64,000 nucleotides of DNA from assembly GCA_003252455.1 (NCBI GenBank), contig QKED01000011.1, positions 1-64,000 of the forward strand, written 5' to 3'. The position numbers and the translations under genes are program-made. Below the pieces are notes generated by a model that saw only the letters and a list, made by a program, of their open reading frames with translations, was not told the DNA's origin and did no database searches. This document shows, one piece after another, positions 1 to 64,000 of this stretch. Origin of the DNA: Gammaproteobacteria bacterium. GTDB lineage: Bacteria; Pseudomonadota; Gammaproteobacteria; Thiohalomonadales; Thiohalomonadaceae. Positions within the stretch are counted from its first letter, which is position 1. Each line of letters begins with the position of its first letter.

Positions 1-27
1 ATCAAGCGCGCCGAAAAGTACCAATAA
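1..27 (+). CDS. 3' end of an upstream gene (partial; rnfB is the contextual candidate)
   Basis: Frame 1 is open from the window edge and reads IKRAEKYQ followed by a TAA stop. Eight codons are too few for homology. The only argument for a gene is context: the operon that follows has the order C-D-G-E-A, and the missing member, rnfB (the Fe-S ferredoxin-like subunit), lies directly upstream of rnfC in BCDGEA-type clusters. A Lys/Glu/Ala-rich tail would suit an RnfB C terminus, but it could equally be chance. Confidence 0.3.
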   Translation: MKRAEKYQ

Positions 28-35
28 GGTTGGCA

Positions 36-125
36 GCGTCCACCCCCCGGGGTGGACGCCCCGAGGGATGGGCCCTGCCTAGCGCCGCGCGAGGCGTGGG
101 CAGCGCCCATCCCTCGGGGGCGGAC
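36..125. promoter_or_regulatory. Two competing GC-rich hairpins ahead of rnfC
   Basis: Positions 36-46 and 49-59 form an 11-bp inverted repeat around a 2-base centre. Positions 57-73 pair with 105-122 over 17 bp with one bulged G, and the stem extends inward through CTGCC/GGCAG. The first arm (about 39-47) can also pair with 116-125, so the two folds share bases and may exclude one another. There is no T-tract, so a simple Rho-independent terminator is unlikely. An mRNA processing or stability element, or an attenuator, between an upstream gene and rnfC is an inference. Confidence 0.55.
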
Positions 126-182
126 GAATAAAGAGCGCTCAACAAGGGCGCCAACCACCAACAACAAATTCAGGAGTTTTGC

Positions 183-1529
183 ATGAACTTGCAGGACTTT
201 ATCCCGTTCCTGAAACGGACCTTCGCCCACGGCGTGCACCCGCCGGAGCACAAGGCGTATACGGCCGGACTGCCGATCACCCGCCTGCCGTTTCCGCCGA
301 AGGTGATCCTGCCGCTGGCGCAGCACTTCGGTAAGCCCTCACGACCCATCGTGCGTCCCGGGCAGGAGGTGGTGCGCGGCGAGCCCATCGCCGAGGCCGA
401 CGGCTTCATGTCGGTGCCGATGCACGCCTCCGTCACCGGTGTGGTGGAGTCCATCGAGCGCATGCCGAGCGCGCGCGGGCCCAAGGTCGAGTCGATCATC
501 ATCCGCACCTACGACGCCGTGGGGCAGCGCACCATGTACGGCATGGAGCGCAATATCGATCGCCTCTCGCGCGAGGAGTTGATCGAGGCGGTGCAGGAGT
601 GCGGCATGGTGGGCCTCGGCGGTGCGGGCTTCCCCACCCACGTCAAACTCTCGGTGCCCAAGGGCTTCGAGATCGAGACCCTGATGGTCAACGGCTGCGA
701 GTGCGAGCCCTACCTCACCACCGACCACCGCCTGATGCTGGAGGATGCCAAGAACCTCCTCGCCGGTATCCGTATCGCCATGCGCGCCACCGGGGCGAAG
801 AACGCGGTGATCGGCGTCGAAGACAACAAGATGGACGCGGTCAAACACCTGCGCGCGACCATCGGTAGTGCCACCGATATCCGTGTCGGCGTGGTCAAGA
901 CCAAGTACCCGCAGGGCTCGGAGAAGCTACTCATCAAGTCCCTGCTCGACAAGGAGGTGCCCTCCGGTGGTTACCCCTACGAGGTGGGCGTGGTGGTGCA
1001 GAACGTCGCCACCCTGGCCGGTCTCGGGCGCCTCATGCCCAAGCGCCAGGGCATCATCGAGCGCGTGGTGACCATCACCGGCCCCGGCGTGCGCAAGCCG
1101 GGTAACTATCTGGTCCCGCTCGGCACCACCCTGCGTCACATCCTCACCCAGGTGGGCTTCTCCGGCGACGCCGGGCACCTGATCCTCGGTGGCCCGATGA
1201 TGGGTACCACGGTCGCCTCGCTCGACGTACCGGTGACCAAGGCGGTCTCCGGCGTGCTGGTGATGAGTGACGAGAGCGTGACCCACGACGCCGACCGCAT
1301 CTACCCCTGCATCCGCTGCGGTAAGTGTCTGGAGGCGTGCCCGGTGCACCTCAACCCGTCGCAGCTCGGCAAGCTCGCCGCCAAGCGCCAGTACGAGGCG
1401 ATGGCCGAGGCGTTCCACCTCGGTGACTGCTTCGAGTGCGGCTGCTGCAGCTATGTCTGCCCCTCCAACATCCCGCTGACGCAGTACTTCCGTATTGCCA
1501 AGGCGGCCTATCGCGACAGGGTCTCCTGA
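183..1529 (+). CDS. rnfC: Electron transport complex subunit RnfC
   Basis: Peripheral membrane subunit of the Rnf complex, which couples ferredoxin/NAD(H) electron transfer to ion movement across the inner membrane. RnfC carries the NADH/FMN-binding fold and two [4Fe-4S] clusters. A Gly-rich nucleotide segment (GLGGAGFPTHVK) lies near residues 143-154. Two CxxCxxCxxxCP motifs start at Cys376 (376, 379, 382, 386) and Cys416 (416, 419, 422, 426). At 448 residues it is the short form without the long Ala/Lys-rich C-terminal extension of enterobacterial RsxC. An AGGAG box at 172-176 supports the ATG. The stop overlaps the next start (ATGA), so translation is probably coupled to rnfD. Confidence 0.96.
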   Translation: MNLQDFIPFLKRTFAHGVHPPEHKAYTAGLPITRLPFPPKVILPLAQHFGKPSRPIVRPGQEVVRGEPIAEADGFMSVPMHASVTGVVESIERMPSARGPKVESIIIRTYDAVGQRTMYGMERNIDRLSREELIEAVQECGMVGLGGAGFPTHVKLSVPKGFEIETLMVNGCECEPYLTTDHRLMLEDAKNLLAGIRIAMRATGAKNAVIGVEDNKMDAVKHLRATIGSATDIRVGVVKTKYPQGSEKLLIKSLLDKEVPSGGYPYEVGVVVQNVATLAGLGRLMPKRQGIIERVVTITGPGVRKPGNYLVPLGTTLRHILTQVGFSGDAGHLILGGPMMGTTVASLDVPVTKAVSGVLVMSDESVTHDADRIYPCIRCGKCLEACPVHLNPSQLGKLAAKRQYEAMAEAFHLGDCFECGCCSYVCPSNIPLTQYFRIAKAAYRDRVS

Positions 1530-2593
1530 TGTCACATCCCAGCAAAATCGAACTGCGCACCTCGCCGCACCTGCGTGGGGCCCATGGGGTCGACAAGATC
1601 ATGTCCAACGTGGTCTACGCCCTGCTGCCCATCTGCGCCTACGCGGTCTATGCCTTCGGCATCAGCGCCCTGGCGCTGATCATCACCACGCTGGTCACGA
1701 CACTCTTCACCGAGTGGTTGTTCGCGCGTCTGGCCGGGCGCCCCTGCACCATCACCGACCGCAGCGCCGCCATCACCGGCCTGCTGTTGGCCCTCACCCT
1801 GCCACCCGGTTTTCCCCTGTGGATGGCCGCAGTGGCCGGCTTCATGGCCATCGCCCTGGGCAAGGCGATCTTCGGCGGGCTCGGCTACAACCCGTTCAAC
1901 CCGGCGCTGGTCGGGCGTGCCTTCGTGCAGGCCGCCTTCCCGGTGGCCATCACCACCTGGACCCCCGCCTTCGCCCCGGGGCGCTTCCTGGAGTTCATCC
2001 CCTCCACCCTGGCGCTCCCCTTTCTCTCCCCCGCACCGGTGGCGGAGTGGATCTCCGGGCTCGGTATCGATGGTTACTCCGGCGCCACCCCGCTCGGCCT
2101 GATGGCCTCGCACAGCGAGCTGCCGCCCACCGCCGACCTGCTGTTCGGTATGACCAACGGCTCCGCCGGTGAGACCTCGGCGCTGCTGATCCTCGTGTGC
2201 GGCGCCTACCTGGCGGTGCGTGGCTTTATGAACTGGCGCCTGCCGGCGGCCATGCTGCTCGGCGCCTTCCTCTTCAGCGGTGCCCTCTATCTCTACGATG
2301 CCAGCCACTACGCACCGCCGCTGTTCATGCTCCTCTCCGGTGGCATGATGCTCGGTGCCGTGTTCATGGCCAGCGACATGATCGCCTCGCCGGTGACCCC
2401 GCTCGGGCTCTGGATCTACGGCGGTCTGATGGGGGTGATCACCGTGGTGATCCGCGAGTTCGGTGCCCTACCGGAGGGGGTGATGTATGCCATCCTGTTG
2501 GGCAACGCCTTCTCCCCACTCATCGAGCAGGTGTCGCAACCGCGCATCTACGGCGAGCGTAAGCGGGTCAAGCGCGAGGAGGGGCAGTCATGA
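1529..2593 (+). CDS. rnfD: Electron transport complex subunit RnfD
   Basis: Polytopic inner-membrane subunit of Rnf carrying covalently bound FMN. The ATG at 1529 overlaps the rnfC stop by 4 bases and gives 354 residues, the usual length; an upstream in-frame ATG would intrude into rnfC. The SGAT flavinylation motif is present (GYSGATPLG), and its Thr falls at residue 187, the same number as the modified Thr of E. coli RsxD. Many hydrophobic segments are visible. The gene overlaps rnfG by 4 bases. FMN attachment needs ApbE, which is not in this window. Confidence 0.96.
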   Translation: MSHPSKIELRTSPHLRGAHGVDKIMSNVVYALLPICAYAVYAFGISALALIITTLVTTLFTEWLFARLAGRPCTITDRSAAITGLLLALTLPPGFPLWMAAVAGFMAIALGKAIFGGLGYNPFNPALVGRAFVQAAFPVAITTWTPAFAPGRFLEFIPSTLALPFLSPAPVAEWISGLGIDGYSGATPLGLMASHSELPPTADLLFGMTNGSAGETSALLILVCGAYLAVRGFMNWRLPAAMLLGAFLFSGALYLYDASHYAPPLFMLLSGGMMLGAVFMASDMIASPVTPLGLWIYGGLMGVITVVIREFGALPEGVMYAILLGNAFSPLIEQVSQPRIYGERKRVKREEGQS

Positions 2594-3321
2594 GCGAGGC
2601 CGATAGCAAAGCCATGCACGAGACACAGGTGATCCAGTCCTCCAACGAGGCGTTGCGCCCCAAGGCCAACAGCACCGCCATGCTGGTGGTGCTCACCGTG
2701 GTCGCCATGCTCTCCGGCTTCCTGGTGGTGATGATGGTGCAGCTCACCGCACCGGCCATTGCCGAGAACAAGCGCCTGGCGATCGAGAAGGCGGTGTTCC
2801 AGGTGATCCCTGGCGCCGTGGAGCGGCGCGATTTCCACCTCGATGCGGGCGGTAGCCTGATCCCCGGCGAGGGACCCGACACCCTCTACGCCGGCTACGA
2901 CGCCGACGGCAAGCTGCTGGGTGTGGCCATCGAGGGCTCTGCCCAGGGCTACGCCGACAGCGTGCGCCAGCTCTGGGGCTACGGTGTCGAGTGTCAGTGC
3001 GTCACCGCCTTCACCATCATCAAGTTCGCCGAGACCCCCGGCCTCGGCGACAAGGTCCTCACCGACGCGGGCTTCCTGGCCAACTTCGGTGCCCTGGAGG
3101 CGCGTCTGAACGCCGCTGGCGACGCCCTGGCCAACGCCATCGTCACGGTCAAACACGGCACCAAGAAGCACCCGTGGGAGGTCGACGCCATCTCCGGCGC
3201 CACCATCACCTCGCGTGCCGTGGGTAAGGGCATCAACGACAGCGCGCAACATTTCTTGCCGCACCTGGTGCCGCAGCTCGATGTGCTGCGTGCGCCCAAG
3301 GCTGCGAGTCAGGGGGAGTAA
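2590..3321 (+). CDS. rnfG: Electron transport complex subunit RnfG
   Basis: Membrane-anchored periplasmic flavoprotein subunit of Rnf, 243 residues. One N-terminal transmembrane helix lies at about residues 36-57, preceded by a polar cytoplasmic stretch. The periplasmic FMN-binding domain ends with the covalent flavin motif SGATITS, the likely FMN-linked Thr being residue 205. A GAGGGG box sits a few bases before the start, inside the end of rnfD, and the ATGA overlap indicates translational coupling. Confidence 0.95.
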   Translation: MSEADSKAMHETQVIQSSNEALRPKANSTAMLVVLTVVAMLSGFLVVMMVQLTAPAIAENKRLAIEKAVFQVIPGAVERRDFHLDAGGSLIPGEGPDTLYAGYDADGKLLGVAIEGSAQGYADSVRQLWGYGVECQCVTAFTIIKFAETPGLGDKVLTDAGFLANFGALEARLNAAGDALANAIVTVKHGTKKHPWEVDAISGATITSRAVGKGINDSAQHFLPHLVPQLDVLRAPKAASQGE

Positions 3322-3324
3322 GCC

Positions 3325-3996
3325 ATGAGTCAGAACAAAACTACCGCCGTCACCATGGACGATTTCCTCAGTGGCATCTGGCGTGAGAACCCGGTGTTCG
3401 TGATGCTGCTCGGCATGTGCCCGGTGCTCGCGGTGACCAACTCGGTGATCAACGCCCTGGCCATGGGCCTGGCCACCACCTTCGTGCTGCTCGGCTCCAG
3501 CGCGATCATCTCGCTGCTGCGCCACTGGATCCCGAAGGAGGTGCGTATCGCCACCTACATCGTGATCATCGCCACCTTCGTGACCATCATCGACTACGCG
3601 ATCCAGGCCATCAGCCTGGAGCTCTACAACGCGTTGGGTGCGTTTATCCAGCTCATCGTCGCCAACTGCATCATCCTCGGTCGTGCCGAGGCGCACGCCA
3701 GCCGTCAACCGCTGCTCAAGACCCTGACGAACGGTCTCGGCATGGGCATCGGCTTCACCATCGCCCTGCTCGCCCTCGGCTCGGTGCGCGAGCTGCTCGG
3801 CAACGGTTCGCTGCTCGGTCACGACATCTTCGGCGCGCACTTCGAGCCCTGGGTGGTGATGATCCTACCGCCCGGCGGCTTCTTCGTCCTCGGTGCCTGG
3901 CTGCTGCTGTTCAACTACATCCGTGAGGTGAAGAAGCAGAAACGCCTGGCCGAATCACGCGCCGCGAGCGGGACCACCGCCCGTGCCCTGGTCTAA
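3325..3996 (+). CDS. rnfE: Electron transport complex subunit RnfE
   Basis: Six-helix inner-membrane subunit, homologous to NqrD and paired with RnfA. Each of the two carries conserved Cys residues that together hold an Fe-S centre in the membrane. Here they are Cys32 (LLGMCPVLAVT) and Cys115 (VANCIILGRAEA). The protein has 223 residues, a normal length. GGGGGAG lies just before the ATG and only three bases separate it from rnfG. The C-terminal tail is basic and polar (KKQKR), consistent with a cytoplasmic end. Confidence 0.95.
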   Translation: MSQNKTTAVTMDDFLSGIWRENPVFVMLLGMCPVLAVTNSVINALAMGLATTFVLLGSSAIISLLRHWIPKEVRIATYIVIIATFVTIIDYAIQAISLELYNALGAFIQLIVANCIILGRAEAHASRQPLLKTLTNGLGMGIGFTIALLALGSVRELLGNGSLLGHDIFGAHFEPWVVMILPPGGFFVLGAWLLLFNYIREVKKQKRLAESRAASGTTARALV

Positions 3997-4010
3997 GGAG
4001 GAGTGCCGCA

Positions 4011-4598
4011 ATGCCTGGTGAATCCCTTTCGTTCATCTTTCTCAACGCCTTCCTGATCAACAACTTCGTGTTGGCGTTGTTCCTCGGCATCTGCCCCTTC
4101 CTGGGGGTCTCGGGGAAGATCAACACCGCCTGGTCGATGGGCCTGGCCAGCGCCTTCGTGATGCTGATCAGCTCCATCTGCGCCTACTTCATCAACGAGG
4201 TGCTGGTGGCGTTCAACATCGAGTTTCTGCGCCTCATCAGCTACATCGCGGTGATCGCCTCCGCCGTGCAGTTGGTGGAGATGAGCATGAAGAAGTTCAG
4301 CCCGGTGCTGTTCCGTCAGCTCGGCATCTTCCTGCCGCTCATCACCACCAACTGCGCGATCCTCGGCCTGGCGCTGTTCCAGACCTTCAAGGAGTACGAC
4401 TTCACCCAGTCCCTCAGCTACAGCCTGGGCGCCGGTGCCGGCTTCACCCTGGCCATCGTGCTGATGGCGGGCCTGCGCGAGAAGCTGGAGCTGGCCGAGG
4501 TGCCGAGCGTGAGCAAGGGCGCGGCCCTCAGCCTGATGCTCGCCGGTCTGCTCTCGCTCAGCTTCATGGGCTTCGCCGGTCTCGGCGGTGGGCACTGA
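4011..4598 (+). CDS. rnfA: Electron transport complex subunit RnfA
   Basis: Six-helix inner-membrane subunit, homologous to NqrE and the inverted-topology partner of RnfE. The conserved Cys residues are Cys28 (LFLGICPFLGVS) and Cys115 (TTNCAILG), the expected ligands of the intramembrane Fe-S centre. It has 195 residues. A very strong AAGGAGGAG box precedes the ATG. Placing rnfA after rnfE rather than first differs from the enterobacterial ABCDGE order. It matches either CDGEAB with B lost or moved, or BCDGEA with B just outside the left edge. Confidence 0.95.
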   Translation: MPGESLSFIFLNAFLINNFVLALFLGICPFLGVSGKINTAWSMGLASAFVMLISSICAYFINEVLVAFNIEFLRLISYIAVIASAVQLVEMSMKKFSPVLFRQLGIFLPLITTNCAILGLALFQTFKEYDFTQSLSYSLGAGAGFTLAIVLMAGLREKLELAEVPSVSKGAALSLMLAGLLSLSFMGFAGLGGGH

Positions 4599-4625
4599 AC
4601 GAACACCTGAATGGAGGTGCCAGCG

Positions 4626-4817
4626 ATGATGTTACTACTCAAAGCGATGCTCACCGGGGGCACCATCCTGCTGCTGGTCGGCGGGTGGCTCTGGGTCACC
4701 AAGATCACTACCAACTACGCCTTGCGGCACCCGGAGTTCGGGCCGCCGCGAGAAGAGGGTGGTGGTTGCGGCGGCAGCTGTAGCTGCAAGTCCGGCGGCA
4801 GTTGCAAGAACGGCTAA
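4626..4817 (+). CDS. NqrM-like small membrane protein with four C-terminal cysteines
   Basis: A 63-residue protein. One transmembrane helix (about residues 5-25) is followed by a short linker and a Gly/Cys-rich tail with Cys48, 52, 54 and 60 (CGGSCSCKSGGSC). GGAGGTG at 4613-4619 is correctly spaced for the ATG at 4626, so the in-frame ATG at 4611 is less likely. The gene lies 27 bases after rnfA. The architecture recalls NqrM (DUF539), a one-helix, Cys-rich factor needed for Fe-centre assembly in Na+-NQR, whose NqrD/NqrE are homologues of RnfE/RnfA. A role in delivering iron to RnfA/RnfE is inference. The alternative is an unrelated metal-binding membrane peptide. Confidence 0.8.
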   Translation: MMLLLKAMLTGGTILLLVGGWLWVTKITTNYALRHPEFGPPREEGGGCGGSCSCKSGGSCKNG

Positions 4818-4848
4818 ACGATTTTTCAAAGCGGTAAAGATTGGGGTT

Positions 4849-4932
4849 GACCGACGAAGGTCGCCAAGGAAAGACAGGGAAACAAACCCTGAGCCGGGAA
4901 GGCTCACTCAGCTGCACCCAACCGATGGGGCA
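4849..4932 (+). promoter_or_regulatory. Structured leader ahead of ppsA (four small hairpins)
   Basis: Four consecutive inverted repeats occupy the gap before ppsA: GACC/GGTC at 4849-4862, CAGGG/CCCTG at 4875-4891, GAGCC/GGCTC at 4891-4905, and a bulged TGC-CCC/GGG-GCA at 4913-4932. The coding start is 42 bases after the last hairpin. None has a downstream T-tract. This could be a cis-regulatory leader or simply local folding. I do not recognise a known riboswitch. Confidence 0.35.
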
Positions 4933-4973
4933 GACGATGCAACTATTAAATGAAACAACTAAAGGGGTATGAC

Positions 4974-7382
4974 ATGAGCGATTATGTCATTTGGCTCGAC
5001 GCCCTCGGCATGGGCGACGTGGCACGGGTCGGGGGCAAGAACGCCTCCCTGGGTGAGATGATCAGCAACCTGGCCTCCGCCGGGGTGAAGGTGCCCGGTG
5101 GTTTTGCGACCACCGCGCACGCCTTCCGCGAGTTCCTGCGTCAGGACCGTCTGGCCGAGCGCATCCAGGCCGCTCTTGAGTCGCTCGACGTCGAGGACGT
5201 GGATAAGCTGGTCGAGACCGGCAAGACCATCCGCCAGTGGGTGATGGACGCCGAGTTCCCGCCGCAGATGCTCGACGCACTGCGCAACAACTACACCAAG
5301 ATGGTCTCCGAGCACGACGGTGAACTGGCCGTGGCCGTGCGCTCCTCCGCCACCGCCGAGGACCTGCCCGAGGCCTCCTTCGCCGGTCAGCAGGAGACCT
5401 ACCTCAACGTGGTCGGTTTCGACAGCGTGCTCGACGCCATCAAGAAGGTGTTCGCCTCGCTCTACAATGACCGCGCCATCGCCTATCGCGTGCACCAGAA
5501 GTTCAGCCACACCGATGTTGCGCTCTCCGCTGGCATCCAGCGCATGGTGCGCTCCGACTGCGGCGCCTCCGGGGTGATGTTCACCCTCGACACCGAGTCC
5601 GGCTTCCAGGAGGTGGTGTTCATCACCTCCTCCTACGGCCTCGGCGAGATGGTGGTGCAGGGCGCGGTCAACCCCGACGAGTTCTACGTGCACAAGCCGA
5701 CCCTGCGCGCCGGTCGCCCGGCGGTGATCCGTCGCGGCCTCGGCAGCAAGATGCAGCGCATGGTCTACAACGACAGCCCCGATGTGGAGGGGCGCGTGCG
5801 CATCGAGCCGGTCTCCGCCTCCGAGCGCGGTAACTTCTCCCTCACCGATGCCCAGGTCGAGGAGCTGGCCGGTTACGCCCTCTCCATCGAGAAGCACTAC
5901 GGTCGCCCGATGGACATCGAGTGGGCGCTGGATGGCGTCGACGGCGGGCTCTACATCGTCCAGGCGCGCCCCGAGACGGTGAAGTCCAACGAGCGCCCCG
6001 GGCAGAACCTGGAGCGCTTCCGCCTCTGCTCCCCCGGCGAGGTGCTGGCCACCGGGCGTGCCATCGGCCAGCGCATCGGCCAGGGCCCGGTGCGCATCAT
6101 CGCCGACGCACGCGAGATGAACCGCGTGCAGCCCGGCGACGTGCTGGTCACCGACATGACCGACCCGGACTGGGAGCCGATCATGAAGCGTGCCTCGGCC
6201 ATCGTCACCAACCGTGGCGGGCGCACCTGCCACGCGGCGATCATCGCGCGTGAGATGGGCATCCCCGCCGTGGTCGGTTGTGGCAACGCCACCGACCTGC
6301 TCACCGATGGCCAGGAGGTGACCGTCTCCTGCGCCGAGGGTGACAGCGGTATCGTCTACAAGGGCAAGCTCAAGTTCGAGGTGACCAGCCAGGCCACCGG
6401 CGAGATGCCCGAGCTGCCGGTCAAGGTGATGATGAACGTGGGTAACCCCGGTCGCGCCTTCGATTTCGCGCACATCCCGAATGCCGGTGTGGGCCTCGCC
6501 CGCCTGGAGTTCATCATCAACACCATGATCGGCATCCACCCGCGTGCGCTGCTCGACTACGCCAATCAGTCCGCCGAGCTGAAGGCCGCCATCGACGCCC
6601 GTATCGCCGGTTATGCCGGTCCGGTGGAGTTCTACATCGAGAAGCTGGTCGAGGGTATCTCCACCCTCGCCGCCACCTTCGCGCCGCAGACCGTCATCGT
6701 GCGTATGTCCGACTTCAAGTCCAACGAGTACGCCAACCTGCTCGGCGGCGACATCTTCGAGCCGCACGAAGAGAACCCGATGATCGGTTACCGCGGTACC
6801 AGCCGCTACCTCTCCGAGCACTTCCGTCCCGCCTTCGAGCTGGAGGTGAAGGCGCTGCGCCGCGTGCGTGAGGAGATGGGGCTGACCAACGTCGAGGTGA
6901 TGATCCCCTTCTGCCGTACCCTCGAAGAGGCGCAGCAGGTCACCGCACTGCTGGCCGAGAACGGCCTGGAGCGTGGTAAGAACGGCCTGCGCCTGATCAT
7001 GATGTGCGAGATCCCCTCCAACGTGATCCTCGCCGAGGAGTTCCTGCAGTACTTCGATGGCTTCTCCATCGGTTCCAACGACATGACCCAGCTCACCCTG
7101 GGTCTGGACCGCGACTCCGCCGAGATCTCGCACCTCTTCGACGAGCGTAATCCGGCGGTCAAGCGCATGCTCCAGCTCGCCATCCAGGCGTGCCGCAAGC
7201 AGGGCAAGTACGTGGGTATCTGCGGCCAGGGGCCGTCCGACTACCCCGAACTGGCCCTCTGGCTGATGGAGCAGGGCATCAGCAGCATCTCGCTGAACCC
7301 CGACACCGTGGTCTCTACCTGGTTGATGCTCGCCGAACAGGCGCAGCAGATGAAAAATCCGGCGGTAGCCGGTCAGGCCTGA
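4974..7382 (+). CDS. ppsA: Phosphoenolpyruvate synthase
   Basis: Converts pyruvate and ATP to phosphoenolpyruvate, AMP and phosphate, the gluconeogenic entry point for autotrophs and organic-acid users. The protein has 802 residues when read from the ATG at 4974, which has AAAGGGG at 4961-4967 and starts like E. coli PpsA; an in-frame ATG at 4950 is less likely. An N-terminal ATP-grasp domain ([10 protein letters not shown]) is followed by the phosphohistidine domain (GGRTCHAAI) with catalytic His420. The C-terminal TIM barrel carries the active-site Cys at about residue 750 ([10 protein letters not shown]). The regulator gene ppsR follows in the same direction. Confidence 0.97.
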
Positions 7383-7799
7383 CCCCCTGCCTGTCACCTC
7401 ACCCCCGCGTGATGGCGTGGGGTGGGGCAAAGGGGGGATTTCTCCTCGTTTGTTGGTGCGGTGAAAACCGCTTTTAGCGCAGGGACGCGTCTTTTTTTCC
7501 CCTCGGATATGGGGGAGTTACTCTTTTGCTAGGCCGCTCGCAGGGCACGTCGCGTGCCCCGTTGCGAACCACGGTGGTGCCCGCCCTGACACTCTGTCCA
7601 CGGTCGCCGTCGTACCCTCCTACTCTGCCCCGCCTCGACGGCGCGTGCCGCACTGCATGTGTGGCCCTGGTGGTGTCGGCCTTGGCCGTGCCCCACCCGT
7701 CGACCTGGCGTGCGGCACCGACCCGATTGCCAAGCCTTTGATCGCCGTCCGCCATGTCGTGTCGGTCGATCGCCCACTCACGCCGCGCAGGAGCCGACC
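7383..7799 (+). other. 417-bp gap between ppsA and ppsR
   Basis: No convincing coding sequence is visible on either strand. It holds a weak terminator-like hairpin at 7458-7475 and a T-rich stretch at 7492-7498. The rest is GC-rich without recognisable repeats. Presumably it contains a ppsR promoter, which I could not identify. Confidence 0.5.
7458..7475 (+). terminator. Possible Rho-independent terminator after ppsA
   Basis: GCGGT and ACCGC arms (7458-7462, 7467-7471) enclose a GAAA tetraloop and are followed directly by TTTT. The stem is only 5 bp and the T-run is short, so the call is tentative. Its place about 75 bases after the ppsA stop is suitable. Confidence 0.4.
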
Positions 7800-8621
7800 A
7801 TGCAGAGACACGTGTTTTTCCTCTCCGACCGTACCGGGATCACCGCCGAGTCCCTTGGCCACAGCCTGCTCACCCAGTTCGACGGCATCGAGTTCATCAA
7901 CACCACCAAACCCTACCTCGACTCGGTGGAGAAGGTGGACGAGTTGGTGGAGTGCATCAATCAGGCGGCGGCGGAGGATGGTCAGGCCCCGATCCTCTTC
8001 AGCACTATGATCAACCCCGAGCTACGCGCCCGCGTGGCCCTCTCCGATGGCATCCTGGTGGACTTCTTCGCCGCCTTTACGCCGATCCTGGAGGCGGAGC
8101 TGGGGGTGTTGGCGGCGCGCGTGGCCGGGCGCTCGCACGGCATGGGCGACTACAACAACTACTCGGCACGCATCGAGGCGCTCAACTACAGCCTGAACAA
8201 CGACGATGGCGCCACCGTGGCCGAGTACGATAGCGCGGACCTGATCCTGGTCGGCGTCTCGCGCGTGGGTAAGACCCCCACCTCGCTCTTTCTCGCCCTG
8301 CACTACGGCATCCATGCCGCCAACTACCCCCTGGCCGAGGACGACCTGGAGGGCAACTCGCTACCGGCCTGCCTGGTGCCGCACCGCTCCAAGCTGGTGG
8401 GGCTGACCATCGACCCCAACCGCCTGCATCAGATCCGTTCCGAGCGCCGCCCGCGCAGCCGGTATGCCAATCTGGAGCAGTGCCTTACCGAGGTGCAGGC
8501 GGCCGAGGCGATGTACCGCAAGGAGCGCATGAAGCACCTCAATATCACCACCATGTCGATCGAGGAGATCGCCACCACGGTGATGCAGGAGGCGGGGATC
8601 AAGCGACGCCTCTACACCTAG
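7800..8621 (+). CDS. ppsR: PEP synthase regulatory kinase/pyrophosphorylase PpsR
   Basis: DUF299-family bifunctional enzyme. It inactivates PEP synthase by ADP-dependent phosphorylation of a Thr beside the catalytic His, and restores it by phosphate-dependent dephosphorylation. It has 273 residues. The N terminus (FFLSDRTGITAE) and the P-loop-like GVSRVGKTP (152-160) are characteristic, and the family tail with its MSIEEIA segment is present. AGGAG lies 8 bases before the ATG. It follows its target ppsA in the same direction, whereas in many Proteobacteria the two genes are divergent. PpsA carries the expected His420 target region. Confidence 0.95.
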   Translation: MQRHVFFLSDRTGITAESLGHSLLTQFDGIEFINTTKPYLDSVEKVDELVECINQAAAEDGQAPILFSTMINPELRARVALSDGILVDFFAAFTPILEAELGVLAARVAGRSHGMGDYNNYSARIEALNYSLNNDDGATVAEYDSADLILVGVSRVGKTPTSLFLALHYGIHAANYPLAEDDLEGNSLPACLVPHRSKLVGLTIDPNRLHQIRSERRPRSRYANLEQCLTEVQAAEAMYRKERMKHLNITTMSIEEIATTVMQEAGIKRRLYT

Positions 8622-8711
8622 CGCCGAGGCGAACGCCGTCTGAGCGAGTGGTCGCCAGCGGTGCGTGTGGCGCACCGGGTGTCGGCGCCACCGTGTCGCG
8701 TCGGGGTCGGC

Positions 8712-11201
8712 TTAACCCTGTGTCGGGTCGCCAGTGCGTGGTGCCCCCGTGTCGGTGGGCGGCTGCACGCCCCCACTGCCCGCCTCGGGCCGTAGCAGCG
8801 CGCGCAACTCCTCTAGCGAGATGCTCTTGCCATCCCCCGTCATCAGGTTGAGGTGCACGTCGCGCTGGGGGAAGGGGATGCCGATCTCGGCGGCGCGCAG
8901 CTCCTTTTCGATGGCGTAGTTGAGGTCGCTGCGCACCGTCACCTTGGCATCCACGTTGCGGATGAACAGGCGCAGCTCGAAGTTGAGTGAGTTGTCGCCA
9001 AAGCCCTGGAAGACCACGCGCGGCGCGGCCACCAGGGAGCCGTCGGCGAGGCACTCGGGGTGCGCCTTGGCCACGCGCAGCAGGATGTCGCGCACCTGCT
9101 CCGGGTCGCTGCCATAGGCGACGCCGATGGGGACGATGACGCGACCCCAGGGGTCACGCAGCATCCAGTTGGTCACCTGGCCGGAGATGAGTTCCGAATT
9201 GGGCACGATGACGTCGGCGCGGTCGAAGGTCTGGATCAGCGTGGAGCGGATGCTGATGCGCCGCACATACCCCTCGGTACTACCGACCACGATCCAGTCA
9301 CCGACGCGGATCGGCCGCTCGAACAGTAGGATGATGCCGGAGACGAAGTTGTTGACGACGTTCTGCAGGCCGAAACCGATACCCACCGAGAGGGCGCCGG
9401 CGATGAGTGCCAGGTTGGAGAAGTCGAGCCCGGCAGTGGCCAGGCCGAGCACGGCGGCGAGCAGGACGAAGATGTAGCCGCTCATGGTGGCCATGGAGTC
9501 GCGCACGCCACGGTCGAGGCGCGTGCGCGAGAGCCAGGTGGGTACCACCTGCCCACGCATCCAGCCGGCCAGACTGACCATCAGGGCGAAGACCAGGATG
9601 CCGCCGATCCACTGCATCGGTACGATGTGGAAGGTGCCGACATCGAAGCCGTCGGTGAACAGCGAGCGCAGCAGGGTGACACCACGGTCCGACAAGCCCC
9701 AGAGCTTGAGCAGCCAGTAACCGAGCGCGCCCCAGAGCGAGACGCTGGTGACCAGGCGCAGCCAGATGAGCCCGGGGAAGGGGTCGTGGGCACCCAGATG
9801 TAGGGCACTGCGCAGGCGCTGCTCCCACGCTAGGCGACCGGAGTCGAGTCCGTCGAACATGTCACCGAGCAGGCGGGCGAGGAACAGCGTGATGGTGATG
9901 CCGGCGATGCTGCCGAGCAGGCCGCCGAGCAGATAGAGGGAGAGGTTGCGGTAGCCGAGTAGTTCGCCCACCAGGGCGACGACGAAGAGCAGCGAGAGCA
10001 GCCCGCGCAAGCGGAAGGTGCGCCCGACGGCGTTGACCTCGCCGAGCAGCCAGATGGCCCAGATGAGGTTGACCACCACGAAGCCGAAGTAGACCGCGCG
10101 TACCAGCAGCTGCTGCATCTGCGGCAGTTCGTTGCCGAAGGGGGAGGCGAACAGCAGGTAGCCGACCACGAAGAGGAACATCAGCGCCTTGAGGCGACGC
10201 GCCAGGGTACGGCTCATCCCCTCCTCCAGCGGCAGATAGTGCTGTGCCGGGGGGCAGGGCTCCAGCACGACGTTGATGCCGAGGGTGAGGAGCAGGTAGA
10301 GGCCGAGGGCGATCACCGCCTGGGTCACCAACGGCAGCGGGGTGAGCGGCAGGCTCAGGGCGAGAAAGGCGAAGGCGGCCAGATTGGCGCCGAGCAGTGG
10401 CGCGAAGCGCGCGCCGCAGGCGGGGATGGTGCGCAGCAGGGCCAGGGTGAGGTCGGTGGCGCCGGGGGGGCGGTAGCCCGCCAGCAGGCGTCGGCGCACC
10501 AGCCAGCCGAGGCCGAGGCCGAACAGCGAGGCGACCACCAGGGAGATGAAGTCGGCCTCGCCGAGGATATCGAGGCCGCTGCTGGTGCGTACCAGACGCA
10601 CGGTCACCGGCCACCACTCCTGATAACCGACCAGGTTGGCGTTGACCACCTCCAGCACGTTGTCGCCGCGCCCGAAGAGGCGCACGCGCACCACCTCGTT
10701 CTCGGTGGTGGAGAGCAGCTCCACCGTCTCGTCCACGCCGATGGTGAGGGACTTCCACGCCGCCAGACGCTTCTCCATGTCGCGGATGGCCTGGCTCAGG
10801 CTCTGGCGGGCGGTGAGCACCTCGGGTTCATCCTGCTCACTGGGGCTGCCGAGCTGCTCCAGACGCTTGCGCTGGTCGCTCAGGCGGATCTCCTGTTCGC
10901 CCACCTCCTTCTGCGCCAGGGAGCGCATCTGCCCCAGTTGCTTGCGCCAGCTGCCGAGGTCGTGGCGGCTGCCGTGGGCGATATCGAAGCTGACCAGCGC
11001 CAGCCGCAGCTGTTCGAGCTGTTGGCGCTGCTCGGCCACGTGCTTGTCGATCACCACCACTGGGACGACCTCGGGGCCGTTCGCGGTGGAGGCGCTCGTG
11101 ACCGCCGTCGCTGTGCTAGGGGGGGAGGGCGCTGCCGCATGGGCCAGGCTGGCAAGCAGTAATAGGGTCAGGAGGAGGGCGCTGGGGTGGCGTGTGGACA
11201 T
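8712..11201 (-). CDS. Large mechanosensitive channel of the MscS family
   Basis: An 829-residue inner-membrane channel predicted to release solutes on osmotic downshock. A signal peptide (residues 1-22) is followed by a periplasmic coiled-coil region (about 50-190, Gln/Glu/Arg-rich) and many transmembrane helices. The MscS pore and beta domain then begin with GLQNVVNNFVSG and FERPIRVGDWI, followed by the conserved VPNSELISGQVTNW. The C terminus is a short Pro/Gly-rich tail. The layout is that of the large MscK/MscM-like or DUF3772-type members, not small MscS. It is convergent with ppsR. Which paralogue it is cannot be told by eye. Confidence 0.88.
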   Translation of the reverse strand: MSTRHPSALLLTLLLLASLAHAAAPSPPSTATAVTSASTANGPEVVPVVVIDKHVAEQRQQLEQLRLALVSFDIAHGSRHDLGSWRKQLGQMRSLAQKEVGEQEIRLSDQRKRLEQLGSPSEQDEPEVLTARQSLSQAIRDMEKRLAAWKSLTIGVDETVELLSTTENEVVRVRLFGRGDNVLEVVNANLVGYQEWWPVTVRLVRTSSGLDILGEADFISLVVASLFGLGLGWLVRRRLLAGYRPPGATDLTLALLRTIPACGARFAPLLGANLAAFAFLALSLPLTPLPLVTQAVIALGLYLLLTLGINVVLEPCPPAQHYLPLEEGMSRTLARRLKALMFLFVVGYLLFASPFGNELPQMQQLLVRAVYFGFVVVNLIWAIWLLGEVNAVGRTFRLRGLLSLLFVVALVGELLGYRNLSLYLLGGLLGSIAGITITLFLARLLGDMFDGLDSGRLAWEQRLRSALHLGAHDPFPGLIWLRLVTSVSLWGALGYWLLKLWGLSDRGVTLLRSLFTDGFDVGTFHIVPMQWIGGILVFALMVSLAGWMRGQVVPTWLSRTRLDRGVRDSMATMSGYIFVLLAAVLGLATAGLDFSNLALIAGALSVGIGFGLQNVVNNFVSGIILLFERPIRVGDWIVVGSTEGYVRRISIRSTLIQTFDRADVIVPNSELISGQVTNWMLRDPWGRVIVPIGVAYGSDPEQVRDILLRVAKAHPECLADGSLVAAPRVVFQGFGDNSLNFELRLFIRNVDAKVTVRSDLNYAIEKELRAAEIGIPFPQRDVHLNLMTGDGKSISLEELRALLRPEAGSGGVQPPTDTGAPRTGDPTQG

Positions 11202-11282
11202 GCGTGGGGCCTCGGGCAGAGCGCTCTGGTGGTGTCACCCTGCAATGGGTATCCTGTGGCGCGGGTCTCGTGAGGGTAGGTG

Positions 11283-11600
11283 ATGCAATACCTGATGAAG
11301 GTGCTTCTGGTGGTTATAGTGTTGTTGATGGCGGTGGCGATCAACATCCCTGCCGAATATATGAAAACCGCCGGTATCGATGTGACTGCCCTCAAGGGGG
11401 GGCTGCTCGCCTGCGTGGTGGTGGGGCTGTTCGTCTATCGTGCGCTGGCCATGATGATCTTTACCCTGCTGCTGGTGTTCGGGGCCAACATGCCCGACGA
11501 GCTGGCCGAGCTGTGGGGCATCGACCGGCGTCTGCTCATCGGGACCCTGGTGCTGATGGTGGCCATGCCTATCTATCACCGTCTGCGCTGGGGCTACTGA
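11283..11600 (+). CDS. Small hydrophobic membrane protein, unknown
   Basis: A 105-residue protein with three or four hydrophobic segments (about 4-22, 38-68, 85-98) and little else. The ATG at 11283 has a purine-rich GAGGGTAGG just upstream; the GTG at 11280 is an alternative. It diverges from the MscS gene across 81 bp. Its last 7 bases overlap the 3' end of the opposite-strand lipoprotein gene. I recognise no family. Confidence 0.65.
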   Translation: MQYLMKVLLVVIVLLMAVAINIPAEYMKTAGIDVTALKGGLLACVVVGLFVYRALAMMIFTLLLVFGANMPDELAELWGIDRRLLIGTLVLMVAMPIYHRLRWGY

Positions 11601-12268
11601 TTCAGCTCCCACATGCGCTGGGCCACGGCACGGTCGAACGGGGGGAGTACGCCGCGTACGATCGCCTGTGTGTCGAGCGCCGGGAAGGTGGCGCGAAACA
11701 GCGCCACATCCTCGTCGTAGTGGTCGCTGACAGTCACCTCGAAGGTCGCCTCGGCGTAGCCGAGCAAGGCCTGGGCCACCGGCTGGAGCCAGGTGGCGGC
11801 GCGAAACTCCCCCTCCTCGCGCGCGCGCATCACCCCCTCCACCCGCCCCACATAGACCAGCTGCGGCTCCCCTTCGAGGTGCAGCGGGCTGCGGAGCGGC
11901 ATGAAGAAGTCCCCCGGGAGCAGGGTCAGGTGGCTGCGGCCGATCAGGCCCTGGATCAGGTAGTCACCGTTCGCCACCGGCAGGCGCAGGAGAAAGTCCC
12001 CCGCCTCGCTGGTGGTGACGATGGCATCGCTATCCACCACTACGTTGAGCTTCTCGCTCTTCTCGTCCGCGTCCGGGGTCTCGACGGCCATGAAGTAGGG
12101 ACGTAGAGGGAACTGCGGCGTGTGCGCGTTGCGTAGCTGCAGGCGCATCAGCAGTAGGTGGCGCCCGTCGAGGTCGAACCGCTCCGCGGCCCGGCTCGGT
12201 TGCATCTGTACCGGCGTGGCGCAGGCGCTGAGCAGGAGCAGGCCGAGGAGCGGTAGCAGTCGGTGCAT
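11594..12268 (-). CDS. Lipoprotein, last gene of an ABC transporter operon
   Basis: A 224-residue protein with a classical lipobox (LLLSAC, Cys16), so it should be lipid-anchored in the envelope. The body is mostly beta-like with no family I can name. Its start overlaps the permease stop (TGATG), so it is translationally coupled to the ABC genes. It may be a periplasmic partner of the transporter, which is inference from position. The lower boundary overlaps the convergent small membrane gene by 7 bases. Confidence 0.8.
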   Translation of the reverse strand: MHRLLPLLGLLLLSACATPVQMQPSRAAERFDLDGRHLLLMRLQLRNAHTPQFPLRPYFMAVETPDADEKSEKLNVVVDSDAIVTTSEAGDFLLRLPVANGDYLIQGLIGRSHLTLLPGDFFMPLRSPLHLEGEPQLVYVGRVEGVMRAREEGEFRAATWLQPVAQALLGYAEATFEVTVSDHYDEDVALFRATFPALDTQAIVRGVLPPFDRAVAQRMWELNQ

Positions 12269-13587
12269 CAGCGTGTGCTGTAATCGGTGAACAGGTGCAT
12301 AGCGTGCAGGCGCGCCCGCAGCAGGATCACCACCAGCAAGAGCTGTAGCCCCGGGGCGAGCAGGAGCCAGATGGCCGGTTGGTCCGGGTGGGGCCAGAAG
12401 AGGGTCAACAGGGGGTGCCCTTTGCCCACGAGTTGGCCCAGTAGTAACGGGAACAGGAGGTAGGCTGCGATCAGGCTGAAGCCGATGGCCAGTTCCGGGC
12501 GACGCATGCTCGGGGAGAAGCTGTAGTAGTGCATCAGGCCGATGTCGCGCAGGGCGAAGAGTAGCAGGCTGAGACCCCACACCCCGGCCGCGAACTGCTG
12601 CCCCACCGGGATGAAGGCGAGGGCGGCGAGCAGCGCCAGCAGCAGTGGCATCACCCAGAGCGGCAGCTGGTCGCTGAAGGCGAGTGAGTGACCACGATGC
12701 CAGGCGATGTGCAGATGACGCAGGGTGAGTGGGCTGCGTGCGTCGGTGAGGGCCAGTAGATAGCCGAGGGCGAGGAGCAGGGCGAGGCTCAGGATCAGGT
12801 GGTTGGCCAGCGCCTGCTCGTGCAGGAAGCCGGCGACATAGGTGGCCAGGGCGATGAGGAACAGCGGCCAGGCGAAGGGGCCGTTACGGAACATCAGCTC
12901 GCGCCGCATCTGCCGGTAGCAGCCGAACAGTACCCATGGTCCCCAGAAGAGCAGGCTGGCGATGATGAAGTCGAGCTGCACCAGGCGGTAGTCGTACCAC
13001 TCGATGTAGCTGATCCGATCACCCAGGGCCGAGACGATGATACCGATGAAGTAGATGAACACCAGCAGGTAGATGGCGTCGCTGCCTCGACGTCGTGCAC
13101 CGAAGCCGCGTGCCATGTAGATACGCATCAACAGGCTCAGCCCCTGCATGAAGAGGGCGGCGAGCAGCAGTAACAGCACGACCTTGAACAGTGGATAGGC
13201 GGTGAGCTCGGCGCGCGCACCGAGCACCCAACCGGCGCCGAGCACGCCAAGCAGCTGTAACCCGCCGTACCAACTGAGCAGCGTGCTGCCGAGTAGCTTG
13301 CCCCAGGTGAGCTGCCAGGGGCCGAGCACGCTCATGCGCTGAGCCTCCCATGTGTTCTCCTCCAGCTCTTGGCGCAAGCTCTCACCGCTCTGACGCGCGC
13401 CCCAAAAGAGCGGAAGGAGGATGAAACCGGCGATACCGAGGCTGTAGAGCATCATGCCACGCTCGTTCGGATCGGCGGAGAACCAGGTGAGGGCGACGAT
13501 CAGGCCGATGAGGCTGGGCATGGCCAGCAGGCGGCCCGGGGTCACATGCAGCCAGAGCAGACGCTGAAATTCTGGGTTGAGGTTCAT
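12268..13587 (-). CDS. ABC transporter permease (ABC-2 type)
   Basis: A 439-residue polytopic protein with about 12 hydrophobic segments. A segment rich in Glu and Arg (about residues 67-85) between the first helices resembles the amphipathic coupling region of ABC-2 permeases. The gene overlaps the ATPase gene upstream (ATGA) and the lipoprotein gene downstream (TGATG), so the three form one operon. The substrate is unknown. The NosFY- or GldA-like organisation, in which the ATPase and permease are separate chains, fits best. Confidence 0.85.
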   Translation of the reverse strand: MNLNPEFQRLLWLHVTPGRLLAMPSLIGLIVALTWFSADPNERGMMLYSLGIAGFILLPLFWGARQSGESLRQELEENTWEAQRMSVLGPWQLTWGKLLGSTLLSWYGGLQLLGVLGAGWVLGARAELTAYPLFKVVLLLLLAALFMQGLSLLMRIYMARGFGARRRGSDAIYLLVFIYFIGIIVSALGDRISYIEWYDYRLVQLDFIIASLLFWGPWVLFGCYRQMRRELMFRNGPFAWPLFLIALATYVAGFLHEQALANHLILSLALLLALGYLLALTDARSPLTLRHLHIAWHRGHSLAFSDQLPLWVMPLLLALLAALAFIPVGQQFAAGVWGLSLLLFALRDIGLMHYYSFSPSMRRPELAIGFSLIAAYLLFPLLLGQLVGKGHPLLTLFWPHPDQPAIWLLLAPGLQLLLVVILLRARLHAMHLFTDYSTR

Positions 13588-14513
13588 GCCGACACCTCCT
13601 GCGCAGCAGCCTGGTCGCGGTCGAAATAGAGTTGGCTCAATGCGGTCTGCAGCGGGGCGAAGCTACTCACCTTGAGGCCCTGTGCGAGCAGTGCGGTGAG
13701 GAGCTGGTGGCGTGCCTCGGCGTCGCCGTGATAACCGATCACCAGCTCGGTGTCGGACTCCCACTTCAGCTCTGCGAGCGCGCCGATGGCCTCGCCCGTG
13801 GGGCGTAGCGCCGGTGCCTCGCAGAGGCCGACGCGTACCCGGTGCAGCTCGTGGGCGGCGGCAGTCAGCGGGCGATGGGCCCGGATGCGTCCGTCACGCA
13901 AGGCCAGCAGGTGGGTGGAGTAGGCGTCCAACTCACTGAGGATGTGCGAGGAGACCAGCAGGGTCATGCCCTGCTGATTGAGGCTGCGGAACAGGCCAGC
14001 GAGGTCGTCGCGTGCCTCCGGGTCGAGGCCCGAGGCGGGCTCGTCGAGCAGCAGCAGCGGCGGTTCGTGGACGATCGCCTGAGCGATCGCCAGGCGTTGA
14101 CGCAGCCCCCGCGAGAGTTGGCCCGGATAGGCCTGGAGACGGTCGGCGAGGCCCAGGCGTTCGGCCGCCTGCTCCGCCTTGGCCATCGCCAGGTGGCCAG
14201 GGATGCCGCGGGATCGGGCGGCGTAGCGCAGGCACTGGGCCACGTTGAGCCCCTCGTAGAGGCCGAAAAAGTCAGTGAGGAAGCCGAGTTGACGATGCAC
14301 CTCGCGGGGGGCATCACGGGTGTCGATACCGGCGATGTGGATGCTCCCCTCCAGCGGACGTTCGAGGGCGGCGAGGCAGCGCAGCAGCGTGGTCTTACCC
14401 GCCCCGTTGGGGCCGACCAGGGCGGTGACACTGCCCGCCTCCAGGGTGAAGTCGAGCTGGTGCAGCACCCGGTGGCCGGGGTACTCGAAGCTCAGATTGC
14501 GCACTTGGATCAT
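13584..14513 (-). CDS. ABC transporter ATP-binding protein
   Basis: A 309-residue cytoplasmic ATPase that powers the neighbouring permease. Visible motifs are Walker A GPNGAGKTT (34-42), a signature helix with the unusual sequence LSRGLRQR (133-140) in place of LSGGQ, Walker B LLLLDEP (153-159) and the H-loop His190. The last ~90 residues form a DUF4162-like accessory region, as in NosF- and CcmA-type exporters. The ATG at 14513 with GAGAGG upstream fits the family start (MIQVRNLSFEYPG); longer in-frame starts give an unrelated Arg/His-rich leader. Confidence 0.92.
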   Translation of the reverse strand: MIQVRNLSFEYPGHRVLHQLDFTLEAGSVTALVGPNGAGKTTLLRCLAALERPLEGSIHIAGIDTRDAPREVHRQLGFLTDFFGLYEGLNVAQCLRYAARSRGIPGHLAMAKAEQAAERLGLADRLQAYPGQLSRGLRQRLAIAQAIVHEPPLLLLDEPASGLDPEARDDLAGLFRSLNQQGMTLLVSSHILSELDAYSTHLLALRDGRIRAHRPLTAAAHELHRVRVGLCEAPALRPTGEAIGALAELKWESDTELVIGYHGDAEARHQLLTALLAQGLKVSSFAPLQTALSQLYFDRDQAAAQEVSA

Positions 14514-14652
14514 GTGGCCTCTCTCCGTGTGGCTGGCCGTGGGGTTGGCGGTGCGCCCATGTTGCCACGCCGACGCCGGGGTGCCTATGGTCGGTGGCCT
14601 TCTTTGTCCCGCGTGCCCACAATGTAGGCCTCGCAACGAAGGGGGATGAGTG

Positions 14653-15108
14653 ATGCGCATGAACCGTTGGTGGGTCCTATGGCTCTGTGCCTGGGTGGGC
14701 GTAGGATGGGGGGCCGAGCCCTTCCCTCTGCCCGCACGCGGGGTACTGGTGCCGCTGGAGCGGATCGAGGCGATCTGCACCCACTACCACCTGGAGTCAC
14801 TGTGGGCGGCAATCGCCGCCGACCCGCCACCGTTGCCCTTTCGCAGCGATGGCTGCTCACTCTGGCCCGACACCTGGCTGCACGGGCGTGACCTCTACGA
14901 GGGGTGCTTCATCCACGACCTCTACTACTGGTCCGGCCAACCAGGGGATGACCTTGGACGCCTGCGCGCCGATGTGTGGCTGCTGATGTGGGTCGCCGAG
15001 CATGTCTCCATCGAGTTGGCCGAGACAATGTTCAACGGGGTCCGCGTGGGAGGGAGTGGCCACCTGGATACCCCTTGGCGTTGGGGCTTCGGGCGCCCGC
15101 AGGAGTGA
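14653..15108 (+). CDS. Secreted phospholipase A2-like CxxHD protein, unknown
   Basis: A 151-residue protein with a Trp-rich signal peptide (about residues 1-21). The mature part has SDGCSLWPD (Cys68), then CFIHDLYYW with Cys85 and the His88-Asp89 pair, an Arg/Asp helix (103-107), and an aromatic PWRWGFGRP tail. A CxxHD pair on a helix resembles the catalytic His/Asp of small phospholipase A2 folds, so a hydrolase acting on lipids or envelope components is possible, but this is not proved. GGGGGA precedes the start; the GTG at 14650 is an alternative. It diverges from the ABC operon. Confidence 0.7.
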   Translation: MRMNRWWVLWLCAWVGVGWGAEPFPLPARGVLVPLERIEAICTHYHLESLWAAIAADPPPLPFRSDGCSLWPDTWLHGRDLYEGCFIHDLYYWSGQPGDDLGRLRADVWLLMWVAEHVSIELAETMFNGVRVGGSGHLDTPWRWGFGRPQE

Positions 15109-15438
15109 CCGTGCGCGCTTTGCCTGCGCCCGCTCTCCCGGGCTCCAGCGCCTGGACGTAAGATGGGTGTAACGTGGCAGGTGGCCTGTTGGCGAGTATA
15201 GATTGTCCCCTGGCAAGGGGTAAATCGCGTACTAAGATTATGGGTATGCGGTGGCTCGGACCAAGTGTAAAAAAGATCACGCTTCGTCCTTGACAAGGCA
15301 TATTAGTAAAAACTAAATTACTTATCGTGCGTTGGGGCCAAATCGAGACGTTCGCGACGCACAGCGAGTTTGACGCCCGTATACCTGCCACAGGTTTTTT
15401 CAAACTTCTAACTCTAAACACGAATTAAGAGGTGAATT
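15109..15438 (+). other. 330-bp upstream region of the sulfur globule gene
   Basis: No gene is visible. From about 15200 the sequence becomes markedly more AT-rich than its surroundings and contains the promoter described separately. The remaining untranslated leader, about 110 bases after the predicted start of transcription, ends with a Shine-Dalgarno AGAGGTG at 15428-15434. Confidence 0.6.
15290..15319 (+). promoter_or_regulatory. Sigma-70-type promoter with embedded dyad upstream of the sulfur globule gene
   Basis: A perfect TTGACA (15290-15295) is followed after 18 bases by TAAATT (15314-15319), which matches the -10 consensus at four of six positions. Between and over these lies the dyad TTAGT-AAAA-ACTAA (15303-15316), a possible operator that would block the -10 box. 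The AT-rich island in a GC-rich genome supports the call. No regulator binding is shown. Confidence 0.6.
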
Positions 15439-15816
15439 ATGAAACTGTTCAAAGCTGCTGCTATCGCCGCCGTTCTCGGTCTGGGTGCCGTTTCCGTGAC
15501 CGCCAATGCCTGGTGGGGTCCTTGGGACAACGACGGTTGGGGCAATGGTTACAATGACAATAATGGTTGGGGCGACGGCTTCGGCGACATGCTCGGCGAT
15601 GGCGACTTCAGCATGAGCTTCCGTGGTCGTGGTAACGGTCGTGGCCATGGCTACAACGGCTACCGTGGTTACAACAACTACTACAACGGTTACGGCTACG
15701 CCCCCTACGGTTACGCCCCCTACGGCTACGGCTATGCCCCCTACGGCTACGCCCCCTACGGCGCCCCGGTTGCCCCCGCTGCTCCGGCCGCCCCTGCAGC
15801 CCCCGCTGCCAAGTAA
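15439..15816 (+). CDS. Sulfur globule protein
   Basis: Structural protein of the envelope that encloses periplasmic sulfur globules in purple sulfur bacteria. It has 125 residues with a clean signal peptide (1-24, cut after ANA). The mature N terminus WWGPW and the Asn/Gly/Asp-rich segment up to about residue 50 are typical of the Sgp family. These are followed by a Gly/Asn/Tyr-rich block, a tandem [10 protein letters not shown] region and an Ala/Pro tail. It has its own promoter and a strong terminator, so it is monocistronic and probably highly expressed. The Sgp subtype cannot be decided by eye. Confidence 0.9.
15691..15762 (+). repeat. In-frame YGYAP tandem repeat in the sulfur globule gene
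   Basis: A degenerate 15-base unit encoding Tyr-Gly-Tyr-Ala-Pro is repeated about five times with small variations. Such near-identical DNA may allow slippage and length variation of the globule protein. Confidence 0.75.
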
Positions 15817-15820
15817 TCCC

Positions 15821-15840
15821 CACTCGGCCTAGGCCGAGTG
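15821..15840. repeat. Perfect 20-bp palindrome between the sgp stop and its terminator
   Basis: CACTCGGCCTAGGCCGAGTG is its own reverse complement with no central spacer. It lies 4 bases after the sulfur globule stop codon and 16 bases before the terminator. It may form an RNA stem that protects the 3' end, or serve as a protein-binding site. Confidence 0.8.
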
Positions 15841-15856
15841 AGCGATGACTTGAGAG

Positions 15857-15895
15857 GAGGCCCCGGTGATTCGTCACCGGGGCCTCTCTGTTTTT
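15857..15895 (+). terminator. Strong Rho-independent terminator of the sulfur globule gene
   Basis: Perfect 13-bp arms (15857-15869 and 15874-15886) enclose a TTCG tetraloop and are followed by TCTG and TTTTT. This is the clearest intrinsic terminator in the window. Confidence 0.92.
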
Positions 15896-15954
15896 CGGGC
15901 CTCTGCCACGTCTGTGGCAAAATGCCCCATTTATCATCGACGAGAGACCCACCC

Positions 15955-16215
15955 ATGAGCCGAGTGACTATCTACAGCACCGCCACCTGCCCCATCTGTG
16001 AGCGCGCCAAGGCGCTGCTCACCAAGTGGCATATCCCCTACACCGAGGTGGCGGTGGATCGCGACCGCGAGGGGCTCAAGGAGATGCTGACGCTCACCCA
16101 TCACGCGCGTACCGTCCCGCAGATCACCATCGATGGGCGCTGGATTGGCGGTTTCAACGAGTTGACTGAGCTACATATGGATGGCGAACTGGACGGGCTG
16201 CGCGAACCTGCCTAA
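15955..16215 (+). CDS. grxC: Glutaredoxin (GrxC type)
   Basis: An 86-residue dithiol glutaredoxin that reduces protein and glutathione mixed disulfides. The active site is CPIC (Cys12, Cys15). The glutathione-binding TVPQI segment with its cis-Pro and the GGFNEL turn are in place. The length matches E. coli Grx3. It starts 60 bases after the sulfur globule terminator and is followed 21 bases later by a four-Cys protein gene, so these genes may share a transcript. Confidence 0.92.
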   Translation: MSRVTIYSTATCPICERAKALLTKWHIPYTEVAVDRDREGLKEMLTLTHHARTVPQITIDGRWIGGFNELTELHMDGELDGLREPA

Positions 16216-16236
16216 CGTGAGCCGAGGGGACGAGTG

Positions 16237-16440
16237 ATGAGCGGTTGGGGTTGTCCTCACGAATTCCAGGGGCGCTGCATGCGTGTGGAGCAGCGCCCGT
16301 GTGACCCGGGCATGAAGGGGTGCATCCTCTTCGGTCGTTTCAACTTCAGTAACACGGAGAAGAACCGTCCCGGCGGACCACGTCGGCGGGGCCATCCCTC
16401 GGCACCCGATAAGGACGACGGACACGGGGGGGCGTCGTGA
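16237..16440 (+). CDS. Small four-cysteine protein, unknown
   Basis: A 67-residue protein. Cys6, 14, 22 and 29 are regularly spaced (C-x7-C-x7-C-x6-C) within a conserved-looking head (GCPHEFQGRC, RPCDPGMKGCILFGRF), followed by a basic, Gly/Pro-rich, probably disordered tail. It may bind a metal such as zinc. Its stop overlaps the next start (TGATG) and a GAGGGGA box precedes its ATG at 16237. I recognise no named family. Position between a glutaredoxin and a nucleotidyltransferase-like gene suggests a redox or nucleotide link, which is inference. Confidence 0.7.
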   Translation: MSGWGCPHEFQGRCMRVEQRPCDPGMKGCILFGRFNFSNTEKNRPGGPRRRGHPSAPDKDDGHGGAS

Positions 16441-17471
16441 TGTTGCCAGCACCTCTCGCCTCGGCCCAGGCCCTGCGTGACCAGTTCGTCGACGGACTGC
16501 AGCGGCTGCTGGAACAGCCCGCTCTCGGGGCCTATATCCTGGTGTGTGCCAACGCCACCTTCGACGAAGAGGTGATGGCGCGCTGCGGAATACGCCTGCG
16601 TGAACGCCTGCGCGATCATCTTTCGGGCCTACGTGATGTGTTGGCACAGGGACGTGAACCGGAGGTGGCCGCCGACGATCTGCAGGTCTTCCTGCGCCTG
16701 TTGGCACTGGATGAGGCCGGCCTTGTTCCCCGCGAGACGCATCGTGTCGGTCCCTGGCAGGTGCAGTTCAATCTGCTACGCGCCTTCCGCCCGCAGCGCG
16801 CCAGTGGCCAGGTGATCCGCGAACTGTCGCGGCCCTTCGAGGCGCAAAAGTTCCACTTCGACAAGCCCTTCTTGCGCCAGGAGGTGTTCTGGGAGGGGGC
16901 ATTGCTCGGACGTGCGGTACAGCTGCTCTACAACAAATTCCCCTTCGCCCGCTACCACGGCCTGCTGGTGCCCGAGGTGACGGCAGGTCACCCCCAGCTC
17001 CTCACCGAGACGATGCACCACTACATCTGGCAGGTGACCGGCGCCCTAGCTGACAACATCCCCGAGATCGGGATCGGGTACAACGCCCTCGGTGCCGGGG
17101 CCTCGGTCAACCACCTGCACTTTCAAACCTTCGTCGAGGCACGGCTCCCCCTGGAGCAGATGGGGTGGCAGCACATGGGCGGAGCGCAGGACTACCCCCT
17201 AGTGGTCGAGCACCATGCGGATGTGCAGGGGGCCTGGGCGGCCATCGAGGCGCGTCACCGTGAGGGGATGCCGTACAACCTCATCTACCGCGCGGGGGGA
17301 TGCTATCTGGTTCAACGGGGGTGGCAGGGGGAGGTGGTGTTGCCGCAGTGGCTTCCGACCCTTACCTGGTATGAGGCGGCGGGGGGGATCACTTGCTTTA
17401 ATCGGGCCCAGTTCGAGGCCCTGGAGGCCGATGAGGTGACCGCAGCGCTCGCCCTGCTCAACGCGGACTGA
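16440..17471 (+). CDS. HIT/GalT-superfamily nucleotidyltransferase-like protein
   Basis: A 343-residue protein with the motif N-HLHFQ (H225-L-H227-F-Q229). HxHxQ is the signature of galactose-1-phosphate uridylyltransferase-type enzymes within the HIT superfamily; true HIT hydrolases have HxHxH. The preceding GYNALGAGASVNH and the YNKFPFARYHGLLVPE segment are consistent with a nucleotide-transferring fold. The overall sequence does not read as ordinary GalT, and the substrate is unknown. The ATG at 16440 overlaps the stop of the four-Cys gene, so the two are translationally coupled. Confidence 0.75.
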   Translation: MLPAPLASAQALRDQFVDGLQRLLEQPALGAYILVCANATFDEEVMARCGIRLRERLRDHLSGLRDVLAQGREPEVAADDLQVFLRLLALDEAGLVPRETHRVGPWQVQFNLLRAFRPQRASGQVIRELSRPFEAQKFHFDKPFLRQEVFWEGALLGRAVQLLYNKFPFARYHGLLVPEVTAGHPQLLTETMHHYIWQVTGALADNIPEIGIGYNALGAGASVNHLHFQTFVEARLPLEQMGWQHMGGAQDYPLVVEHHADVQGAWAAIEARHREGMPYNLIYRAGGCYLVQRGWQGEVVLPQWLPTLTWYEAAGGITCFNRAQFEALEADEVTAALALLNAD

Positions 17472-17486
17472 GCGCTGGGGAGAGGG

Positions 17487-18062
17487 TCATCCGACCCAGG
17501 TGCGTACCGCGCCCACATCGACATGGACGAAGTTGGAGTCGGGGTAGTAACCCACGCCCCCTTGACGGAATTGCTGGGCGAAGTCGCGCAGGTCTTTGAG
17601 TTCTACACCCTGCAGGCGGATGTCGGTGGCCTGGCCCTGCATGTGCAGGCTGCTCTTGGCCACGCCGTGGGTGTTGCGCCGCAGCATCTCGTTGGTCTTG
17701 GGCGAGCGGTAGCCGGAGATGATCTGCAGCGGCTTGCCGTTGCCCAGACCGCTCTGGATTTTGTAGAGCAGGTCGATGAGACGGGGAGACATGATGTGCG
17801 TCTCGTCCTGGCGGAAGTCGCGCAGCACGTAGTTGATGTCCTCCAGGGCCTCGTCGATGTAGCCGCCCTGGGCCCAGTAGATGGTGTCCAGGCTCTCGTT
17901 GGTGTGTAGATTCACCAGACGGAGGCGGCGCTCGGGCACGATTTTGTCCGAGGGCATGGCGAGGGCTGGGCCACAAAGGGCGGTACCAGCGAGGGCGACG
18001 GCACCGCGCAGCAGGCGGCGGCGGCTCGGGTCGGGGGTCAGAAGCGTCTTTGTATCACTCAT
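17487..18062 (-). CDS. mepK: MepK-like murein endopeptidase (DUF882, M15 fold)
   Basis: A 191-residue zinc peptidase that should cleave peptidoglycan crosslinks. It has a twin-arginine-like signal (SRRRLLRG, residues 13-20) with a hydrophobic core to about residue 35. The zinc site is SLHMQGQATD (His140, Asp147) and FVHVDVG (His180), with the usual SGYRSPKTNEMLRR segment. The length matches the YcbK family. It is convergent with the GalT-like gene across 15 bases. Confidence 0.88.
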   Translation of the reverse strand: MSDTKTLLTPDPSRRRLLRGAVALAGTALCGPALAMPSDKIVPERRLRLVNLHTNESLDTIYWAQGGYIDEALEDINYVLRDFRQDETHIMSPRLIDLLYKIQSGLGNGKPLQIISGYRSPKTNEMLRRNTHGVAKSSLHMQGQATDIRLQGVELKDLRDFAQQFRQGGVGYYPDSNFVHVDVGAVRTWVG

Positions 18063-18233
18063 GGCAGGGATTATACCTATGCCGTCCGGGGAAGGAATGA
18101 CCAGAACCCCGATCTTCGAGTGATAAGTGTCACGAAATGTGACATCGGCTGGATTGACAGTCAGGGAGTGTGACGCGGTTACAGACCGGCCTGGGGCCGG
18201 CCCGTGGGGAGGGGATGCGACGGGGCGGGTGGG

Positions 18234-18632
18234 TCAGGCGCTCAGACTGAGCCCAGTCAGCAGCTGCAGCAGACGCTCTTCGCCTCGTGGGGAGATGAGG
18301 GCAAACTCGACGCCGGTCCAGCGGTTGCCGAGGCGCTCGGGGTCCTCGACACTGAAGAGCACCTCGCCGATGAGTGGGATGGGCTGAGCCTGACCGGGGA
18401 AGTCGAGCAACATGCAGAGCTTGTCGCCGCTGTCAAAGTGCTGATTGGCACTGAAGCTGAGGCCGTTGCTGTGCACCTCTGCGTGGATCAGCAGCTCTTT
18501 ATGCTGGGCGGTGCGGTGGGCGAAGGCCTGGGTTACGCAGGCGTCGATGTCGTGCGGACGGGCCGCTTGACGGGCGAACTGCTCATCGGTGAGCAGACGA
18601 AAGCTCAGACGGACGGGGGTCGTCTCGTGCAT
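18234..18632 (-). CDS. PilZ-like domain protein
   Basis: A 132-residue cytoplasmic protein. The central part (about residues 47-110, LLIHAEVHSNGLSFSANQHFDSGDKLCMLLDFP, then WTGVEFALISPRGEERLLQLL) has the beta-barrel pattern of PilZ domains, but the canonical RxxxR and DxSxxG c-di-GMP residues are not clear. It may therefore be a non-binding PilZ. GGAGG precedes the ATG. It lies downstream of the Sel1 gene on the same strand, separated by 244 bp. Confidence 0.55.
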   Translation of the reverse strand: MHETTPVRLSFRLLTDEQFARQAARPHDIDACVTQAFAHRTAQHKELLIHAEVHSNGLSFSANQHFDSGDKLCMLLDFPGQAQPIPLIGEVLFSVEDPERLGNRWTGVEFALISPRGEERLLQLLTGLSLSA

Positions 18633-18841
18633 GTCACATCCTCCTCGGTACGCATGGGTGTGCCCTGTTGGGCTGTTTTTATGGTCCGCAGGCTCAAGGC
18701 CGTGGGTACCTTATCTTTATGAACGATTGTAAGCGAGAAAGATAGTAGGAAATGTGCGGGATTTCCATTTCCGTGTACCGAAACGTTGCAGGGAAATGGC
18801 GGAGGGTGGTGTAGGAGAATACCTATGAGCCGGCGGGCCTG

Positions 18842-18867
18842 GGCCCCCCATTGGTGTTCGGGGGGCC
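18842..18867 (-). terminator. GC hairpin after the Sel1 gene
   Basis: GGCCCCCC (18842-18849) pairs with GGGGGGCC (18860-18867) across a 10-base loop, 10 bases after the Sel1 stop. There is no T-tract on the minus strand, so it may only stabilise the 3' end or help Rho-dependent termination. Confidence 0.4.
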
Positions 18868-18876
18868 TGGGTACGG

Positions 18877-19956
18877 TCAGTGGAAGGGGTCTACGTAACG
18901 CTGGAAGTAGTCGCGGGAGAGCCCCTGCCCCTGTTCCAGTTGGCTGGGGGTCATGCGCTGGGCGAGTTGGTCGCGCAGGGTGAGCGCCTCCGAGATGCCC
19001 TGGGAGGCGGCCAGGTTGTACCAGGTGTAGGCGAGGATGAAGTCTTGCGGAACGCCACGTCCGAGGCGGTAGGCCTCGGCCACCTGATACTGCGCCTCGG
19101 CGTCACCCTGTTCGGCCAGGGTGCGGTACTGGCTGGTAGCCTGGGGCACGGCGATACGGGTCGGTGCGGGGGAGGCGTTCACGTTGGTCTGCACCGGTGC
19201 GGCTGGGATCACGACCGTCGACGGTGTCGGCGCGGCGACCGGCATGGCCGCTGGCATCGGCGTCGGTTCGCTGTTGGCCGAACTCGGCATGGGCGGTTGG
19301 GGGGCGGCCTTGTTGGAGGCGCCGAGCACCTCGCAGGAGATCTGCGTCACGCCGGTACTGTCGGAAGAGAAGAGGGCGGTGCCGCCATTGCTGCTCTCTT
19401 GGGCGGAGCAGCTGCCCTGGGTCGCCTCGGCGCCGTAGTTACGCAGGAAGGCGAGGTTGTGCTGGGCGCTGATATGCCCCTTGGCGGCAGCCTGGCTGTA
19501 CCAGTGCTCGGCCTCGCTGGGGTTGGGCGACATGCCCAGCCCCTTGGTGTACATGATGCCGAGGTTGTTCATGGCGTCGGCGTTGCCCTGCGTGGCGGCG
19601 AGTTTGAACACGCGCATCGCCTCAGTGAAGTTCTGGTTGACGTGCTGACCGTTCATGTAGAGCACGCCGAGGGCGTTCTGCGCGTCGGCGTTGCCCTGGT
19701 TGGCCGCGCGCTGGTACCAGTTGACCGCCTCACGGTAGTCCTGTGGTACGCCGGAGCCGGTCTTGTAGAGGTCTCCGAGGCGCTTCTGCGCGCGTGCGTT
19801 GCCCTCGTTGGCCAGGGGCTGCCACTGGGCGAAGGCGGCCTTGTAGTCACCCCGCGAGTAGGCGTTGAGGCCCTGCTGGAAGTCTGCCGCTTGGAGCGTG
19901 GTGGCGCCGAGCAGCAGGAGTGATGAGACGGCGAGAATCCTTGATTTGCCCAACAT
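18877..19956 (-). CDS. Sel1-repeat (TPR-like) periplasmic protein
   Basis: A 359-residue protein with a signal peptide (about residues 1-24, ending TLQA). At least four consecutive Sel1 repeats (consensus A-x-WY-x-x-A-A-x-x-G-x-A-x-A-x-x-x-L-G) fill the N-terminal half. Next comes a Cys-containing segment with two Cys that may form a disulfide, then a Pro/Ala/Thr-rich linker and a final Sel1 repeat near the C terminus. Such solenoids scaffold protein interactions. The ATG at 19956 has GGAGGG 8 bases upstream; a start at 19983 would add 9 residues without such a box. Confidence 0.85.
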   Translation of the reverse strand: MLGKSRILAVSSLLLLGATTLQAADFQQGLNAYSRGDYKAAFAQWQPLANEGNARAQKRLGDLYKTGSGVPQDYREAVNWYQRAANQGNADAQNALGVLYMNGQHVNQNFTEAMRVFKLAATQGNADAMNNLGIMYTKGLGMSPNPSEAEHWYSQAAAKGHISAQHNLAFLRNYGAEATQGSCSAQESSNGGTALFSSDSTGVTQISCEVLGASNKAAPQPPMPSSANSEPTPMPAAMPVAAPTPSTVVIPAAPVQTNVNASPAPTRIAVPQATSQYRTLAEQGDAEAQYQVAEAYRLGRGVPQDFILAYTWYNLAASQGISEALTLRDQLAQRMTPSQLEQGQGLSRDYFQRYVDPFH

Positions 19957-20028
19957 GGGGTGCACCCTCCTTCGGAGATTCAATGGTTCGGGGTGGTAGA
20001 TAATGGCATCACTATGCGCGTTGTAGGT

Positions 20029-20448
20029 TCACTCGTCCACCTCGTCGACATCCACCTGGCCGGTGAGCCGACGGCGGATGAGTGACCAGGAGAGACCGAT
20101 GCTCAACACCGCGCTCAAGAGGAACAGGACCAGATAGGCGAGCGCCCTCGGCGTGTCGGCACTGACCCAGCCGAGGTCGACAAAGAGCCAGATCAGGGTG
20201 CCGAAGAAGGCCCCGGCGAGGGCCAGGCCGATGAGTCCGAGCGAGCGCAGGGTGGCACGCAGATAGACCACCCAACCGATCACCAGCACCACGCCCAGGA
20301 GGGCCTTGGCCGGGGTGATGGCCGGCAGTTGCAGCAGGGTCCAGTGGTAGTAGGAGTAACCTTCGGGGTTATAGCTGGCAAAGACCAAGACCAGGGCGAA
20401 GAGCAGGCGCAGGAGGTAACCTGTCCAGTTGAGGGCCTGTCCGCTCAT
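20029..20448 (-). CDS. Four-helix membrane protein resembling DUF6524
   Basis: A 139-residue protein with four predicted transmembrane helices and the motif YNPEGYSYYHW between the first two, which recalls the DUF6524 group of small membrane proteins. GGAG lies just before the ATG at 20448; an upstream in-frame start would run into the divergent MotA-like gene's promoter region. The C-terminal tail is acidic (DVDEVDE). Function unknown. It diverges from the ion-motor pair by 146 bp. Confidence 0.7.
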   Translation of the reverse strand: MSGQALNWTGYLLRLLFALVLVFASYNPEGYSYYHWTLLQLPAITPAKALLGVVLVIGWVVYLRATLRSLGLIGLALAGAFFGTLIWLFVDLGWVSADTPRALAYLVLFLLSAVLSIGLSWSLIRRRLTGQVDVDEVDE

Positions 20449-20594
20449 GAGCGCTCCTTTCGTGCTGAGACCATCGGCGGCGAGGATGGGAAGGGTCACA
20501 GGTGGGGGAGTATAGTGGGCCGGGGCGGTGTTTGGCCGCATGCCAGGTCACAATACCGGGTCTCGTCGAGTGGCGACCCCGGAGCGAGGAGCCG

Positions 20595-21527
20595 ATGATC
20601 GAGTTCAACCCACACTACAGCCGCGCCATTCTCATCCGTATGTTGATACTGACCATCCTCGTCATGGTCCTGGCGCTACTCGGCTACGACTTTCTCCATC
20701 GTCTCTATCTGGAAAACCAGACCACCCTGACGGGGTATTTGGCCAATGGTGCCATCATCCTGCTCTTTCTGCTAGGGCTCGGGCGGGTCGCTGGGCTGCT
20801 CTGGCGCTATCGCCGTGAGGAGGCGGCGCTAGGCCAGTTCGCCGAGGAGATGGCGCTCGGGCGCAACAGCCCCTCGGTCGACGTGGATGAGGAGTCGCTC
20901 ATCTTCCACCGCTTTCGTCTGCTCACCAGCCTTTCGCGGCAGCGTGCCCCCATCGACCACAACGCCCTCGCCTCGGCGCTGCTCGCCAGCGAGAGTACGC
21001 GCACCAGTCTGCCGCGTTTCATCAACAATATCCTCATCCTCGGCGGTGTCTTCGGCACCATTATCTCCCTCTCCATCGCCCTCATGGGCGCCTCGAATCT
21101 GCTCGACAACGCCAGCGACACCAGCCAGATGGGGCTGGTGATCCACGGCATGTCCACCGCCCTCTCCACCACCCTCACGGCGATCGTCTGCTATGTCTTT
21201 CACGGCTACTTCTATATGAAGCTCAACGATGCACAGACCCAGCTCCTGAGCGGCATCGAACAGGTTACCGCCGTGCACCTGTTGCCGCGCATCAACGTCA
21301 CCCCCGAGAGCCTGTTGCACGAGGTGGCCGAACTGGTGCGCGCCCTGCGCGAGGTGACCGACGGCCTGCGCCAGACGCAACAGAGCCAGCGCCAGGCAGG
21401 TGAGGCGCTACACGCCGCGGTGGCCGAATTGGCCCCCGGCTTCGAACGCCTGGGGCACGGACTCGACGGGGTCGAACGCACCCTGCGCAGCGGCTTCCGC
21501 CTCTCCAGCGGGGGGGACGAGGCGTGA
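20595..21527 (+). CDS. MotA/TolQ/ExbB-like proton channel subunit
   Basis: A 310-residue inner-membrane protein. Helices lie at about 11-30, 47-67, 145-168 and 183-205. The pore helices carry the family-typical GGVFGTIISL and the Thr/Ser-rich GMSTALSTTLTAI, with a long cytoplasmic loop (70-140) between helix pairs. In this superfamily five such subunits surround two MotB/TolR-like subunits and couple ion flow to rotation or force. The gene overlaps its partner by 4 bases (GTGA). No flagellar, Tol or TonB genes are nearby, so it is a stand-alone motor of unknown purpose. Confidence 0.85.
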   Translation: MIEFNPHYSRAILIRMLILTILVMVLALLGYDFLHRLYLENQTTLTGYLANGAIILLFLLGLGRVAGLLWRYRREEAALGQFAEEMALGRNSPSVDVDEESLIFHRFRLLTSLSRQRAPIDHNALASALLASESTRTSLPRFINNILILGGVFGTIISLSIALMGASNLLDNASDTSQMGLVIHGMSTALSTTLTAIVCYVFHGYFYMKLNDAQTQLLSGIEQVTAVHLLPRINVTPESLLHEVAELVRALREVTDGLRQTQQSQRQAGEALHAAVAELAPGFERLGHGLDGVERTLRSGFRLSSGGDEA

Positions 21528-22504
21528 GCGGCTTCGTCGACCTGCGGCTGAATCACGCCGAGGGGAGCGGCGGTGGTGAGAGCTTCTGGCCCTCCTTCAC
21601 CGACATCATGATGGTGGTGATGATGATCTTCATGATCGCCAGCACCGTGCTGGTGATGCGCAACTGGGAGTTGGTGGCGGAGTTGCGCGCCACCATGCAT
21701 GCCCAGGAGGAGGCGCGCGCCGAGCAGGCGCGGGCGCTGGAGCTGGTCAACACCACCAGCCAGGAGAACGCCACCCTGGAGGAGCGGCTGGCGCAGAGCG
21801 AACACCAGCTCTCCCTCGTGCGTATGCGCCTGATGCAGGCGGACGAGGAGCGCACCCGCCTGGAGGGCGAGGGGCGTGCCCAGCGTGGCGAGCTGGAGCT
21901 GGCGCGCACCGCCCTCCAGCAGGGGCGCCTGCGCGAGGCCGAGAGCAGCCGCCGCATCGAACAGCTCAATCAGCGTGTGCATGCGCAAGACGATCGGCTC
22001 ACCCTCCTGGAGGGTGAGTTGGGCCAGGCGAGTGCCCGCCTCGGCCAGTTGGCGCGCGAACGCGACGACCTGCTCACCGCACAGGCCCAACTCGGTGAGG
22101 AGAAGGGGGTATTGGAGAGCCGCCTCAGTGAGTTGGAGGCGGCACGCAGTCAGCGTAGCGAGGAGCTGGCAGACCTGCGCGAGGAGTACAGCCAGCTCAA
22201 GGTGCAGTACGACAAGCTGGTGCGCCCGGCGCGCAGCGCGGCGGGTAAGCGCGTGGTGGAGGTGCGATACGAGCGGGTAGCGGGTGAAGAGCGCTATCGC
22301 ATCAAGGAGCCGGGTAGCGAGGGCTACCGCGAGGTGGCGCGCGCCGAATTGGAGCAGCGCCTCGACACCCTACGCGACGCTGGCGAGCCGGGCAGCCTCT
22401 ACGTGAAGATCATCATCCCCGAGCAGAGCGGCCTCTCCTACAACGAGGCGTGGCGCTTTACCAGCGAGATCCTCAACCGCTACGACTACTACTACGTGGA
22501 GTAG
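21524..22504 (+). CDS. MotB/ZorB-like motor subunit with long coiled coil
   Basis: A 326-residue partner of the preceding channel protein. A short N-terminal tail and one transmembrane helix (about 24-45) contain FWPSFTDIMM, with Asp27 as the likely ion-carrying acid, as in MotB and TolR. A coiled coil of roughly 180 residues (50-235) follows, and then a compact unfamiliar C-terminal domain (245-326) ending YDYYYVE. There is no OmpA-like peptidoglycan-binding domain. The GTG start overlaps the upstream stop. The force probably goes to an unknown periplasmic or envelope partner reached by the coiled coil. Confidence 0.82.
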   Translation: MSGFVDLRLNHAEGSGGGESFWPSFTDIMMVVMMIFMIASTVLVMRNWELVAELRATMHAQEEARAEQARALELVNTTSQENATLEERLAQSEHQLSLVRMRLMQADEERTRLEGEGRAQRGELELARTALQQGRLREAESSRRIEQLNQRVHAQDDRLTLLEGELGQASARLGQLARERDDLLTAQAQLGEEKGVLESRLSELEAARSQRSEELADLREEYSQLKVQYDKLVRPARSAAGKRVVEVRYERVAGEERYRIKEPGSEGYREVARAELEQRLDTLRDAGEPGSLYVKIIIPEQSGLSYNEAWRFTSEILNRYDYYYVE

Positions 22505-22517
22505 GGGGCTCGGCTAC

Positions 22518-23492
22518 TCAGGCGAGCTGGTCGGCCAGCGGTTGTGGTACGAAGGCCTCGACCTTCTCGTGGACCTGCCCGAGGCGCTGGCGGCAGCAGC
22601 TGAGCAGCTGCGGCGTGGACACCTGCCCCTCGCGCCAGTGGGCGTGGCAGTAGCCAAGCTGGATGTGCAGGTTGATAAAGCCACTGCGGCTCTTCACCGG
22701 CTTGACGTTGAGCATGCGCTCCAGCTTTTGCAGGCTGCGCGAGGCGGCCTCCGCCTCGTCGTCGAAGGGGATGGCGAGGACGAACTCATCGAGCCCGATA
22801 CGTGCCACCGGGTCATCCGGGCGCACCGAGCGGCGCATGCGCCGGGCCACCGAGTGAAGCACCTCGTCGAAGGTCGAGTCACCGTGTTTCTCGCGGATCG
22901 CATCGGCCCCCTGCAGTTTCACTAGGCAGACCCCCACCACGCCACCGCGCGCCTCGGTGCGCTGCAGCAGGGCATCGACGCGGCGGGTGAAGCCGCGTTC
23001 GTTGTCGAGCTGAGTGGTGGGGTCTATGGTGCAGACCCCTTCGAGCTGCTGCTGTTGGTGTTGCAGCCGTGCCAGCAGGGCATTGTGTTGACGCGAGAGG
23101 CGCCCGGTGGCGTAGGTACGCGCAGCCATCTCCTTATTGTTCGGTGGCTTGGTCAGGTAGTCGTCTACGCCGCCGTCGAAGGCCTGATAGAGAGGCCCCA
23201 CACCCTCCTTGGCGGTGAGCAGGATGATGCCGGTGTAGTGGTGGTTGGCCTGGTCCAGTTCGCGCACCTTTGCGGTCAACTGCAGGCCGTCCATCTCGGG
23301 CATCACCCAGTCGGCCAGCAGTACGTCGCAGGGGCGCTCGGCGATGGCGGCGAGGGCGTCGCTGACGGTGTTGGCGATGCGGATATCCTTGAATCCCTCC
23401 AGGGTGAGCACCTTCTTGACGTAGACGCAGCTGAACTTCATGTCGTCCACGACCAGGATCGACAGGCTGGATTGCAGGTCGGTGTCGAGCAT
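22518..23492 (-). CDS. Response regulator with degenerate GGDEF domain
   Basis: A 324-residue cytoplasmic signalling protein. The receiver domain (about 10-125) has the acidic pair Asp16-Asp17, phospho-acceptor Asp61 (LLADWVMPEMDG) and Lys115 (TKPP). After a Gln-rich linker (145-150) comes a GGDEF-type domain whose signature reads RIGLDEF (233-237 GLDEF), so one essential Gly is replaced by Leu. It is therefore probably a poor or inactive diguanylate cyclase. GGGAG precedes the ATG. It is convergent with the motor pair, 13 bases away. Confidence 0.87.
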   Translation of the reverse strand: MLDTDLQSSLSILVVDDMKFSCVYVKKVLTLEGFKDIRIANTVSDALAAIAERPCDVLLADWVMPEMDGLQLTAKVRELDQANHHYTGIILLTAKEGVGPLYQAFDGGVDDYLTKPPNNKEMAARTYATGRLSRQHNALLARLQHQQQQLEGVCTIDPTTQLDNERGFTRRVDALLQRTEARGGVVGVCLVKLQGADAIREKHGDSTFDEVLHSVARRMRRSVRPDDPVARIGLDEFVLAIPFDDEAEAASRSLQKLERMLNVKPVKSRSGFINLHIQLGYCHAHWREGQVSTPQLLSCCRQRLGQVHEKVEAFVPQPLADQLA

Positions 23493-23562
23493 GGGCCCAC
23501 TCCCTGAAAATGTGATTTTTTGTGTCGAAATTATCGCCGTAGCGCTCTTTATATTGTCGTGA

Positions 23563-23578
23563 CACTGTGCACACAGTG
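23563..23578. promoter_or_regulatory. Operator-like inverted repeat in a divergent region
   Basis: CACTGTG-CA-CACAGTG, a perfect 7-bp dyad with a 2-base spacer, lies in the 278-bp region between the divergent response regulator and dienelactone hydrolase-like genes. The half-site CACTGTG recurs in CCACTGTGGC at 23597-23606. It may bind a regulator of one or both genes. Confidence 0.45.
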
Positions 23579-23770
23579 GGGCGAACTATCTATATCCACT
23601 GTGGCTATTCGCACCCCTTGGCGCACCTTCGAGGCGCTTTTCCTCAGGCCTCTAGCCGGTTTTCGCCCTTAACGTCTGGATCTTTCCCAACGACAGGAGT
23701 AGAAAGCAGATCTCAGCCCAGGGGCGCACAGGCATCCGCGGTTCATCACGTTGCAAGGGTCGGGAGAGAA

Positions 23771-24415
23771 ATGTACCTGAAGACGGCAGGCATCGAGTTC
23801 GAGGTAACCCTCAAAGGTCCTGAGGACGCCGACAAGGCCGTGCTCATCGTGCACGACTGGTGGGGCATGCTCGCCTACAACGAAGAGTGGGCGGAGCGCT
23901 TCGCCGGTCTCGGTTTCCGCGCCATGGTGGTCGACCTCTACGACGGTGCTATCGCCGATAACCCGCAGCACGCCGGTGAGCTGATGCGCGCCATCGATCA
24001 GGACGAGGCCGACGCCAAACTGACCAAGGCGCTGGAGGTGCTGGCCGAGGGGGGGCGCAAGGTGCTCACCCTGGGCTGGTCCCTCGGTGGCCGTCAGGCG
24101 CTGCACGCCGCCCTGCTCGACCCGGAACACGTGGTCGGTTCGGTCGTCTTCTACAGCCGCATGCCCACCAATCCCGAGGAGCTGGTCCAGCTGCCGGGCC
24201 CGGTGCTGGCCATCTATGCCGAGACCGAGCGCAACTGGCCGGAGAAGATGCACGCCTTCGACGCCGCCATGGCCGAGGCGGGTAAGCCGGTGGAGAGCCA
24301 CTCCTACAAGGCCGACCACGGCTTCGTCAATCCCGGTAGTCGCCACTACAACGCCGACGCCGCCAGCGCCAGCTGGGAAGAGGTGAAGGGCTTCGTCGAG
24401 CGCCTCTTCGCCTAA
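23771..24415 (+). CDS. Dienelactone hydrolase-like alpha/beta hydrolase
   Basis: A 214-residue cytoplasmic alpha/beta hydrolase. The nucleophile elbow reads GWSLGG (Ser104), where classical dienelactone hydrolases have Cys. His183 in ADHGF is the catalytic His, and the acid is probably Glu151 or Glu153 in YAETERN. The oxyanion segment HDWWG is intact. The ATG at 23771 with GGGAGAG upstream fits the family start (MYLKTAGIEFEV); earlier in-frame starts give an unrelated leader. Substrate unknown. Confidence 0.8.
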   Translation: MYLKTAGIEFEVTLKGPEDADKAVLIVHDWWGMLAYNEEWAERFAGLGFRAMVVDLYDGAIADNPQHAGELMRAIDQDEADAKLTKALEVLAEGGRKVLTLGWSLGGRQALHAALLDPEHVVGSVVFYSRMPTNPEELVQLPGPVLAIYAETERNWPEKMHAFDAAMAEAGKPVESHSYKADHGFVNPGSRHYNADAASASWEEVKGFVERLFA

Positions 24416-24521
24416 CCGCCGCGCTCACCCTTTGCCCCGCATGGGGCGGTCGCACCCAACGGTCTACTCCCCGCGCGCGCCCTTCGCGACGGCCCCACCG
24501 GGCGACTCGGGGTGTGCCGGA

Positions 24522-25133
24522 TTAATCCTCCCCCTCGCCCCAACGGCGCAGCAGCCGGTGCTCGATACCGAGGTGGTCGAGCAGCCGACCCACCATGAAG
24601 TCCACCAGCTCTGCGACACTCTGTGGTCGGTGATAGAAGCCGGGCGCGGCGGGCATGATGGTCACCCCCAGGCGACTCAGCTTGAGCATGTTCTCCAGGT
24701 GGATCGCGCTCAGCGGGCTCTCGCGTGGCACCAGGATGAGTGGGCGACGCTCCTTGAGCATCACATCCGCCGCGCGCTCGATGAGATTATTGCTGGCACC
24801 GCAGGCGATGGCCGAGAGGGTGCCCATGGAGCAGGGGCAGACCACCATCGCCCGCGCCGGATTGGAGCCGCTGGCCGCCGGGGCGAACCACGCCTCCTTG
24901 CCGTAGACACGCAGTTGCGTCTCGGTCACCCCGTAGCGCTGGCACAGGATCGCCTGTTGCGCCTTGGGCCCCCCCGTCAGTCGCACCTCGCTCTCGGTGG
25001 CCAAGACCACCAGCGCGGCATTGGAGATGAGCAGGTCGACCCCCGCGCCCGCCACTAGCAGTTGCTCCAATAGGCGTAAGGCGTAAGGCATCCCCGAGGC
25101 ACCGGTGAGGGCCAGGGTGATGCGCCCGTTCAC
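24522..25133 (-). CDS. ubiX: Flavin prenyltransferase UbiX
   Basis: Makes prenylated FMN, the cofactor of the UbiD decarboxylase in ubiquinone synthesis. It has 203 residues. The N-terminal [17 protein letters not shown] flavin loop, the [14 protein letters not shown] segment and the C-terminal [10 protein letters not shown] are all family signatures. It uses a GTG start that overlaps the stop of mpl (GTGA). UbiD is not in the window. Confidence 0.95.
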
Positions 25134-26497
25134 GCCCCTCGCTCCTCCAGCGCGGTGAGCAGGCGCGTGTGGATACCACCGAACCCGCCGTTGCTCATCA
25201 CCAAGACGTGGTCGCCGGGTGTGGCATGGCGTACCACCGCCGCCACTAGGGCGTCGAGGTCTTGATGCAGTTGCGCGCGCGCGCCGAGCGGCGCGAACAG
25301 TACCTGTGGGTCCCAGCCGAGCCCTTGGGGTTGGAAGACGAAGGTCAGGTCGGCGTCGGCCAGCGCCTTGGGCAGCGCCTCTTTGTGTACCCCGAGGCGC
25401 ATGGTGTTGGAGCGTGGCTCCAGTACTGCCAGGATGCGTCGGTCGCCGACCCGTGCGCGCAGGCCGGCCAGGGTGGTGGCGATGGCCGTCGGGTGGTGGG
25501 CGAAGTCGTCATAGACCGTCACCCCGTGCACCTCGCCACGCACCTCCAGGCGTCGTTTCACGTTCACGAAGTGCCCCAGTGCCGCGCACGCCAACCTGGC
25601 CGGGACCCCCGCGTGGCGGGCCGCGGCGATGGCCGCCAGGGCGTTGCGTAGGTTGTGCTGGCCGATGAGTGGCCAGTGCACCTCACCTTGGGGCACATCG
25701 AGCCAGCGCACCTCGAAGGCGCTGGCATCATCGGCCAGCAGGCGTGCCGACCAGCCGCCGGGGTGTCCGCTATCGAAGCCCTCGCACGGGCTCCAGCACC
25801 CCTGCGACAGCACCGCCTCCAAGGCCGTGTCGGCGGGGGGGTGGATGATCAACCCGCTGTGCGGCACGGTGCGTACCAGGTGGTGGAACTGGCGTTGAAT
25901 GGCCGCCAGGTCGGGGAAGATGTCCGCGTGGTCGAACTCCAGATTATTGAGGATCGCCGTGCGTGGACGGTAGTGGACGAACTTGGAGCGCTTGTCGAAG
26001 AAGGCGGTGTCGTACTCGTCCGCCTCCACGACGAAGAACGGGGCGTTGCCGAGGCGAGCCGAGAGGCCGAAGTTCTCTGGCACCCCACCGATGAGAAAAC
26101 CGGGGGCGAGCCCTGCATCCTCCAGGATCCAGGCGAGCATCGCCGAGGTCGTGGTCTTGCCGTGGGTACCCGCCACCGCCAGGACCCAGCGTCCGGTCAG
26201 TACCTGTTCCGCCAGCCACTGCGGCCCCGAGGTGTAGGGTAGGCCCCGATCGAGCACGTACTCCACCGCCGGATTGCCGCGCGAGAGGGCGTTGCCGATG
26301 ACGATCACATCGGCCTCCTCGGGGATCCCGGCGGGGTCGTAGCCCTCGCTCAGGGCGATCCCCGCCTCGGCCAACTGGGTGCTCATGGGCGGGTAGACCC
26401 CCGCGTCCTGTCCGCTCACGCGGTGGCCCAATGCCCGCGCCAGCAGCGCGATACCACCCATGAAGGTGCCGCAGATACCGAGGATATGCACGTGCAT
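25130..26497 (-). CDS. mpl: UDP-N-acetylmuramate:L-Ala-gamma-D-Glu-meso-DAP ligase
   Basis: Peptidoglycan recycling ligase that attaches the recovered murein tripeptide to UDP-MurNAc. It has 455 residues. The Mur-ligase order is intact: an N-terminal UDP-binding fold ([15 protein letters not shown]), the ATP P-loop GTHGKTTTS (110-118), the central domain, and a C-terminal ligand domain with [11 protein letters not shown] and [10 protein letters not shown]. It lies 3 bases after the upstream membrane-protein gene and overlaps ubiX, forming a three-gene operon. Confidence 0.95.
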
Positions 26498-26500
26498 GGG

Positions 26501-27013
26501 TCAGCCCCCCGTGGCCGGTGCCGGCACCAGCAGATTGATGAAGTAGAACGAGACGAACAGAAACATCACGGCGGTCACCCCACCCAGCACCCAATCCACC
26601 TCCAGCGACTCACGCAAGATGAAGGCGTTGGCCACCAGGTTCCAGGTGATGAGGAGCGTACTGACCAGCGAGGCGGGAAGCGAGGGCAGACCCAGCTGCA
26701 GCCAGAGCGCCAGGGGGAGCGTGGCGACCATCAACAGCGCCTCTACCCCGGCCATCGCCGTGGCCGCCTGCACCAGACGCGGCAGGTGGCGCGTCAGCGC
26801 CAGCACCAGGCCGAGCAGCAGTGGCACCAGCGCGGTGGAGAGCGCGGCGGCGGCGATGGCGTCGCCGAGCCCCGCCGAGGTGAGGCCGAGCAGGGTGCCG
26901 AGTCCCAGATGCGTACCGAGGACGACCCATAGGAGCGCCAGTGAGTAGGGCACTCGTTGCGGCGTCGCGCGTAGCCTGGCGATGTCGAAGAAGAGCTGAA
27001 AGAGGGGATTCAC
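26501..27013 (-). CDS. Five-helix membrane protein, unknown
   Basis: A 170-residue protein with about five transmembrane helices. I chose the GTG at 27013 (reads NPLFQLFFDIARLR after the start) because the sequence upstream of it is Arg/Pro-rich and non-conserved in character; the longer in-frame start at 27142 cannot be excluded. No clear Shine-Dalgarno is visible. It is the first gene of the mpl-ubiX operon. The hydrophobic pattern suggests a small YIP1- or DUF1282-like protein, but I cannot confirm this. Confidence 0.6.
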   Translation of the reverse strand: MNPLFQLFFDIARLRATPQRVPYSLALLWVVLGTHLGLGTLLGLTSAGLGDAIAAAALSTALVPLLLGLVLALTRHLPRLVQAATAMAGVEALLMVATLPLALWLQLGLPSLPASLVSTLLITWNLVANAFILRESLEVDWVLGGVTAVMFLFVSFYFINLLVPAPATGG

Positions 27014-27158
27014 GTCGGCACTGGGCCTAGGTTGCCACGAACCCCGGCAGTATATACCCTTCCCGCTCCCCTCATCAGGGCCGGGCGATGCCCGTTGCCG
27101 AACGCTGGAAACCAGGGCCGCGAGGCCCGCAAGGAGCCCCATAGGGGCCGGGAGTGAG

Positions 27159-28307
27159 ATGCAGATACGCTACGTCGAGACCGATGCCGAACTGGCCACC
27201 CTCTGTGCGGAGATGGCCGGTGCCCCCTGGCTGGCACTGGATACGGAGTTCATGCGCGAGAAGAACTACTACGCCAAACTCTGCCTCATCCAGGTCGCCG
27301 ACGCCCACCAGGTGGCCTGCATCGACCCGCTCGCCGTCAGCGACCTCACCCCGTTTTTCCAGTTGCTCGACGACCCCGCCATGGTCAAGGTGTTTCACGC
27401 CGCCCGGCAGGACCTGGAGATCATCCACCAGCTCACCGGCAAGGTGCCCGAGCCGCTGTTCGACACCCAGATCGCCGCCAGTGTGCTCGGGCATGGCGAG
27501 CAGATCGGCTATGGCAATCTGGTGGAGCGTGTGCTCGGGGTGCGTCTGGAGAAGGGTCAGGCTCGCACCGACTGGTCACTGCGTCCGCTCGATCCGGCGC
27601 AGCTCGAATATGCCGCCGACGATGTGCGCTACCTGCGCGACCTCTACCGCGAGATGCATGCCGAGCTGGAGGGGAAGGGGCGCCTGGCATGGCTCGCCGA
27701 CGACTTCGCCGAGCTGGCCTCTCCGACGCTCTACGCCAACCCGCCCGAGCAGGCGTGGCAACGCATCAAGGGGCGGCGCAAGCTGCATGGGGTGCAGCTC
27801 GCCGTGTTGCGCGAGTTGGCCGCCTGGCGCGAGGTGCTGGCGCAACGCATCGACCGCCCGCGTCGCTGGGTGCTGAGCGACGATACCCTGCTCGACATCG
27901 CCCGCCGCCGTCCCGATTCCAGCCACGCCTTGGGGCGTATCCGTGGCGTCGAGGAGCGCACCCTCTCCAGCCACGGCAAGGCACTGCTCGACGCCATCGA
28001 ACGTGGCAACGCCGTGCCCGAGGCCGAGTGGCCCGTACTGCCCGACTTCACCCGCCTTGGCCCCAACCAAGAGGCGTTGGTCGACCTGCTCATGGCACTG
28101 CTGCGCCTGCGCGCGGAGCACCACGAGGTGAGCACCCCGGCCATCGCCAGCCGTAACGACCTGGAGCAGTTGGTGCAGGGCGATCGCGACCTGCCGCTGC
28201 TGCACGGTTGGCGTAAGCGCCTCGCCGGCGGCGACCTGCTGGCGCTGCTCGAAGGGCGGCTGGTGCTGCGCGTGCGCGACGGCGCCCTCTCCATCGAGGC
28301 GGCCTAG
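27159..28307 (+). CDS. rnd: Ribonuclease D
   Basis: A 382-residue 3'-5' exoribonuclease that trims tRNA and other small RNA precursors. DEDDy catalytic residues are all visible: Asp28 and Glu30 (DTEFMRE), Asp85 (HAARQDLEI), and Tyr151 with Asp155 (YAADD). HRDC-type helical domains occupy the second half. Length is close to E. coli RNase D. It diverges from the mpl operon across about 145 bp. Confidence 0.95.
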   Translation: MQIRYVETDAELATLCAEMAGAPWLALDTEFMREKNYYAKLCLIQVADAHQVACIDPLAVSDLTPFFQLLDDPAMVKVFHAARQDLEIIHQLTGKVPEPLFDTQIAASVLGHGEQIGYGNLVERVLGVRLEKGQARTDWSLRPLDPAQLEYAADDVRYLRDLYREMHAELEGKGRLAWLADDFAELASPTLYANPPEQAWQRIKGRRKLHGVQLAVLRELAAWREVLAQRIDRPRRWVLSDDTLLDIARRRPDSSHALGRIRGVEERTLSSHGKALLDAIERGNAVPEAEWPVLPDFTRLGPNQEALVDLLMALLRLRAEHHEVSTPAIASRNDLEQLVQGDRDLPLLHGWRKRLAGGDLLALLEGRLVLRVRDGALSIEAA

Positions 28308-28333
28308 ACCTGCCCCCCGCGTCGGGGTGGCGC

Positions 28334-29332
28334 TTACCCCGCCCCCCCGCAGGTGCACTGCACCACATCACTGCACGCCTCGTCCCAACACCAGGCGTGC
28401 CCCCCCTGTGGCGAGAGGACGCCCCCCACCCAGTGCCCCGGCGCCCCTGCGTCGAGGCGGTGGCGCTCGCCCGCCAGCACGGCGCGCCCGACCTCGCTGA
28501 GGGTCAGCTCGGCGTGGTGCCAGGGCTCCCCCGCAGCGGCAGGGGTGAGCGTGACGAGGGCGTGGGGTTCGGCGGCCAGCTCGCGTAGCAGCCAGCCGTA
28601 GAGTGTATCGCCCAGGAAGGGCAGGGGTTCGAGGCCGTTCACCAGCGCCTGGAAGAGCTGCCCGGCACGCTGGGGGCCATCGCTGGCGAGCGCTTGCAGG
28701 GTGAGCCGCTCGGTGAGGCGCAGGCCGTCGTGGCGTGCGGGTAGCTCCTGCAGATGGCGTCGCAGGGCCGGGGCCAAGAGGGGGAGGGCCGGGGTGCCCT
28801 CGCGGGTCAGACGGGCGAGAGGGCGTGGGTCGTGTGCCACCATGGCACGCCAGGCCCGCGCACCGAGGGCCAACTGCTCTGTGGTGACGGCCCGGCGCTG
28901 CTGATAGGCCCAGGCGAGCCCTTCGGCGTCGAGCTGGCCGAGGCCGAGGAAGCGTGTCACCCCCGGGGCCTGATCGAGGACGATGAGCTCCAGCCGACCC
29001 TTGGGCGGTTCGGTGTGGAAGCGCGCGAGCAGATAGGTGAGGATGGTCTGGTCGAAGCTGTCGTGCTCGAACCAGAGCAGGATGCGTGCGTAGGCGTCGA
29101 GCCGCTCTAGGGCGGCATAGTGGGCGTGGTGCTGCCGCTGGAGTGGCTCCGGCCCCAGCCCGAGTGCCGTGGCAAGGAAGCGGGCGCGTTCGGCGACCTG
29201 CTCGGTCGGCGTCCACTCCCCCAGGGGGCCAACGCAGAAGGGGTCGAAGAAGGGCAGGAAGTCGCCTTCGATGCCCGCCTCGACGAGACCGTGTTGGATG
29301 TCCGTGCCGCAGCGGATGTGGAGTGTCTGCAT
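28334..29332 (-). CDS. DUF1835-family protein
   Basis: A 332-residue cytoplasmic protein. The N-terminal half (HIRCGTDIQHGLVEAGIEGDFLPFFDPFCVGPLG, and LWFEHDSFDQTILTYLLARF) is the DUF1835 pattern. The C-terminal half is a helical DUF3658-like region, followed by a short tail with several Cys and His residues. Function is unknown in the family. The ATG at 29332 gives the family N terminus (MQTLHIRCG), and no strong ribosome-binding site is visible. It is convergent with rnd (26 bases apart) and diverges from tag. Confidence 0.75.
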   Translation of the reverse strand: MQTLHIRCGTDIQHGLVEAGIEGDFLPFFDPFCVGPLGEWTPTEQVAERARFLATALGLGPEPLQRQHHAHYAALERLDAYARILLWFEHDSFDQTILTYLLARFHTEPPKGRLELIVLDQAPGVTRFLGLGQLDAEGLAWAYQQRRAVTTEQLALGARAWRAMVAHDPRPLARLTREGTPALPLLAPALRRHLQELPARHDGLRLTERLTLQALASDGPQRAGQLFQALVNGLEPLPFLGDTLYGWLLRELAAEPHALVTLTPAAAGEPWHHAELTLSEVGRAVLAGERHRLDAGAPGHWVGGVLSPQGGHAWCWDEACSDVVQCTCGGAG

Positions 29333-29355
29333 GCTTAACCCAGTGGAGGTGTGTG

Positions 29356-29925
29356 ATGAAGGATGAGCGGGTGCGTTGTGGTTGGTGTGGGGAGGACCCG
29401 CTCTACCAACAGTACCACGACACGGAGTGGGGACGGCCCGAACGTGACGGGCACCGACTCTTCGAGCTGTTGTTGTTGGAAGGTGCACAGGCGGGGCTCA
29501 GTTGGATCACCGTGCTGCGCAAACGGGAGCACTATCGCCGCGCATTCGATGGCTTCGACCCAGAGCGGATGGCGCGTTACGACGCAGTGCAGGTCGAGGC
29601 GCTGCTGCAGGACCCCGGTATCGTCCGCAACCGCCTCAAGGTACAGGCGGCGGTGACCAATGCGCAGGCCTTTCTCGCCCTGGAACAGGAGCCGGGGGGC
29701 TTCAGCGGCTTCGTCTGGTCGTTCGTGGGTGGCGAACCGAAGGTCAACCACTGGCGGTCGCTGTCGGAGGTGCCGGGCAGCACGCCAGAGTCGGATGCCC
29801 TCTCCAAGGCGTTGAAAAAGCGTGGTTTCAAATTTGTCGGCAGCACCATCGTCTACGCCTTCATGCAGGCGGCGGGGCTGGTGAACGACCACCTGCTCGA
29901 TTGCTGGTGTCGGCAAGAGCCGTAG
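29356..29925 (+). CDS. tag: DNA-3-methyladenine glycosylase I
   Basis: Removes 3-methyladenine from alkylated DNA in base-excision repair. It has 189 residues. The zinc-snap ligands of Tag are present: Cys8 and His21 at the N terminus (CGWCGEDPLYQQYHD) and His179 and Cys183 at the C terminus (HLLDC). The substrate-recognition Glu in LEGAQAGLSW is intact. A GGAGG box at 29345-29349 supports the ATG at 29356. Confidence 0.95.
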   Translation: MKDERVRCGWCGEDPLYQQYHDTEWGRPERDGHRLFELLLLEGAQAGLSWITVLRKREHYRRAFDGFDPERMARYDAVQVEALLQDPGIVRNRLKVQAAVTNAQAFLALEQEPGGFSGFVWSFVGGEPKVNHWRSLSEVPGSTPESDALSKALKKRGFKFVGSTIVYAFMQAAGLVNDHLLDCWCRQEP

Positions 29926-29966
29926 CGGCAGCGGGCTGACGACGCAGGGCTGCGCCGTTGGCGGGG

Positions 29967-29999
29967 GCCGAAGTACAGCCCGGGGGGCTGTACTTCGGC
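29967..29999. terminator. Perfect 14-bp hairpin between convergent tag and tal
   Basis: Arms at 29967-29980 and 29986-29999 (GCCGAAGTACAGCC and its complement) enclose a CGGGG loop. There is no T-tract on either side. The position between two convergent stops suggests a bidirectional 3' end or insulation structure. Confidence 0.6.
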
Positions 30000-30009
30000 G
30001 AGGGGTGGT

Positions 30010-30960
30010 TCAGAGCCTGCTGGAGAGGAGCTTCTCCAGCTTGATCTGGTCGGCGGTGAAGCCACGGATACCCTCGGCGAGCTTCTCGGTGGCCATGGCA
30101 TCTTCGTTCATCGCCCAGCGGAACTCCGCCTCGCTCATGGGGGCCGGGCGTGGCGCGGGGTTGCCCGGGTCGCTCAGTTTGCGCTCCAGCTGACCCTGGC
30201 TCTCGCCCAGCTCCTGCAGCAGGGCCGGGGAGATGGTCAGGCGATCACAACCGGCCAGGGCGACGATCTCACCCATGTTGCGGAACGAGGCGCCCATGAC
30301 GATGGTCGGGTAGCCATACTGCTTGTAATAGGCGTAGATCTGGCGCACGGAGAGGACGCCCGGGTCCTCCTCGGCGCTGTAGCTCTGGCCGGTGCTCTTT
30401 TTGTACCAGTCGAGGATGCGTCCGACGAAGGGGGAGATGAGGGTCACCCCCGCCTCGGCGCTGGCGCGTGCCTGGGCGAAGCCGAACATCAGTGTCAGGT
30501 TGCAGTGGATACCCTCGGCCTCCAGCACCTCGGCGGCGCGGATCCCCTCCCAGGTGGAGGCGATCTTGATCAACACCCGTTCGGGGTCGATACCGGTCTC
30601 CTGATAGAGGGAGATGAGGCGACGGGCGCGCTCGACGGTGGCCTCGGTGTCGAACGAGAGGCGGGCGTCCACCTCGGTGGAGATGCGCCCCGGGAGGATC
30701 TTGAGCACCTCGCAGCCGACCGCCACGGCGAGGCGGTCCATGGTCTCGCGCAGGCGTGTGGCGGGGTCGTGGGTGTAGGCCGTCGCCTCGGCCACAGCGC
30801 GCTCGATGAGCGGGGCATACTCCGGCAGGTCCACCGCCTTGAGCAGCAGCGAGGGGTTGGTGGTGGCGTCTTCGGGCTGGTGGCGACGGATCGCCTCGAT
30901 GTCGCCGGTATCAGCGACCAGGGTGGTCATGCTCTTGAGCTGTTCGAGCAGGCTGGACAT
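30010..30960 (-). CDS. tal: Transaldolase
   Basis: Pentose-phosphate enzyme transferring a dihydroxyacetone unit between sedoheptulose-7-phosphate and glyceraldehyde-3-phosphate. It has 316 residues. The Schiff-base Lys132 (RVLIKIAST) is at the same number as in E. coli TalB. The [24 protein letters not shown] and [10 protein letters not shown] signatures are intact. CAGGAG lies just before the ATG. The 143-bp upstream region is relatively AT-rich, with a GATAAT that could be a -10 box, but no convincing -35. Confidence 0.96.
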
Positions 30961-31103
30961 GGTGTGCTCCTGACGGTGGTGGTGTGCGGCCCAGGTTAGG
31001 GCGGCGAGATGACACGGTTGGTGCGGGTCTTATGGTTATTATCGGACGTTCAATGACTGGGCATGGACGCGAGCGCTCCCCAGTAACCAGATCATATATG
31101 GGG

Positions 31104-31757
31104 TTATAGCCGAGTGACTACCTCTGCCAGCGGCAGTCGGGACTTGGGCAACTTGGCGTTGAAGTCATCCGCCGCGCGGCGTCCGATGGCGGCGCACACC
31201 ACACTGGTGTAGCCCTGTGCGCGCAGGTCGAACTCGCGGTCCAGCACCTCCGGGTCGAAGCCCTCGATGGGGCAGGCGTCGAGCCCCATGGCCGAGGCCC
31301 CGAGCAGCAGAAATCCGAGGGCGATGTAGAGCTGGTGTGCCTGCCAGTGGGGCAGATCCTTGTGGTTGTAGCGGTGCAGGTCGAGGTAGAAGAAGCGTCC
31401 CTTGAGGGTCGCCGCCTGCACCTCGGCATTGGCCAGACGCCCATCCACCTGCTCCTGCGCCACTACCCGCTCGATGTGTGCGTCCGCCGCACCGGTGCGC
31501 AGGCAGAGGACCACGCTCAGTGCCGCCTCTTTGAACTTGGCGTTGTTGGCCTGATAGGGCCCCTCCGCCGCCTTGGCCAGCCGCCCCTTCGCCGCCGTGC
31601 TCTCGACGATGAGAAAGTGCCACGGCTGCGAGTTGACCGAGGAGGGCGCCTGATGCAGCAGGGTGACGAGCTGTTCGACCTGTGCCGGGTCGAGGGTGAA
31701 GTCGGGGTCGAACTTCTTCGTCGTGTAGCGACGCTGGACGTAAGGGGTGATATCCAT
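31104..31757 (-). CDS. nfsB: Oxygen-insensitive NAD(P)H nitroreductase / dihydropteridine reductase
   Basis: FMN-dependent reductase of the NfsB family, 217 residues, identical in length to E. coli NfsB. Shared features are the MDI start, QAPSSVNSQPWHF (FMN and substrate pocket), KGRFF, LLGASAMGLDACPIEGFD and the C-terminal DFNAKLPKSRLP. The ATG at 31757 was chosen over 31790 because it matches the family start. It reduces quinones, nitroaromatics or dihydropteridines in vitro; the physiological substrate here is open. Confidence 0.92.
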   Translation of the reverse strand: MDITPYVQRRYTTKKFDPDFTLDPAQVEQLVTLLHQAPSSVNSQPWHFLIVESTAAKGRLAKAAEGPYQANNAKFKEAALSVVLCLRTGAADAHIERVVAQEQVDGRLANAEVQAATLKGRFFYLDLHRYNHKDLPHWQAHQLYIALGFLLLGASAMGLDACPIEGFDPEVLDREFDLRAQGYTSVVCAAIGRRAADDFNAKLPKSRLPLAEVVTRL

Positions 31758-31802
31758 GTGGACGCCTCGTTGCGGGGTAGTGAGGGGCATTGTATCCCGC
31801 CC

Positions 31803-32411
31803 TTATACCGGAGTGCGTTGGCGTCTGCGCCGACCCGCTATGAGTGCGGTCAGGAGCAGGAGCGACCCGAGCGCGGTGCCGGGCTCCGGGGCTGAACGGC
31901 GCACCTGGATATTGTCGAGCTGCACGTTTTCGGTCGCGTAGGCGTTGCTCGGGTTGGCGAGGAACTCTACCCGTTTGAGGGTCGTGAAGCTCTCCGCCAG
32001 GGTGAACAGCTGGCTACCCGCCACGCCGTCCAGGGTCAAGGTTTGACTGACGGTCGAGTCGTCGGCATAGATCCCACGGATAATCAGGCTATAGGGCGCG
32101 GGCGAAGAGGTGGCCTCCAGCAACTCCAAACTCACCAGGTTGAAGAGCGCCTGATCCGTTGCCTCCAGGGTCATCCATGAAGTGCTGGTAAACCCTGCGC
32201 TCGGGTGCGCGGCGTAGTCAAAGGGCGCAAAGGCGTTGTTGACCCGCACGCTACCGGTATTGGTGTCGATGACGAACCCTGCCTCCGTGTAGCTGCTGTA
32301 GTCGGCCCAGGTGTTGCCGAAGCCGATACGTGCGGCCTGGGTCTGCGCGGTGAGGGTCAGGAGCGCGAGGGAGAGGAGGGTGAGGAGGAGTGGACGTAGA
32401 AGCAGTTGCAT
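31803..32411 (-). CDS. PEP-CTERM sorted secreted protein
   Basis: A 202-residue protein with a signal peptide (about 1-27) and a beta-rich body. The C terminus shows the full PEP-CTERM signal: APEPGTALG, a hydrophobic helix (LLLLTALIAG) and an Arg cluster. Such proteins are processed by an exosortase (EpsH/XrtA) and delivered to the surface or matrix, often with an exopolysaccharide locus. No exosortase is in this window. It lies 45 bases upstream of nfsB on the same strand. Confidence 0.88.
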   Translation of the reverse strand: MQLLLRPLLLTLLSLALLTLTAQTQAARIGFGNTWADYSSYTEAGFVIDTNTGSVRVNNAFAPFDYAAHPSAGFTSTSWMTLEATDQALFNLVSLELLEATSSPAPYSLIIRGIYADDSTVSQTLTLDGVAGSQLFTLAESFTTLKRVEFLANPSNAYATENVQLDNIQVRRSAPEPGTALGSLLLLTALIAGRRRRQRTPV

Positions 32412-32533
32412 GTGAGGGTCTCTTTGGGGTTGCGCGCCCGATTATGCCCCACTTTTTACAGGGAAATTACGGTACGCAATTTGTCCCCGACTGTTGGGGG
32501 GGCGTCGGTGTGGCGGGCGGCGTCGGCGCGACG

Positions 32534-32548
32534 ATGGGCGCCGCCCAT
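32534..32548. repeat. ATGGGC dyad in the divergent region before the secreted-protein gene
   Basis: ATGGGC-GCC-GCCCAT forms a perfect 6-bp dyad with a 3-base centre. It lies between the divergent PEP-CTERM gene and the hypothetical secreted-protein gene and may be an operator or a leader hairpin. Confidence 0.35.
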
Positions 32549-32669
32549 GTGCCCACTTACTGCGCTAGAACGTTACCGTGGTTGCGTCGCTCGCACGCAC
32601 CTGCCAGGCTTGCGCTGAGCCGCAATCGTCTCGATACCCCCACCCTGCACTGAACCAAGGAGATGTTTC

Positions 32670-33395
32670 ATGTCCATGCGCTATCTGACCGTCACGGCCC
32701 TTACCCTCGCGTTGTTTTCCCAGGCCGGGGCCGAGGAGAACCCCGCCTATCAAGCCGCAGTACTCGATGCCTCTCAGGCACTCGCCTCGGAGCTGCGTGA
32801 CGACCTGCTCGCGGTCACCCCCGAGAGTCCGGCGCGAGATGCCGAAGGGCAGATCAAGGTGGTCACCTGGAAGGCCACGGGAGGCTACGAGCGGTTCATC
32901 AAGCCCTACACGGCCAGCTCGGACAACCCCGAGTATGGTCTCTGGGTGACCCTCGCACCGCAGGTGCATGACTTTTGCCACCAGTGGCTGGCGGCGCACC
33001 CCGAGGCGGGGCAGGCGGAGCTGGAGCTGCGACTGAAGCAGTATCTGGGTCTCGACCCGAGCTGGGGCTACGACCTCTTCGTCGAGCTGGCGGTCGCCCC
33101 CGAGGCGCTGTTTCGCCCCTGTGTCGACCCCGAGACGGACGACCACGGTTGCCAGCTCCAATTCGGCAAAGAGAACCCGACGGTGACCGGCATCGCCGAC
33201 TATCGCGATTTCTACGAGGCGCTCTACTTCAAGAGCTTCCGCGCCAGCGCCGGGGTACCCTGGACCGGGCTCGGGTATACCTACGACTGGGGCAACCCGG
33301 AGAGCGAGGTGGGCGCCAGCGAGTTCATCCTCAAACCCTCCAGCGCCTACCAAGTGGTGCGTGTGGTGCCGACGCTCGACTACTGCCGCGAATAA
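32670..33395 (+). CDS. Secreted protein, unknown
   Basis: A 241-residue protein with a signal peptide (about 1-21, ending AGA). The mature part is mixed alpha/beta with four cysteines: one in VHDFCHQW, two near FRPCVDPETDDHGCQLQF, and one in LDYCRE at the C terminus. They could form two disulfides. Aromatic residues are frequent (TWKATGGYERF, WTGLGYTYDWG). AAGGAGA precedes the ATG. I recognise no family. It is convergent with the SecA-like gene and is probably not part of that locus. Confidence 0.72.
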   Translation: MSMRYLTVTALTLALFSQAGAEENPAYQAAVLDASQALASELRDDLLAVTPESPARDAEGQIKVVTWKATGGYERFIKPYTASSDNPEYGLWVTLAPQVHDFCHQWLAAHPEAGQAELELRLKQYLGLDPSWGYDLFVELAVAPEALFRPCVDPETDDHGCQLQFGKENPTVTGIADYRDFYEALYFKSFRASAGVPWTGLGYTYDWGNPESEVGASEFILKPSSAYQVVRVVPTLDYCRE

Positions 33396-33686
33396 CCGCG
33401 GCGGCGGCACCGGGCCGCACCCAGCGGTCGACCCAGACCCGGTAGAAGGGCGTCACTCCAGGTGTCGGCATCGCTGTCGGTGGGGAGTGCCAGGGCAGTG
33501 ATGCCCCAGGTGCGGCTGGGTCGCTGGCGGACCTCGACGCCGTCGGACGGCGTGTCGGAGGGTGCTGTACCGCGCCCAAGCGCACCGTGGACGGGTGCTG
33601 CGGTGAGTGGGGCGTCGCGGTAGTCGCGCTCCTCAGGCGACAGCGGCGGGTGTGAGATGCCCTTGCTGATGCTGTGGGTCGCGCGG
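33396..33686. other. 291-bp convergent intergenic region
   Basis: This lies between the secreted-protein gene and the 3' end of the SecA-like gene. On the minus strand one frame is open for about 100 codons but has no start codon. No repeats or clear terminator are visible. I see no gene I can support. Confidence 0.5.
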
Positions 33687-35636
33687 CTAGACCTCGCCGC
33701 GCCGCGAGGCGAAGAGCAGGGCGTCGTCCTGCTTGAGGTCGTGGGCCAACACCTGAACGCGCGCCTTGGCCGCGGCGGCCTCGGCGCGACGCTGGGCCAG
33801 GCGTGCGGCGAGTGCCTGCCGACCGGCGAGCAGGGTGCCCGCGAAACCGGGAAGGTAGCGGCGGATCAGCAGGTCGTCGGCGGCGAGAAAGCAGCGAAAG
33901 CTGCCGGGGTCGCCCTGGCGGGCGCAGCGCCCGATCAGCTGGCGGTCGATGCGTCCGGCCTCGTAGGGCTCGCTCATGATCACGTGCAGCCCACCGCGCT
34001 GCGCGACGCCGGGACCGAGGCGGATGTCGGTGCCGCGCCCGGCCATATTGGTGGCGATGGTGATGCGCCCCGTCTCCCCCGCGTCGGCGATGATCGCCGC
34101 CTCCTCGCGGTGGTGACGGGCGTTGAGCAGGGCCACCTGTAGGCCGCGCCCCTGGAGCCGGGCAAAGAGGCGCTCGCTGTCGGCCACGCTGCGCGTGCCG
34201 ACCAGCACCGGCCTGCCCGCCGCGTGCAGTTGCAGGACCTCCGCCTCGATGGCGGCCCATTTGCTCTCGGCGTCGGCACAGGCGCGCACCGGCCACACCT
34301 CGCGGCGCGAGGGCCAGTGGCTGGGGATCGGCACCACCGCCAGGCGGTAGACGCGCCACAGCTCTGCGGCGGCCTCGCGCGCGGTACCGGTCATGCCACC
34401 CACGTGGCGAAAGAGGCGGAAAAAGCGCTGATAGCTGAGCCGCGCGCGCACCTCTCGGGCCGGGCTCAGCGGCACCCCCTCCTTGGCCTCCACCGCCTGA
34501 TGCATGCCGTGGCTCCAGCTGCGCCCCGGCATCATGCGCCCGGTGGACTCGTCGACGATGACCACCTTCTCCTCGTGGATCACGTAGTGCTCGTCGCGGC
34601 GAAAGAAGGCGCGCGCCGACAGCGCCTGACGCAGCAGCTCCTCGCGCCGCGCCGGGGCCTGCCAGAAGGGCGGCAGGGTGTCGGTCAACGCGGCGACGCG
34701 CTGGCGCCCGGCGCTGGTGAAGGTGATCCGGCGTAGGCGCGCGTCGGCGGTGTAGTCGCGCCCCTCGCTCAGCGCGTCACATAAGCGGGTGGCCTGGGGG
34801 ACCACCTCGCCGAGCAGCTCCGAGGCGCGCTCGGCCTGGATCTGCAGCGGCGAGACCGCCTCGTCGATGAGGATCGAGTCCGCCTCGTCGATGATCACCT
34901 GGTCGATCCCGCGCAGCACCGCTTCGCGACCCTCCCTCAGGGTGCCCAGGGTGCGCCGCACCTGCCGTCGCGCCCCGCTCTGCACCAGCCCGGCGAGGAG
35001 GCGGTCGCGCAGGAAGTCGGCGAGCAGCTCCTTGGCCGTGGTGTAGGTGATGTCCTGGTGGTGGTTGTCGCGCCGCACGGACTCCTCCTGCTCTGCCGTG
35101 ACCACCCCCACGCTGAGGCCACAGCGGGCGAAAAAGGGGCGAAAGCGTGCGGCATCGCGCTCGGCCAGGTAGTCGTTGACCGTGAGCAGGTGGGTGGGGC
35201 GACCGCTCCAGGCCAGCGGCACGGCGGCCAGCGCGGCGGTCAGGCTCTTGCCGCTGCCGGTCTCCATCTCGATCACCAGCCCCTCTGCGCTGCCTAGCGC
35301 GCCCATGATCTGCTCGACGTAGGCGCGCAGCCCCTGACTGCGGCGCGCCGCCTCGACCACCAGGGCCCAGGCCGCGTCGGTCACCTCGGCGTCGGGGCGG
35401 CGACGGCTGGTGGCGGCGTGGTCTGCCAGGCGCGCCGAGAGTTCGGCCTCGCTGAGTGCTGCGCACGCCTCGACCAGGGCGTCGATGCGCGCGGCGCGGG
35501 CGGCGAGCGGGGCGGCCCGGCGCCGACCCCGCTGCAGGCGCCCACCGAGGGCGTGGATGAACCCATCCAGCCCGGTGTGCAGGCGTTCGGGCCGGGGCAG
35601 GTCGAGGCGGTGGTAGTCGGCGTAGGGGAGTCTCAC
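33687..35636 (-). CDS. Shortened SecA-like ATPase of the giant exoprotein locus
   Basis: A 649-residue SecA paralogue; housekeeping SecA has about 900. Motor motifs are intact: Walker A METGSGKS (124-131), IIDEAD (248-253), the SecA-specific GRMMPGRSWSHGMHQAVEAKEG region (366-387, diagnostic against other helicases), MTGTA (415-419) and TNMAGRGTDI (529-538). Motif VI is altered to GRCARQGDPGS (569-579). The chain ends about 60 residues later, so the helical wing, most of the scaffold and the SecB/zinc tail are missing. The GTG at 35636 overlaps the upstream stop (GTGA); a GTG at 35681 is possible. It is the last gene of the locus. Energising export of the giant protein is inference. Confidence 0.88.
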   Translation of the reverse strand: MRLPYADYHRLDLPRPERLHTGLDGFIHALGGRLQRGRRRAAPLAARAARIDALVEACAALSEAELSARLADHAATSRRRPDAEVTDAAWALVVEAARRSQGLRAYVEQIMGALGSAEGLVIEMETGSGKSLTAALAAVPLAWSGRPTHLLTVNDYLAERDAARFRPFFARCGLSVGVVTAEQEESVRRDNHHQDITYTTAKELLADFLRDRLLAGLVQSGARRQVRRTLGTLREGREAVLRGIDQVIIDEADSILIDEAVSPLQIQAERASELLGEVVPQATRLCDALSEGRDYTADARLRRITFTSAGRQRVAALTDTLPPFWQAPARREELLRQALSARAFFRRDEHYVIHEEKVVIVDESTGRMMPGRSWSHGMHQAVEAKEGVPLSPAREVRARLSYQRFFRLFRHVGGMTGTAREAAAELWRVYRLAVVPIPSHWPSRREVWPVRACADAESKWAAIEAEVLQLHAAGRPVLVGTRSVADSERLFARLQGRGLQVALLNARHHREEAAIIADAGETGRITIATNMAGRGTDIRLGPGVAQRGGLHVIMSEPYEAGRIDRQLIGRCARQGDPGSFRCFLAADDLLIRRYLPGFAGTLLAGRQALAARLAQRRAEAAAAKARVQVLAHDLKQDDALLFASRRGEV

Positions 35637-37792
35637 AGCAGGAAGCGCCGCTGCAGGAGTTGGCGCAGGTCGCGCTGCCACTGTAGCAGCAGCGGGGCGT
35701 GGCCCGCGCTGATGCGCATCACCCCGGACTGCCCCTGCCAGAGTGGCATCCCCGGCGCGGGGAGCAGGCGCGCGCGCACGAGGAAGAAGGGCTCGCTGCT
35801 GAGGGTGCCGTCGCCGCCCTCGGCGCCGCTCTTGATCGGCTGATCACCCCCGCCCATCCAGCCCAGTGCGGCGGAGGGGAGCTGCTGATGTTGATAGGGC
35901 ACCACGGCCAGGTCGCGTACCGCGATGGTCTGCTCGGCGCGCCCGTGCAGGCGCACCTCGACACGCTGCTCGCCCGGCTCGAAGAGCCTTGATGCGGCCT
36001 CTTGGCGCACCACGGCGGACATGCGAAAGGCGGAGTCGTCCACCAGCCGTCCGAGCACCGCGCCCCGGCGCACCCAGGCGCCCGAGAGGTGCTCCTGCTG
36101 CGGGGCGATCCAGAGCCCGCCGATGGGTGCGGTGATGCGCAGCGCGGCGTGGCGCCGCTCCAGTTCGGCGAGGCGAGCCTGGGCCTCGGTCAGGCGCGAC
36201 TGGAGTGGGTCGAGGTCGGTCCAGGCGTCGCTGCGTGCCTGCTTGACGCGCAGCTCGGCCTCTTGCAGCTCGCCGCGGGCCTGTTCGATCTGGCGCAGGA
36301 GGGCCGGGTTGTCCAGCTCCACGAGCAGCGTCCCGGCCTCCACCCGCTGGCCCGAGGGGACGTGGCTGCGCGCGACGAAACCCTCCGCCTCACTCGCCAG
36401 CTCGCGATACGCCAACGCCTCCACCACCCCGTCGGCGCGAAAGTGGTCGGCCACCGGGATCAGCCCGAGTGGCAGCAGCACCAGCAGGATCAGGCCGCTG
36501 GCCGCCGCCGTGGCGCGCCAGCGGTGCCCGGCCAGGCGCGGCCCGTCGATCAGGTACTGGACCAGCTTCACCGGCGGCATGACCAGGGTGGTGAAGGCCA
36601 TCATCAGCGCCATCAACAGCCCGAGCAGCAGGTAGTGCTCGGCCACGAAGAGGGTGATCCCGGCGAAGATCAGCAGGCGGTAGGCGATGCTGAGCACCCC
36701 GTAGAGCGAGAGCCAGAGCGCCTCGCGCGCGCTCTCGACCGGCGCCGGTCGCTGTCGGCAACCGGCGGCGTAGCGCTCGAACCAGTAGGTCAGTTGGTGG
36801 CGCGAGCGCTGGTAGAGGTTGGGCAGGTCGAGCAGGTCGGAGAGGATGTAATAGCCGTCGAAGCGCAGCAGCGGGTTGGCGTTGAACAGCAGGGTCGAGA
36901 CCGAGGCGACGAACATCACGTTGTAGGCCAGGGAGTGCACCAGCCCTGGGGCGGTGTAGGCCCAGACCCACGCGGCGATGGCGGCGAGGAACAGCTCCAC
37001 CAGCATCCCCCCGGCGCCGACCAGGGCGCGGCGGTAGCGGCTGCGCAGCGCCCAGCTGGAGGTGGCGTCGACATACGGCAGCGGCACGAAGATGATGAAC
37101 ATCACCCCCAGGGTGTGCACCTCGCCGCCGAAGCGCCGACAGATGAGGCCGTGGCCCAGCTCGTGCAGCACCTTGACCAGGGCGATGGCGAGGTAGAGCC
37201 AGAGCAGGTTGCCGGGGGAGAGCACGGCGGCCCCCTGGTCGAGCAGGGCGCCGCCGCGCTCGCTCAGCGGCACCAGGGCCGAGAGCAGCACCCCGAGCCA
37301 GAGCACCAGGCCGGGCCAGCCGAAGAGCCAGCCCAGGCGCGCGCTCCAGCGTGCGAGCAGGTGGTCGGGGTCGATGAGCGGCACGCGCGGGGAGATGAGG
37401 TTGATCAGCCGCCCGCGCAGCTCGCGCCCCTCGCGGGCACGGCGCCGCTCGTAGAGGCGCGGGGCGTCGGCGGCCTGGTCGAAGTAGAGCAGGTTGGCGC
37501 GGTTGAGCTGGCTGAGCAGCTCGACCACATCCTCCTGGCCGGGGGCCTGGCCGGGGTTGCGCTCCAGCTCCGCCAGCCAGGTCTCCTCCACCGTCTGCCG
37601 TGGGGTGAGGCGCGCGACCAGCTCCCACGCCTCGGGGCGCAGGCGGTAGAAGCGGTTCTGCATCGGGTCGCGCAGCACATACCAGACCTCGCCGCGAAAG
37701 CGCTGGCGGTGGCTGCGCACGGTGGGGCGCAGCGCCACGCGCAGGTCGGCGACACGGTGCCAGGCGTCGGAGAAGAGGCGTCTGCCGCTCAT
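35633..37792 (-). CDS. PqqD - M50 metalloprotease - HlyD fusion protein
   Basis: A 719-residue multidomain membrane protein. Residues about 15-110 resemble a PqqD-type winged helix (WYVLRDPMQNRFYRLRPEAWELVARL). A site-2 protease core follows, with HELGH (210-214) and the third-ligand motif NPLLRFDG (Asp312) among several transmembrane helices. After a last helix (about 432-450) comes an HlyD-like periplasmic adaptor: lipoyl half-motifs around 470-495 and 552-585 flank a coiled-coil hairpin (500-550). This joins a leader-binding fold, an intramembrane protease and a membrane-fusion protein in one chain. It is one base from the next HlyD gene and overlaps the SecA-like gene. Confidence 0.9.
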   Translation of the reverse strand: MSGRRLFSDAWHRVADLRVALRPTVRSHRQRFRGEVWYVLRDPMQNRFYRLRPEAWELVARLTPRQTVEETWLAELERNPGQAPGQEDVVELLSQLNRANLLYFDQAADAPRLYERRRAREGRELRGRLINLISPRVPLIDPDHLLARWSARLGWLFGWPGLVLWLGVLLSALVPLSERGGALLDQGAAVLSPGNLLWLYLAIALVKVLHELGHGLICRRFGGEVHTLGVMFIIFVPLPYVDATSSWALRSRYRRALVGAGGMLVELFLAAIAAWVWAYTAPGLVHSLAYNVMFVASVSTLLFNANPLLRFDGYYILSDLLDLPNLYQRSRHQLTYWFERYAAGCRQRPAPVESAREALWLSLYGVLSIAYRLLIFAGITLFVAEHYLLLGLLMALMMAFTTLVMPPVKLVQYLIDGPRLAGHRWRATAAASGLILLVLLPLGLIPVADHFRADGVVEALAYRELASEAEGFVARSHVPSGQRVEAGTLLVELDNPALLRQIEQARGELQEAELRVKQARSDAWTDLDPLQSRLTEAQARLAELERRHAALRITAPIGGLWIAPQQEHLSGAWVRRGAVLGRLVDDSAFRMSAVVRQEAASRLFEPGEQRVEVRLHGRAEQTIAVRDLAVVPYQHQQLPSAALGWMGGGDQPIKSGAEGGDGTLSSEPFFLVRARLLPAPGMPLWQGQSGVMRISAGHAPLLLQWQRDLRQLLQRRFLL

Positions 37793-37793
37793 C

Positions 37794-39656
37794 TCACCAC
37801 CACAGCTGCATGCGCAGATAGTCGAGGGTGCGGTGGCTCAAGATCCAGCCCAACGAGCGGCGACCGACCTCGACCTTCGCCACCCCGCTCATGCCCGGTC
37901 GCCACCAGGGCTCCGGCGCCTCGCCGGGTGCCGCGCGCAGGGTGAAGGTGTTGCGCCCGTCGCGCGCCTCGGCCTGGGGCTCGAAGCGTTCGATGTGCAT
38001 GGCGAAGGTGCGCTCCGGGCGCGAGATGAAGGCGATCTCGCCGGTCTGCCCGGCGTGCACCTCGTGGGCGTCGCGCTCGTCCAGCTCCAGCTCCAGATAG
38101 AGGTCGTCGAGCGCCGCCACCTTGAGCAGCACGTCGCCGCGCCCCACCGGCGCGCCGAGCATCTTCTTCAGTTCGCCCTCCACCACCACGCCGTCGAAGG
38201 GGGCCTTGAGCTGCGCCTGACCGAGGTAGCCGCGCACCTCGTCGAGGCGCGCCTGGGACTGCGCCCGCAGTGCCTGGGCGATCTGCATGTCGGCGAGGGA
38301 TTTGGCCGCGCGCGCCTTCTCCTCCTCGCGGCTGTAGCGCGCGAGGTCGGCGAGCGCCCCCGACTCCTGTAGGCGCAGGTCGTGGGTGTCGAGGCGCAGC
38401 AGGGCGCTCCCGGTGCTGACCCGGTCGCCGAGGTCGACATCGACCTGCTCCACATAGCCGTCGAACGGCGCGGGGAGGTAGGCGAGGCGCTGTGGACGCA
38501 GGATGAACGGGGCCTCGACGCGGTACTCCAGGGTGCCGAAGGTGAGCAGCGCCAGGCTGGCGAGCACGCCGATGGCGAGCAGTTTGGCGCCGCTGTGGGC
38601 CGGACCGAGGAGCCGCTCGAACGCGACCCGCAGGCCGTCCCACCAGCGCGCGCCGAACCAGCGGTCGTGGCGCTGGAGGTCGCCAAGGCGCGGTGTCACC
38701 AGGTCCAGGGTCATGCGCAGCAGGTCGACCTCCTCCTGGGTGAAGGGCTCGCTGTCGCGCCCACAGGTGATGGCCGCCAGCGGGCCGCGCTCGCCGCCAT
38801 CGGCGGCCGAGGCGGCGCGCATCGGCAGGGTCAGCAGATGGCTCAGCCCCAGGGTCGTGACCAGGCGCTGGTGCTCGCGGGTCACCGCCTTGTCCCCGGC
38901 GGGGGGCGGGACGAGCACCTCGCGGTTCTGGTCGAGGGCCTCCTCCATCGCCCCCTCCAGGGCTTGGACCAGCTCCATGCTGGCCTCGAACTGTTCTACG
39001 TGGCTGCTCGCGCGCAGCCGTATGGTGTCGTCGTGCAGCCAGCCGAGGCTGACCTGGGCGCAGCGAAAGCGCGCCGCGATCTCGTTGCACAGGGCCATGG
39101 AGACATACGCGAAGCGCTCGCCCTCGTTGAGCGCGAGGGCGATCTCGTAGGGCTCCACCAGCTGATCGCGACGGCGCGCGTCGCTTCGCCCGGCCAGTAG
39201 CTGCGACGCCTGATAGGCCTCGGGGATGTCGGCGAGCCAGCGGAACTCGGCGCAGAAGGCCGTGGTGGCCGCGCTGCGCCGCTCCTGGATCAGCATCACC
39301 AGCGCGGGCGGCTGGTCGGCAGGGACGTTGAGTCGACCACCGACCAGCACCCCATCACCGTCGTCGTCGACCCCCACCGACCCCTCGGCGAGCAGCCGCT
39401 CGCCGAAGGCCTCGATGCGGCTACGCAGGGCCGGGGTGAGACCACCCCGGCGCCCGTCGAGCCAGGGGCCGTGGACCACCCAGCCCGACTGCGCGCGCTG
39501 CGCGAGCACCCCGGCGCGCCCCTCGAAGGCCTGCGCCAGCCCCTCGATGAGGCGTGGCCAGAACTCCACCGGGGCGCCCTCGAAGCTGCGCAGTGCGACC
39601 AAGCCAGCGACGGGGTCCGGCGCGGTGACGCGACTCTGCTGGAGGCCCTCGCTCAT
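37794..39656 (-). CDS. GAF-domain HlyD-family adaptor
   Basis: A 620-residue protein. A long cytoplasmic N-terminal part contains a GAF-like domain (about 165-320). One transmembrane helix (358-376) leads to a periplasmic HlyD/RND-type adaptor: lipoyl half-domain 390-425, short helical hairpin 430-480, second lipoyl half (LKAPFDGVVVEG, 483-494) and beta-barrel 505-600. A sensory domain on the cytoplasmic side of an export adaptor is unusual. The ATG at 39656 was preferred; an in-frame GTG at 39674 adds 6 residues. It is packed between SapC and the M50 fusion in one operon. Confidence 0.87.
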   Translation of the reverse strand: MSEGLQQSRVTAPDPVAGLVALRSFEGAPVEFWPRLIEGLAQAFEGRAGVLAQRAQSGWVVHGPWLDGRRGGLTPALRSRIEAFGERLLAEGSVGVDDDGDGVLVGGRLNVPADQPPALVMLIQERRSAATTAFCAEFRWLADIPEAYQASQLLAGRSDARRRDQLVEPYEIALALNEGERFAYVSMALCNEIAARFRCAQVSLGWLHDDTIRLRASSHVEQFEASMELVQALEGAMEEALDQNREVLVPPPAGDKAVTREHQRLVTTLGLSHLLTLPMRAASAADGGERGPLAAITCGRDSEPFTQEEVDLLRMTLDLVTPRLGDLQRHDRWFGARWWDGLRVAFERLLGPAHSGAKLLAIGVLASLALLTFGTLEYRVEAPFILRPQRLAYLPAPFDGYVEQVDVDLGDRVSTGSALLRLDTHDLRLQESGALADLARYSREEEKARAAKSLADMQIAQALRAQSQARLDEVRGYLGQAQLKAPFDGVVVEGELKKMLGAPVGRGDVLLKVAALDDLYLELELDERDAHEVHAGQTGEIAFISRPERTFAMHIERFEPQAEARDGRNTFTLRAAPGEAPEPWWRPGMSGVAKVEVGRRSLGWILSHRTLDYLRMQLWW

Positions 39657-39717
39657 GCGCCCGCGCCTTCGCACCGCTCGGTGCCGCTGGTCGCAGCGTG
39701 TGGCGCGGTCAGGCGGC

Positions 39718-40476
39718 TCACGCCGCGCTCTCCTCGCTCTCCTCGCTCGCGACCGAGACGTCGCGCAGGCGTGCGCCGAGGCGCGTCAGGGCCTGCATCG
39801 AGTGCAGGTGCAGGTAGATCAGCTCCAGCGCGTCCGAGCCGAAGAGCGTGGTCAGACGCTCGGCGGGCAGCTGCTTGAGGCGCTCGCGGTCGACCGCCTG
39901 GAAGCCGCCGAGGCGCAGCGCACGGCCATCCGGCCCCACCGCCTGGGCGTGCATCGGCACCAGCAGGTCGAGCCCCTGCAGCAGGGTGCAGAAGTTGCGC
40001 GTCATGACCACTTCGCGCTGGTACTGCTGCATGAACGCCAGGGTCTGCTTGAGGTAGCCGGTCTGCTGCCCCTCGCTGTCGAACAGGCGCTCGCCGCGCC
40101 CTTCGTGGTTGGCCCCCGCGTAGGCGTCGTCGATGCACAGGGTGAGGCGCTCGCCCTGCTCGGAGGCGGCGAAGACGAAGGGGTAGCGGCGGATGAAGGC
40201 GGGTATGTAGCGGGCGTCCCAGCTGCCGTCACGCGCGACATAGAGGTTCTCGCTCTCGCCGAGGCCGAGGATCGCCACCGGGGTCATGCGCTCGCCCTCA
40301 CCGGCGAAGACGATGCCGTACTCGGAGGCGGCGGCGGCGAACTCCGCCACCATCAGCGGGACCGAGTTGGTCTCGGCGGCGAAGTCGAAGCGCTCGCCGA
40401 CGCGCACCGAGAGTTCACGGTGCGCCTCGCTGGAGACGGGCACGACCTTGGAGTAGATGAGTAGTTGTTTGGACAC
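39718..40476 (-). CDS. SapC-family protein
   Basis: A 252-residue protein matching the SapC family throughout: TNSVPLMVAEFAAAASEYGIVFA, YIPAFIRRYPFVFA, LTLCIDDA, GRGERLFDSEGQQT, LLVPMHAQ and ELIYLHLHSMQAL. SapC was first linked with S-layer loci, and related genes occur beside large surface proteins; its biochemistry is unknown. The start is GTG at 40476 with AGGA about 10 bases upstream. It has no signal peptide, so it is probably cytoplasmic and may act on the giant protein before export, which is inference. Confidence 0.88.
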   Translation of the reverse strand: MSKQLLIYSKVVPVSSEAHRELSVRVGERFDFAAETNSVPLMVAEFAAAASEYGIVFAGEGERMTPVAILGLGESENLYVARDGSWDARYIPAFIRRYPFVFAASEQGERLTLCIDDAYAGANHEGRGERLFDSEGQQTGYLKQTLAFMQQYQREVVMTRNFCTLLQGLDLLVPMHAQAVGPDGRALRLGGFQAVDRERLKQLPAERLTTLFGSDALELIYLHLHSMQALTRLGARLRDVSVASEESEESAA

Positions 40477-40505
40477 CGTTTGGATTCCTGTTGTCGAGGG
40501 GGTTG

Positions 40506-40535
40506 GCGCCGCTCGGGGTTCGCCCCGCGCGGCGC
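40506..40535 (-). promoter_or_regulatory. Strong hairpin between the PEP-CTERM gene and sapC
   Basis: GCGCCGC and GCGGCGC outer arms and CGGGG/CCCCG inner arms, separated by one T/C mismatch, enclose a TTCG loop (CGAA on the minus-strand transcript). No T-tract follows. It lies 30 bases before the sapC start, so partial termination or RNA processing that sets relative expression is possible. Confidence 0.5.
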
Positions 40536-40597
40536 AGGGATAGTTGGCCGTCGCCTGGGGCGTCAGGCGCGGCTCGGGCTCTGGATTGCCCGCGCGC

Positions 40598-41146
40598 TCA
40601 GGCGCTGAGCGCCCGCCGCCGACGGCGTACGAGCGGCACACTGAGGCCGAGGAGCAGGCTGCCCGCGAGCGCGGAGGGCTCCGGGGCGACCCTGGTGAAG
40701 GTCGCGGAGCCGCCCAGGGCATAGTCGCCATAGGCATAGACCACCAGTGGGTCGCTGATCGGGCTCTCGTAGACGTAGTGGGCGTCGTTGCCGCTATCGA
40801 GGGTGTCGACAAACCAGCGGCTGGCGATATCGAAGGTCGCCTGCGCACCAATGACCGTATTGTCGATGGAGATGGCGATGTCGAGGCTGCCGTCGTCCAC
40901 CACGCCAGCGGCGACCACGACGTCGCTCCAGGCATAGACACCGTTGTCATAGCCGTCCACCTGCCAGAGCGTCAGGTCCGTCTCGCTGCTGGGGTCGACG
41001 CTGTTGTCGTAGGTGATATGAAACTTCAGCAGATCCCCCTCTATGTTGCTGTAGGTGCGCGAGGTGGTCATGGTGGCCGCCGCGACCGGTTGGGCGAAGA
41101 GCACGAGGCAGAGCGCTACGAGGGCCGCAAAGGGTGGTCTGTACAT
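40598..41146 (-). CDS. PEP-CTERM sorted protein beside the giant gene
   Basis: A 182-residue protein with a signal peptide (about 1-24, ending VAA) and a beta-rich body. It ends with the PEP-CTERM signal (APEPSALAG, hydrophobic helix, RRRRR). The ATG at 41146 gives the signal peptide directly; a longer in-frame start adds a Pro/Arg-rich leader and is rejected. The ribosome-binding site is weak. It is 191 bp downstream of the giant gene and 121 bp upstream of sapC, so it may be co-transcribed with either or neither. Confidence 0.85.
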   Translation of the reverse strand: MYRPPFAALVALCLVLFAQPVAAATMTTSRTYSNIEGDLLKFHITYDNSVDPSSETDLTLWQVDGYDNGVYAWSDVVVAAGVVDDGSLDIAISIDNTVIGAQATFDIASRWFVDTLDSGNDAHYVYESPISDPLVVYAYGDYALGGSATFTRVAPEPSALAGSLLLGLSVPLVRRRRRALSA

Positions 41147-41170
41147 AGTGGTTCTCGAATCGGTTGGATG

Positions 41171-41199
41171 GGGGGCGGGGAGGGGGACACCCCGCCCCC
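41171..41199 (-). terminator. GC-rich hairpin after the giant exoprotein gene
   Basis: GGGGGCGGGG (41171-41180) pairs perfectly with CCCCGCCCCC (41190-41199) across a 9-base loop. It lies about 140 bases after the giant stop and 25 bases before the PEP-CTERM start. There is no T-tract, so it may be an attenuator or an mRNA-stability element, not a full terminator. Confidence 0.45.
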
Positions 41200-41337
41200 G
41201 CCTCGGCAAGGTCGGTGCATCGCCCCGTAGGGTAAGGCACGCATATGAAGATATGGCGACCCCTCGGCCTGCCCGTGCAGCTCTCTACCTCGCCGCGTCA
41301 CGGCGGCTCGCTATGTCGCGCTCTGCGCCGCCCCGCC

Positions 41338-44300
41338 TCATGCGGCGATAAGGCCCGCCAGACCGCTGAAGGTGCCGCTGGTGAGCGCGGGCAGGCCGAT
41401 CAGTTCACACCACCCCTGGTACTGCGCGTACATCCCCTCCAGGCTTTGCAGGCTGCCCTGGGTGGCCACCAGTTCGCTCGCCAGGTTGAGGGTGAGCGAC
41501 TGCTGTTGGCTCGCGTCGAGGCCCTGGATGAAGTCGGTGAGTGCACTGTCGGTGAATGCACTCGCGCCGCTCTCCTCCCAGGCCGTGAGGATTTCGAGCA
41601 GGATGTAACCGGGGCTGTCGCTGCCCAGGTCGTAGATCCCATCGCCGCCCAGCTCCTGCGCCTCGGCCCGCTCCCAGCTCTGGATCAGCTGGGTGGTGTC
41701 CGGCACGCTGGTGATGCCGAGGGTCGCCAGGCTCAGGGCGGTGGGGGCGAAGCTGCTCTGCACCTCGATGGTGACCACGCCGGTGCCGCTGCGCGGGCGG
41801 CCGGGCCCACCGTCCTTGACCTGGATGCCGAGCTGTACCGAGTCGAGGCTGCTGGCGTCGAGCAGGCGGTTGTCCGCCACCGTGATCACGCCGGTGGCGC
41901 TGTCGATGGCGAAGATGCCCAGCGTGTTGCCGCTGGTGATGCTGTAGGTCAGACCCCCGTTGGTGGCGTCGGCATCGGTCGCGGCCAGGGTGCCGACCTC
42001 GCTGCCCACCGCGGCGCCCTCGGTCACGCTGAGGGTCACCGGGGCGAGGATCGGGTTGAACTCGTTGAGGTCGCGCACCTCGATGGTGACCTCGACGGTG
42101 CCGACCAGCGCCGCGCCGGGGCCGTTGTCGCTCACCGCGATGGTGAGCTGGAGCTGCGCCACCGCCTCGCGGTCGAGGTGGCTGCTGTCGGCCACCTTCA
42201 GCGCGCCGGTGGTGGCGTCGAGGCTGAAGATGCCCAGCTCGTTGCCCGCGACTAGGGTGTAGCTCAGCCCGCCGTTGGTGGCATCGGCGTCCGTCGCCAC
42301 CAGGGCGCTGCCCACCGTGGTGCCGTTGCGCGTGTTCTCACTCACGCTGAAGGTGAGGTCGGCGAGCAGCGGGGCGAACTCGTTCTGGTCCTCCAGCGCG
42401 ATGGTCACACTGGCGGTGCTGCTGAGGCTCTCGTCACTCACGCTGACCGTGAGCACCACCTCGCTCTGGAGTTCGCGATCCAGGTAGGTGTTGTCGGCGA
42501 CAGTGATGGCACCCGTCAGGGCATCGATGGTGAAGATCCCAAGCGCGTTGCCGTCGGTGATGGCGTAGCGCAGCGCGGCGAGGTCCGCGTCGATGTCGCT
42601 GGCCGCGAGCGTCCCCACCAGGGTGCCGTTGGCGCTGTTTTCGTCGATGACGAAGGCGGCGTCGGCCACGACCGGGGCGAGGTTGACCACCTGCACCGTA
42701 TGGCTGGCGGCGTTCAGATGGACGCCATCCTCGTCGACCAGGTCGACGCTGATGACGCGCGTCGCGTCGCCGTCGCTGTAGACGTGGCTCACATCCCTCA
42801 GGGCGCTGTAGCTACCGCTGGCGCCGTCGCCCCAGTCGACCCGGATCGCGCTGATGGTGTCGATGCCGGGGTCGTTCACCCGGCCCAGGGTCAGGGTGTA
42901 GCTCGACCCCTCGTTGACCGCGCCGCGCCCGGAGAGGGTGATGCTCGGTGCCACGTTGACCACCTGCACATCGAGCAGTAGCTCACTGCTCAGCGGGTCG
43001 AGCGGGTCGTCGTCACTCACGCGCACCTTGAAGGTCGGGGTCGCCGGGCCGTCACCGGCGTTCCAGCGGATCACGCCCGTCTGCGCATCGATCTGCGCCC
43101 CGCTCGGCGCCTCGACCAGGCTGTAGCTCAGGTTGTCGGCGGCGTCCGGGTCGCTCGCCTGGAGGGCGAGCACGAGTTCGCTGCCCTCGTCGAGCTGGAG
43201 CGTGCCGGGGTCCTGGATGAGCGGCGCATGGTTGAGCTTGTGCACCACGAAGTCGACCTCGACCTCGGCACTGGTGAGTGCCGGGCCACCGAAGCCGGTC
43301 TGATCGGTGACGCTGAAGCGGAAGCTATCGGTGCCCAGATAGCCGTCGAGCGGGTCGTAGCTGAAGCGGTTGTTGTAGCCCGCCACCTGGGTCAGGGTGC
43401 CGTGGCTCGGCGCGGCGGTGATGGTGAAGGTGAGATCCGCCAGCGCGCTCTCCAGGTCGGAACCGCCGAGAACGAAGGTGTGCGCCACGTCCTGTACGAT
43501 CAGCTCGCCGCTCTGGGGCTCGGCCAGCGGGGCGTCGTTGACCGCCTCGACCGTGAGGTCGACCTGCCAGGCCGTGGTGCCGTTGCCGTCCGCGAACGTC
43601 AGGCGGAATTGGTCGGTGCCGTAGTAGTCCGCGTCCGCGCTGTAGGTCACCTCGCGGTCGACGTTCATCTCGCTCAAGTGGCCGTGGCTCAGTCCGGTGA
43701 CGCTCGCCGAGGCGAGCAGACCCGCATACGCCCCGCTACCGAGCAGCGGGAGGGTCAGTTGGCCATCCTCATCCAGCACGCCGCTCTGGTAGACGACATT
43801 GGTGCCACCCGTCAGGGTCAGCAGCGGCTCGTGGTCGACCTCATGCAGGGTGATCGCGTCGTCTCCGGCGCCACCCATGATGAGCGTGGTGCCCGCATGC
43901 GTACCGGTCACCTCCAACTGGTTGGCATGGTCGCCAAGCGTCAGGACGAGCTGCTCGAAGCCGCTATAGTCGAGTTGCCCGCTCATGCCCAGACCAGTCA
44001 GATAGGTCGCGCCCAGCACGCCTGAGCGCGCCTGTGTGGCGCCCTTGTCGCTGACCCAGAGTTGATCTTGTCCAGTTCCAGCGTTCACGGTGAGGGTCGC
44101 GGCGATACCGTCCAGGGTGCCGAGGTTGGTCGGCGCATCCGAGGCGAGGTAGAGGCGATCATTGCCAATGCCCAGGTCCAGGGTGGTCGCACCGTCGATG
44201 GCCTTGATCGATACCTGGTCCGAGCCTGAGCCGGTGCTGATCGTGGCGGTCGTGGCGCTGGCGATGAGGGTGTTGATCCACACCCTGTCGCCGTCGCTGC

Positions 44301-47300
44301 CACCTAGGATGGTGAGGCTCTGGCTGTCGATCTCGCCGTCGATCTGCAGCAGGCTGCCGGCCCTGCGATCGACGTTGACCTGGTCCACCAGGATCTCCAG
44401 GTCGACAGCGTGCACCGAACTCGCTGCGCTCAGCAGCAGGTCGTCCTCCACGTCGATGCGTGTGGTGCCAGCGCTGCTCACCAGGTGGCCGGTGAGCGTC
44501 AGGTCGGCGCCACTGTGCAGTAGCAGGTTGCCGAGGTCACTGGTGAGGGTGCCGTCGAGCGTCTGGTCGCCCGCACTGCTCAGCCCGATCTCTCCGCTCG
44601 CGCTGTAGAGGCTGCCCGCCACCGCCAGCTCGCCACCGCTGGTGACCTGGATCCCCGCGCCAGCGCTCAGCCCCTGGATCAGGGCCCCACCGCTCGCGCT
44701 CAGCACCACGCTGCCGTCACTGCGGCTGGTGCTGGCGACGGCCATGTTCAGCGTACCGGCGTCTGCGCTCAGGCTGATGGTGCCGCTGCCGTCGACCAGG
44801 ATGTCGGCGCCCTGGGCGATGCTCGCGGCGCTCAGCTCGACGGCGCCCCCGGCGGTGTCGATGTCGGCCTCCTGGCTGAGCGTGCCCGCAGCGGCGCTCA
44901 AGGTCAGCGCGCCGCCACTCAATAGACGCAGCGCACCCTCCAGCGTGAGGTCACCAGTGGTGACCTCGATGGCGATGTCGCCGCCCCCCGCAGCGACGCT
45001 GAGGCCGCTGCTGGCGACGGTCAGCCCCGCCTGCTCCTGCAGGTGGATGCCGCCGCTGCTGGTGGTGGCGGTCACTCTGCTGATGGCGCTGTCGATATCC
45101 GCCGCGCCGCTCGCGCCGATGCCGTGCGCCGCGCTCAGGCTGACGAGCCCGGTGCTGGTGAGGTTGGCCGTCTCGCTGCTGCTCGCGTCGAGGATCGCCC
45201 CGCCGCTGCTGGTCAGCGTCAGGGCGCCGCTGCCGCTGACGAGCTGGGCGATGGCGATGTCGCCGGTCGCCGTGAGTAGCTGTTTGCCCGACTCGGTGAC
45301 GGTCTGCGTCGCATCCGCCATGCTGATGCCCCCGGCGCTGGCGCTCAGGGTGACCGTGCCGCTACCGTAGGTGGCGATCTCGCCACCCTGGACGATGGCG
45401 TTCGCGCTCAGGGTGATGAGGCCCGTGTCGCTGTGGATGGCGGCCTGTTGCATGAGGTCGCCGCCCACCACGCCAAGGCGCACCGCGCCGCTCCCGGCGG
45501 CGCTGAGGGCGCCGCTGATGGTCAGGTCGCCGCCACTGACGTCGACCTGGATGCGGGCGTTGCCGCCGCTGGTGCTGAGGCCCGCGAGGGTCAGGTCGCC
45601 GAGGGTGGTGAGCTGGATGCGCCCACCGCCCGAACTCACCGCCCGCACCAGGCTGCCTGCGGCCAGCTCCAGCCCGTCGAGCGTGCCGGCAATCGCACCG
45701 CTGGCGCTGAGGTCGATGAGGCCCGCGGCCTGGAGGTCGACCGCCGTGTCGCTGGGCGACTCGCTGATCGCCCCCGCCGTGGCGGCGATGGTCAGGCTGC
45801 CGGTCGTGGCGCTCACCATGCCCACGCCGATGTCGCCCGCGTCGGCGAGGAGCTGCACCGCGTCCGCCGCCTGGACCTTGAGCGCGGAGATACCGCCTGC
45901 GCTGGTGGCGAGGGTGACCGAGTCGCCGCTGCCGCCGTTGGCGCTGACCTGGGTGGCGGTGATGGTGCCGCTCGCGCTCAGGTCGATGGCGCCGTCGCTG
46001 GTGCTCAGGGTCGCGCCGACCGCACCCGCGGCATCCAGCAGGATGTCGCCGGTACCGGTCACCTCGGCGCTCACCTGGCTACCGGCCTTGAGTTCCAGGC
46101 GCCCCGCCGGGTCGATCAGCGTCGCCGGGTTGCCGCCGATGCCGTCCCGCGCACTCAGCTCGATGCTGTTGAGCCCCGATAGAATGTCGACCACCCGGTC
46201 GTCCTGGGCGTCGCGGATGGCCCCCTGCGGGCTCTCGATGCTCACCTGTCCGGCGGCGTCCACCAGGCCGACTTCGACGTCGCCCTCGGCGCCCTGCCCG
46301 GCAGAGACGCGGATCGCGCCGCTCAGGTTGCTCAGCTCGGTGAGCTGGATGCCGTCGTACTCGTCGATGCCGATCAGCTGGCCCGCGCTTGCCGTGAGGC
46401 TCGCCACACGGGTCGACAGACTCACCTGTCCGTCACCCTCGACCCACAACTGGTCGGCGCGGATGCCCTGGCCGCTGATGTCGCCTGCGGCCAGCAGCTC
46501 GATATCGCCCAGCTCGCCAGCGTCTGCGCTGGTGCTGATGGTCAGGTCGTCGCCGCTCTGGAGGCGGATGTCGTTGGCGTCCGCGTCGTAGAGCGAGAGG
46601 GCCTGCACCACTTCGAGCGCGCCGCCCGCGCTCAGCAGGATGCCGCCGTTGCCGCTCTGGAGGCGTGTCGCGCTGAGGGCGTCGACCTCGTTCAGCTCGA
46701 TGCGCCCGCCCGCCACGGCGTCGACAACGGCGACCCAGCTCGCCAGCTCGATGTCGCCGCCCGCATCCACCAGCAGTTGGTCGCCTTGCAGCGGGCTGCC
46801 GCTGGCACGGCTGGCGATGGCGCCACCCGCAACCAGCTGGATATCACCGAATGCGCCCGCATCCAGCAGGCCGAGGTCGATCGCGCCACCGGCGCTGAGC
46901 ACGATATCGTTGCTGTCGAGGTCGGTGAGGGAGGCCACCCAGAGCGCGTCGATGGCACCCCCGGCAGTCACCGAGATGCCACCGTTACCGCTCTGCACCT
47001 GGGTCAGCTCGATGGCGTCCGCCTCGTTCAGCGTGATGCCGTCGCCCACCCGCAGCGTGGCCCTGGCGATCTGTGTGGTCAGGCTCAGCGCACCGCTGAC
47101 GTCGGTCGCGGTGAGCTGGTCTGCGCTCAGGGTGCCACCGCTGATGTCGCCGTCGGCGCTCAGGGTGATGTCGCCCAGGCTACCGGCGTCCAGCACGCTG
47201 CCGATGGTGAGGTTGCCCCCCGCGGTGAGCTGGATGTCGTTCTCATCGGCATCGCTCAGGGTACGCACGCTGCTGGCGAAGATGGCCCCAGCGGCGCTCA

Positions 47301-50300
47301 CCGTGATGGCCCCGTTGCCGCTCTGCAGGTCGGTGAGGGTGATGGCGTTGCCCTCGTCGATGGTGATCGCACCACCGGCGACGGCGTCGAGCGCGGCGAC
47401 CTGGGTCACCAGGTCGATGGCGCCGTTGGTCGCACTCACCGAGAGCTGGTCGCCGAGCAGGCGCTCACCGCTCACCGCGCCGAGGGCGCTCAGCACGATA
47501 TCGCCGCTCAGCCCGGCGTCGACGCTGCCGTTGATGCTCAAGGCGCCGCCGCTGCTGGTCAGGCCGATGTCGTTGCTGTTGCGATTGGTCGCGGAGCGCA
47601 CCTCGACGATGCTCAGGTCCCCCACACTGGTGACGCCGATGGCGCCGTCGTAGGCCGTCAAGGCGGTCACCGCCAGGCTGCTGGTGTCGTTGATCTGGAT
47701 AGACCCTGCCGCCGTGGTGACGCCGCTGACGATCACCTTCACTGCGGTGGTGATCGGGTTGTCGGCACCGAAGCCACCGGCGGCGCTGAAGCTCAGGTTC
47801 TCCGCGCTCAGCAGGCTGTCGCCGTCCGCGTCGCCGATGTCACCGGCGCTCGATGTGAGCAGCAGGTCGCCGAGGCCCGCCGCCGCGACGCTGCCCAGCT
47901 CGATGCTGGCGCCACTCAGGCTGATGTCGTCACTCTCCTTCGCGCCCGTGGTCGCCACCTGGGCGGCGGTCAGCTGGCCGCTGGCCTGGACCTCAATCGC
48001 CCCGTCGGCGTTTGTCAGACCACTCAGGGTGAGGTCGCCGAGGCCGACGAGATGGATGGTGCCACTGGCGCTAGAGCTACCGCCCACGGTGCTGCCGTCG
48101 GCCAGCTCCAGGGCCGAGTCTCTGCCGCTGGCACCGATCTGACCTGCGGCACTCAGGCTGATGCTGGTCGCGGCGCTGAGGTCCTCGCTGGCGTCGTCCG
48201 ACGCATCGAGGATCGCGCCCGCCGAGGTCAGGCTGATATCCCGCAGCAGGGCGGCGATATGGCCCACCTCGATGTCGCCAGCGGTGGTGCGCAACACGAC
48301 CCGATCGGCGGCCTCAATGGCGCTGGCCAGCAGGTCGCCGCCAGTGGCGGTCAGCTCCACGCTGGCGTTGCTGCCACCACCTGCGCTGACGCTCTGCGCG
48401 TCGATGCTGGCGGCGTCGACCTTGATCGCACCGTTGTTGGTGGTGAGGGCGCTGAGCAGCAGCTCTCCGTCTGAGTGCAGGAGGATGGAACCCGTGCCGC
48501 TCACCGAGGCGTCGACCTCGCTGCCTGCGGCGATCTCCAACCCGCCGTGGCTATCGACGAGCATGCCAGCCGGGGCTTGGCCGCCAATCTCGTCACGTGC
48601 GCTCAGGTACACCTGACCCACGCCGGAGCTGATGTCGACCGTGAGGTCGTCCTGGGCGTCGTTGATGGCGCCACGGGCACTGTTCAGGGTGATGGCGTTC
48701 GCCGCCGCGATGCTGTCGACCAGCAGGTCGCCGTCCGTCGTGTTGCCCGCCGTGATCGCGAGCGTACCGGCACCCGTGATGCTGTGCAGGGTGATCCCGT
48801 CCTCCTCCACCAGGGTCAGGTCGGCGCCGCCGGAGAGGTTGGCGGTGAGGCCGTCGATGGCGGTGTTGAGGCTGAGGTCGGTGGCGGTTATCAGGGTCAG
48901 TTCGCTGGTGGTGATCTTGTTCCCCGCAGCGAGGGTGAGGGCACCGGCGACATCGAGCAGGATCGCCGCCTCGGCGCCCAAGGTGGCCGGTAGGCTCAGG
49001 TCGCCGCCGACCTTCAGGCTCAGGGTGTCGGCGAGGTCGGGGTCGCTGCTCAGGCTCAGGTCGTCCTGCTCGTCGAGGTAGAGCGCCTGGGTGAGCGCGC
49101 CCACCGTCAGGCTGTCGATGGCGGTCTCCAGCTCGTCGGCCTCGGCCAGGCCACCGACCGTACCACCGGCGCTGATCTCCAGCGTGGTGCCGACGATGTC
49201 GACCGCCGTGTCGTTGCCGGTCTCGATGATCGAACCACCGGCATCCAGCACGATGTTGCCGGTCCAGTTGGCCTCGATGCGGTCGACGTAGATATCGCCA
49301 CCGGCGACGATGCGGATATCCGTACCGTCGTCGCTGTAGCCTGCGGTGGCCCTGGTCAGGGTGACATTGCCACTCACCTGGATGTCGATGTAGCCGACCA
49401 CGTCCTGGTTGACCGTGTAGTTGCCGTAGCCGCCGGTCGCGGCGCCGGTATCGCTGTCGCGGATGATCAGGTTCGAGGTGTTCTCCCCCGCGGCCAGCTC
49501 GATGTCCTTGTCGGCCCCGGTGTAGAGATAGAGGGTGCCGCCGTTGGCGATGAAGTGGTAACCGGCGACGTAGCGCGCGGTGCCGACGTCGACGTCGGCG
49601 TCGATCGCCGCGGTGCGCTCGGAGATATCGCCGCTCGCGGTGGTGAGGAACACCTCGCCCGCGTAGACCCCCGTCTCGGGCTGCACCACCGCGACCTTGT
49701 CGACGCGCACGTTGCCGCTGCCGGTGACGTTGAGGCGGATGTCGTTGCCCGCCACGCCGTTGAGCGAGAGCACCTCGTAGGCGCGTAGCTCGCGCAGCGA
49801 GTCGATGGTGATGGCGCCATCGGCGGTGGCCACGTGGGTCAGGATGGTGGCGCTGTCCTGCGTCGCCTGGTACTGGATATCACCCGAGCCGAGCACATCC
49901 AGGGTCAGGTCGGTGGTCGCCCCGACCAGGTCGATGCCACTCTCGGCGCTGGCGCTCAGGTAGGTCGCGGTGAGGCCACGGCCATCGACGTCGCGGATGC
50001 TGCGGTGGCTGGAGGTGAGGTCGATCGCGCTCGCGGCGAGGGTGCCGGTCGTGCCGCGCAGGGTGATGTTACCCAGCTCGATGGTCTCGGTCTGGACCAC
50101 CAGATTGGCGATCACACTTGAGGAGGTCACCTGGCTGTAGCGTGGTGCCAGGCCGGCGATGGCGGCGCGCTCCGCCGTGCTCAGGGCGCCGGTGTAGTTG
50201 CTGTAGCGGTAGAGGGTGCCGAGTTCCGGGTCCTCGTCGGTGCCGTAGAAGTTGACCTGACCGGAGCCCTCGTCACCGAGGAACATATACAGGCCGTTGG

Positions 50301-53300
50301 TCTGCTGCCAGCTGTAGTAGAGCTTGTTGGCGCTGTCGCTGAAGTCGCCCAGGTAGAGGTTGCCGTAGCCACTGCGCAGCAGCCGCACGTAGCCGGACTG
50401 TGCGTCGATCTGGTACTCGCTGCCCGTCCCCGAACCGCTGGCGGTGACGTTCAACTGCGCCAGGGTGCTGCCAGTGGGGGCGAGGATGTCGCCGCTGATA
50501 CTGACGTTGCCCGCGGTACTGGTGAGGTCGACCAGGGTGGAGGCGGTCAGGGTGCCGTCGATGTTCAGGCTGTTGCCCGTCTCGATGATGAGGGTGTCGG
50601 CGCTGAGGTCGAGCTGCTCCAGGCCGTCGATCTGGAAGCTGGTACCGGCGCGGATCTCGATCAGGTCGGTGACCTCTGGTAGGGCCCCCGACTGGACCGT
50701 GCCGCCCGCGACCAGGGCGATACCGCCGCTCACCGCGAGGGTGCTCGCGGTGTAGACCTGGAGGTCGCCGGTCTGCGCGGTGAGGCGCACCAGCGCCGAG
50801 CCGCCCCCTGCGCTGACGTTGCCCGCGTCGATGTCGATGCCGTTCTCGGCCAACTGGCCGACGGTCATGGCGCCCTCGGTGCGGATGTCGATGTCGCCGT
50901 TGGCGGTAGTGGCGCGCATGACCACCAGCCCCGGCTCCTGCTCGTCGGTGTGATCGAGGTCCGCGAGTTGAATGGCGCCGCTCCCCGTCACCTGGGCATA
51001 CAGCCGGTTGGCCGCCAGCTCCACGCCGCTGATGCCGGTGGCGGCGCTCAGACTCAGCGTGTCGCCGACGATGTCCGGCGTGGCATCCGCCGTCGCGCGC
51101 TCCACGATGGCACCGCTGGTGGCGGTGAGGCTGACGTCGCCGAGCAGCGGCTTGCTGGTGTTGGTCGAGGCCGAGAGCAGGCCGACCGTGATGTCACCGC
51201 TGCTCGCCGTCAGCTGGATGTCGTAGGCGTCGTCGTCGTGCAGCAGCTTGACGCTGGTCGCGTCGATGGCGCCCCCGGCGAGCAGGGTGAAGCCGCCCTT
51301 CTCGACCTGGATCGCGCTCAGCTCGATGGCATCGTCCTCGGTGATGGTCACCGACCCCGCCAAGGGGGCGTTCGGGTCGAGCGAGCCGGTGGTCAGCGTC
51401 AGCGCCGTGACCTGGGTCTTGAGGCTCATGCCGCCGTTGCCGAAGGCCTGAATGCTGAGCCGGTCGGCGGTGATCGCGGTGTTGCCCGTCTGGGTGATGG
51501 AGCCCTCGATGTCGAGGGTGATGTCGCCCGCGCCTGCGGCCAGCAGGGTGCCGAGGGTGAGCCCTTGTGCCGCACCGTCGACCAGCTCGGTGGTCAGCTG
51601 GATGTCGTGCGTGTCTGTGCCGCCCTGGGTCTCGACCCAGGTCGCGGTGATGGCGCCCGAGGCCTCGAAGTCGATGGCCCCATCCTTGGCGATGAGCTGG
51701 GTCAGGGTCACATCGAGGGCGCTGCCATCGGTCTCCGGCTTGCTGAACAGGCTGATGTCACCACTGCCGCTGGTCACGCCGTCGATGTTCGCCGCGCGGG
51801 TGGCGGCGCGGATGCCGTCGCGCGCGCGTAGGGTCAGGCTGCCGGTGGCCAGGGCGCCGCCCGAGTGCTCGATGAGACCGGCGGTGGCGCTGAGCGTGAT
51901 CTGGCCGGTCAGCTCGCTGGCCGAGCCGCGGGTGGTCAGTGCCGCATTGAGCAGACTGACGTCGCCACTGCCGGTACCAGCGCTGAGGCTGATCGCATCG
52001 CCATCCGTATCCGCCGTGGTCACTGCCTCTGTATTGCCCTTGACGATGAGGTCGGTGAGTACGCTGCCGATGATGCTACCGCTGCCGTCGCTACCGGCGC
52101 TGGCGTCGATGGAGGTGTCGGCGGTGATGATGTTCTGTAGCGCGATATCGTCGGCGGCCTGCACCGAGACCCTGTCGGAGCCGGTCAGCTCGCCCGAGAG
52201 GTCGGCGCTCGCCGCGCTGGTCAGGTCGATCTCACCGCCGAGGGTGCTGAGGCTGGCCGCCGCGCCGATGGTCAGGTCACCGACAGCGGTGATGCTGATG
52301 GCGTCGGCGGCGTTCAGCTCGGCGATGGCCGCGAGGGTCTCCAGGCCGCTGCCGGAATCCGGCACGCTGCCCTCCACCGTCACGCTGCCCCCGGCGTCGA
52401 GGGCGATGGCGCCGCCGCTCTGGAGCGCTGCATTGACCTTGCCGTCGATGGTGATGTCGCCACCGGTGAGGATGCTCACCGTACCCAGTGCGGTGATCGA
52501 GTCGGCGTCGAAGGTACCGGCGGCCATCAGCTCGCTCGATGTGTCTTCGTAGACGCGCTCGAAGGTGATGACCTCCACATCCTTGTAGATGTACTCGGTG
52601 CGCCAGACCGTCACATCCTCCTTGACGATGACCGGCTCGACTGTATCCACCAGCTCGAACTTGGGCCGCGACTCGACGATATCGCTGGCGTTACCGAACC
52701 AGGTGTAGGTGTAGCGGTCGCGGGTGTCGTAGACCGATTGGTCGTAGCCCTTCCAGAGGTAGAGGTAGTTCTTGAAGGTGTCGTAGATGGTCGTCGAGTA
52801 GAAGTAGCCGTTGAACTGCGACACATACCCCATCGAGGCGTCGTTTTTGTTGTCGTTCCAGTTGTCCCCGCCACCGTAGAACTGCAGGAAGTCCTCTTCA
52901 CCGTTGTAGTCGTTGGGCTCGCCGGAGGCCCACTTGGTGTATGCGCTGTTGTACGAGGTGCCATTGAGATAGGCAAACTGCTCGGTCTTGCTCGGGTAGT
53001 AGGTCATGGACCAACTGCCGCCACCGTTGAAGGTGAAGGTGATGTAGTCGTCCATCCAGTACCAACCGTTATGGCTCGACAACTTGATCCCGGCCAGCCA
53101 GGCGTTGTTGCTCCCGACCGCCGCCGCCACGGCGGCATTTTGCGTCGCGTTGTGGATCTGCGCGAGCTGCACGCTGCTACCCCACGCGTGGTCGACGGCC
53201 ACCTTGACTGCCTCGGCCCAGGTGAGGGAGCTGCCGAAGTAGACATACTTCATGTTCTGGTAGGCCCCGTAGGGGTTGCTGCCCACCTGGGTCGAGTAGC

Positions 53301-56300
53301 TGGAGTAGTTCCACTCGCTGGTCAGGGTGTCGGTGGCTGAGACGTACCCGCTCGGTGCGTAGACCGCCTTGCCGACGTCGTCACTGCCCTGGTTCGACGT
53401 CTTGCCGTTCTCGGACCACTCCGGGGCGAGGTAGATGGAGCCACTCGCGCTGTCGGTCAGTGTGTAGGTGCGCGTACCGGTATCGCTGTAGTAATCGACA
53501 CTCCAGCGTTTGACCCCGGCGTTCTCCAGGCTGTTGTCGATCTGCGTGTAGTAGCTGCCGGTAGACTCGGTGTAGCCGGAGACCTCGTCGTACTCGCTCC
53601 AACTGGTGAGCGTGTCCTGCTTGTTGGTGCGATCCTGGACATAGTTGACCGTGGCCGAGTCCTTATAGGTGCCGACCTTCTCGCTCAGGTCGGAGAGGGT
53701 GCCGGTGTTGGTGATCTTGTCGAGCTGATTGACGATGGTGGCGGCCGCAGCGGAGGGTACCCGCAGGTACTTGTCCGACCAGCCCGGCTGGTCGATGTAG
53801 ACGACGGTGTCGGCGGCGTCGCCGATCCACGCCTGCCCCTCGCTCCAGGTGCTGGAGGCGAGTTCGCCGCCGATGTTCTGCCAGATCGTCGCGCTGGTGA
53901 TCGCCACGTCGAAGATCGGCTTGTAGCCGAGGTAGGTGATCACCGCGTTCTTCTGCGCGTCGGAGAGGCCACCGAAGCGGTTGTCCGCGATGTCGGTGAA
54001 CTGCTCGGTGGTCGGGCGCGTCACCCCGGCGTTGTCCCAGATGGCGTTGTTCGAGTTGAGGTAGTCCACCCCCTCGATGAACCACTCGCGCTCGGTGGTG
54101 CCGTTCCAGTAGCCGGTCTGCACCAGCGTGAGGCCGAGGCTGGGGTACTCCTGACCGGCCACCACCTCCTCGGTGCCCACCTGCTGGAGCACCTGGGTCG
54201 GCACGTACTCGGTGCGCGAGACCTGCACCGTGCCGTCGGCGACCTGGATCTGGCCATCGAGCACGCGCACCGTCTCCGTGCTCTGCACGATCTTGGGGCT
54301 GGGCAGGGAGCGGTCGTCGCCGAGGCTGGCGCTGGCGTCGAGGTCGAAGTCGTCGGCTGCACGCAGGGTCACATCGCCACTGGCGTTGAGCGCCGCCTGG
54401 CCACTGACCGAGAGGCTGCCGGTCACCAGCTCGGCGGTGGTGAAGAGGGTGTCGCGCGACGCTGTCTCTGTGAGGCCCGCCGCCACACCGGCGTTGACCT
54501 CGATGTCGCCGGTCGAGTCGATCTGGCCGAGGATCTGCACATCGTCCACCGCGTTGACCAACACGCGGGCGCCGTCCCCTTCGCTCGCTTCGAGCACGCC
54601 GTCGATGAGCACGCTGCCGCCGTAGAGGTGGGTCAGCGCGGCGCTGCTCACCTTGGCGCGATTGAGCGTGGTGTCGCTGCGGTCGACATAGAGGATATCC
54701 GTGGCCTGGAGGAACACCTCGGAGCCCGAGCTGCGCGCCTTGACCAGCGCCTCGCCGAGGATCTGCACGTCGTAGCCCTGGATGGCGACCCGATGGAGCG
54801 CGTTGACCAGGTCGTAGACGTAGACGGTGCCCGCGCTCGAATCGATCTGCACGCTGGCGACCTTGGTGGTGGCGCCGCTCTCGGTCGCCTCCAGCTTGCC
54901 GATCTGGCCGAGCAGCAGCACGTCGCCCGCCGCCCCCAGGTCGATGGCGCCGCCGACGCCGGTCTCGATGCTGCCGCCGGAGAGGCGGATCGGCACGCCG
55001 CCGTAGATCGGGCTGGACTGGTCGGCCAGCACCGCGCCGCTGTCGTCGAGGTACTCGCCGCTGAGCGGGTCGATCTGGAAGCCGTCGACATCACCCACCT
55101 TGAGCGTCACGCCGTCGGCGTAGGTGTCGACCAGGTTGTCGCTATCCTCGCCGTCGAGGTAGGGGTTGCCGTAGGCGTCGCTCTCGACCGTGGTGGCGCT
55201 CACCACCAGGCCGGTGCCGCTGGCATCGCTGCCGCCGTAGATGTGCACGCTGGCATCGCCCTGCACCACGCCGTTGACCGTCACCAGGCCACCGGCATCG
55301 ATGGCCACGCTGGAGCCGCTGTCGTCGCTGGATATGGTGCTGTCGTTGATCTGGATGGCGCCCAGGGTGTCGATGTCGATCAGGCTGGGGCTACCGCCGC
55401 TTAAGCCCGTGGCGGTGGCGTCGGTGGTGATCGAGCTGCCGTGACCGATGAGCAGGTCCAGGCCACTGCTGGCGCTGGTCTGGATGCGCACCTGGCCGCT
55501 CGCCTCGATGCGCCCTGCCGCCGCCTCGCTCTGCCCGCTGGCCGCGAAGCCGCCGGAGGCCGAGCCGATCTGCACCAGGCCGGTCGAGAGGATGTTGACG
55601 TCGGCGGACTCGCCCCACCAGCTGACGTTGGCGCCGTTGCTGGTAGTGGCACCGGCGTACACCGCGCCGTTGAGTTCGAGGCCGCCGACGCTGAAGTCGA
55701 TCGACGAGTCGTCCCCGGAGGTGGCCAGGGTGGCGGCGCTGCGCACCAGGGTCTTGCCCAGCGAGTCGATGGCGATCTGCCCGGTGACGTTGAGGCTGGC
55801 GCCGAGGTCGGTCGACTTGCCGCCGACCAGGCCGACGCCGCCCAGGGTGAGGGTGCCCTCGGAGTCGAGCCGCAGGCGCTGGTCGCTGCCGGTGAGGGTG
55901 ACCTCGGCATCGACCACCTCGATGTGCCCGGCGGCGGCGATGCGCACCGACCCCGTGGCGGCGAGGCTGCCGGTGACGCTGGCCGTGCTGGTGGCCGCAC
56001 CGCTGGCGCTGACGTCGACCTCCCAGTCGCTGCTGGAGGCGGTCGCCGCCGTGCTCTCTATAACGCCGTCGAGGTGCACGTCGACAGCGGCGAGCTGTAC
56101 CAGGGCATCGGTGACGATGCGTCCGGTGTGGCTGCCGTCGCTGCTCTTGGCCAGGTAGAGGTCGCCGCCGGAGGAGGCGAGGTCGACCAGCGCCAGGTCG
56201 CCTGGGTCCATGCCGATGAGGCCGCTGACCACCAGGGTATCGGCGGCGTTGACCTGGATGTGGCGGCTCTCCGCGCTGCCCGTGCCGGTGACGTTGAGGC

Positions 56301-59300
56301 TGGCACTGGCGTCGATCAGCACGCTGATGGTGTCGCCGTCGACCAGCCCGCCGCCGACGCGGTTGCTAATGAGGAACTCGTCGGCGCTCTCGCCGCTGCT
56401 GCTCTGCATGCGGTTGGAGAGGTCGCGGTGCTCGATGCCCGCGCCGCTGGTGGAGAGTTCGATATGGCGGTCGGCTTGCACCTCACCACGAATCACCAGC
56501 GCGCTGCCGGCGCTGAGGAGCACATCGGAGCCGCTGCCACCGGCGATGATGCTGCCCTTGACGTCGCCGAACTCGCCGAGGTCGAAGGAGATGGCGCCGT
56601 TCTGGGTCTCCAGCCTGCCGCTCCAGTCGAGGTCGACGTCGGTGCCGTCGCTGCTCGACCCGCTGTAGAGCTGGATCGCGCTCTCCGCCAGCACCTTACC
56701 GGCGATATAGAGCTTGCCATTGGGGCCTGCCGGGGCGCCGATGTTGACCTCCGCGCCGCTACCGGAGGCGCTGATGCTGTAGGGCGAGGTCGAACTCAGG
56801 TCACCACTGCTCAACTGGGTCAGACCCAGTTGTGCGGCGTTCACCGAGCCCGATTGCACCAGGGTCATGGCGTAGGCGCTGGTGAACAGCAGCTTGCCGT
56901 CGCGCAGCTGCATCTCGATGGTCGGCGCCGCGTCGATGGCCGGGTCGGCGGCGAAGTCGCTAAAGGCGCTGCCGATGGCCGGGGCGTCGTCGCTGCCGTC
57001 GTTACTGACCACCAGCCAGCTCGCCGTTTCGAGCGCTGTCTGCAGGTCGTCGCGCAGGTCGGCGATGCCTGTGTTGCTGGCATCCACCGGCACGCTGACG
57101 TCCGCCTGGATCACATAGTTGCCCTTGTCGACCTGCAGCCTCAGGGTCGGCGCGGCGCTCATCACGCCGTTGGCGCTCTCGGGCCAGCCAGCGGCCCAGA
57201 TCGCCTGCTCGTAGCCGCTGGCCAGGATCTGCAGCGTACCCGGTGCGTTGAGGTTGATGGTGCTGTCGGCGGCCCAGGTCTGTAGGTCGGCGGAGCCGAG
57301 CAGCACCAGGCCGCTGCCCTCGTAGTCGCCGCCATCGAGCGGGTCGCTGCCGCCGTTGAGGTCGAGGCCGCTCCAGGCCCAGAGGTAGCCGCCGACGAGG
57401 ATCTGCTCGTCGGCGTTGAGGGTGATCGTGGAGCTGCCGTCGGCCCCGCCCTCGGCGCTGGTCTGGGTCAGGCTGCGGCCCTGGTAGGTGCCGCTGGCGT
57501 CGAACTGCTGGATCACCTCGCCACCGGCGATGGCTGCGCCGTAGAGCACCACATCCTGCGCGGCGTTGATCGCGATGGTCGAATCCGGGTTGACCGTGAC
57601 CAGCTCGGAGGCGGCGTGTACCAGCACGCTGATGCCGTCGGCGTGGTCGCCGCCGTCGACCTGGATGCGATCGCTGGCGTAGAGGTAGCCGGAGGTCTCG
57701 ATCGCCTCGCCGCTGGTGTTGACGGTGTGGCCGCCGATGTAGGCCTGGCCGTCGACGTCGATGAGGATGTCGGCGTACTCGTCGGACCAGCTGAAGCTGC
57801 GCCCGAGGTAGTTGTTCGCGGCGTCGAATTCTAGCGTGACGTCGCCGCCCGCGACGACGTAGCTCATCAGCTCGATATCGCCGGGCGAGGTGATCTCGAT
57901 GTGGCCGCCCGAGTTGTCGCTGGTCTGGCCCGCCGCGTAGACCCCGCCGCTGGTGGTGAGCACCAGGGAGAGGCCGTCGTCGTCCTCTCCGGCGACCCCG
58001 CCGCTGAGGCTGACCGACTTGGCCGCCGAGACGCCGCTGGCGATGTAGAGCTGCTCGCCCGCGCTCACGCTCACCGTGGAGTCGTGGCCGAAGGTGGTGC
58101 CGTCGCTGCCGATGACACCACCGGCGATGACGTTGCCGTAGAGGTCGACATCCTGGGCGCCGTGGATCTCGACGCGGCTGCCGTCCTCGATGGTGTTGAA
58201 CACGGCGAGGCTGTCGACGTAGACGCTCGACCCGTGGGCGTCGGCGCCGCCGGTGCTGGTGAGCGTCGCATCAAAACCGCCCCACACCTGGATCGAGTCC
58301 TGCACCTGGGTCGGCGGCGAGAGTTCGTAGTAGACGTACGCCGCGGAGCGGATCAGCAGGTCGGAGCCGGCGCCGGTCTCCTTGACGATACCGGTGAGGA
58401 TCACCGCGTCGTCGGCGGCCAGCTCCAGCAGGCTGTCGTCGCCCAGGGTGTAGAGGGTGCCGGAGATCAGCAGGCCGAAGCTGCTGGTGCCGTAGAGGTA
58501 GTGGTCCGCGCTCAGGTGGTCGAGGTAGGCGCTGACGTCGTTGCTCGCGTTGCCCGCGTTGAGATTCAGCGCGTCGGCGCTGGCCAGGTTGCCCTGGATG
58601 ATCAGCTCGCTGCCCGCGGTGAGGGTGGCATCGGCACCGGCGCCGCTGATGGAGAGGGAGGGCAGGCCGTCGCTGTCGAACAGGGCGTCGCCGTAGGCGT
58701 CGGTATCGAACTGGGCACCGCTCTGCACCGAGCCGCCGATCGCGACAATGAGCTGCTCCCCTGCGCTCAGGTTGACCTGGCCGTCGGCCTCCCAGGCGAC
58801 CATGCGCCCGCCCTCCAGCACCACCAGGTCGCCGACGGCGGTGGCGTTCAGCTCGGAGCCGACGCCGCTGGCGCGGATCAGGCCGTTCAGTTCGGCGCCG
58901 ATGCGTGCGTCGATGTCGATCAGGCTGCCGTCGGCGGTGGTCTGGGTGGTGCTGGCGCCGTCGGTGTAGACGTGGTCGGCGAGCAGTCGCACGAGGTCCG
59001 GCGCACTCAGGGTGACCGAGGGGAGCACCAGGATGTCGTCCGTGCTGGCGGCGGAGTCGGCCACCGAGATCCAGAGGATGCCGCTGCCGTCGTCCTCACC
59101 GGTCGATACGGCGCCGCCGATCTCGACCCGCCCCGAGACCTCGGTGACGTAGGCGTCGTGGCTCACCAGCAGGTCGAGCTGACCGGAGTTCCCTGCGTCG
59201 GTATCCACCTCGAAGGGGTTGGCGACCGAACCGATATCGCCCTCGGCGCTGAGGCGCACGTTGAGGCCGCTGGCGTTGCTCAGGGCGTCGGCGTTGGCGT

Positions 59301-62300
59301 CGGTGATGTTGCCGCTGCTGGTCGAGAGCACCACGTCGCCGTCGGTCGAGACCAGGCGGTCGACGGCGATGTCGTCGTCGCTGTGGATGTAGATGCCGCC
59401 CTGCGCGGTGGCCTTGAGCACGCCAGCGTCGATGCGCACGTCGAAGGCGTTGTTGAGGTGGCCGATGGTGCCGCCCGCGGTGAGGGTCACATCGCCGCTC
59501 GCCGGGCTGGTGACCCCCTGGGTGGTGAGGTTGATCACCGGGCTGTCGGCATCCTCGTAGGCGTCGCGGATCGAGCCGGAGGCGCTCAGGCTCACCGAGG
59601 TGGCGGAGACCACCTCGCGCACCCACATGTCGCCGCCCGCGTTGTCGATCGCGACCTGACCGGCGCTGGCGACGCGACCGACGTTGAGGGTGGTGATGGT
59701 GGCGGCGTGGCCGTTGACCGTGGTCGAGCCGGTGACCTGCTGGAGCAGCACCGCGCCGCTGGCGCTGGTGCGCAGCTCGCCGCTCTCGCCCACCTGGATG
59801 CGCAGGGCGCCGACAGCGTCTGCGGCGCTCACACTGGTGCCCGCGACCAGGCTGAGGTCGCCGAGTGCGGTGAGGGTGGCGCTGCTGCCGGTCGGGTCTG
59901 CGTCGCTGATCGCGCCGGTGGTGATGAGGTGGACGTCACCGCCCGAGGCGACCCGCTCGATGACCAGGTCGGAGGTAGAGCCGATGGCCAGGTTGTCGTC
60001 GGCGATGGCGCTGAGGGTGCCGCTCACCTCGACGTCGATGTCGTCCTTGAGCTGCACCGTGAGGCTCTCGATGGTGCCCTTGTCGAGCACCAGGGCGTCG
60101 CTGAAGAGGTCGACCGGGGCGCTGGCGTCGGTGCTGTAGTCGGCGGTGCGGCCCTGGTTGCTGGTGAGCTGCTGCCACTGGCTCGGGTCGAGGTAGTAGG
60201 TGCGGTTGAGGTCGATCTCGCCCATGTCCTGCAGCGCCTGGTAGAGGCCGTAGCTCTCAGGGCTGGTCTGCACCAGCACCGTCTCGCCGCTGAGTACGGT
60301 CTGCAACACCTCGGCCTGATTGGTCGCCCCGGTCTGGTAGTCGACCGCGATCTTCTCCCAGCGCCCGGTGTTGCTCAGATCCTCGGCGCCGAGGTCGACG
60401 TTGTTCTCGGCGCCGCCGATGAAGCGGTAGAGGGCGTAGTGCACGCCACGGATGTCGTCCGGCGTCGCCTTGGAGAGGATCGCCTGCTGGCTGCTGCTGA
60501 GGCTGGAGAAGTCGGCGGGGTCGGCGATGTTGGTCGCCGCGGAGACCGAGCCCATCTGTGCACCCGAGCCCAAGGCCTGGAGCGTGACGTGGGCGCCGGC
60601 GACGTTGGCCATCTCCGCTGGCAGGTCGGTCGAGGCGCCGTAGAGTTCGGCCTGCGGGTAGAGGTAATTGATCAGCGCGGGCGAGACCGGGAAGCTGGCC
60701 CGATCCAGGGTGAAGGTGCGCGCCGCGGTGCGTGCGTCGATGGTCGCCTGGTCGTACTCGAACAGGTAGTCCTGGTCGTAGTTGTTGGCCCCCTCGCTCT
60801 GGTGCACGGCGTAGAGGCGGGAGAGCTTGGTGGTCTCGTTGGCGTAGCGCTCGGCACTCGCGTCGACACTCCAACCGTCGCTGGCGATCTCCGTCCAGTT
60901 GCCGTCCTGGAAGTCGATGGCGCCGAGGATCAGGCGCTCGCCCGCGCCGATGTAGCGGAACACCGACTGCGAGGCCAGATCCTGCACCTCGGTGGTAGCG
61001 GTGATGGCGGTTATTTGGTACTGCGCCAGGCTGGCGTCGAGGCTATAGCTGTCGAACGCGGCGTAGGCGGCGTAGCTGTAGTCGTAGAGGCGCAGGGCGA
61101 CATCGCTGGTGCCGCTCAGGGTGAAGGCGATCGCGATCGGGCTCTCGACCAGCGCGGCGTTGGTGCGTGTCGCGGCCAACTGGATGTGGGTGGCGTCGAT
61201 GACGATGGCGTAGTAGGCGCTGCCGTCACTCAGCCCGTCGGCGCTCTCGCTGCTGCCCAGGTCGAAGAAGAGCTGGTCGCCGGTCGCGAGCCCGTGGGCC
61301 GAGGCGAAGCCGATGACGCTATCAGCGACCTCGGTCACCGCCAGCTCGGCGACTGGTGCGCGGTAGCTGCTGACATAGTGGTGGGCCGCCGGGTCGACGC
61401 TAAAGCTCGCCGGGTCGTCCTCCAGGGCGCTCCAAAGCGCTGCGTCGCTATAGTCCTGGTTGGGCAGCACCAGCAGCTCGCCGGGGGTGCCGACGTAGGC
61501 GTAGAGGGTGTCGTTGACCAGCACCTGGGTCTCGGCGCTGGCGCTGATGGCGCCATAGTCGGCGCCACGGATCAGCGCCCAGTAGTCGTGGTAGTCCTCG
61601 CTCGCCTGGGTCTCCTCGGCCAGCAGTTGGGCGCTGATGGCGCCCGCGGCCTGCGCGCCGCTCAGGGCCAGGCCTTCGTTCAGGGCGCTGACCTGGTCGG
61701 CTGAGAGGCCGACGAAGGCCTCCTGCCAGTCGTCGAGGATCGAGCCGTTGCTCGCCACCAGCGAGACATCCCCGGAGAGCGACTGTACTGAGGCGATCGG
61801 GGTGACGGTATCGGTGTAGCTGAGTGGCTCGACCAGCACCAGGTCGCCGCTGGTTTCCGTCACATAGATGTCGTTCAGGGCGTAGATCGCCAGGCCGCCG
61901 CTGGCGCTGTAACTGGTGTCGACGCGCAGCACCTGCGAGGCGCTGCCGACCGCCCCCAGCTGGGCCAGCAGCTCGACCCGGTTACCCTGGAGCTTGGCGC
62001 TCGCGTTGTCCGCGGTGATGCCGTTCGGCGCGGTGATGGTCACGTCCCCTTGGTCCGACGCGATGACACCGGCGTTGACCACCGAGCTGGTGCCGTCCTC
62101 CGAGACGGCGTCCAGGGTGATGTCGCCGTGGGCGTCCACATCGACCCGGTCGCTGCCGCTTAGGGTGAGGTCGACCGTCGCGCCGTAGGAGGTGATGTGG
62201 GTGCTTTGGGCGGTGTGCAGGATCGCGGCGTCGTCGCCGAGCACCGAGCCAATGGAGCGGATGGTGATGCTCGCCGCGTCGGGCGCCTGCACCTCACCGA

Positions 62301-64000
62301 GCAGACGCACCGTGCCGTACGAGTCGATGTCGATCTCTGGTGTGCTGTCCCCGGCGAGGAACTCGATGGCGATGGGGTAGTCGGCCCTCAGGGTGTGGGT
62401 GTAGAAGTCCTTCTGCCCCTCCACCAGGGTGGTCAGGGTGTGGAAGGTCTTCTTGCGTAGCCAGCCGCCGCCGCTGGTCCAGTTGCGCACCGTGGTGTCG
62501 CTGTTCAGATAGTCGCTGTCGAACTGGTCCGCGTCGCTGTCCTGGAAGCTGCTGTCGCCGATGCCACCCGCCTGCCAGAGGGAGGTGTCCTTGTAGTTCT
62601 GCTCCGAGAGCAGGCCCTGACTGCCGCTGTTGCCGATGAAGGTGTAGATGCGGTTGGTCTCACCCTGGGAGCTGTCACTGCCGACGTAGCGCACCTGGGT
62701 GGTGTTGGGGATCAGGTCGATACTCGTATCGTCCATGCGCTCGTAGTAGATGGTGTAGGCCTGATTGTCCGCATAGCTCGGGGTCAGCACATCGGTGCTG
62801 TAGACCACCACGTCGATGGTCAGGGACTCCGACTCCAGCAGCGGCGCCTTGTCGGTGTACTCCTTGGTCTGCCAGTCGTAGTTGCTATCCTCGACCAGCG
62901 CGTCCCAGTCGAAGCCGAACAGGTTGAAGCTCTTCTTCTCGAACTTGGTCACCGTGGTCTGGGTGAACTCTTGGCCCTCGACCCAGACGTAGTGCAGGCC
63001 GGAGCGTGGGTCGAAGGTGATCTCGGCGTCGCGGGCAAACACCTCGGCACTGTTTGCGCTGTAGACCATCTGCGCCGGGTTGACCCCGTCGGAGGCGGTG
63101 AAGACCCCGGTATAGGGGGTGTGGGTCACCGTGCTGCCGTCGCCGGTCAGGGTGTAGACATCCTTGGTGTCGCGGCTGGTGTCGTAGATGGTGATGCTGC
63201 CGACGCGGTCGGTGGTGAGATCGACCTTGTTCAGGATCAGGTCGTAGGCCGAGAGATTCTCGATCTTCAGGCTGGTGTAGCCGTTGGCCACCTTCAGGCG
63301 CCCGTTGCCGGTGCTGAGGATCTGCCCGGCGATGACGATCTCGCCCCCCTTGGGCACCAGGTCGTCGAGCACGATGGCCCCCTTGGCGGCGTCGAAGTAG
63401 CCCGCCAGCGGCACGGCGATGTCGCTGGCGTCGTCGGCGGCGTCGAAGCGGATGCCGGAGAGCGGGTTGCCGTCGTCGTCGGTCAGGCTGACGTTCTGGT
63501 TGCCGGGGCTGAAGTCCGCGGCCACGTAGAGCTGGAGCTTGTCCACGCCGCTCTGCACCAGGCCGTCGATATTCAGGTACTGGGCGGTGATGCCGATGCG
63601 CCCGAGCGCCAGGATCATCGACTCGTCGCGCTCGATGGCCGCCGTGAGGTCCTGGCCAGCGATGTTCGCGGCGTTGGCGTAGGCGAGGTACTGGGTGTCA
63701 CCGGCGTCGTTGTAGACCGCCGCGCGGGTCAGGTTGTAGTCGATGTACTGGCGTGGGTCCTGGTTGGTGTGGAACCAGGTGTCGGAGCTGAGGGTGAAGT
63801 TGCGCGCGGCGAAGATGTTGACGTTCTCGGCGCGGGTGGTGCCGGTGACGTTGACGCTGGCGTCGAGGTTGGTGATGGTCAGGTCGCCGTTCTCGTTGAT
63901 CACGCTGCCGGTGATGTAGAGGTCTTGCGGCATGGCGAAGATCGCGTCCACCGCATCGGCGTCGATGCCGCTCAGGTCGTAGACCGACTCCGGGTAGCCG
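41338..64000 (-). CDS. Giant beta-solenoid exoprotein/adhesin (5' end outside the window)
   Basis: At least 7553 residues are visible. The frame is open to the window edge, so the N terminus and secretion signal are missing. The bulk is short beta-strand repeats rich in Gly, Asp, Ser, Thr and Ala, typical of beta-helix adhesins. Four YxYxG...W modules occur at 60350-62700. A 1.8-kb insertion with a C-type-lectin-like domain lies at about 52540-54300. Regular ~110-residue repeats lie near 46600-47900. Degenerate RTX motifs (GGAGDD and similar) lie at 43850-44290, then two cadherin-like/Ig-like domains, a PKD-like domain and three cadherin repeats (41760-42690). The last ~140 residues are unique. 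It is probably a surface or matrix protein for attachment. No stop or frameshift interrupts it. Confidence 0.92.
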   Translation of the reverse strand, partial: GYPESVYDLSGIDADAVDAIFAMPQDLYITGSVINENGDLTITNLDASVNVTGTTRAENVNIFAARNFTLSSDTWFHTNQDPRQYIDYNLTRAAVYNDAGDTQYLAYANAANIAGQDLTAAIERDESMILALGRIGITAQYLNIDGLVQSGVDKLQLYVAADFSPGNQNVSLTDDDGNPLSGIRFDAADDASDIAVPLAGYFDAAKGAIVLDDLVPKGGEIVIAGQILSTGNGRLKVANGYTSLKIENLSAYDLILNKVDLTTDRVGSITIYDTSRDTKDVYTLTGDGSTVTHTPYTGVFTASDGVNPAQMVYSANSAEVFARDAEITFDPRSGLHYVWVEGQEFTQTTVTKFEKKSFNLFGFDWDALVEDSNYDWQTKEYTDKAPLLESESLTIDVVVYSTDVLTPSYADNQAYTIYYERMDDTSIDLIPNTTQVRYVGSDSSQGETNRIYTFIGNSGSQGLLSEQNYKDTSLWQAGGIGDSSFQDSDADQFDSDYLNSDTTVRNWTSGGGWLRKKTFHTLTTLVEGQKDFYTHTLRADYPIAIEFLAGDSTPEIDIDSYGTVRLLGEVQAPDAASITIRSIGSVLGDDAAILHTAQSTHITSYGATVDLTLSGSDRVDVDAHGDITLDAVSEDGTSSVVNAGVIASDQGDVTITAPNGITADNASAKLQGNRVELLAQLGAVGSASQVLRVDTSYSASGGLAIYALNDIYVTETSGDLVLVEPLSYTDTVTPIASVQSLSGDVSLVASNGSILDDWQEAFVGLSADQVSALNEGLALSGAQAAGAISAQLLAEETQASEDYHDYWALIRGADYGAISASAETQVLVNDTLYAYVGTPGELLVLPNQDYSDAALWSALEDDPASFSVDPAAHHYVSSYRAPVAELAVTEVADSVIGFASAHGLATGDQLFFDLGSSESADGLSDGSAYYAIVIDATHIQLAATRTNAALVESPIAIAFTLSGTSDVALRLYDYSYAAYAAFDSYSLDASLAQYQITAITATTEVQDLASQSVFRYIGAGERLILGAIDFQDGNWTEIASDGWSVDASAERYANETTKLSRLYAVHQSEGANNYDQDYLFEYDQATIDARTAARTFTLDRASFPVSPALINYLYPQAELYGASTDLPAEMANVAGAHVTLQALGSGAQMGSVSAATNIADPADFSSLSSSQQAILSKATPDDIRGVHYALYRFIGGAENNVDLGAEDLSNTGRWEKIAVDYQTGATNQAEVLQTVLSGETVLVQTSPESYGLYQALQDMGEIDLNRTYYLDPSQWQQLTSNQGRTADYSTDASAPVDLFSDALVLDKGTIESLTVQLKDDIDVEVSGTLSAIADDNLAIGSTSDLVIERVASGGDVHLITTGAISDADPTGSSATLTALGDLSLVAGTSVSAADAVGALRIQVGESGELRTSASGAVLLQQVTGSTTVNGHAATITTLNVGRVASAGQVAIDNAGGDMWVREVVSATSVSLSASGSIRDAYEDADSPVINLTTQGVTSPASGDVTLTAGGTIGHLNNAFDVRIDAGVLKATAQGGIYIHSDDDIAVDRLVSTDGDVVLSTSSGNITDANADALSNASGLNVRLSAEGDIGSVANPFEVDTDAGNSGQLDLLVSHDAYVTEVSGRVEIGGAVSTGEDDGSGILWISVADSAASTDDILVLPSVTLSAPDLVRLLADHVYTDGASTTQTTADGSLIDIDARIGAELNGLIRASGVGSELNATAVGDLVVLEGGRMVAWEADGQVNLSAGEQLIVAIGGSVQSGAQFDTDAYGDALFDSDGLPSLSISGAGADATLTAGSELIIQGNLASADALNLNAGNASNDVSAYLDHLSADHYLYGTSSFGLLISGTLYTLGDDSLLELAADDAVILTGIVKETGAGSDLLIRSAAYVYYELSPPTQVQDSIQVWGGFDATLTSTGGADAHGSSVYVDSLAVFNTIEDGSRVEIHGAQDVDLYGNVIAGGVIGSDGTTFGHDSTVSVSAGEQLYIASGVSAAKSVSLSGGVAGEDDDGLSLVLTTSGGVYAAGQTSDNSGGHIEITSPGDIELMSYVVAGGDVTLEFDAANNYLGRSFSWSDEYADILIDVDGQAYIGGHTVNTSGEAIETSGYLYASDRIQVDGGDHADGISVLVHAASELVTVNPDSTIAINAAQDVVLYGAAIAGGEVIQQFDASGTYQGRSLTQTSAEGGADGSSTITLNADEQILVGGYLWAWSGLDLNGGSDPLDGGDYEGSGLVLLGSADLQTWAADSTINLNAPGTLQILASGYEQAIWAAGWPESANGVMSAAPTLRLQVDKGNYVIQADVSVPVDASNTGIADLRDDLQTALETASWLVVSNDGSDDAPAIGSAFSDFAADPAIDAAPTIEMQLRDGKLLFTSAYAMTLVQSGSVNAAQLGLTQLSSGDLSSTSPYSISASGSGAEVNIGAPAGPNGKLYIAGKVLAESAIQLYSGSSSDGTDVDLDWSGRLETQNGAISFDLGEFGDVKGSIIAGGSGSDVLLSAGSALVIRGEVQADRHIELSTSGAGIEHRDLSNRMQSSSGESADEFLISNRVGGGLVDGDTISVLIDASASLNVTGTGSAESRHIQVNAADTLVVSGLIGMDPGDLALVDLASSGGDLYLAKSSDGSHTGRIVTDALVQLAAVDVHLDGVIESTAATASSSDWEVDVSASGAATSTASVTGSLAATGSVRIAAAGHIEVVDAEVTLTGSDQRLRLDSEGTLTLGGVGLVGGKSTDLGASLNVTGQIAIDSLGKTLVRSAATLATSGDDSSIDFSVGGLELNGAVYAGATTSNGANVSWWGESADVNILSTGLVQIGSASGGFAASGQSEAAAGRIEASGQVRIQTSASSGLDLLIGHGSSITTDATATGLSGGSPSLIDIDTLGAIQINDSTISSDDSGSSVAIDAGGLVTVNGVVQGDASVHIYGGSDASGTGLVVSATTVESDAYGNPYLDGEDSDNLVDTYADGVTLKVGDVDGFQIDPLSGEYLDDSGAVLADQSSPIYGGVPIRLSGGSIETGVGGAIDLGAAGDVLLLGQIGKLEATESGATTKVASVQIDSSAGTVYVYDLVNALHRVAIQGYDVQILGEALVKARSSGSEVFLQATDILYVDRSDTTLNRAKVSSAALTHLYGGSVLIDGVLEASEGDGARVLVNAVDDVQILGQIDSTGDIEVNAGVAAGLTETASRDTLFTTAELVTGSLSVSGQAALNASGDVTLRAADDFDLDASASLGDDRSLPSPKIVQSTETVRVLDGQIQVADGTVQVSRTEYVPTQVLQQVGTEEVVAGQEYPSLGLTLVQTGYWNGTTEREWFIEGVDYLNSNNAIWDNAGVTRPTTEQFTDIADNRFGGLSDAQKNAVITYLGYKPIFDVAITSATIWQNIGGELASSTWSEGQAWIGDAADTVVYIDQPGWSDKYLRVPSAAAATIVNQLDKITNTGTLSDLSEKVGTYKDSATVNYVQDRTNKQDTLTSWSEYDEVSGYTESTGSYYTQIDNSLENAGVKRWSVDYYSDTGTRTYTLTDSASGSIYLAPEWSENGKTSNQGSDDVGKAVYAPSGYVSATDTLTSEWNYSSYSTQVGSNPYGAYQNMKYVYFGSSLTWAEAVKVAVDHAWGSSVQLAQIHNATQNAAVAAAVGSNNAWLAGIKLSSHNGWYWMDDYITFTFNGGGSWSMTYYPSKTEQFAYLNGTSYNSAYTKWASGEPNDYNGEEDFLQFYGGGDNWNDNKNDASMGYVSQFNGYFYSTTIYDTFKNYLYLWKGYDQSVYDTRDRYTYTWFGNASDIVESRPKFELVDTVEPVIVKEDVTVWRTEYIYKDVEVITFERVYEDTSSELMAAGTFDADSITALGTVSILTGGDITIDGKVNAALQSGGAIALDAGGSVTVEGSVPDSGSGLETLAAIAELNAADAISITAVGDLTIGAAASLSTLGGEIDLTSAASADLSGELTGSDRVSVQAADDIALQNIITADTSIDASAGSDGSGSIIGSVLTDLIVKGNTEAVTTADTDGDAISLSAGTGSGDVSLLNAALTTRGSASELTGQITLSATAGLIEHSGGALATGSLTLRARDGIRAATRAANIDGVTSGSGDISLFSKPETDGSALDVTLTQLIAKDGAIDFEASGAITATWVETQGGTDTHDIQLTTELVDGAAQGLTLGTLLAAGAGDITLDIEGSITQTGNTAITADRLSIQAFGNGGMSLKTQVTALTLTTGSLDPNAPLAGSVTITEDDAIELSAIQVEKGGFTLLAGGAIDATSVKLLHDDDAYDIQLTASSGDITVGLLSASTNTSKPLLGDVSLTATSGAIVERATADATPDIVGDTLSLSAATGISGVELAANRLYAQVTGSGAIQLADLDHTDEQEPGLVVMRATTANGDIDIRTEGAMTVGQLAENGIDIDAGNVSAGGGSALVRLTAQTGDLQVYTASTLAVSGGIALVAGGTVQSGALPEVTDLIEIRAGTSFQIDGLEQLDLSADTLIIETGNSLNIDGTLTASTLVDLTSTAGNVSISGDILAPTGSTLAQLNVTASGSGTGSEYQIDAQSGYVRLLRSGYGNLYLGDFSDSANKLYYSWQQTNGLYMFLGDEGSGQVNFYGTDEDPELGTLYRYSNYTGALSTAERAAIAGLAPRYSQVTSSSVIANLVVQTETIELGNITLRGTTGTLAASAIDLTSSHRSIRDVDGRGLTATYLSASAESGIDLVGATTDLTLDVLGSGDIQYQATQDSATILTHVATADGAITIDSLRELRAYEVLSLNGVAGNDIRLNVTGSGNVRVDKVAVVQPETGVYAGEVFLTTASGDISERTAAIDADVDVGTARYVAGYHFIANGGTLYLYTGADKDIELAAGENTSNLIIRDSDTGAATGGYGNYTVNQDVVGYIDIQVSGNVTLTRATAGYSDDGTDIRIVAGGDIYVDRIEANWTGNIVLDAGGSIIETGNDTAVDIVGTTLEISAGGTVGGLAEADELETAIDSLTVGALTQALYLDEQDDLSLSSDPDLADTLSLKVGGDLSLPATLGAEAAILLDVAGALTLAAGNKITTSELTLITATDLSLNTAIDGLTANLSGGADLTLVEEDGITLHSITGAGTLAITAGNTTDGDLLVDSIAAANAITLNSARGAINDAQDDLTVDISSGVGQVYLSARDEIGGQAPAGMLVDSHGGLEIAAGSEVDASVSGTGSILLHSDGELLLSALTTNNGAIKVDAASIDAQSVSAGGGSNASVELTATGGDLLASAIEAADRVVLRTTAGDIEVGHIAALLRDISLTSAGAILDASDDASEDLSAATSISLSAAGQIGASGRDSALELADGSTVGGSSSASGTIHLVGLGDLTLSGLTNADGAIEVQASGQLTAAQVATTGAKESDDISLSGASIELGSVAAAGLGDLLLTSSAGDIGDADGDSLLSAENLSFSAAGGFGADNPITTAVKVIVSGVTTAAGSIQINDTSSLAVTALTAYDGAIGVTSVGDLSIVEVRSATNRNSNDIGLTSSGGALSINGSVDAGLSGDIVLSALGAVSGERLLGDQLSVSATNGAIDLVTQVAALDAVAGGAITIDEGNAITLTDLQSGNGAITVSAAGAIFASSVRTLSDADENDIQLTAGGNLTIGSVLDAGSLGDITLSADGDISGGTLSADQLTATDVSGALSLTTQIARATLRVGDGITLNEADAIELTQVQSGNGGISVTAGGAIDALWVASLTDLDSNDIVLSAGGAIDLGLLDAGAFGDIQLVAGGAIASRASGSPLQGDQLLVDAGGDIELASWVAVVDAVAGGRIELNEVDALSATRLQSGNGGILLSAGGALEVVQALSLYDADANDIRLQSGDDLTISTSADAGELGDIELLAAGDISGQGIRADQLWVEGDGQVSLSTRVASLTASAGQLIGIDEYDGIQLTELSNLSGAIRVSAGQGAEGDVEVGLVDAAGQVSIESPQGAIRDAQDDRVVDILSGLNSIELSARDGIGGNPATLIDPAGRLELKAGSQVSAEVTGTGDILLDAAGAVGATLSTSDGAIDLSASGTITATQVSANGGSGDSVTLATSAGGISALKVQAADAVQLLADAGDIGVGMVSATTGSLTIAATAGAISESPSDTAVDLQAAGLIDLSASGAIAGTLDGLELAAGSLVRAVSSGGGRIQLTTLGDLTLAGLSTSGGNARIQVDVSGGDLTISGALSAAGSGAVRLGVVGGDLMQQAAIHSDTGLITLSANAIVQGGEIATYGSGTVTLSASAGGISMADATQTVTESGKQLLTATGDIAIAQLVSGSGALTLTSSGGAILDASSSETANLTSTGLVSLSAAHGIGASGAADIDSAISRVTATTSSGGIHLQEQAGLTVASSGLSVAAGGGDIAIEVTTGDLTLEGALRLLSGGALTLSAAAGTLSQEADIDTAGGAVELSAASIAQGADILVDGSGTISLSADAGTLNMAVASTSRSDGSVVLSASGGALIQGLSAGAGIQVTSGGELAVAGSLYSASGEIGLSSAGDQTLDGTLTSDLGNLLLHSGADLTLTGHLVSSAGTTRIDVEDDLLLSAASSVHAVDLEILVDQVNVDRRAGSLLQIDGEIDSQSLTILGGSDGDRVWINTLIASATTATISTGSGSDQVSIKAIDGATTLDLGIGNDRLYLASDAPTNLGTLDGIAATLTVNAGTGQDQLWVSDKGATQARSGVLGATYLTGLGMSGQLDYSGFEQLVLTLGDHANQLEVTGTHAGTTLIMGGAGDDAITLHEVDHEPLLTLTGGTNVVYQSGVLDEDGQLTLPLLGSGAYAGLLASASVTGLSHGHLSEMNVDREVTYSADADYYGTDQFRLTFADGNGTTAWQVDLTVEAVNDAPLAEPQSGELIVQDVAHTFVLGGSDLESALADLTFTITAAPSHGTLTQVAGYNNRFSYDPLDGYLGTDSFRFSVTDQTGFGGPALTSAEVEVDFVVHKLNHAPLIQDPGTLQLDEGSELVLALQASDPDAADNLSYSLVEAPSGAQIDAQTGVIRWNAGDGPATPTFKVRVSDDDPLDPLSSELLLDVQVVNVAPSITLSGRGAVNEGSSYTLTLGRVNDPGIDTISAIRVDWGDGASGSYSALRDVSHVYSDGDATRVISVDLVDEDGVHLNAASHTVQVVNLAPVVADAAFVIDENSANGTLVGTLAASDIDADLAALRYAITDGNALGIFTIDALTGAITVADNTYLDRELQSEVVLTVSVSDESLSSTASVTIALEDQNEFAPLLADLTFSVSENTRNGTTVGSALVATDADATNGGLSYTLVAGNELGIFSLDATTGALKVADSSHLDREAVAQLQLTIAVSDNGPGAALVGTVEVTIEVRDLNEFNPILAPVTLSVTEGAAVGSEVGTLAATDADATNGGLTYSITSGNTLGIFAIDSATGVITVADNRLLDASSLDSVQLGIQVKDGGPGRPRSGTGVVTIEVQSSFAPTALSLATLGITSVPDTTQLIQSWERAEAQELGGDGIYDLGSDSPGYILLEILTAWEESGASAFTDSALTDFIQGLDASQQQSLTLNLASELVATQGSLQSLEGMYAQYQGWCELIGLPALTSGTFSGLAGLIAA
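41760..42690 (-). repeat. Three cadherin-type repeats near the C terminus of the giant protein
   Basis: Units of about 103-106 residues, at about 42390-42690, 42075-42390 and 41760-42070. Each has ENS/ENT or TEG near its start, then DxDA or DIDAD, LGIF-x-[IL]-D-x-x-TG, VAD, LDR or LDA, and VSD/VKD. The last two share DADATNGGLxY and are clearly duplicated. Ca2+-binding acidic positions look intact. Confidence 0.8.
46600..47900 (-). repeat. Tandem ~110-113-residue beta-solenoid repeats in the giant protein
   Basis: A unit marked by [DQR]-[LV]-QSGNG-[AG]-I-x-[VL]-[ST]-A-[AG]-G, then a D-[AS/L]-[DS]-x-NDI-x-L pattern and LDAG-x-x-GDI recurs at 110- and 112-residue intervals. At DNA level the SGNGG/SGNGA codons recur near 46640, 46980 and 47325. 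Boundaries are approximate. Confidence 0.75.
52795..53260 (-). other. C-type-lectin-like domain inside the giant protein
   Basis: About 150 residues reading YVYFGSSLTWAEAVKVAVD, then AQIHNATQNAAVAAAV, WLAGIK, W-x-SGEPNDYNGEEDFLQF and NWNDN. This is the order of a C-type lectin domain: AQI-x-N-x-x-QNA, WLG-like, EPN at 52912-52920 and WND at 52852-52860. EPN plus WND are the Ca2+-site motifs of mannose-type ligand specificity in canonical lectins. Confidence 0.8.

What the first reader, a model, noticed from the sequence alone, without database searches (positions are those of the whole stretch)
20595..22504. Stand-alone MotA/MotB-like ion motor with a ~180-residue coiled coil and no OmpA domain
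The two genes overlap by 4 bases and form a likely 5:2 ion-driven motor. MotB-type Asp27 is present, but the peptidoglycan anchor is replaced by a long coiled coil and an unfamiliar C-terminal domain. No flagellar, Tol, TonB, gliding or Zorya effector genes are next to it, so its load is unknown.
Basis: partly seen in the sequence, partly recalled or inferred. Interest (0 to 1): 0.62.

Follow-up and report, generated by a model that had tools for sequence, protein, structure and literature searches.

The report
Trans-envelope ExbB/TolR-type motor, unknown load
Two overlapping genes encode an uncharacterised ion-driven membrane motor whose axle subunit appears to carry its own ~27 nm coiled-coil strut, long enough to cross the space between the two membranes and tipped by a TolR-like domain; it is conserved in many environmental bacteria without any constant third partner, so what it drives is unknown.

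Summary
The gene pair is real. A (20595-21527, 310 aa) and B (21524-22504, 326 aa) overlap by 4 bases and form a conserved two-gene module: 81 of 81 compared loci carry A followed by a B with the same N- and C-terminal parts. B's Asp27 and A's two channel threonines are invariant. The coiled coil is real: at least 147 residues (21.8 nm) in all 95 measured members, one proline in 16,951 residues, and a sharp 3.5-residue period.

A is closer in fold to ExbB/TolQ (Z 14.0/13.5) than to ZorA (11.5) or MotA (10.9). The 'unfamiliar' end of B has the predicted fold of the TolR periplasmic domain (Z 8.1, 73 of 74 residues; next unrelated match 5.5), although profile-profile sequence comparison does not confirm homology. 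So this is an ExbB/TolQ + ExbD/TolR-type motor whose axle subunit has a periplasm-long strut inserted, not a MotB that lost its OmpA domain.

Stand-alone is supported: neighbours differ between clades, no family matched more than 4 of 102 scanned neighbours, and none was a Zorya protein. The genome lacks FlhA. I propose a trans-envelope force transducer with an unknown load: an uncharacterised variant of a known kind.

The parts
20595..21527 (+). Gene A: ExbB/TolQ/MotA-like subunit, 310 aa, four predicted membrane helices plus a cytoplasmic tail
   Evidence: Pfam MotA_ExbB matches 57 of 61 members
20616..20681 (+). A residues 8-29: extra N-terminal membrane helix, as in MotA; the ExbB/TolQ alignments start at about residue 30
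   Evidence: AF2 secondary structure; VIA ranges
21006..21209 (+). A TM3 and TM4 (about residues 138-205), with T155 (21057-21059) and T193 (21171-21173), the putative channel threonines equivalent by hand alignment to TolQ GLFGT and EALIAT
   Evidence: T155 and T193 invariant 81/81 (listed there as T158/T196 because of a 3-residue offset); own TolQ sequence
21303..21524 (+). A C-terminal cytoplasmic helix (about residue 237-300) ending in the invariant GFRL motif (residues 300-303, 21492-21503)
   Evidence: L297, G300, F301, R302, L303 invariant 81/81; helix 237-300 in the model
21524..22504 (+). Gene B: single-TM axle subunit, 326 aa, GTG start
21587..21658 (+). B membrane helix, about residue 22-45 (WPSFTDIMMVVMMIFMIAS), with Asp27 at 21602-21604
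   Evidence: D27 81/81; ZorB1 profile 1.1e-6 over residues 18-71; pairwise hhalign to ExbD/TolR TM E 3.4e-4
21659..22207 (+). B coiled coil, about residue 46-228 (about 27 nm as a continuous helix)
   Evidence: 182 residues here; family minimum 147, median 175; period 3.5; 94 of 95 members without proline
22208..22501 (+). B C-terminal domain, about residue 229-326, with predicted TolR periplasmic-domain fold
   Evidence: AF2 pLDDT 87.7; TolR 2jwk Z 8.1, 2.3 A, 73 of 74 residues; TolR 5by4 Z 7.4

Best explanation
A and B form an ion-driven inner-membrane motor of the ExbB/TolQ + ExbD/TolR kind. A would be the pentameric ring and B the central dimeric axle, with Asp27 moving between A's threonine rings. 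What sets it apart is that B joins two jobs that Ton and Tol split between proteins: the ion-carrying axle (ExbD/TolR) and the periplasm-spanning force rod (TonB/TolA). Its coiled coil of at least 22 nm carries a TolR-like domain across the periplasm to the peptidoglycan/outer-membrane side. The likeliest working mode is that the tip engages the cell wall or an outer-membrane component, and ion flow makes A and B turn relative to each other, passing force or a signal between that contact and a cytosolic protein that binds the invariant GFRL motif at the end of A's tail. SHOWN here by computation: the gene pair and its conservation, the invariant motor residues, the coiled coil, and the predicted folds. 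INFERRED: 5:2 assembly, ion conduction, rotation, dimeric coil, tip location, and a cytosolic partner. The load is not identified.
For: The A model's best matches are all ExbB, TolQ, ZorA or MotA. Asp27, T155 and T193 are invariant in 81 of 81. B's C-terminal domain gives the two TolR structures as the top two of 999 chains, covering 73 of 74 residues, a fold expected from the order of conserved segments before the search was run. Pfam ExbD matches 5 of 61 members at up to 1.7e-3. The strut is never shorter than 147 residues (21.8 nm) while varying up to 312, as expected if it must at least span the periplasm. Strong conservation sits at B's tip (Y229, P235, R237, L292, Y293, P299, A309, D321, Y322, Y323) and at A's extreme C-terminus (GFRL, 81/81), with a variable stretch between. 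The genome has TolQ plus ExbB paralogues and lacks FlhA, so this is neither its Tol motor nor a flagellar stator.
Against: hhalign of B's C-terminal domain against an ExbD/TolR profile is not significant (E about 0.07-0.09; the global-mode score lies within the column-shuffled null), so homology to TolR rests on the predicted fold. Foldseek itself did not rank TolR among its top 50. No A+B complex could be modelled. Strut length varies far above the periplasm's width (up to 46 nm as straight helix), which a rigid spanning rod does not explain. No phenotype or partner is known. In one subclade A persists with B truncated or absent.
Confidence: 0.55

Rival explanations
1. A Zorya-like anti-phage sensor: B senses cell-envelope damage by phage and A's tail signals to a cytosolic effector encoded elsewhere.
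For: B's membrane segment scores best with ZorB (1.1e-6); 28 of 61 A members score weakly with a ZorA2 profile; presence is patchy within genera (24 of 74 genomes in one family) and positions change between congeners.
Against: A's tail is about 75 residues, whereas the long ZorA tail is required for Zorya defence (PMC11890865). B lacks the OmpA-like domain whose peptidoglycan binding Zorya needs. Of 102 neighbours of 34 representative loci plus the window, none matched a Zorya model at 1e-10; only single hits to ThsA, PDC-S03 and mad2. No match to the window's A in 72,556 plasmid or 50,697 phage records. Neighbourhoods are housekeeping and shared across related species.
Confidence: 0.15
2. An envelope-lipid or outer-membrane maintenance motor working with an MlaC-type lipid carrier.
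For: A MlaC-family gene (PF05494, 1.3e-30 and 2e-23) lies downstream of A-B in 16 loci and directly upstream of A in three others (L112, L121, L124), so linkage outlived a rearrangement.
Against: All these loci belong to one clade of 25 sequences with modest support (80). In the other clades, including the window, no MlaC was seen nearby. The recurring genes in those clades are unrelated (LpxH, DUF455, glycerate kinase, ThiC).
Confidence: 0.12
3. A passive or ion-leak tether: a periplasm-spanning dimer that links inner membrane and cell wall, with A serving only as an anchor.
For: A long coiled coil with a possible peptidoglycan-binding tip would make a good tether; no third partner is conserved.
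Against: Complete conservation of Asp27 and the two threonines (81/81) is not expected for a mere tether.
Confidence: 0.1
4. A flagellar-type stator or a remnant of one.
For: A has an extra N-terminal helix as in MotA.
Against: No FlhA in a 99.7% complete genome, no OmpA domain in B, and better structural agreement of A with ExbB/TolQ than with MotA.
Confidence: 0.02

Closest known systems
TolQ-TolR / ExbB-ExbD motors
   Same: A fold (Z 13.5-14.0), Asp-bearing TM of B, predicted fold of B's periplasmic domain, adjacent gene order A then B
   Different: B has a 147-312 residue coiled coil between TM and domain, against a linker of somewhat over 25 residues in TolR (PMC4646322); A has an extra N-terminal TM helix and a GFRL-ended tail; no TonB or TolA gene seen next to it
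GldL-GldM (type 9 secretion and gliding)
   Same: Axle subunit itself extends far into the periplasm (GldM about 18 nm shaft, PMC9389320)
   Different: GldM's shaft is four folded domains, here a coiled coil with one tip domain; other phylum; no gld genes recognised nearby
TolQ-like motor with vWA proteins bearing a TolR-like transpore helix (PMC12204202)
   Same: Axle helix carrying its own periplasmic force transducer, no separate TonB/TolA, function unknown
   Different: There a vWA fold, mostly in unlike pairs; here one B with coiled coil and TolR-like tip
Zorya ZorA-ZorB
   Same: Motor core; ZorB is the best-scoring library profile for B's TM segment
   Different: Short A tail, no OmpA-like domain, no ZorC/D/E hit nearby
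MotA-MotB flagellar stator
   Same: Motor core, four TM helices in A
   Different: No OmpA domain, no flagellum, A nearer ExbB/TolQ

Membership tests
ExbBD/TolQR-type (generic ion transporter) motor | A subunit with ExbB/TolQ/MotA fold | tested here: met
   Top 24 VIA entries are ExbB, TolQ, ZorA or MotA, Z 14.0-10.9; PF01618 in 57 of 61 members, though the window copy is below the Pfam cut-off (19.4 against 22.9 bits)
ExbBD/TolQR-type (generic ion transporter) motor | B TM helix with essential Asp; ring threonines in A | tested here: met
   D27, T155, T193 81/81; function of the residues not tested
ExbBD/TolQR-type (generic ion transporter) motor | TolR/ExbD periplasmic domain in B | tested here: inconclusive
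   Fold matches TolR; sequence profile comparison not significant; PF02472 in 5 of 61 at up to 1.7e-3
ExbBD/TolQR-type (generic ion transporter) motor | Short TM-to-domain linker | tested here: not met
   147-312 residue coiled coil in 95 members
Tol-Pal or Ton system | TolA or TonB partner gene in the locus | tested here: inconclusive
   No recurrent partner in neighbour maps; Pfam scan of neighbours shows no Tol/Ton family among the 25 of 99 families displayed
Zorya | OmpA-like peptidoglycan-binding domain in ZorB | tested here: not met
   No OmpA match in B at E<=1; domain modelled with a TolR-like fold
Zorya | Long cytoplasmic ZorA tail | tested here: not met
   A ends about 75 residues after TM4's helix; family about 305-320 aa, longest among the compared homologues about 370
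Zorya | Adjacent ZorC/D, ZorE or ZorF/G | tested here: not met
   0 of 102 neighbours match a Zorya model at 1e-10
Flagellar MotAB stator | OmpA domain in B and a flagellum in the organism | tested here: not met
GldLM | GldM periplasmic shaft of four folded domains | tested here: not met
   B is a coiled coil plus one alpha/beta domain; the GldM description is from PMC9389320
TPH-vWA force transducers | vWA domain in the axle subunit | tested here: not met
   No vWA match to the window's B in Pfam; TolR-like model instead
5:2 rotary motors | Five A and two B subunits, relative rotation | not testable with these tools
   No multimer prediction available; inferred by homology

The most novel reading that the evidence does not exclude
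A distinct class of trans-envelope motor in which the ion-carrying axle is itself the periplasm-spanning drive rod: rotation in the inner membrane is delivered directly, over 22 nm or more, to a TolR-like tip at the cell wall or outer membrane, with no TonB/TolA/Pal-type partner, and coupled to the cytosol by A's GFRL tail.
Probability: 0.3. Interest if true: 0.8.

Novelty: new variant of a known kind. Interest (0 to 1): 0.55.

Why it matters
Known 5:2 motors are few (Mot, Tol, Ton, Gld, Agl, Zor), and how force gets from the inner membrane to the outer envelope is debated, because in Ton and Tol the rod is a separate protein attached at the motor's side. Here axle and rod would be one polypeptide with a measurable, nearly proline-free coil, so rotation or pulling could be tested directly by changing coil length or phase. 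The pair is common (55 of 369 sampled genomes of the class; 325 confirmed relatives in one genome collection) yet no library used here names it, and it occurs in sulfur-oxidising symbionts and sediment bacteria.

Tried and rejected
1) Flagellar stator: no FlhA in the genome. 2) Zorya: tail length, OmpA domain and effectors absent. 3) Alphaproteobacterial 'peptidoglycan-binding' PRK09039 family: matches B only over TM and coil at up to 3e-4, and the remote A relatives in family f216 have a different partner. 4) Constant third partner: neighbour maps show different housekeeping genes per clade; MlaC linkage is limited to one clade. 5) Sequence proof of TolR homology: hhalign local and global, with a shuffled-column control, not significant. 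6) PDB sequence searches with single sequences and profiles gave no informative hit, mainly coiled coils. 7) Foldseek alone on B's C-domain listed no TolR in its top 50; only the VIA re-alignment did. 8) Mobile or viral carriage: no hit to A in viral contigs, plasmids or phages. 9) Literature searches found no description of this architecture, but the library holds open-licence papers only.

Full report
OBSERVATION. The two genes are present as described. A runs from ATG 20595 to TGA 21527 and B from GTG 21524 to TAG 22504, with a 4-base GTGA overlap. The pair is a real conserved unit. In the relatives sampled first, 9 of 19 other genomes of the same family carry A; in an even sample of the class, 55 of 369 genomes and 40 of 272 genera; a further family of the same phylum but another class has it in 24 of 74 genomes. 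A scan of a public genome collection confirmed 325 relatives and returned 80 named loci, mostly Gammaproteobacteria such as Sedimenticola, Chromatiales, Thiotrichaceae, Ca. Thiodiazotropha and tubeworm or clam symbionts. In all 81 loci (80 plus the window) A is accompanied by a B with both the N-terminal and the C-terminal part in one ORF.

ANATOMY OF A. AF2 on a 61-sequence alignment gave mean pLDDT 84: helices 8-29, 45-87, 138-171 and 177-233 contain the membrane segments, two short helices lie in the cytoplasmic loop, and a last helix 237-300 forms a tail. Foldseek's 50 listed matches are all ExbB, MotA, ZorA or TolQ with probability mostly near 1 (E 2.6e-3 and up). Re-alignment ranks ExbB (Z 14.0, 207 residues) and TolQ (13.5) above ZorA (11.5) and MotA (10.9). 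For a helical protein such Z values alone are not decisive, but the top 24 entries are all this superfamily. The ExbB/TolQ alignments begin at model residue 30 or so, so helix 8-29 is additional, as in MotA. Pfam MotA_ExbB recognises 57 of 61 members, the window copy only below the cut-off. T155 and T193 and the C-terminal motif L297-x-x-G-F-R-L are invariant in 81 of 81.

ANATOMY OF B. A short cytosolic GFVDLR segment is followed by WPSFTDIM...IF, a TM helix with invariant Asp27, most like ZorB in profile libraries and also alignable to ExbD/TolR. Then comes a coiled coil of 182 residues. Over 95 members of two classes the coil measures 147 to 312 residues (21.8 to 46.3 nm at 0.1485 nm per residue), holds one proline in 16,951 residues, and has a power peak at period 3.5 about five times background. 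The last ~98 residues are as conserved as the TM helix (Y229, L232, P235, R237, L292, Y293, P299, L304, A309, D321, Y322, Y323). From the order of conserved segments I had noted the ExbD/TolR periplasmic fold as the expectation. AF2 (pLDDT 87.7) and VIA re-alignment then gave H. influenzae TolR (Z 8.1, 2.3 A, 73 of 74 residues) and E. coli TolR (Z 7.4) as the first two of 999 chains, with the next at 5.5. Caveats: Foldseek alone did not show TolR in its top 50; profile-profile sequence comparison is not significant; Pfam ExbD hits 5 of 61 members weakly. I therefore call the domain TolR-like by predicted fold, not proven homologous.

SURROUNDINGS. Next to the pair in the window are DUF6524 and Sel1-repeat genes upstream on the other strand, and a response-regulator/GGDEF gene downstream on the other strand, so A-B is probably a two-gene transcription unit here. 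In relatives the neighbourhood is clade-specific: 2OG-oxygenase / A-B / small secreted protein / MlaC in one clade; LpxH, DUF455, glycerate kinase / A-B / Slp or CobW in another; ThiC / A-B in a third; various in the other class. Of 102 neighbour proteins, no Pfam family matched more than 4, and PADLOC at 1e-10 found single hits to ThsA, PDC-S03 and mad2 but no Zorya protein (Pfam shows only the top 25 of 99 families). The genome's other MotA_ExbB genes are TolQ plus ExbB paralogues and it has no FlhA. Related species often share gene order, which suggests vertical inheritance, whereas in one genus of the other class congeners carry the pair at different loci (dnaB, proA-nadD and others), so gain, loss or movement also occurs.

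MECHANISM. Shown: conservation of the ion-motor residues, the rod, and the tip. Inferred from known families: A5B2 assembly, ion flow past Asp27 and rotation (PMC9389320, PMC12505986). TolR's periplasmic domain has a cryptic peptidoglycan-binding activity that its strand-swapped dimer masks, and must reach a layer about 9 nm away through a linker of over 25 residues (PMC4646322); here the rod is at least twice that distance, enough to place the tip beyond the wall, at the outer membrane. The lower bound of rod length near the periplasm's width (my general knowledge, roughly 20-25 nm) fits a spanning role; the large upper range does not fit a stiff rod of fixed length. The invariant GFRL motif at the end of a variable cytosolic helix looks like a docking motif for a cytosolic partner. 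I favour a trans-envelope force or signal transducer, direction unresolved.

COMPARISON. It works like an ExbBD/TolQR motor with the rod built in. It is not a flagellar stator or Zorya by tested features. The nearest published ideas are the vWA protein with a TolR-like transpore helix that is thought to turn inside a TolQ-like pentamer (PMC12204202), and GldM as an axle-shaft (PMC9389320); neither has this architecture. PMC12505986 groups non-flagellar relatives as heterogeneous generic ion transporters, into which this pair would fall. I found no description of the pair in the open-licence literature held here.

VERDICT. The pair is a widespread, unnamed variant of a known motor kind; the load is unknown and testable.

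Noticed in passing
L168 7210-7944, L169 216-959 (-), L167 6396-7367, L174 4579-5550: In one subclade of the other class, at the proA-nadD site, A stays intact while B is cut to TM plus coil without the TolR-like domain (L168, L169) or is missing altogether (L167, L174). Either decay or A working with another partner.
   Followed up: partly
L087 10001-12312: Both A's tail and B's coil are lengthened by internal repeats in the same organism (about three repeats in A, about five in B).
   Followed up: no
L066, L087, L112, L121, L124 and about 14 related loci: A stand-alone MlaC-family gene lies beside the pair, downstream in most and directly upstream in three, within one clade.
   Followed up: partly
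window 41338-63951 (-): A very large continuous ORF (7537 aa, reaching almost to the window's end) with repetitive, cadherin-like and other surface-protein-like sequence; looks like a giant exported adhesin-type protein.
   Followed up: no
window 33687-39674 (-): A SecA-like ORF, an ORF resembling a multi-pass M50-type protein with a membrane-fusion-like end, and a HlyD-like ORF in a row, next to the giant ORF; possibly its export machinery. Read by eye, not searched.
   Followed up: no
window 31803-32411 (-) and 40598-41209 (-): Two small secreted proteins end in PEP-CTERM-like sorting tails (PEPGTALGSLLLLTALIAGRRRR; PEPSALAGSLLLGLSVPLVRRRRR).
   Followed up: no
L119, L122: Two loci are titled Desulfuromonadales MAGs yet encode A at about 47% identity to the window; either a wider distribution or mislabelled bins.
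   Followed up: no
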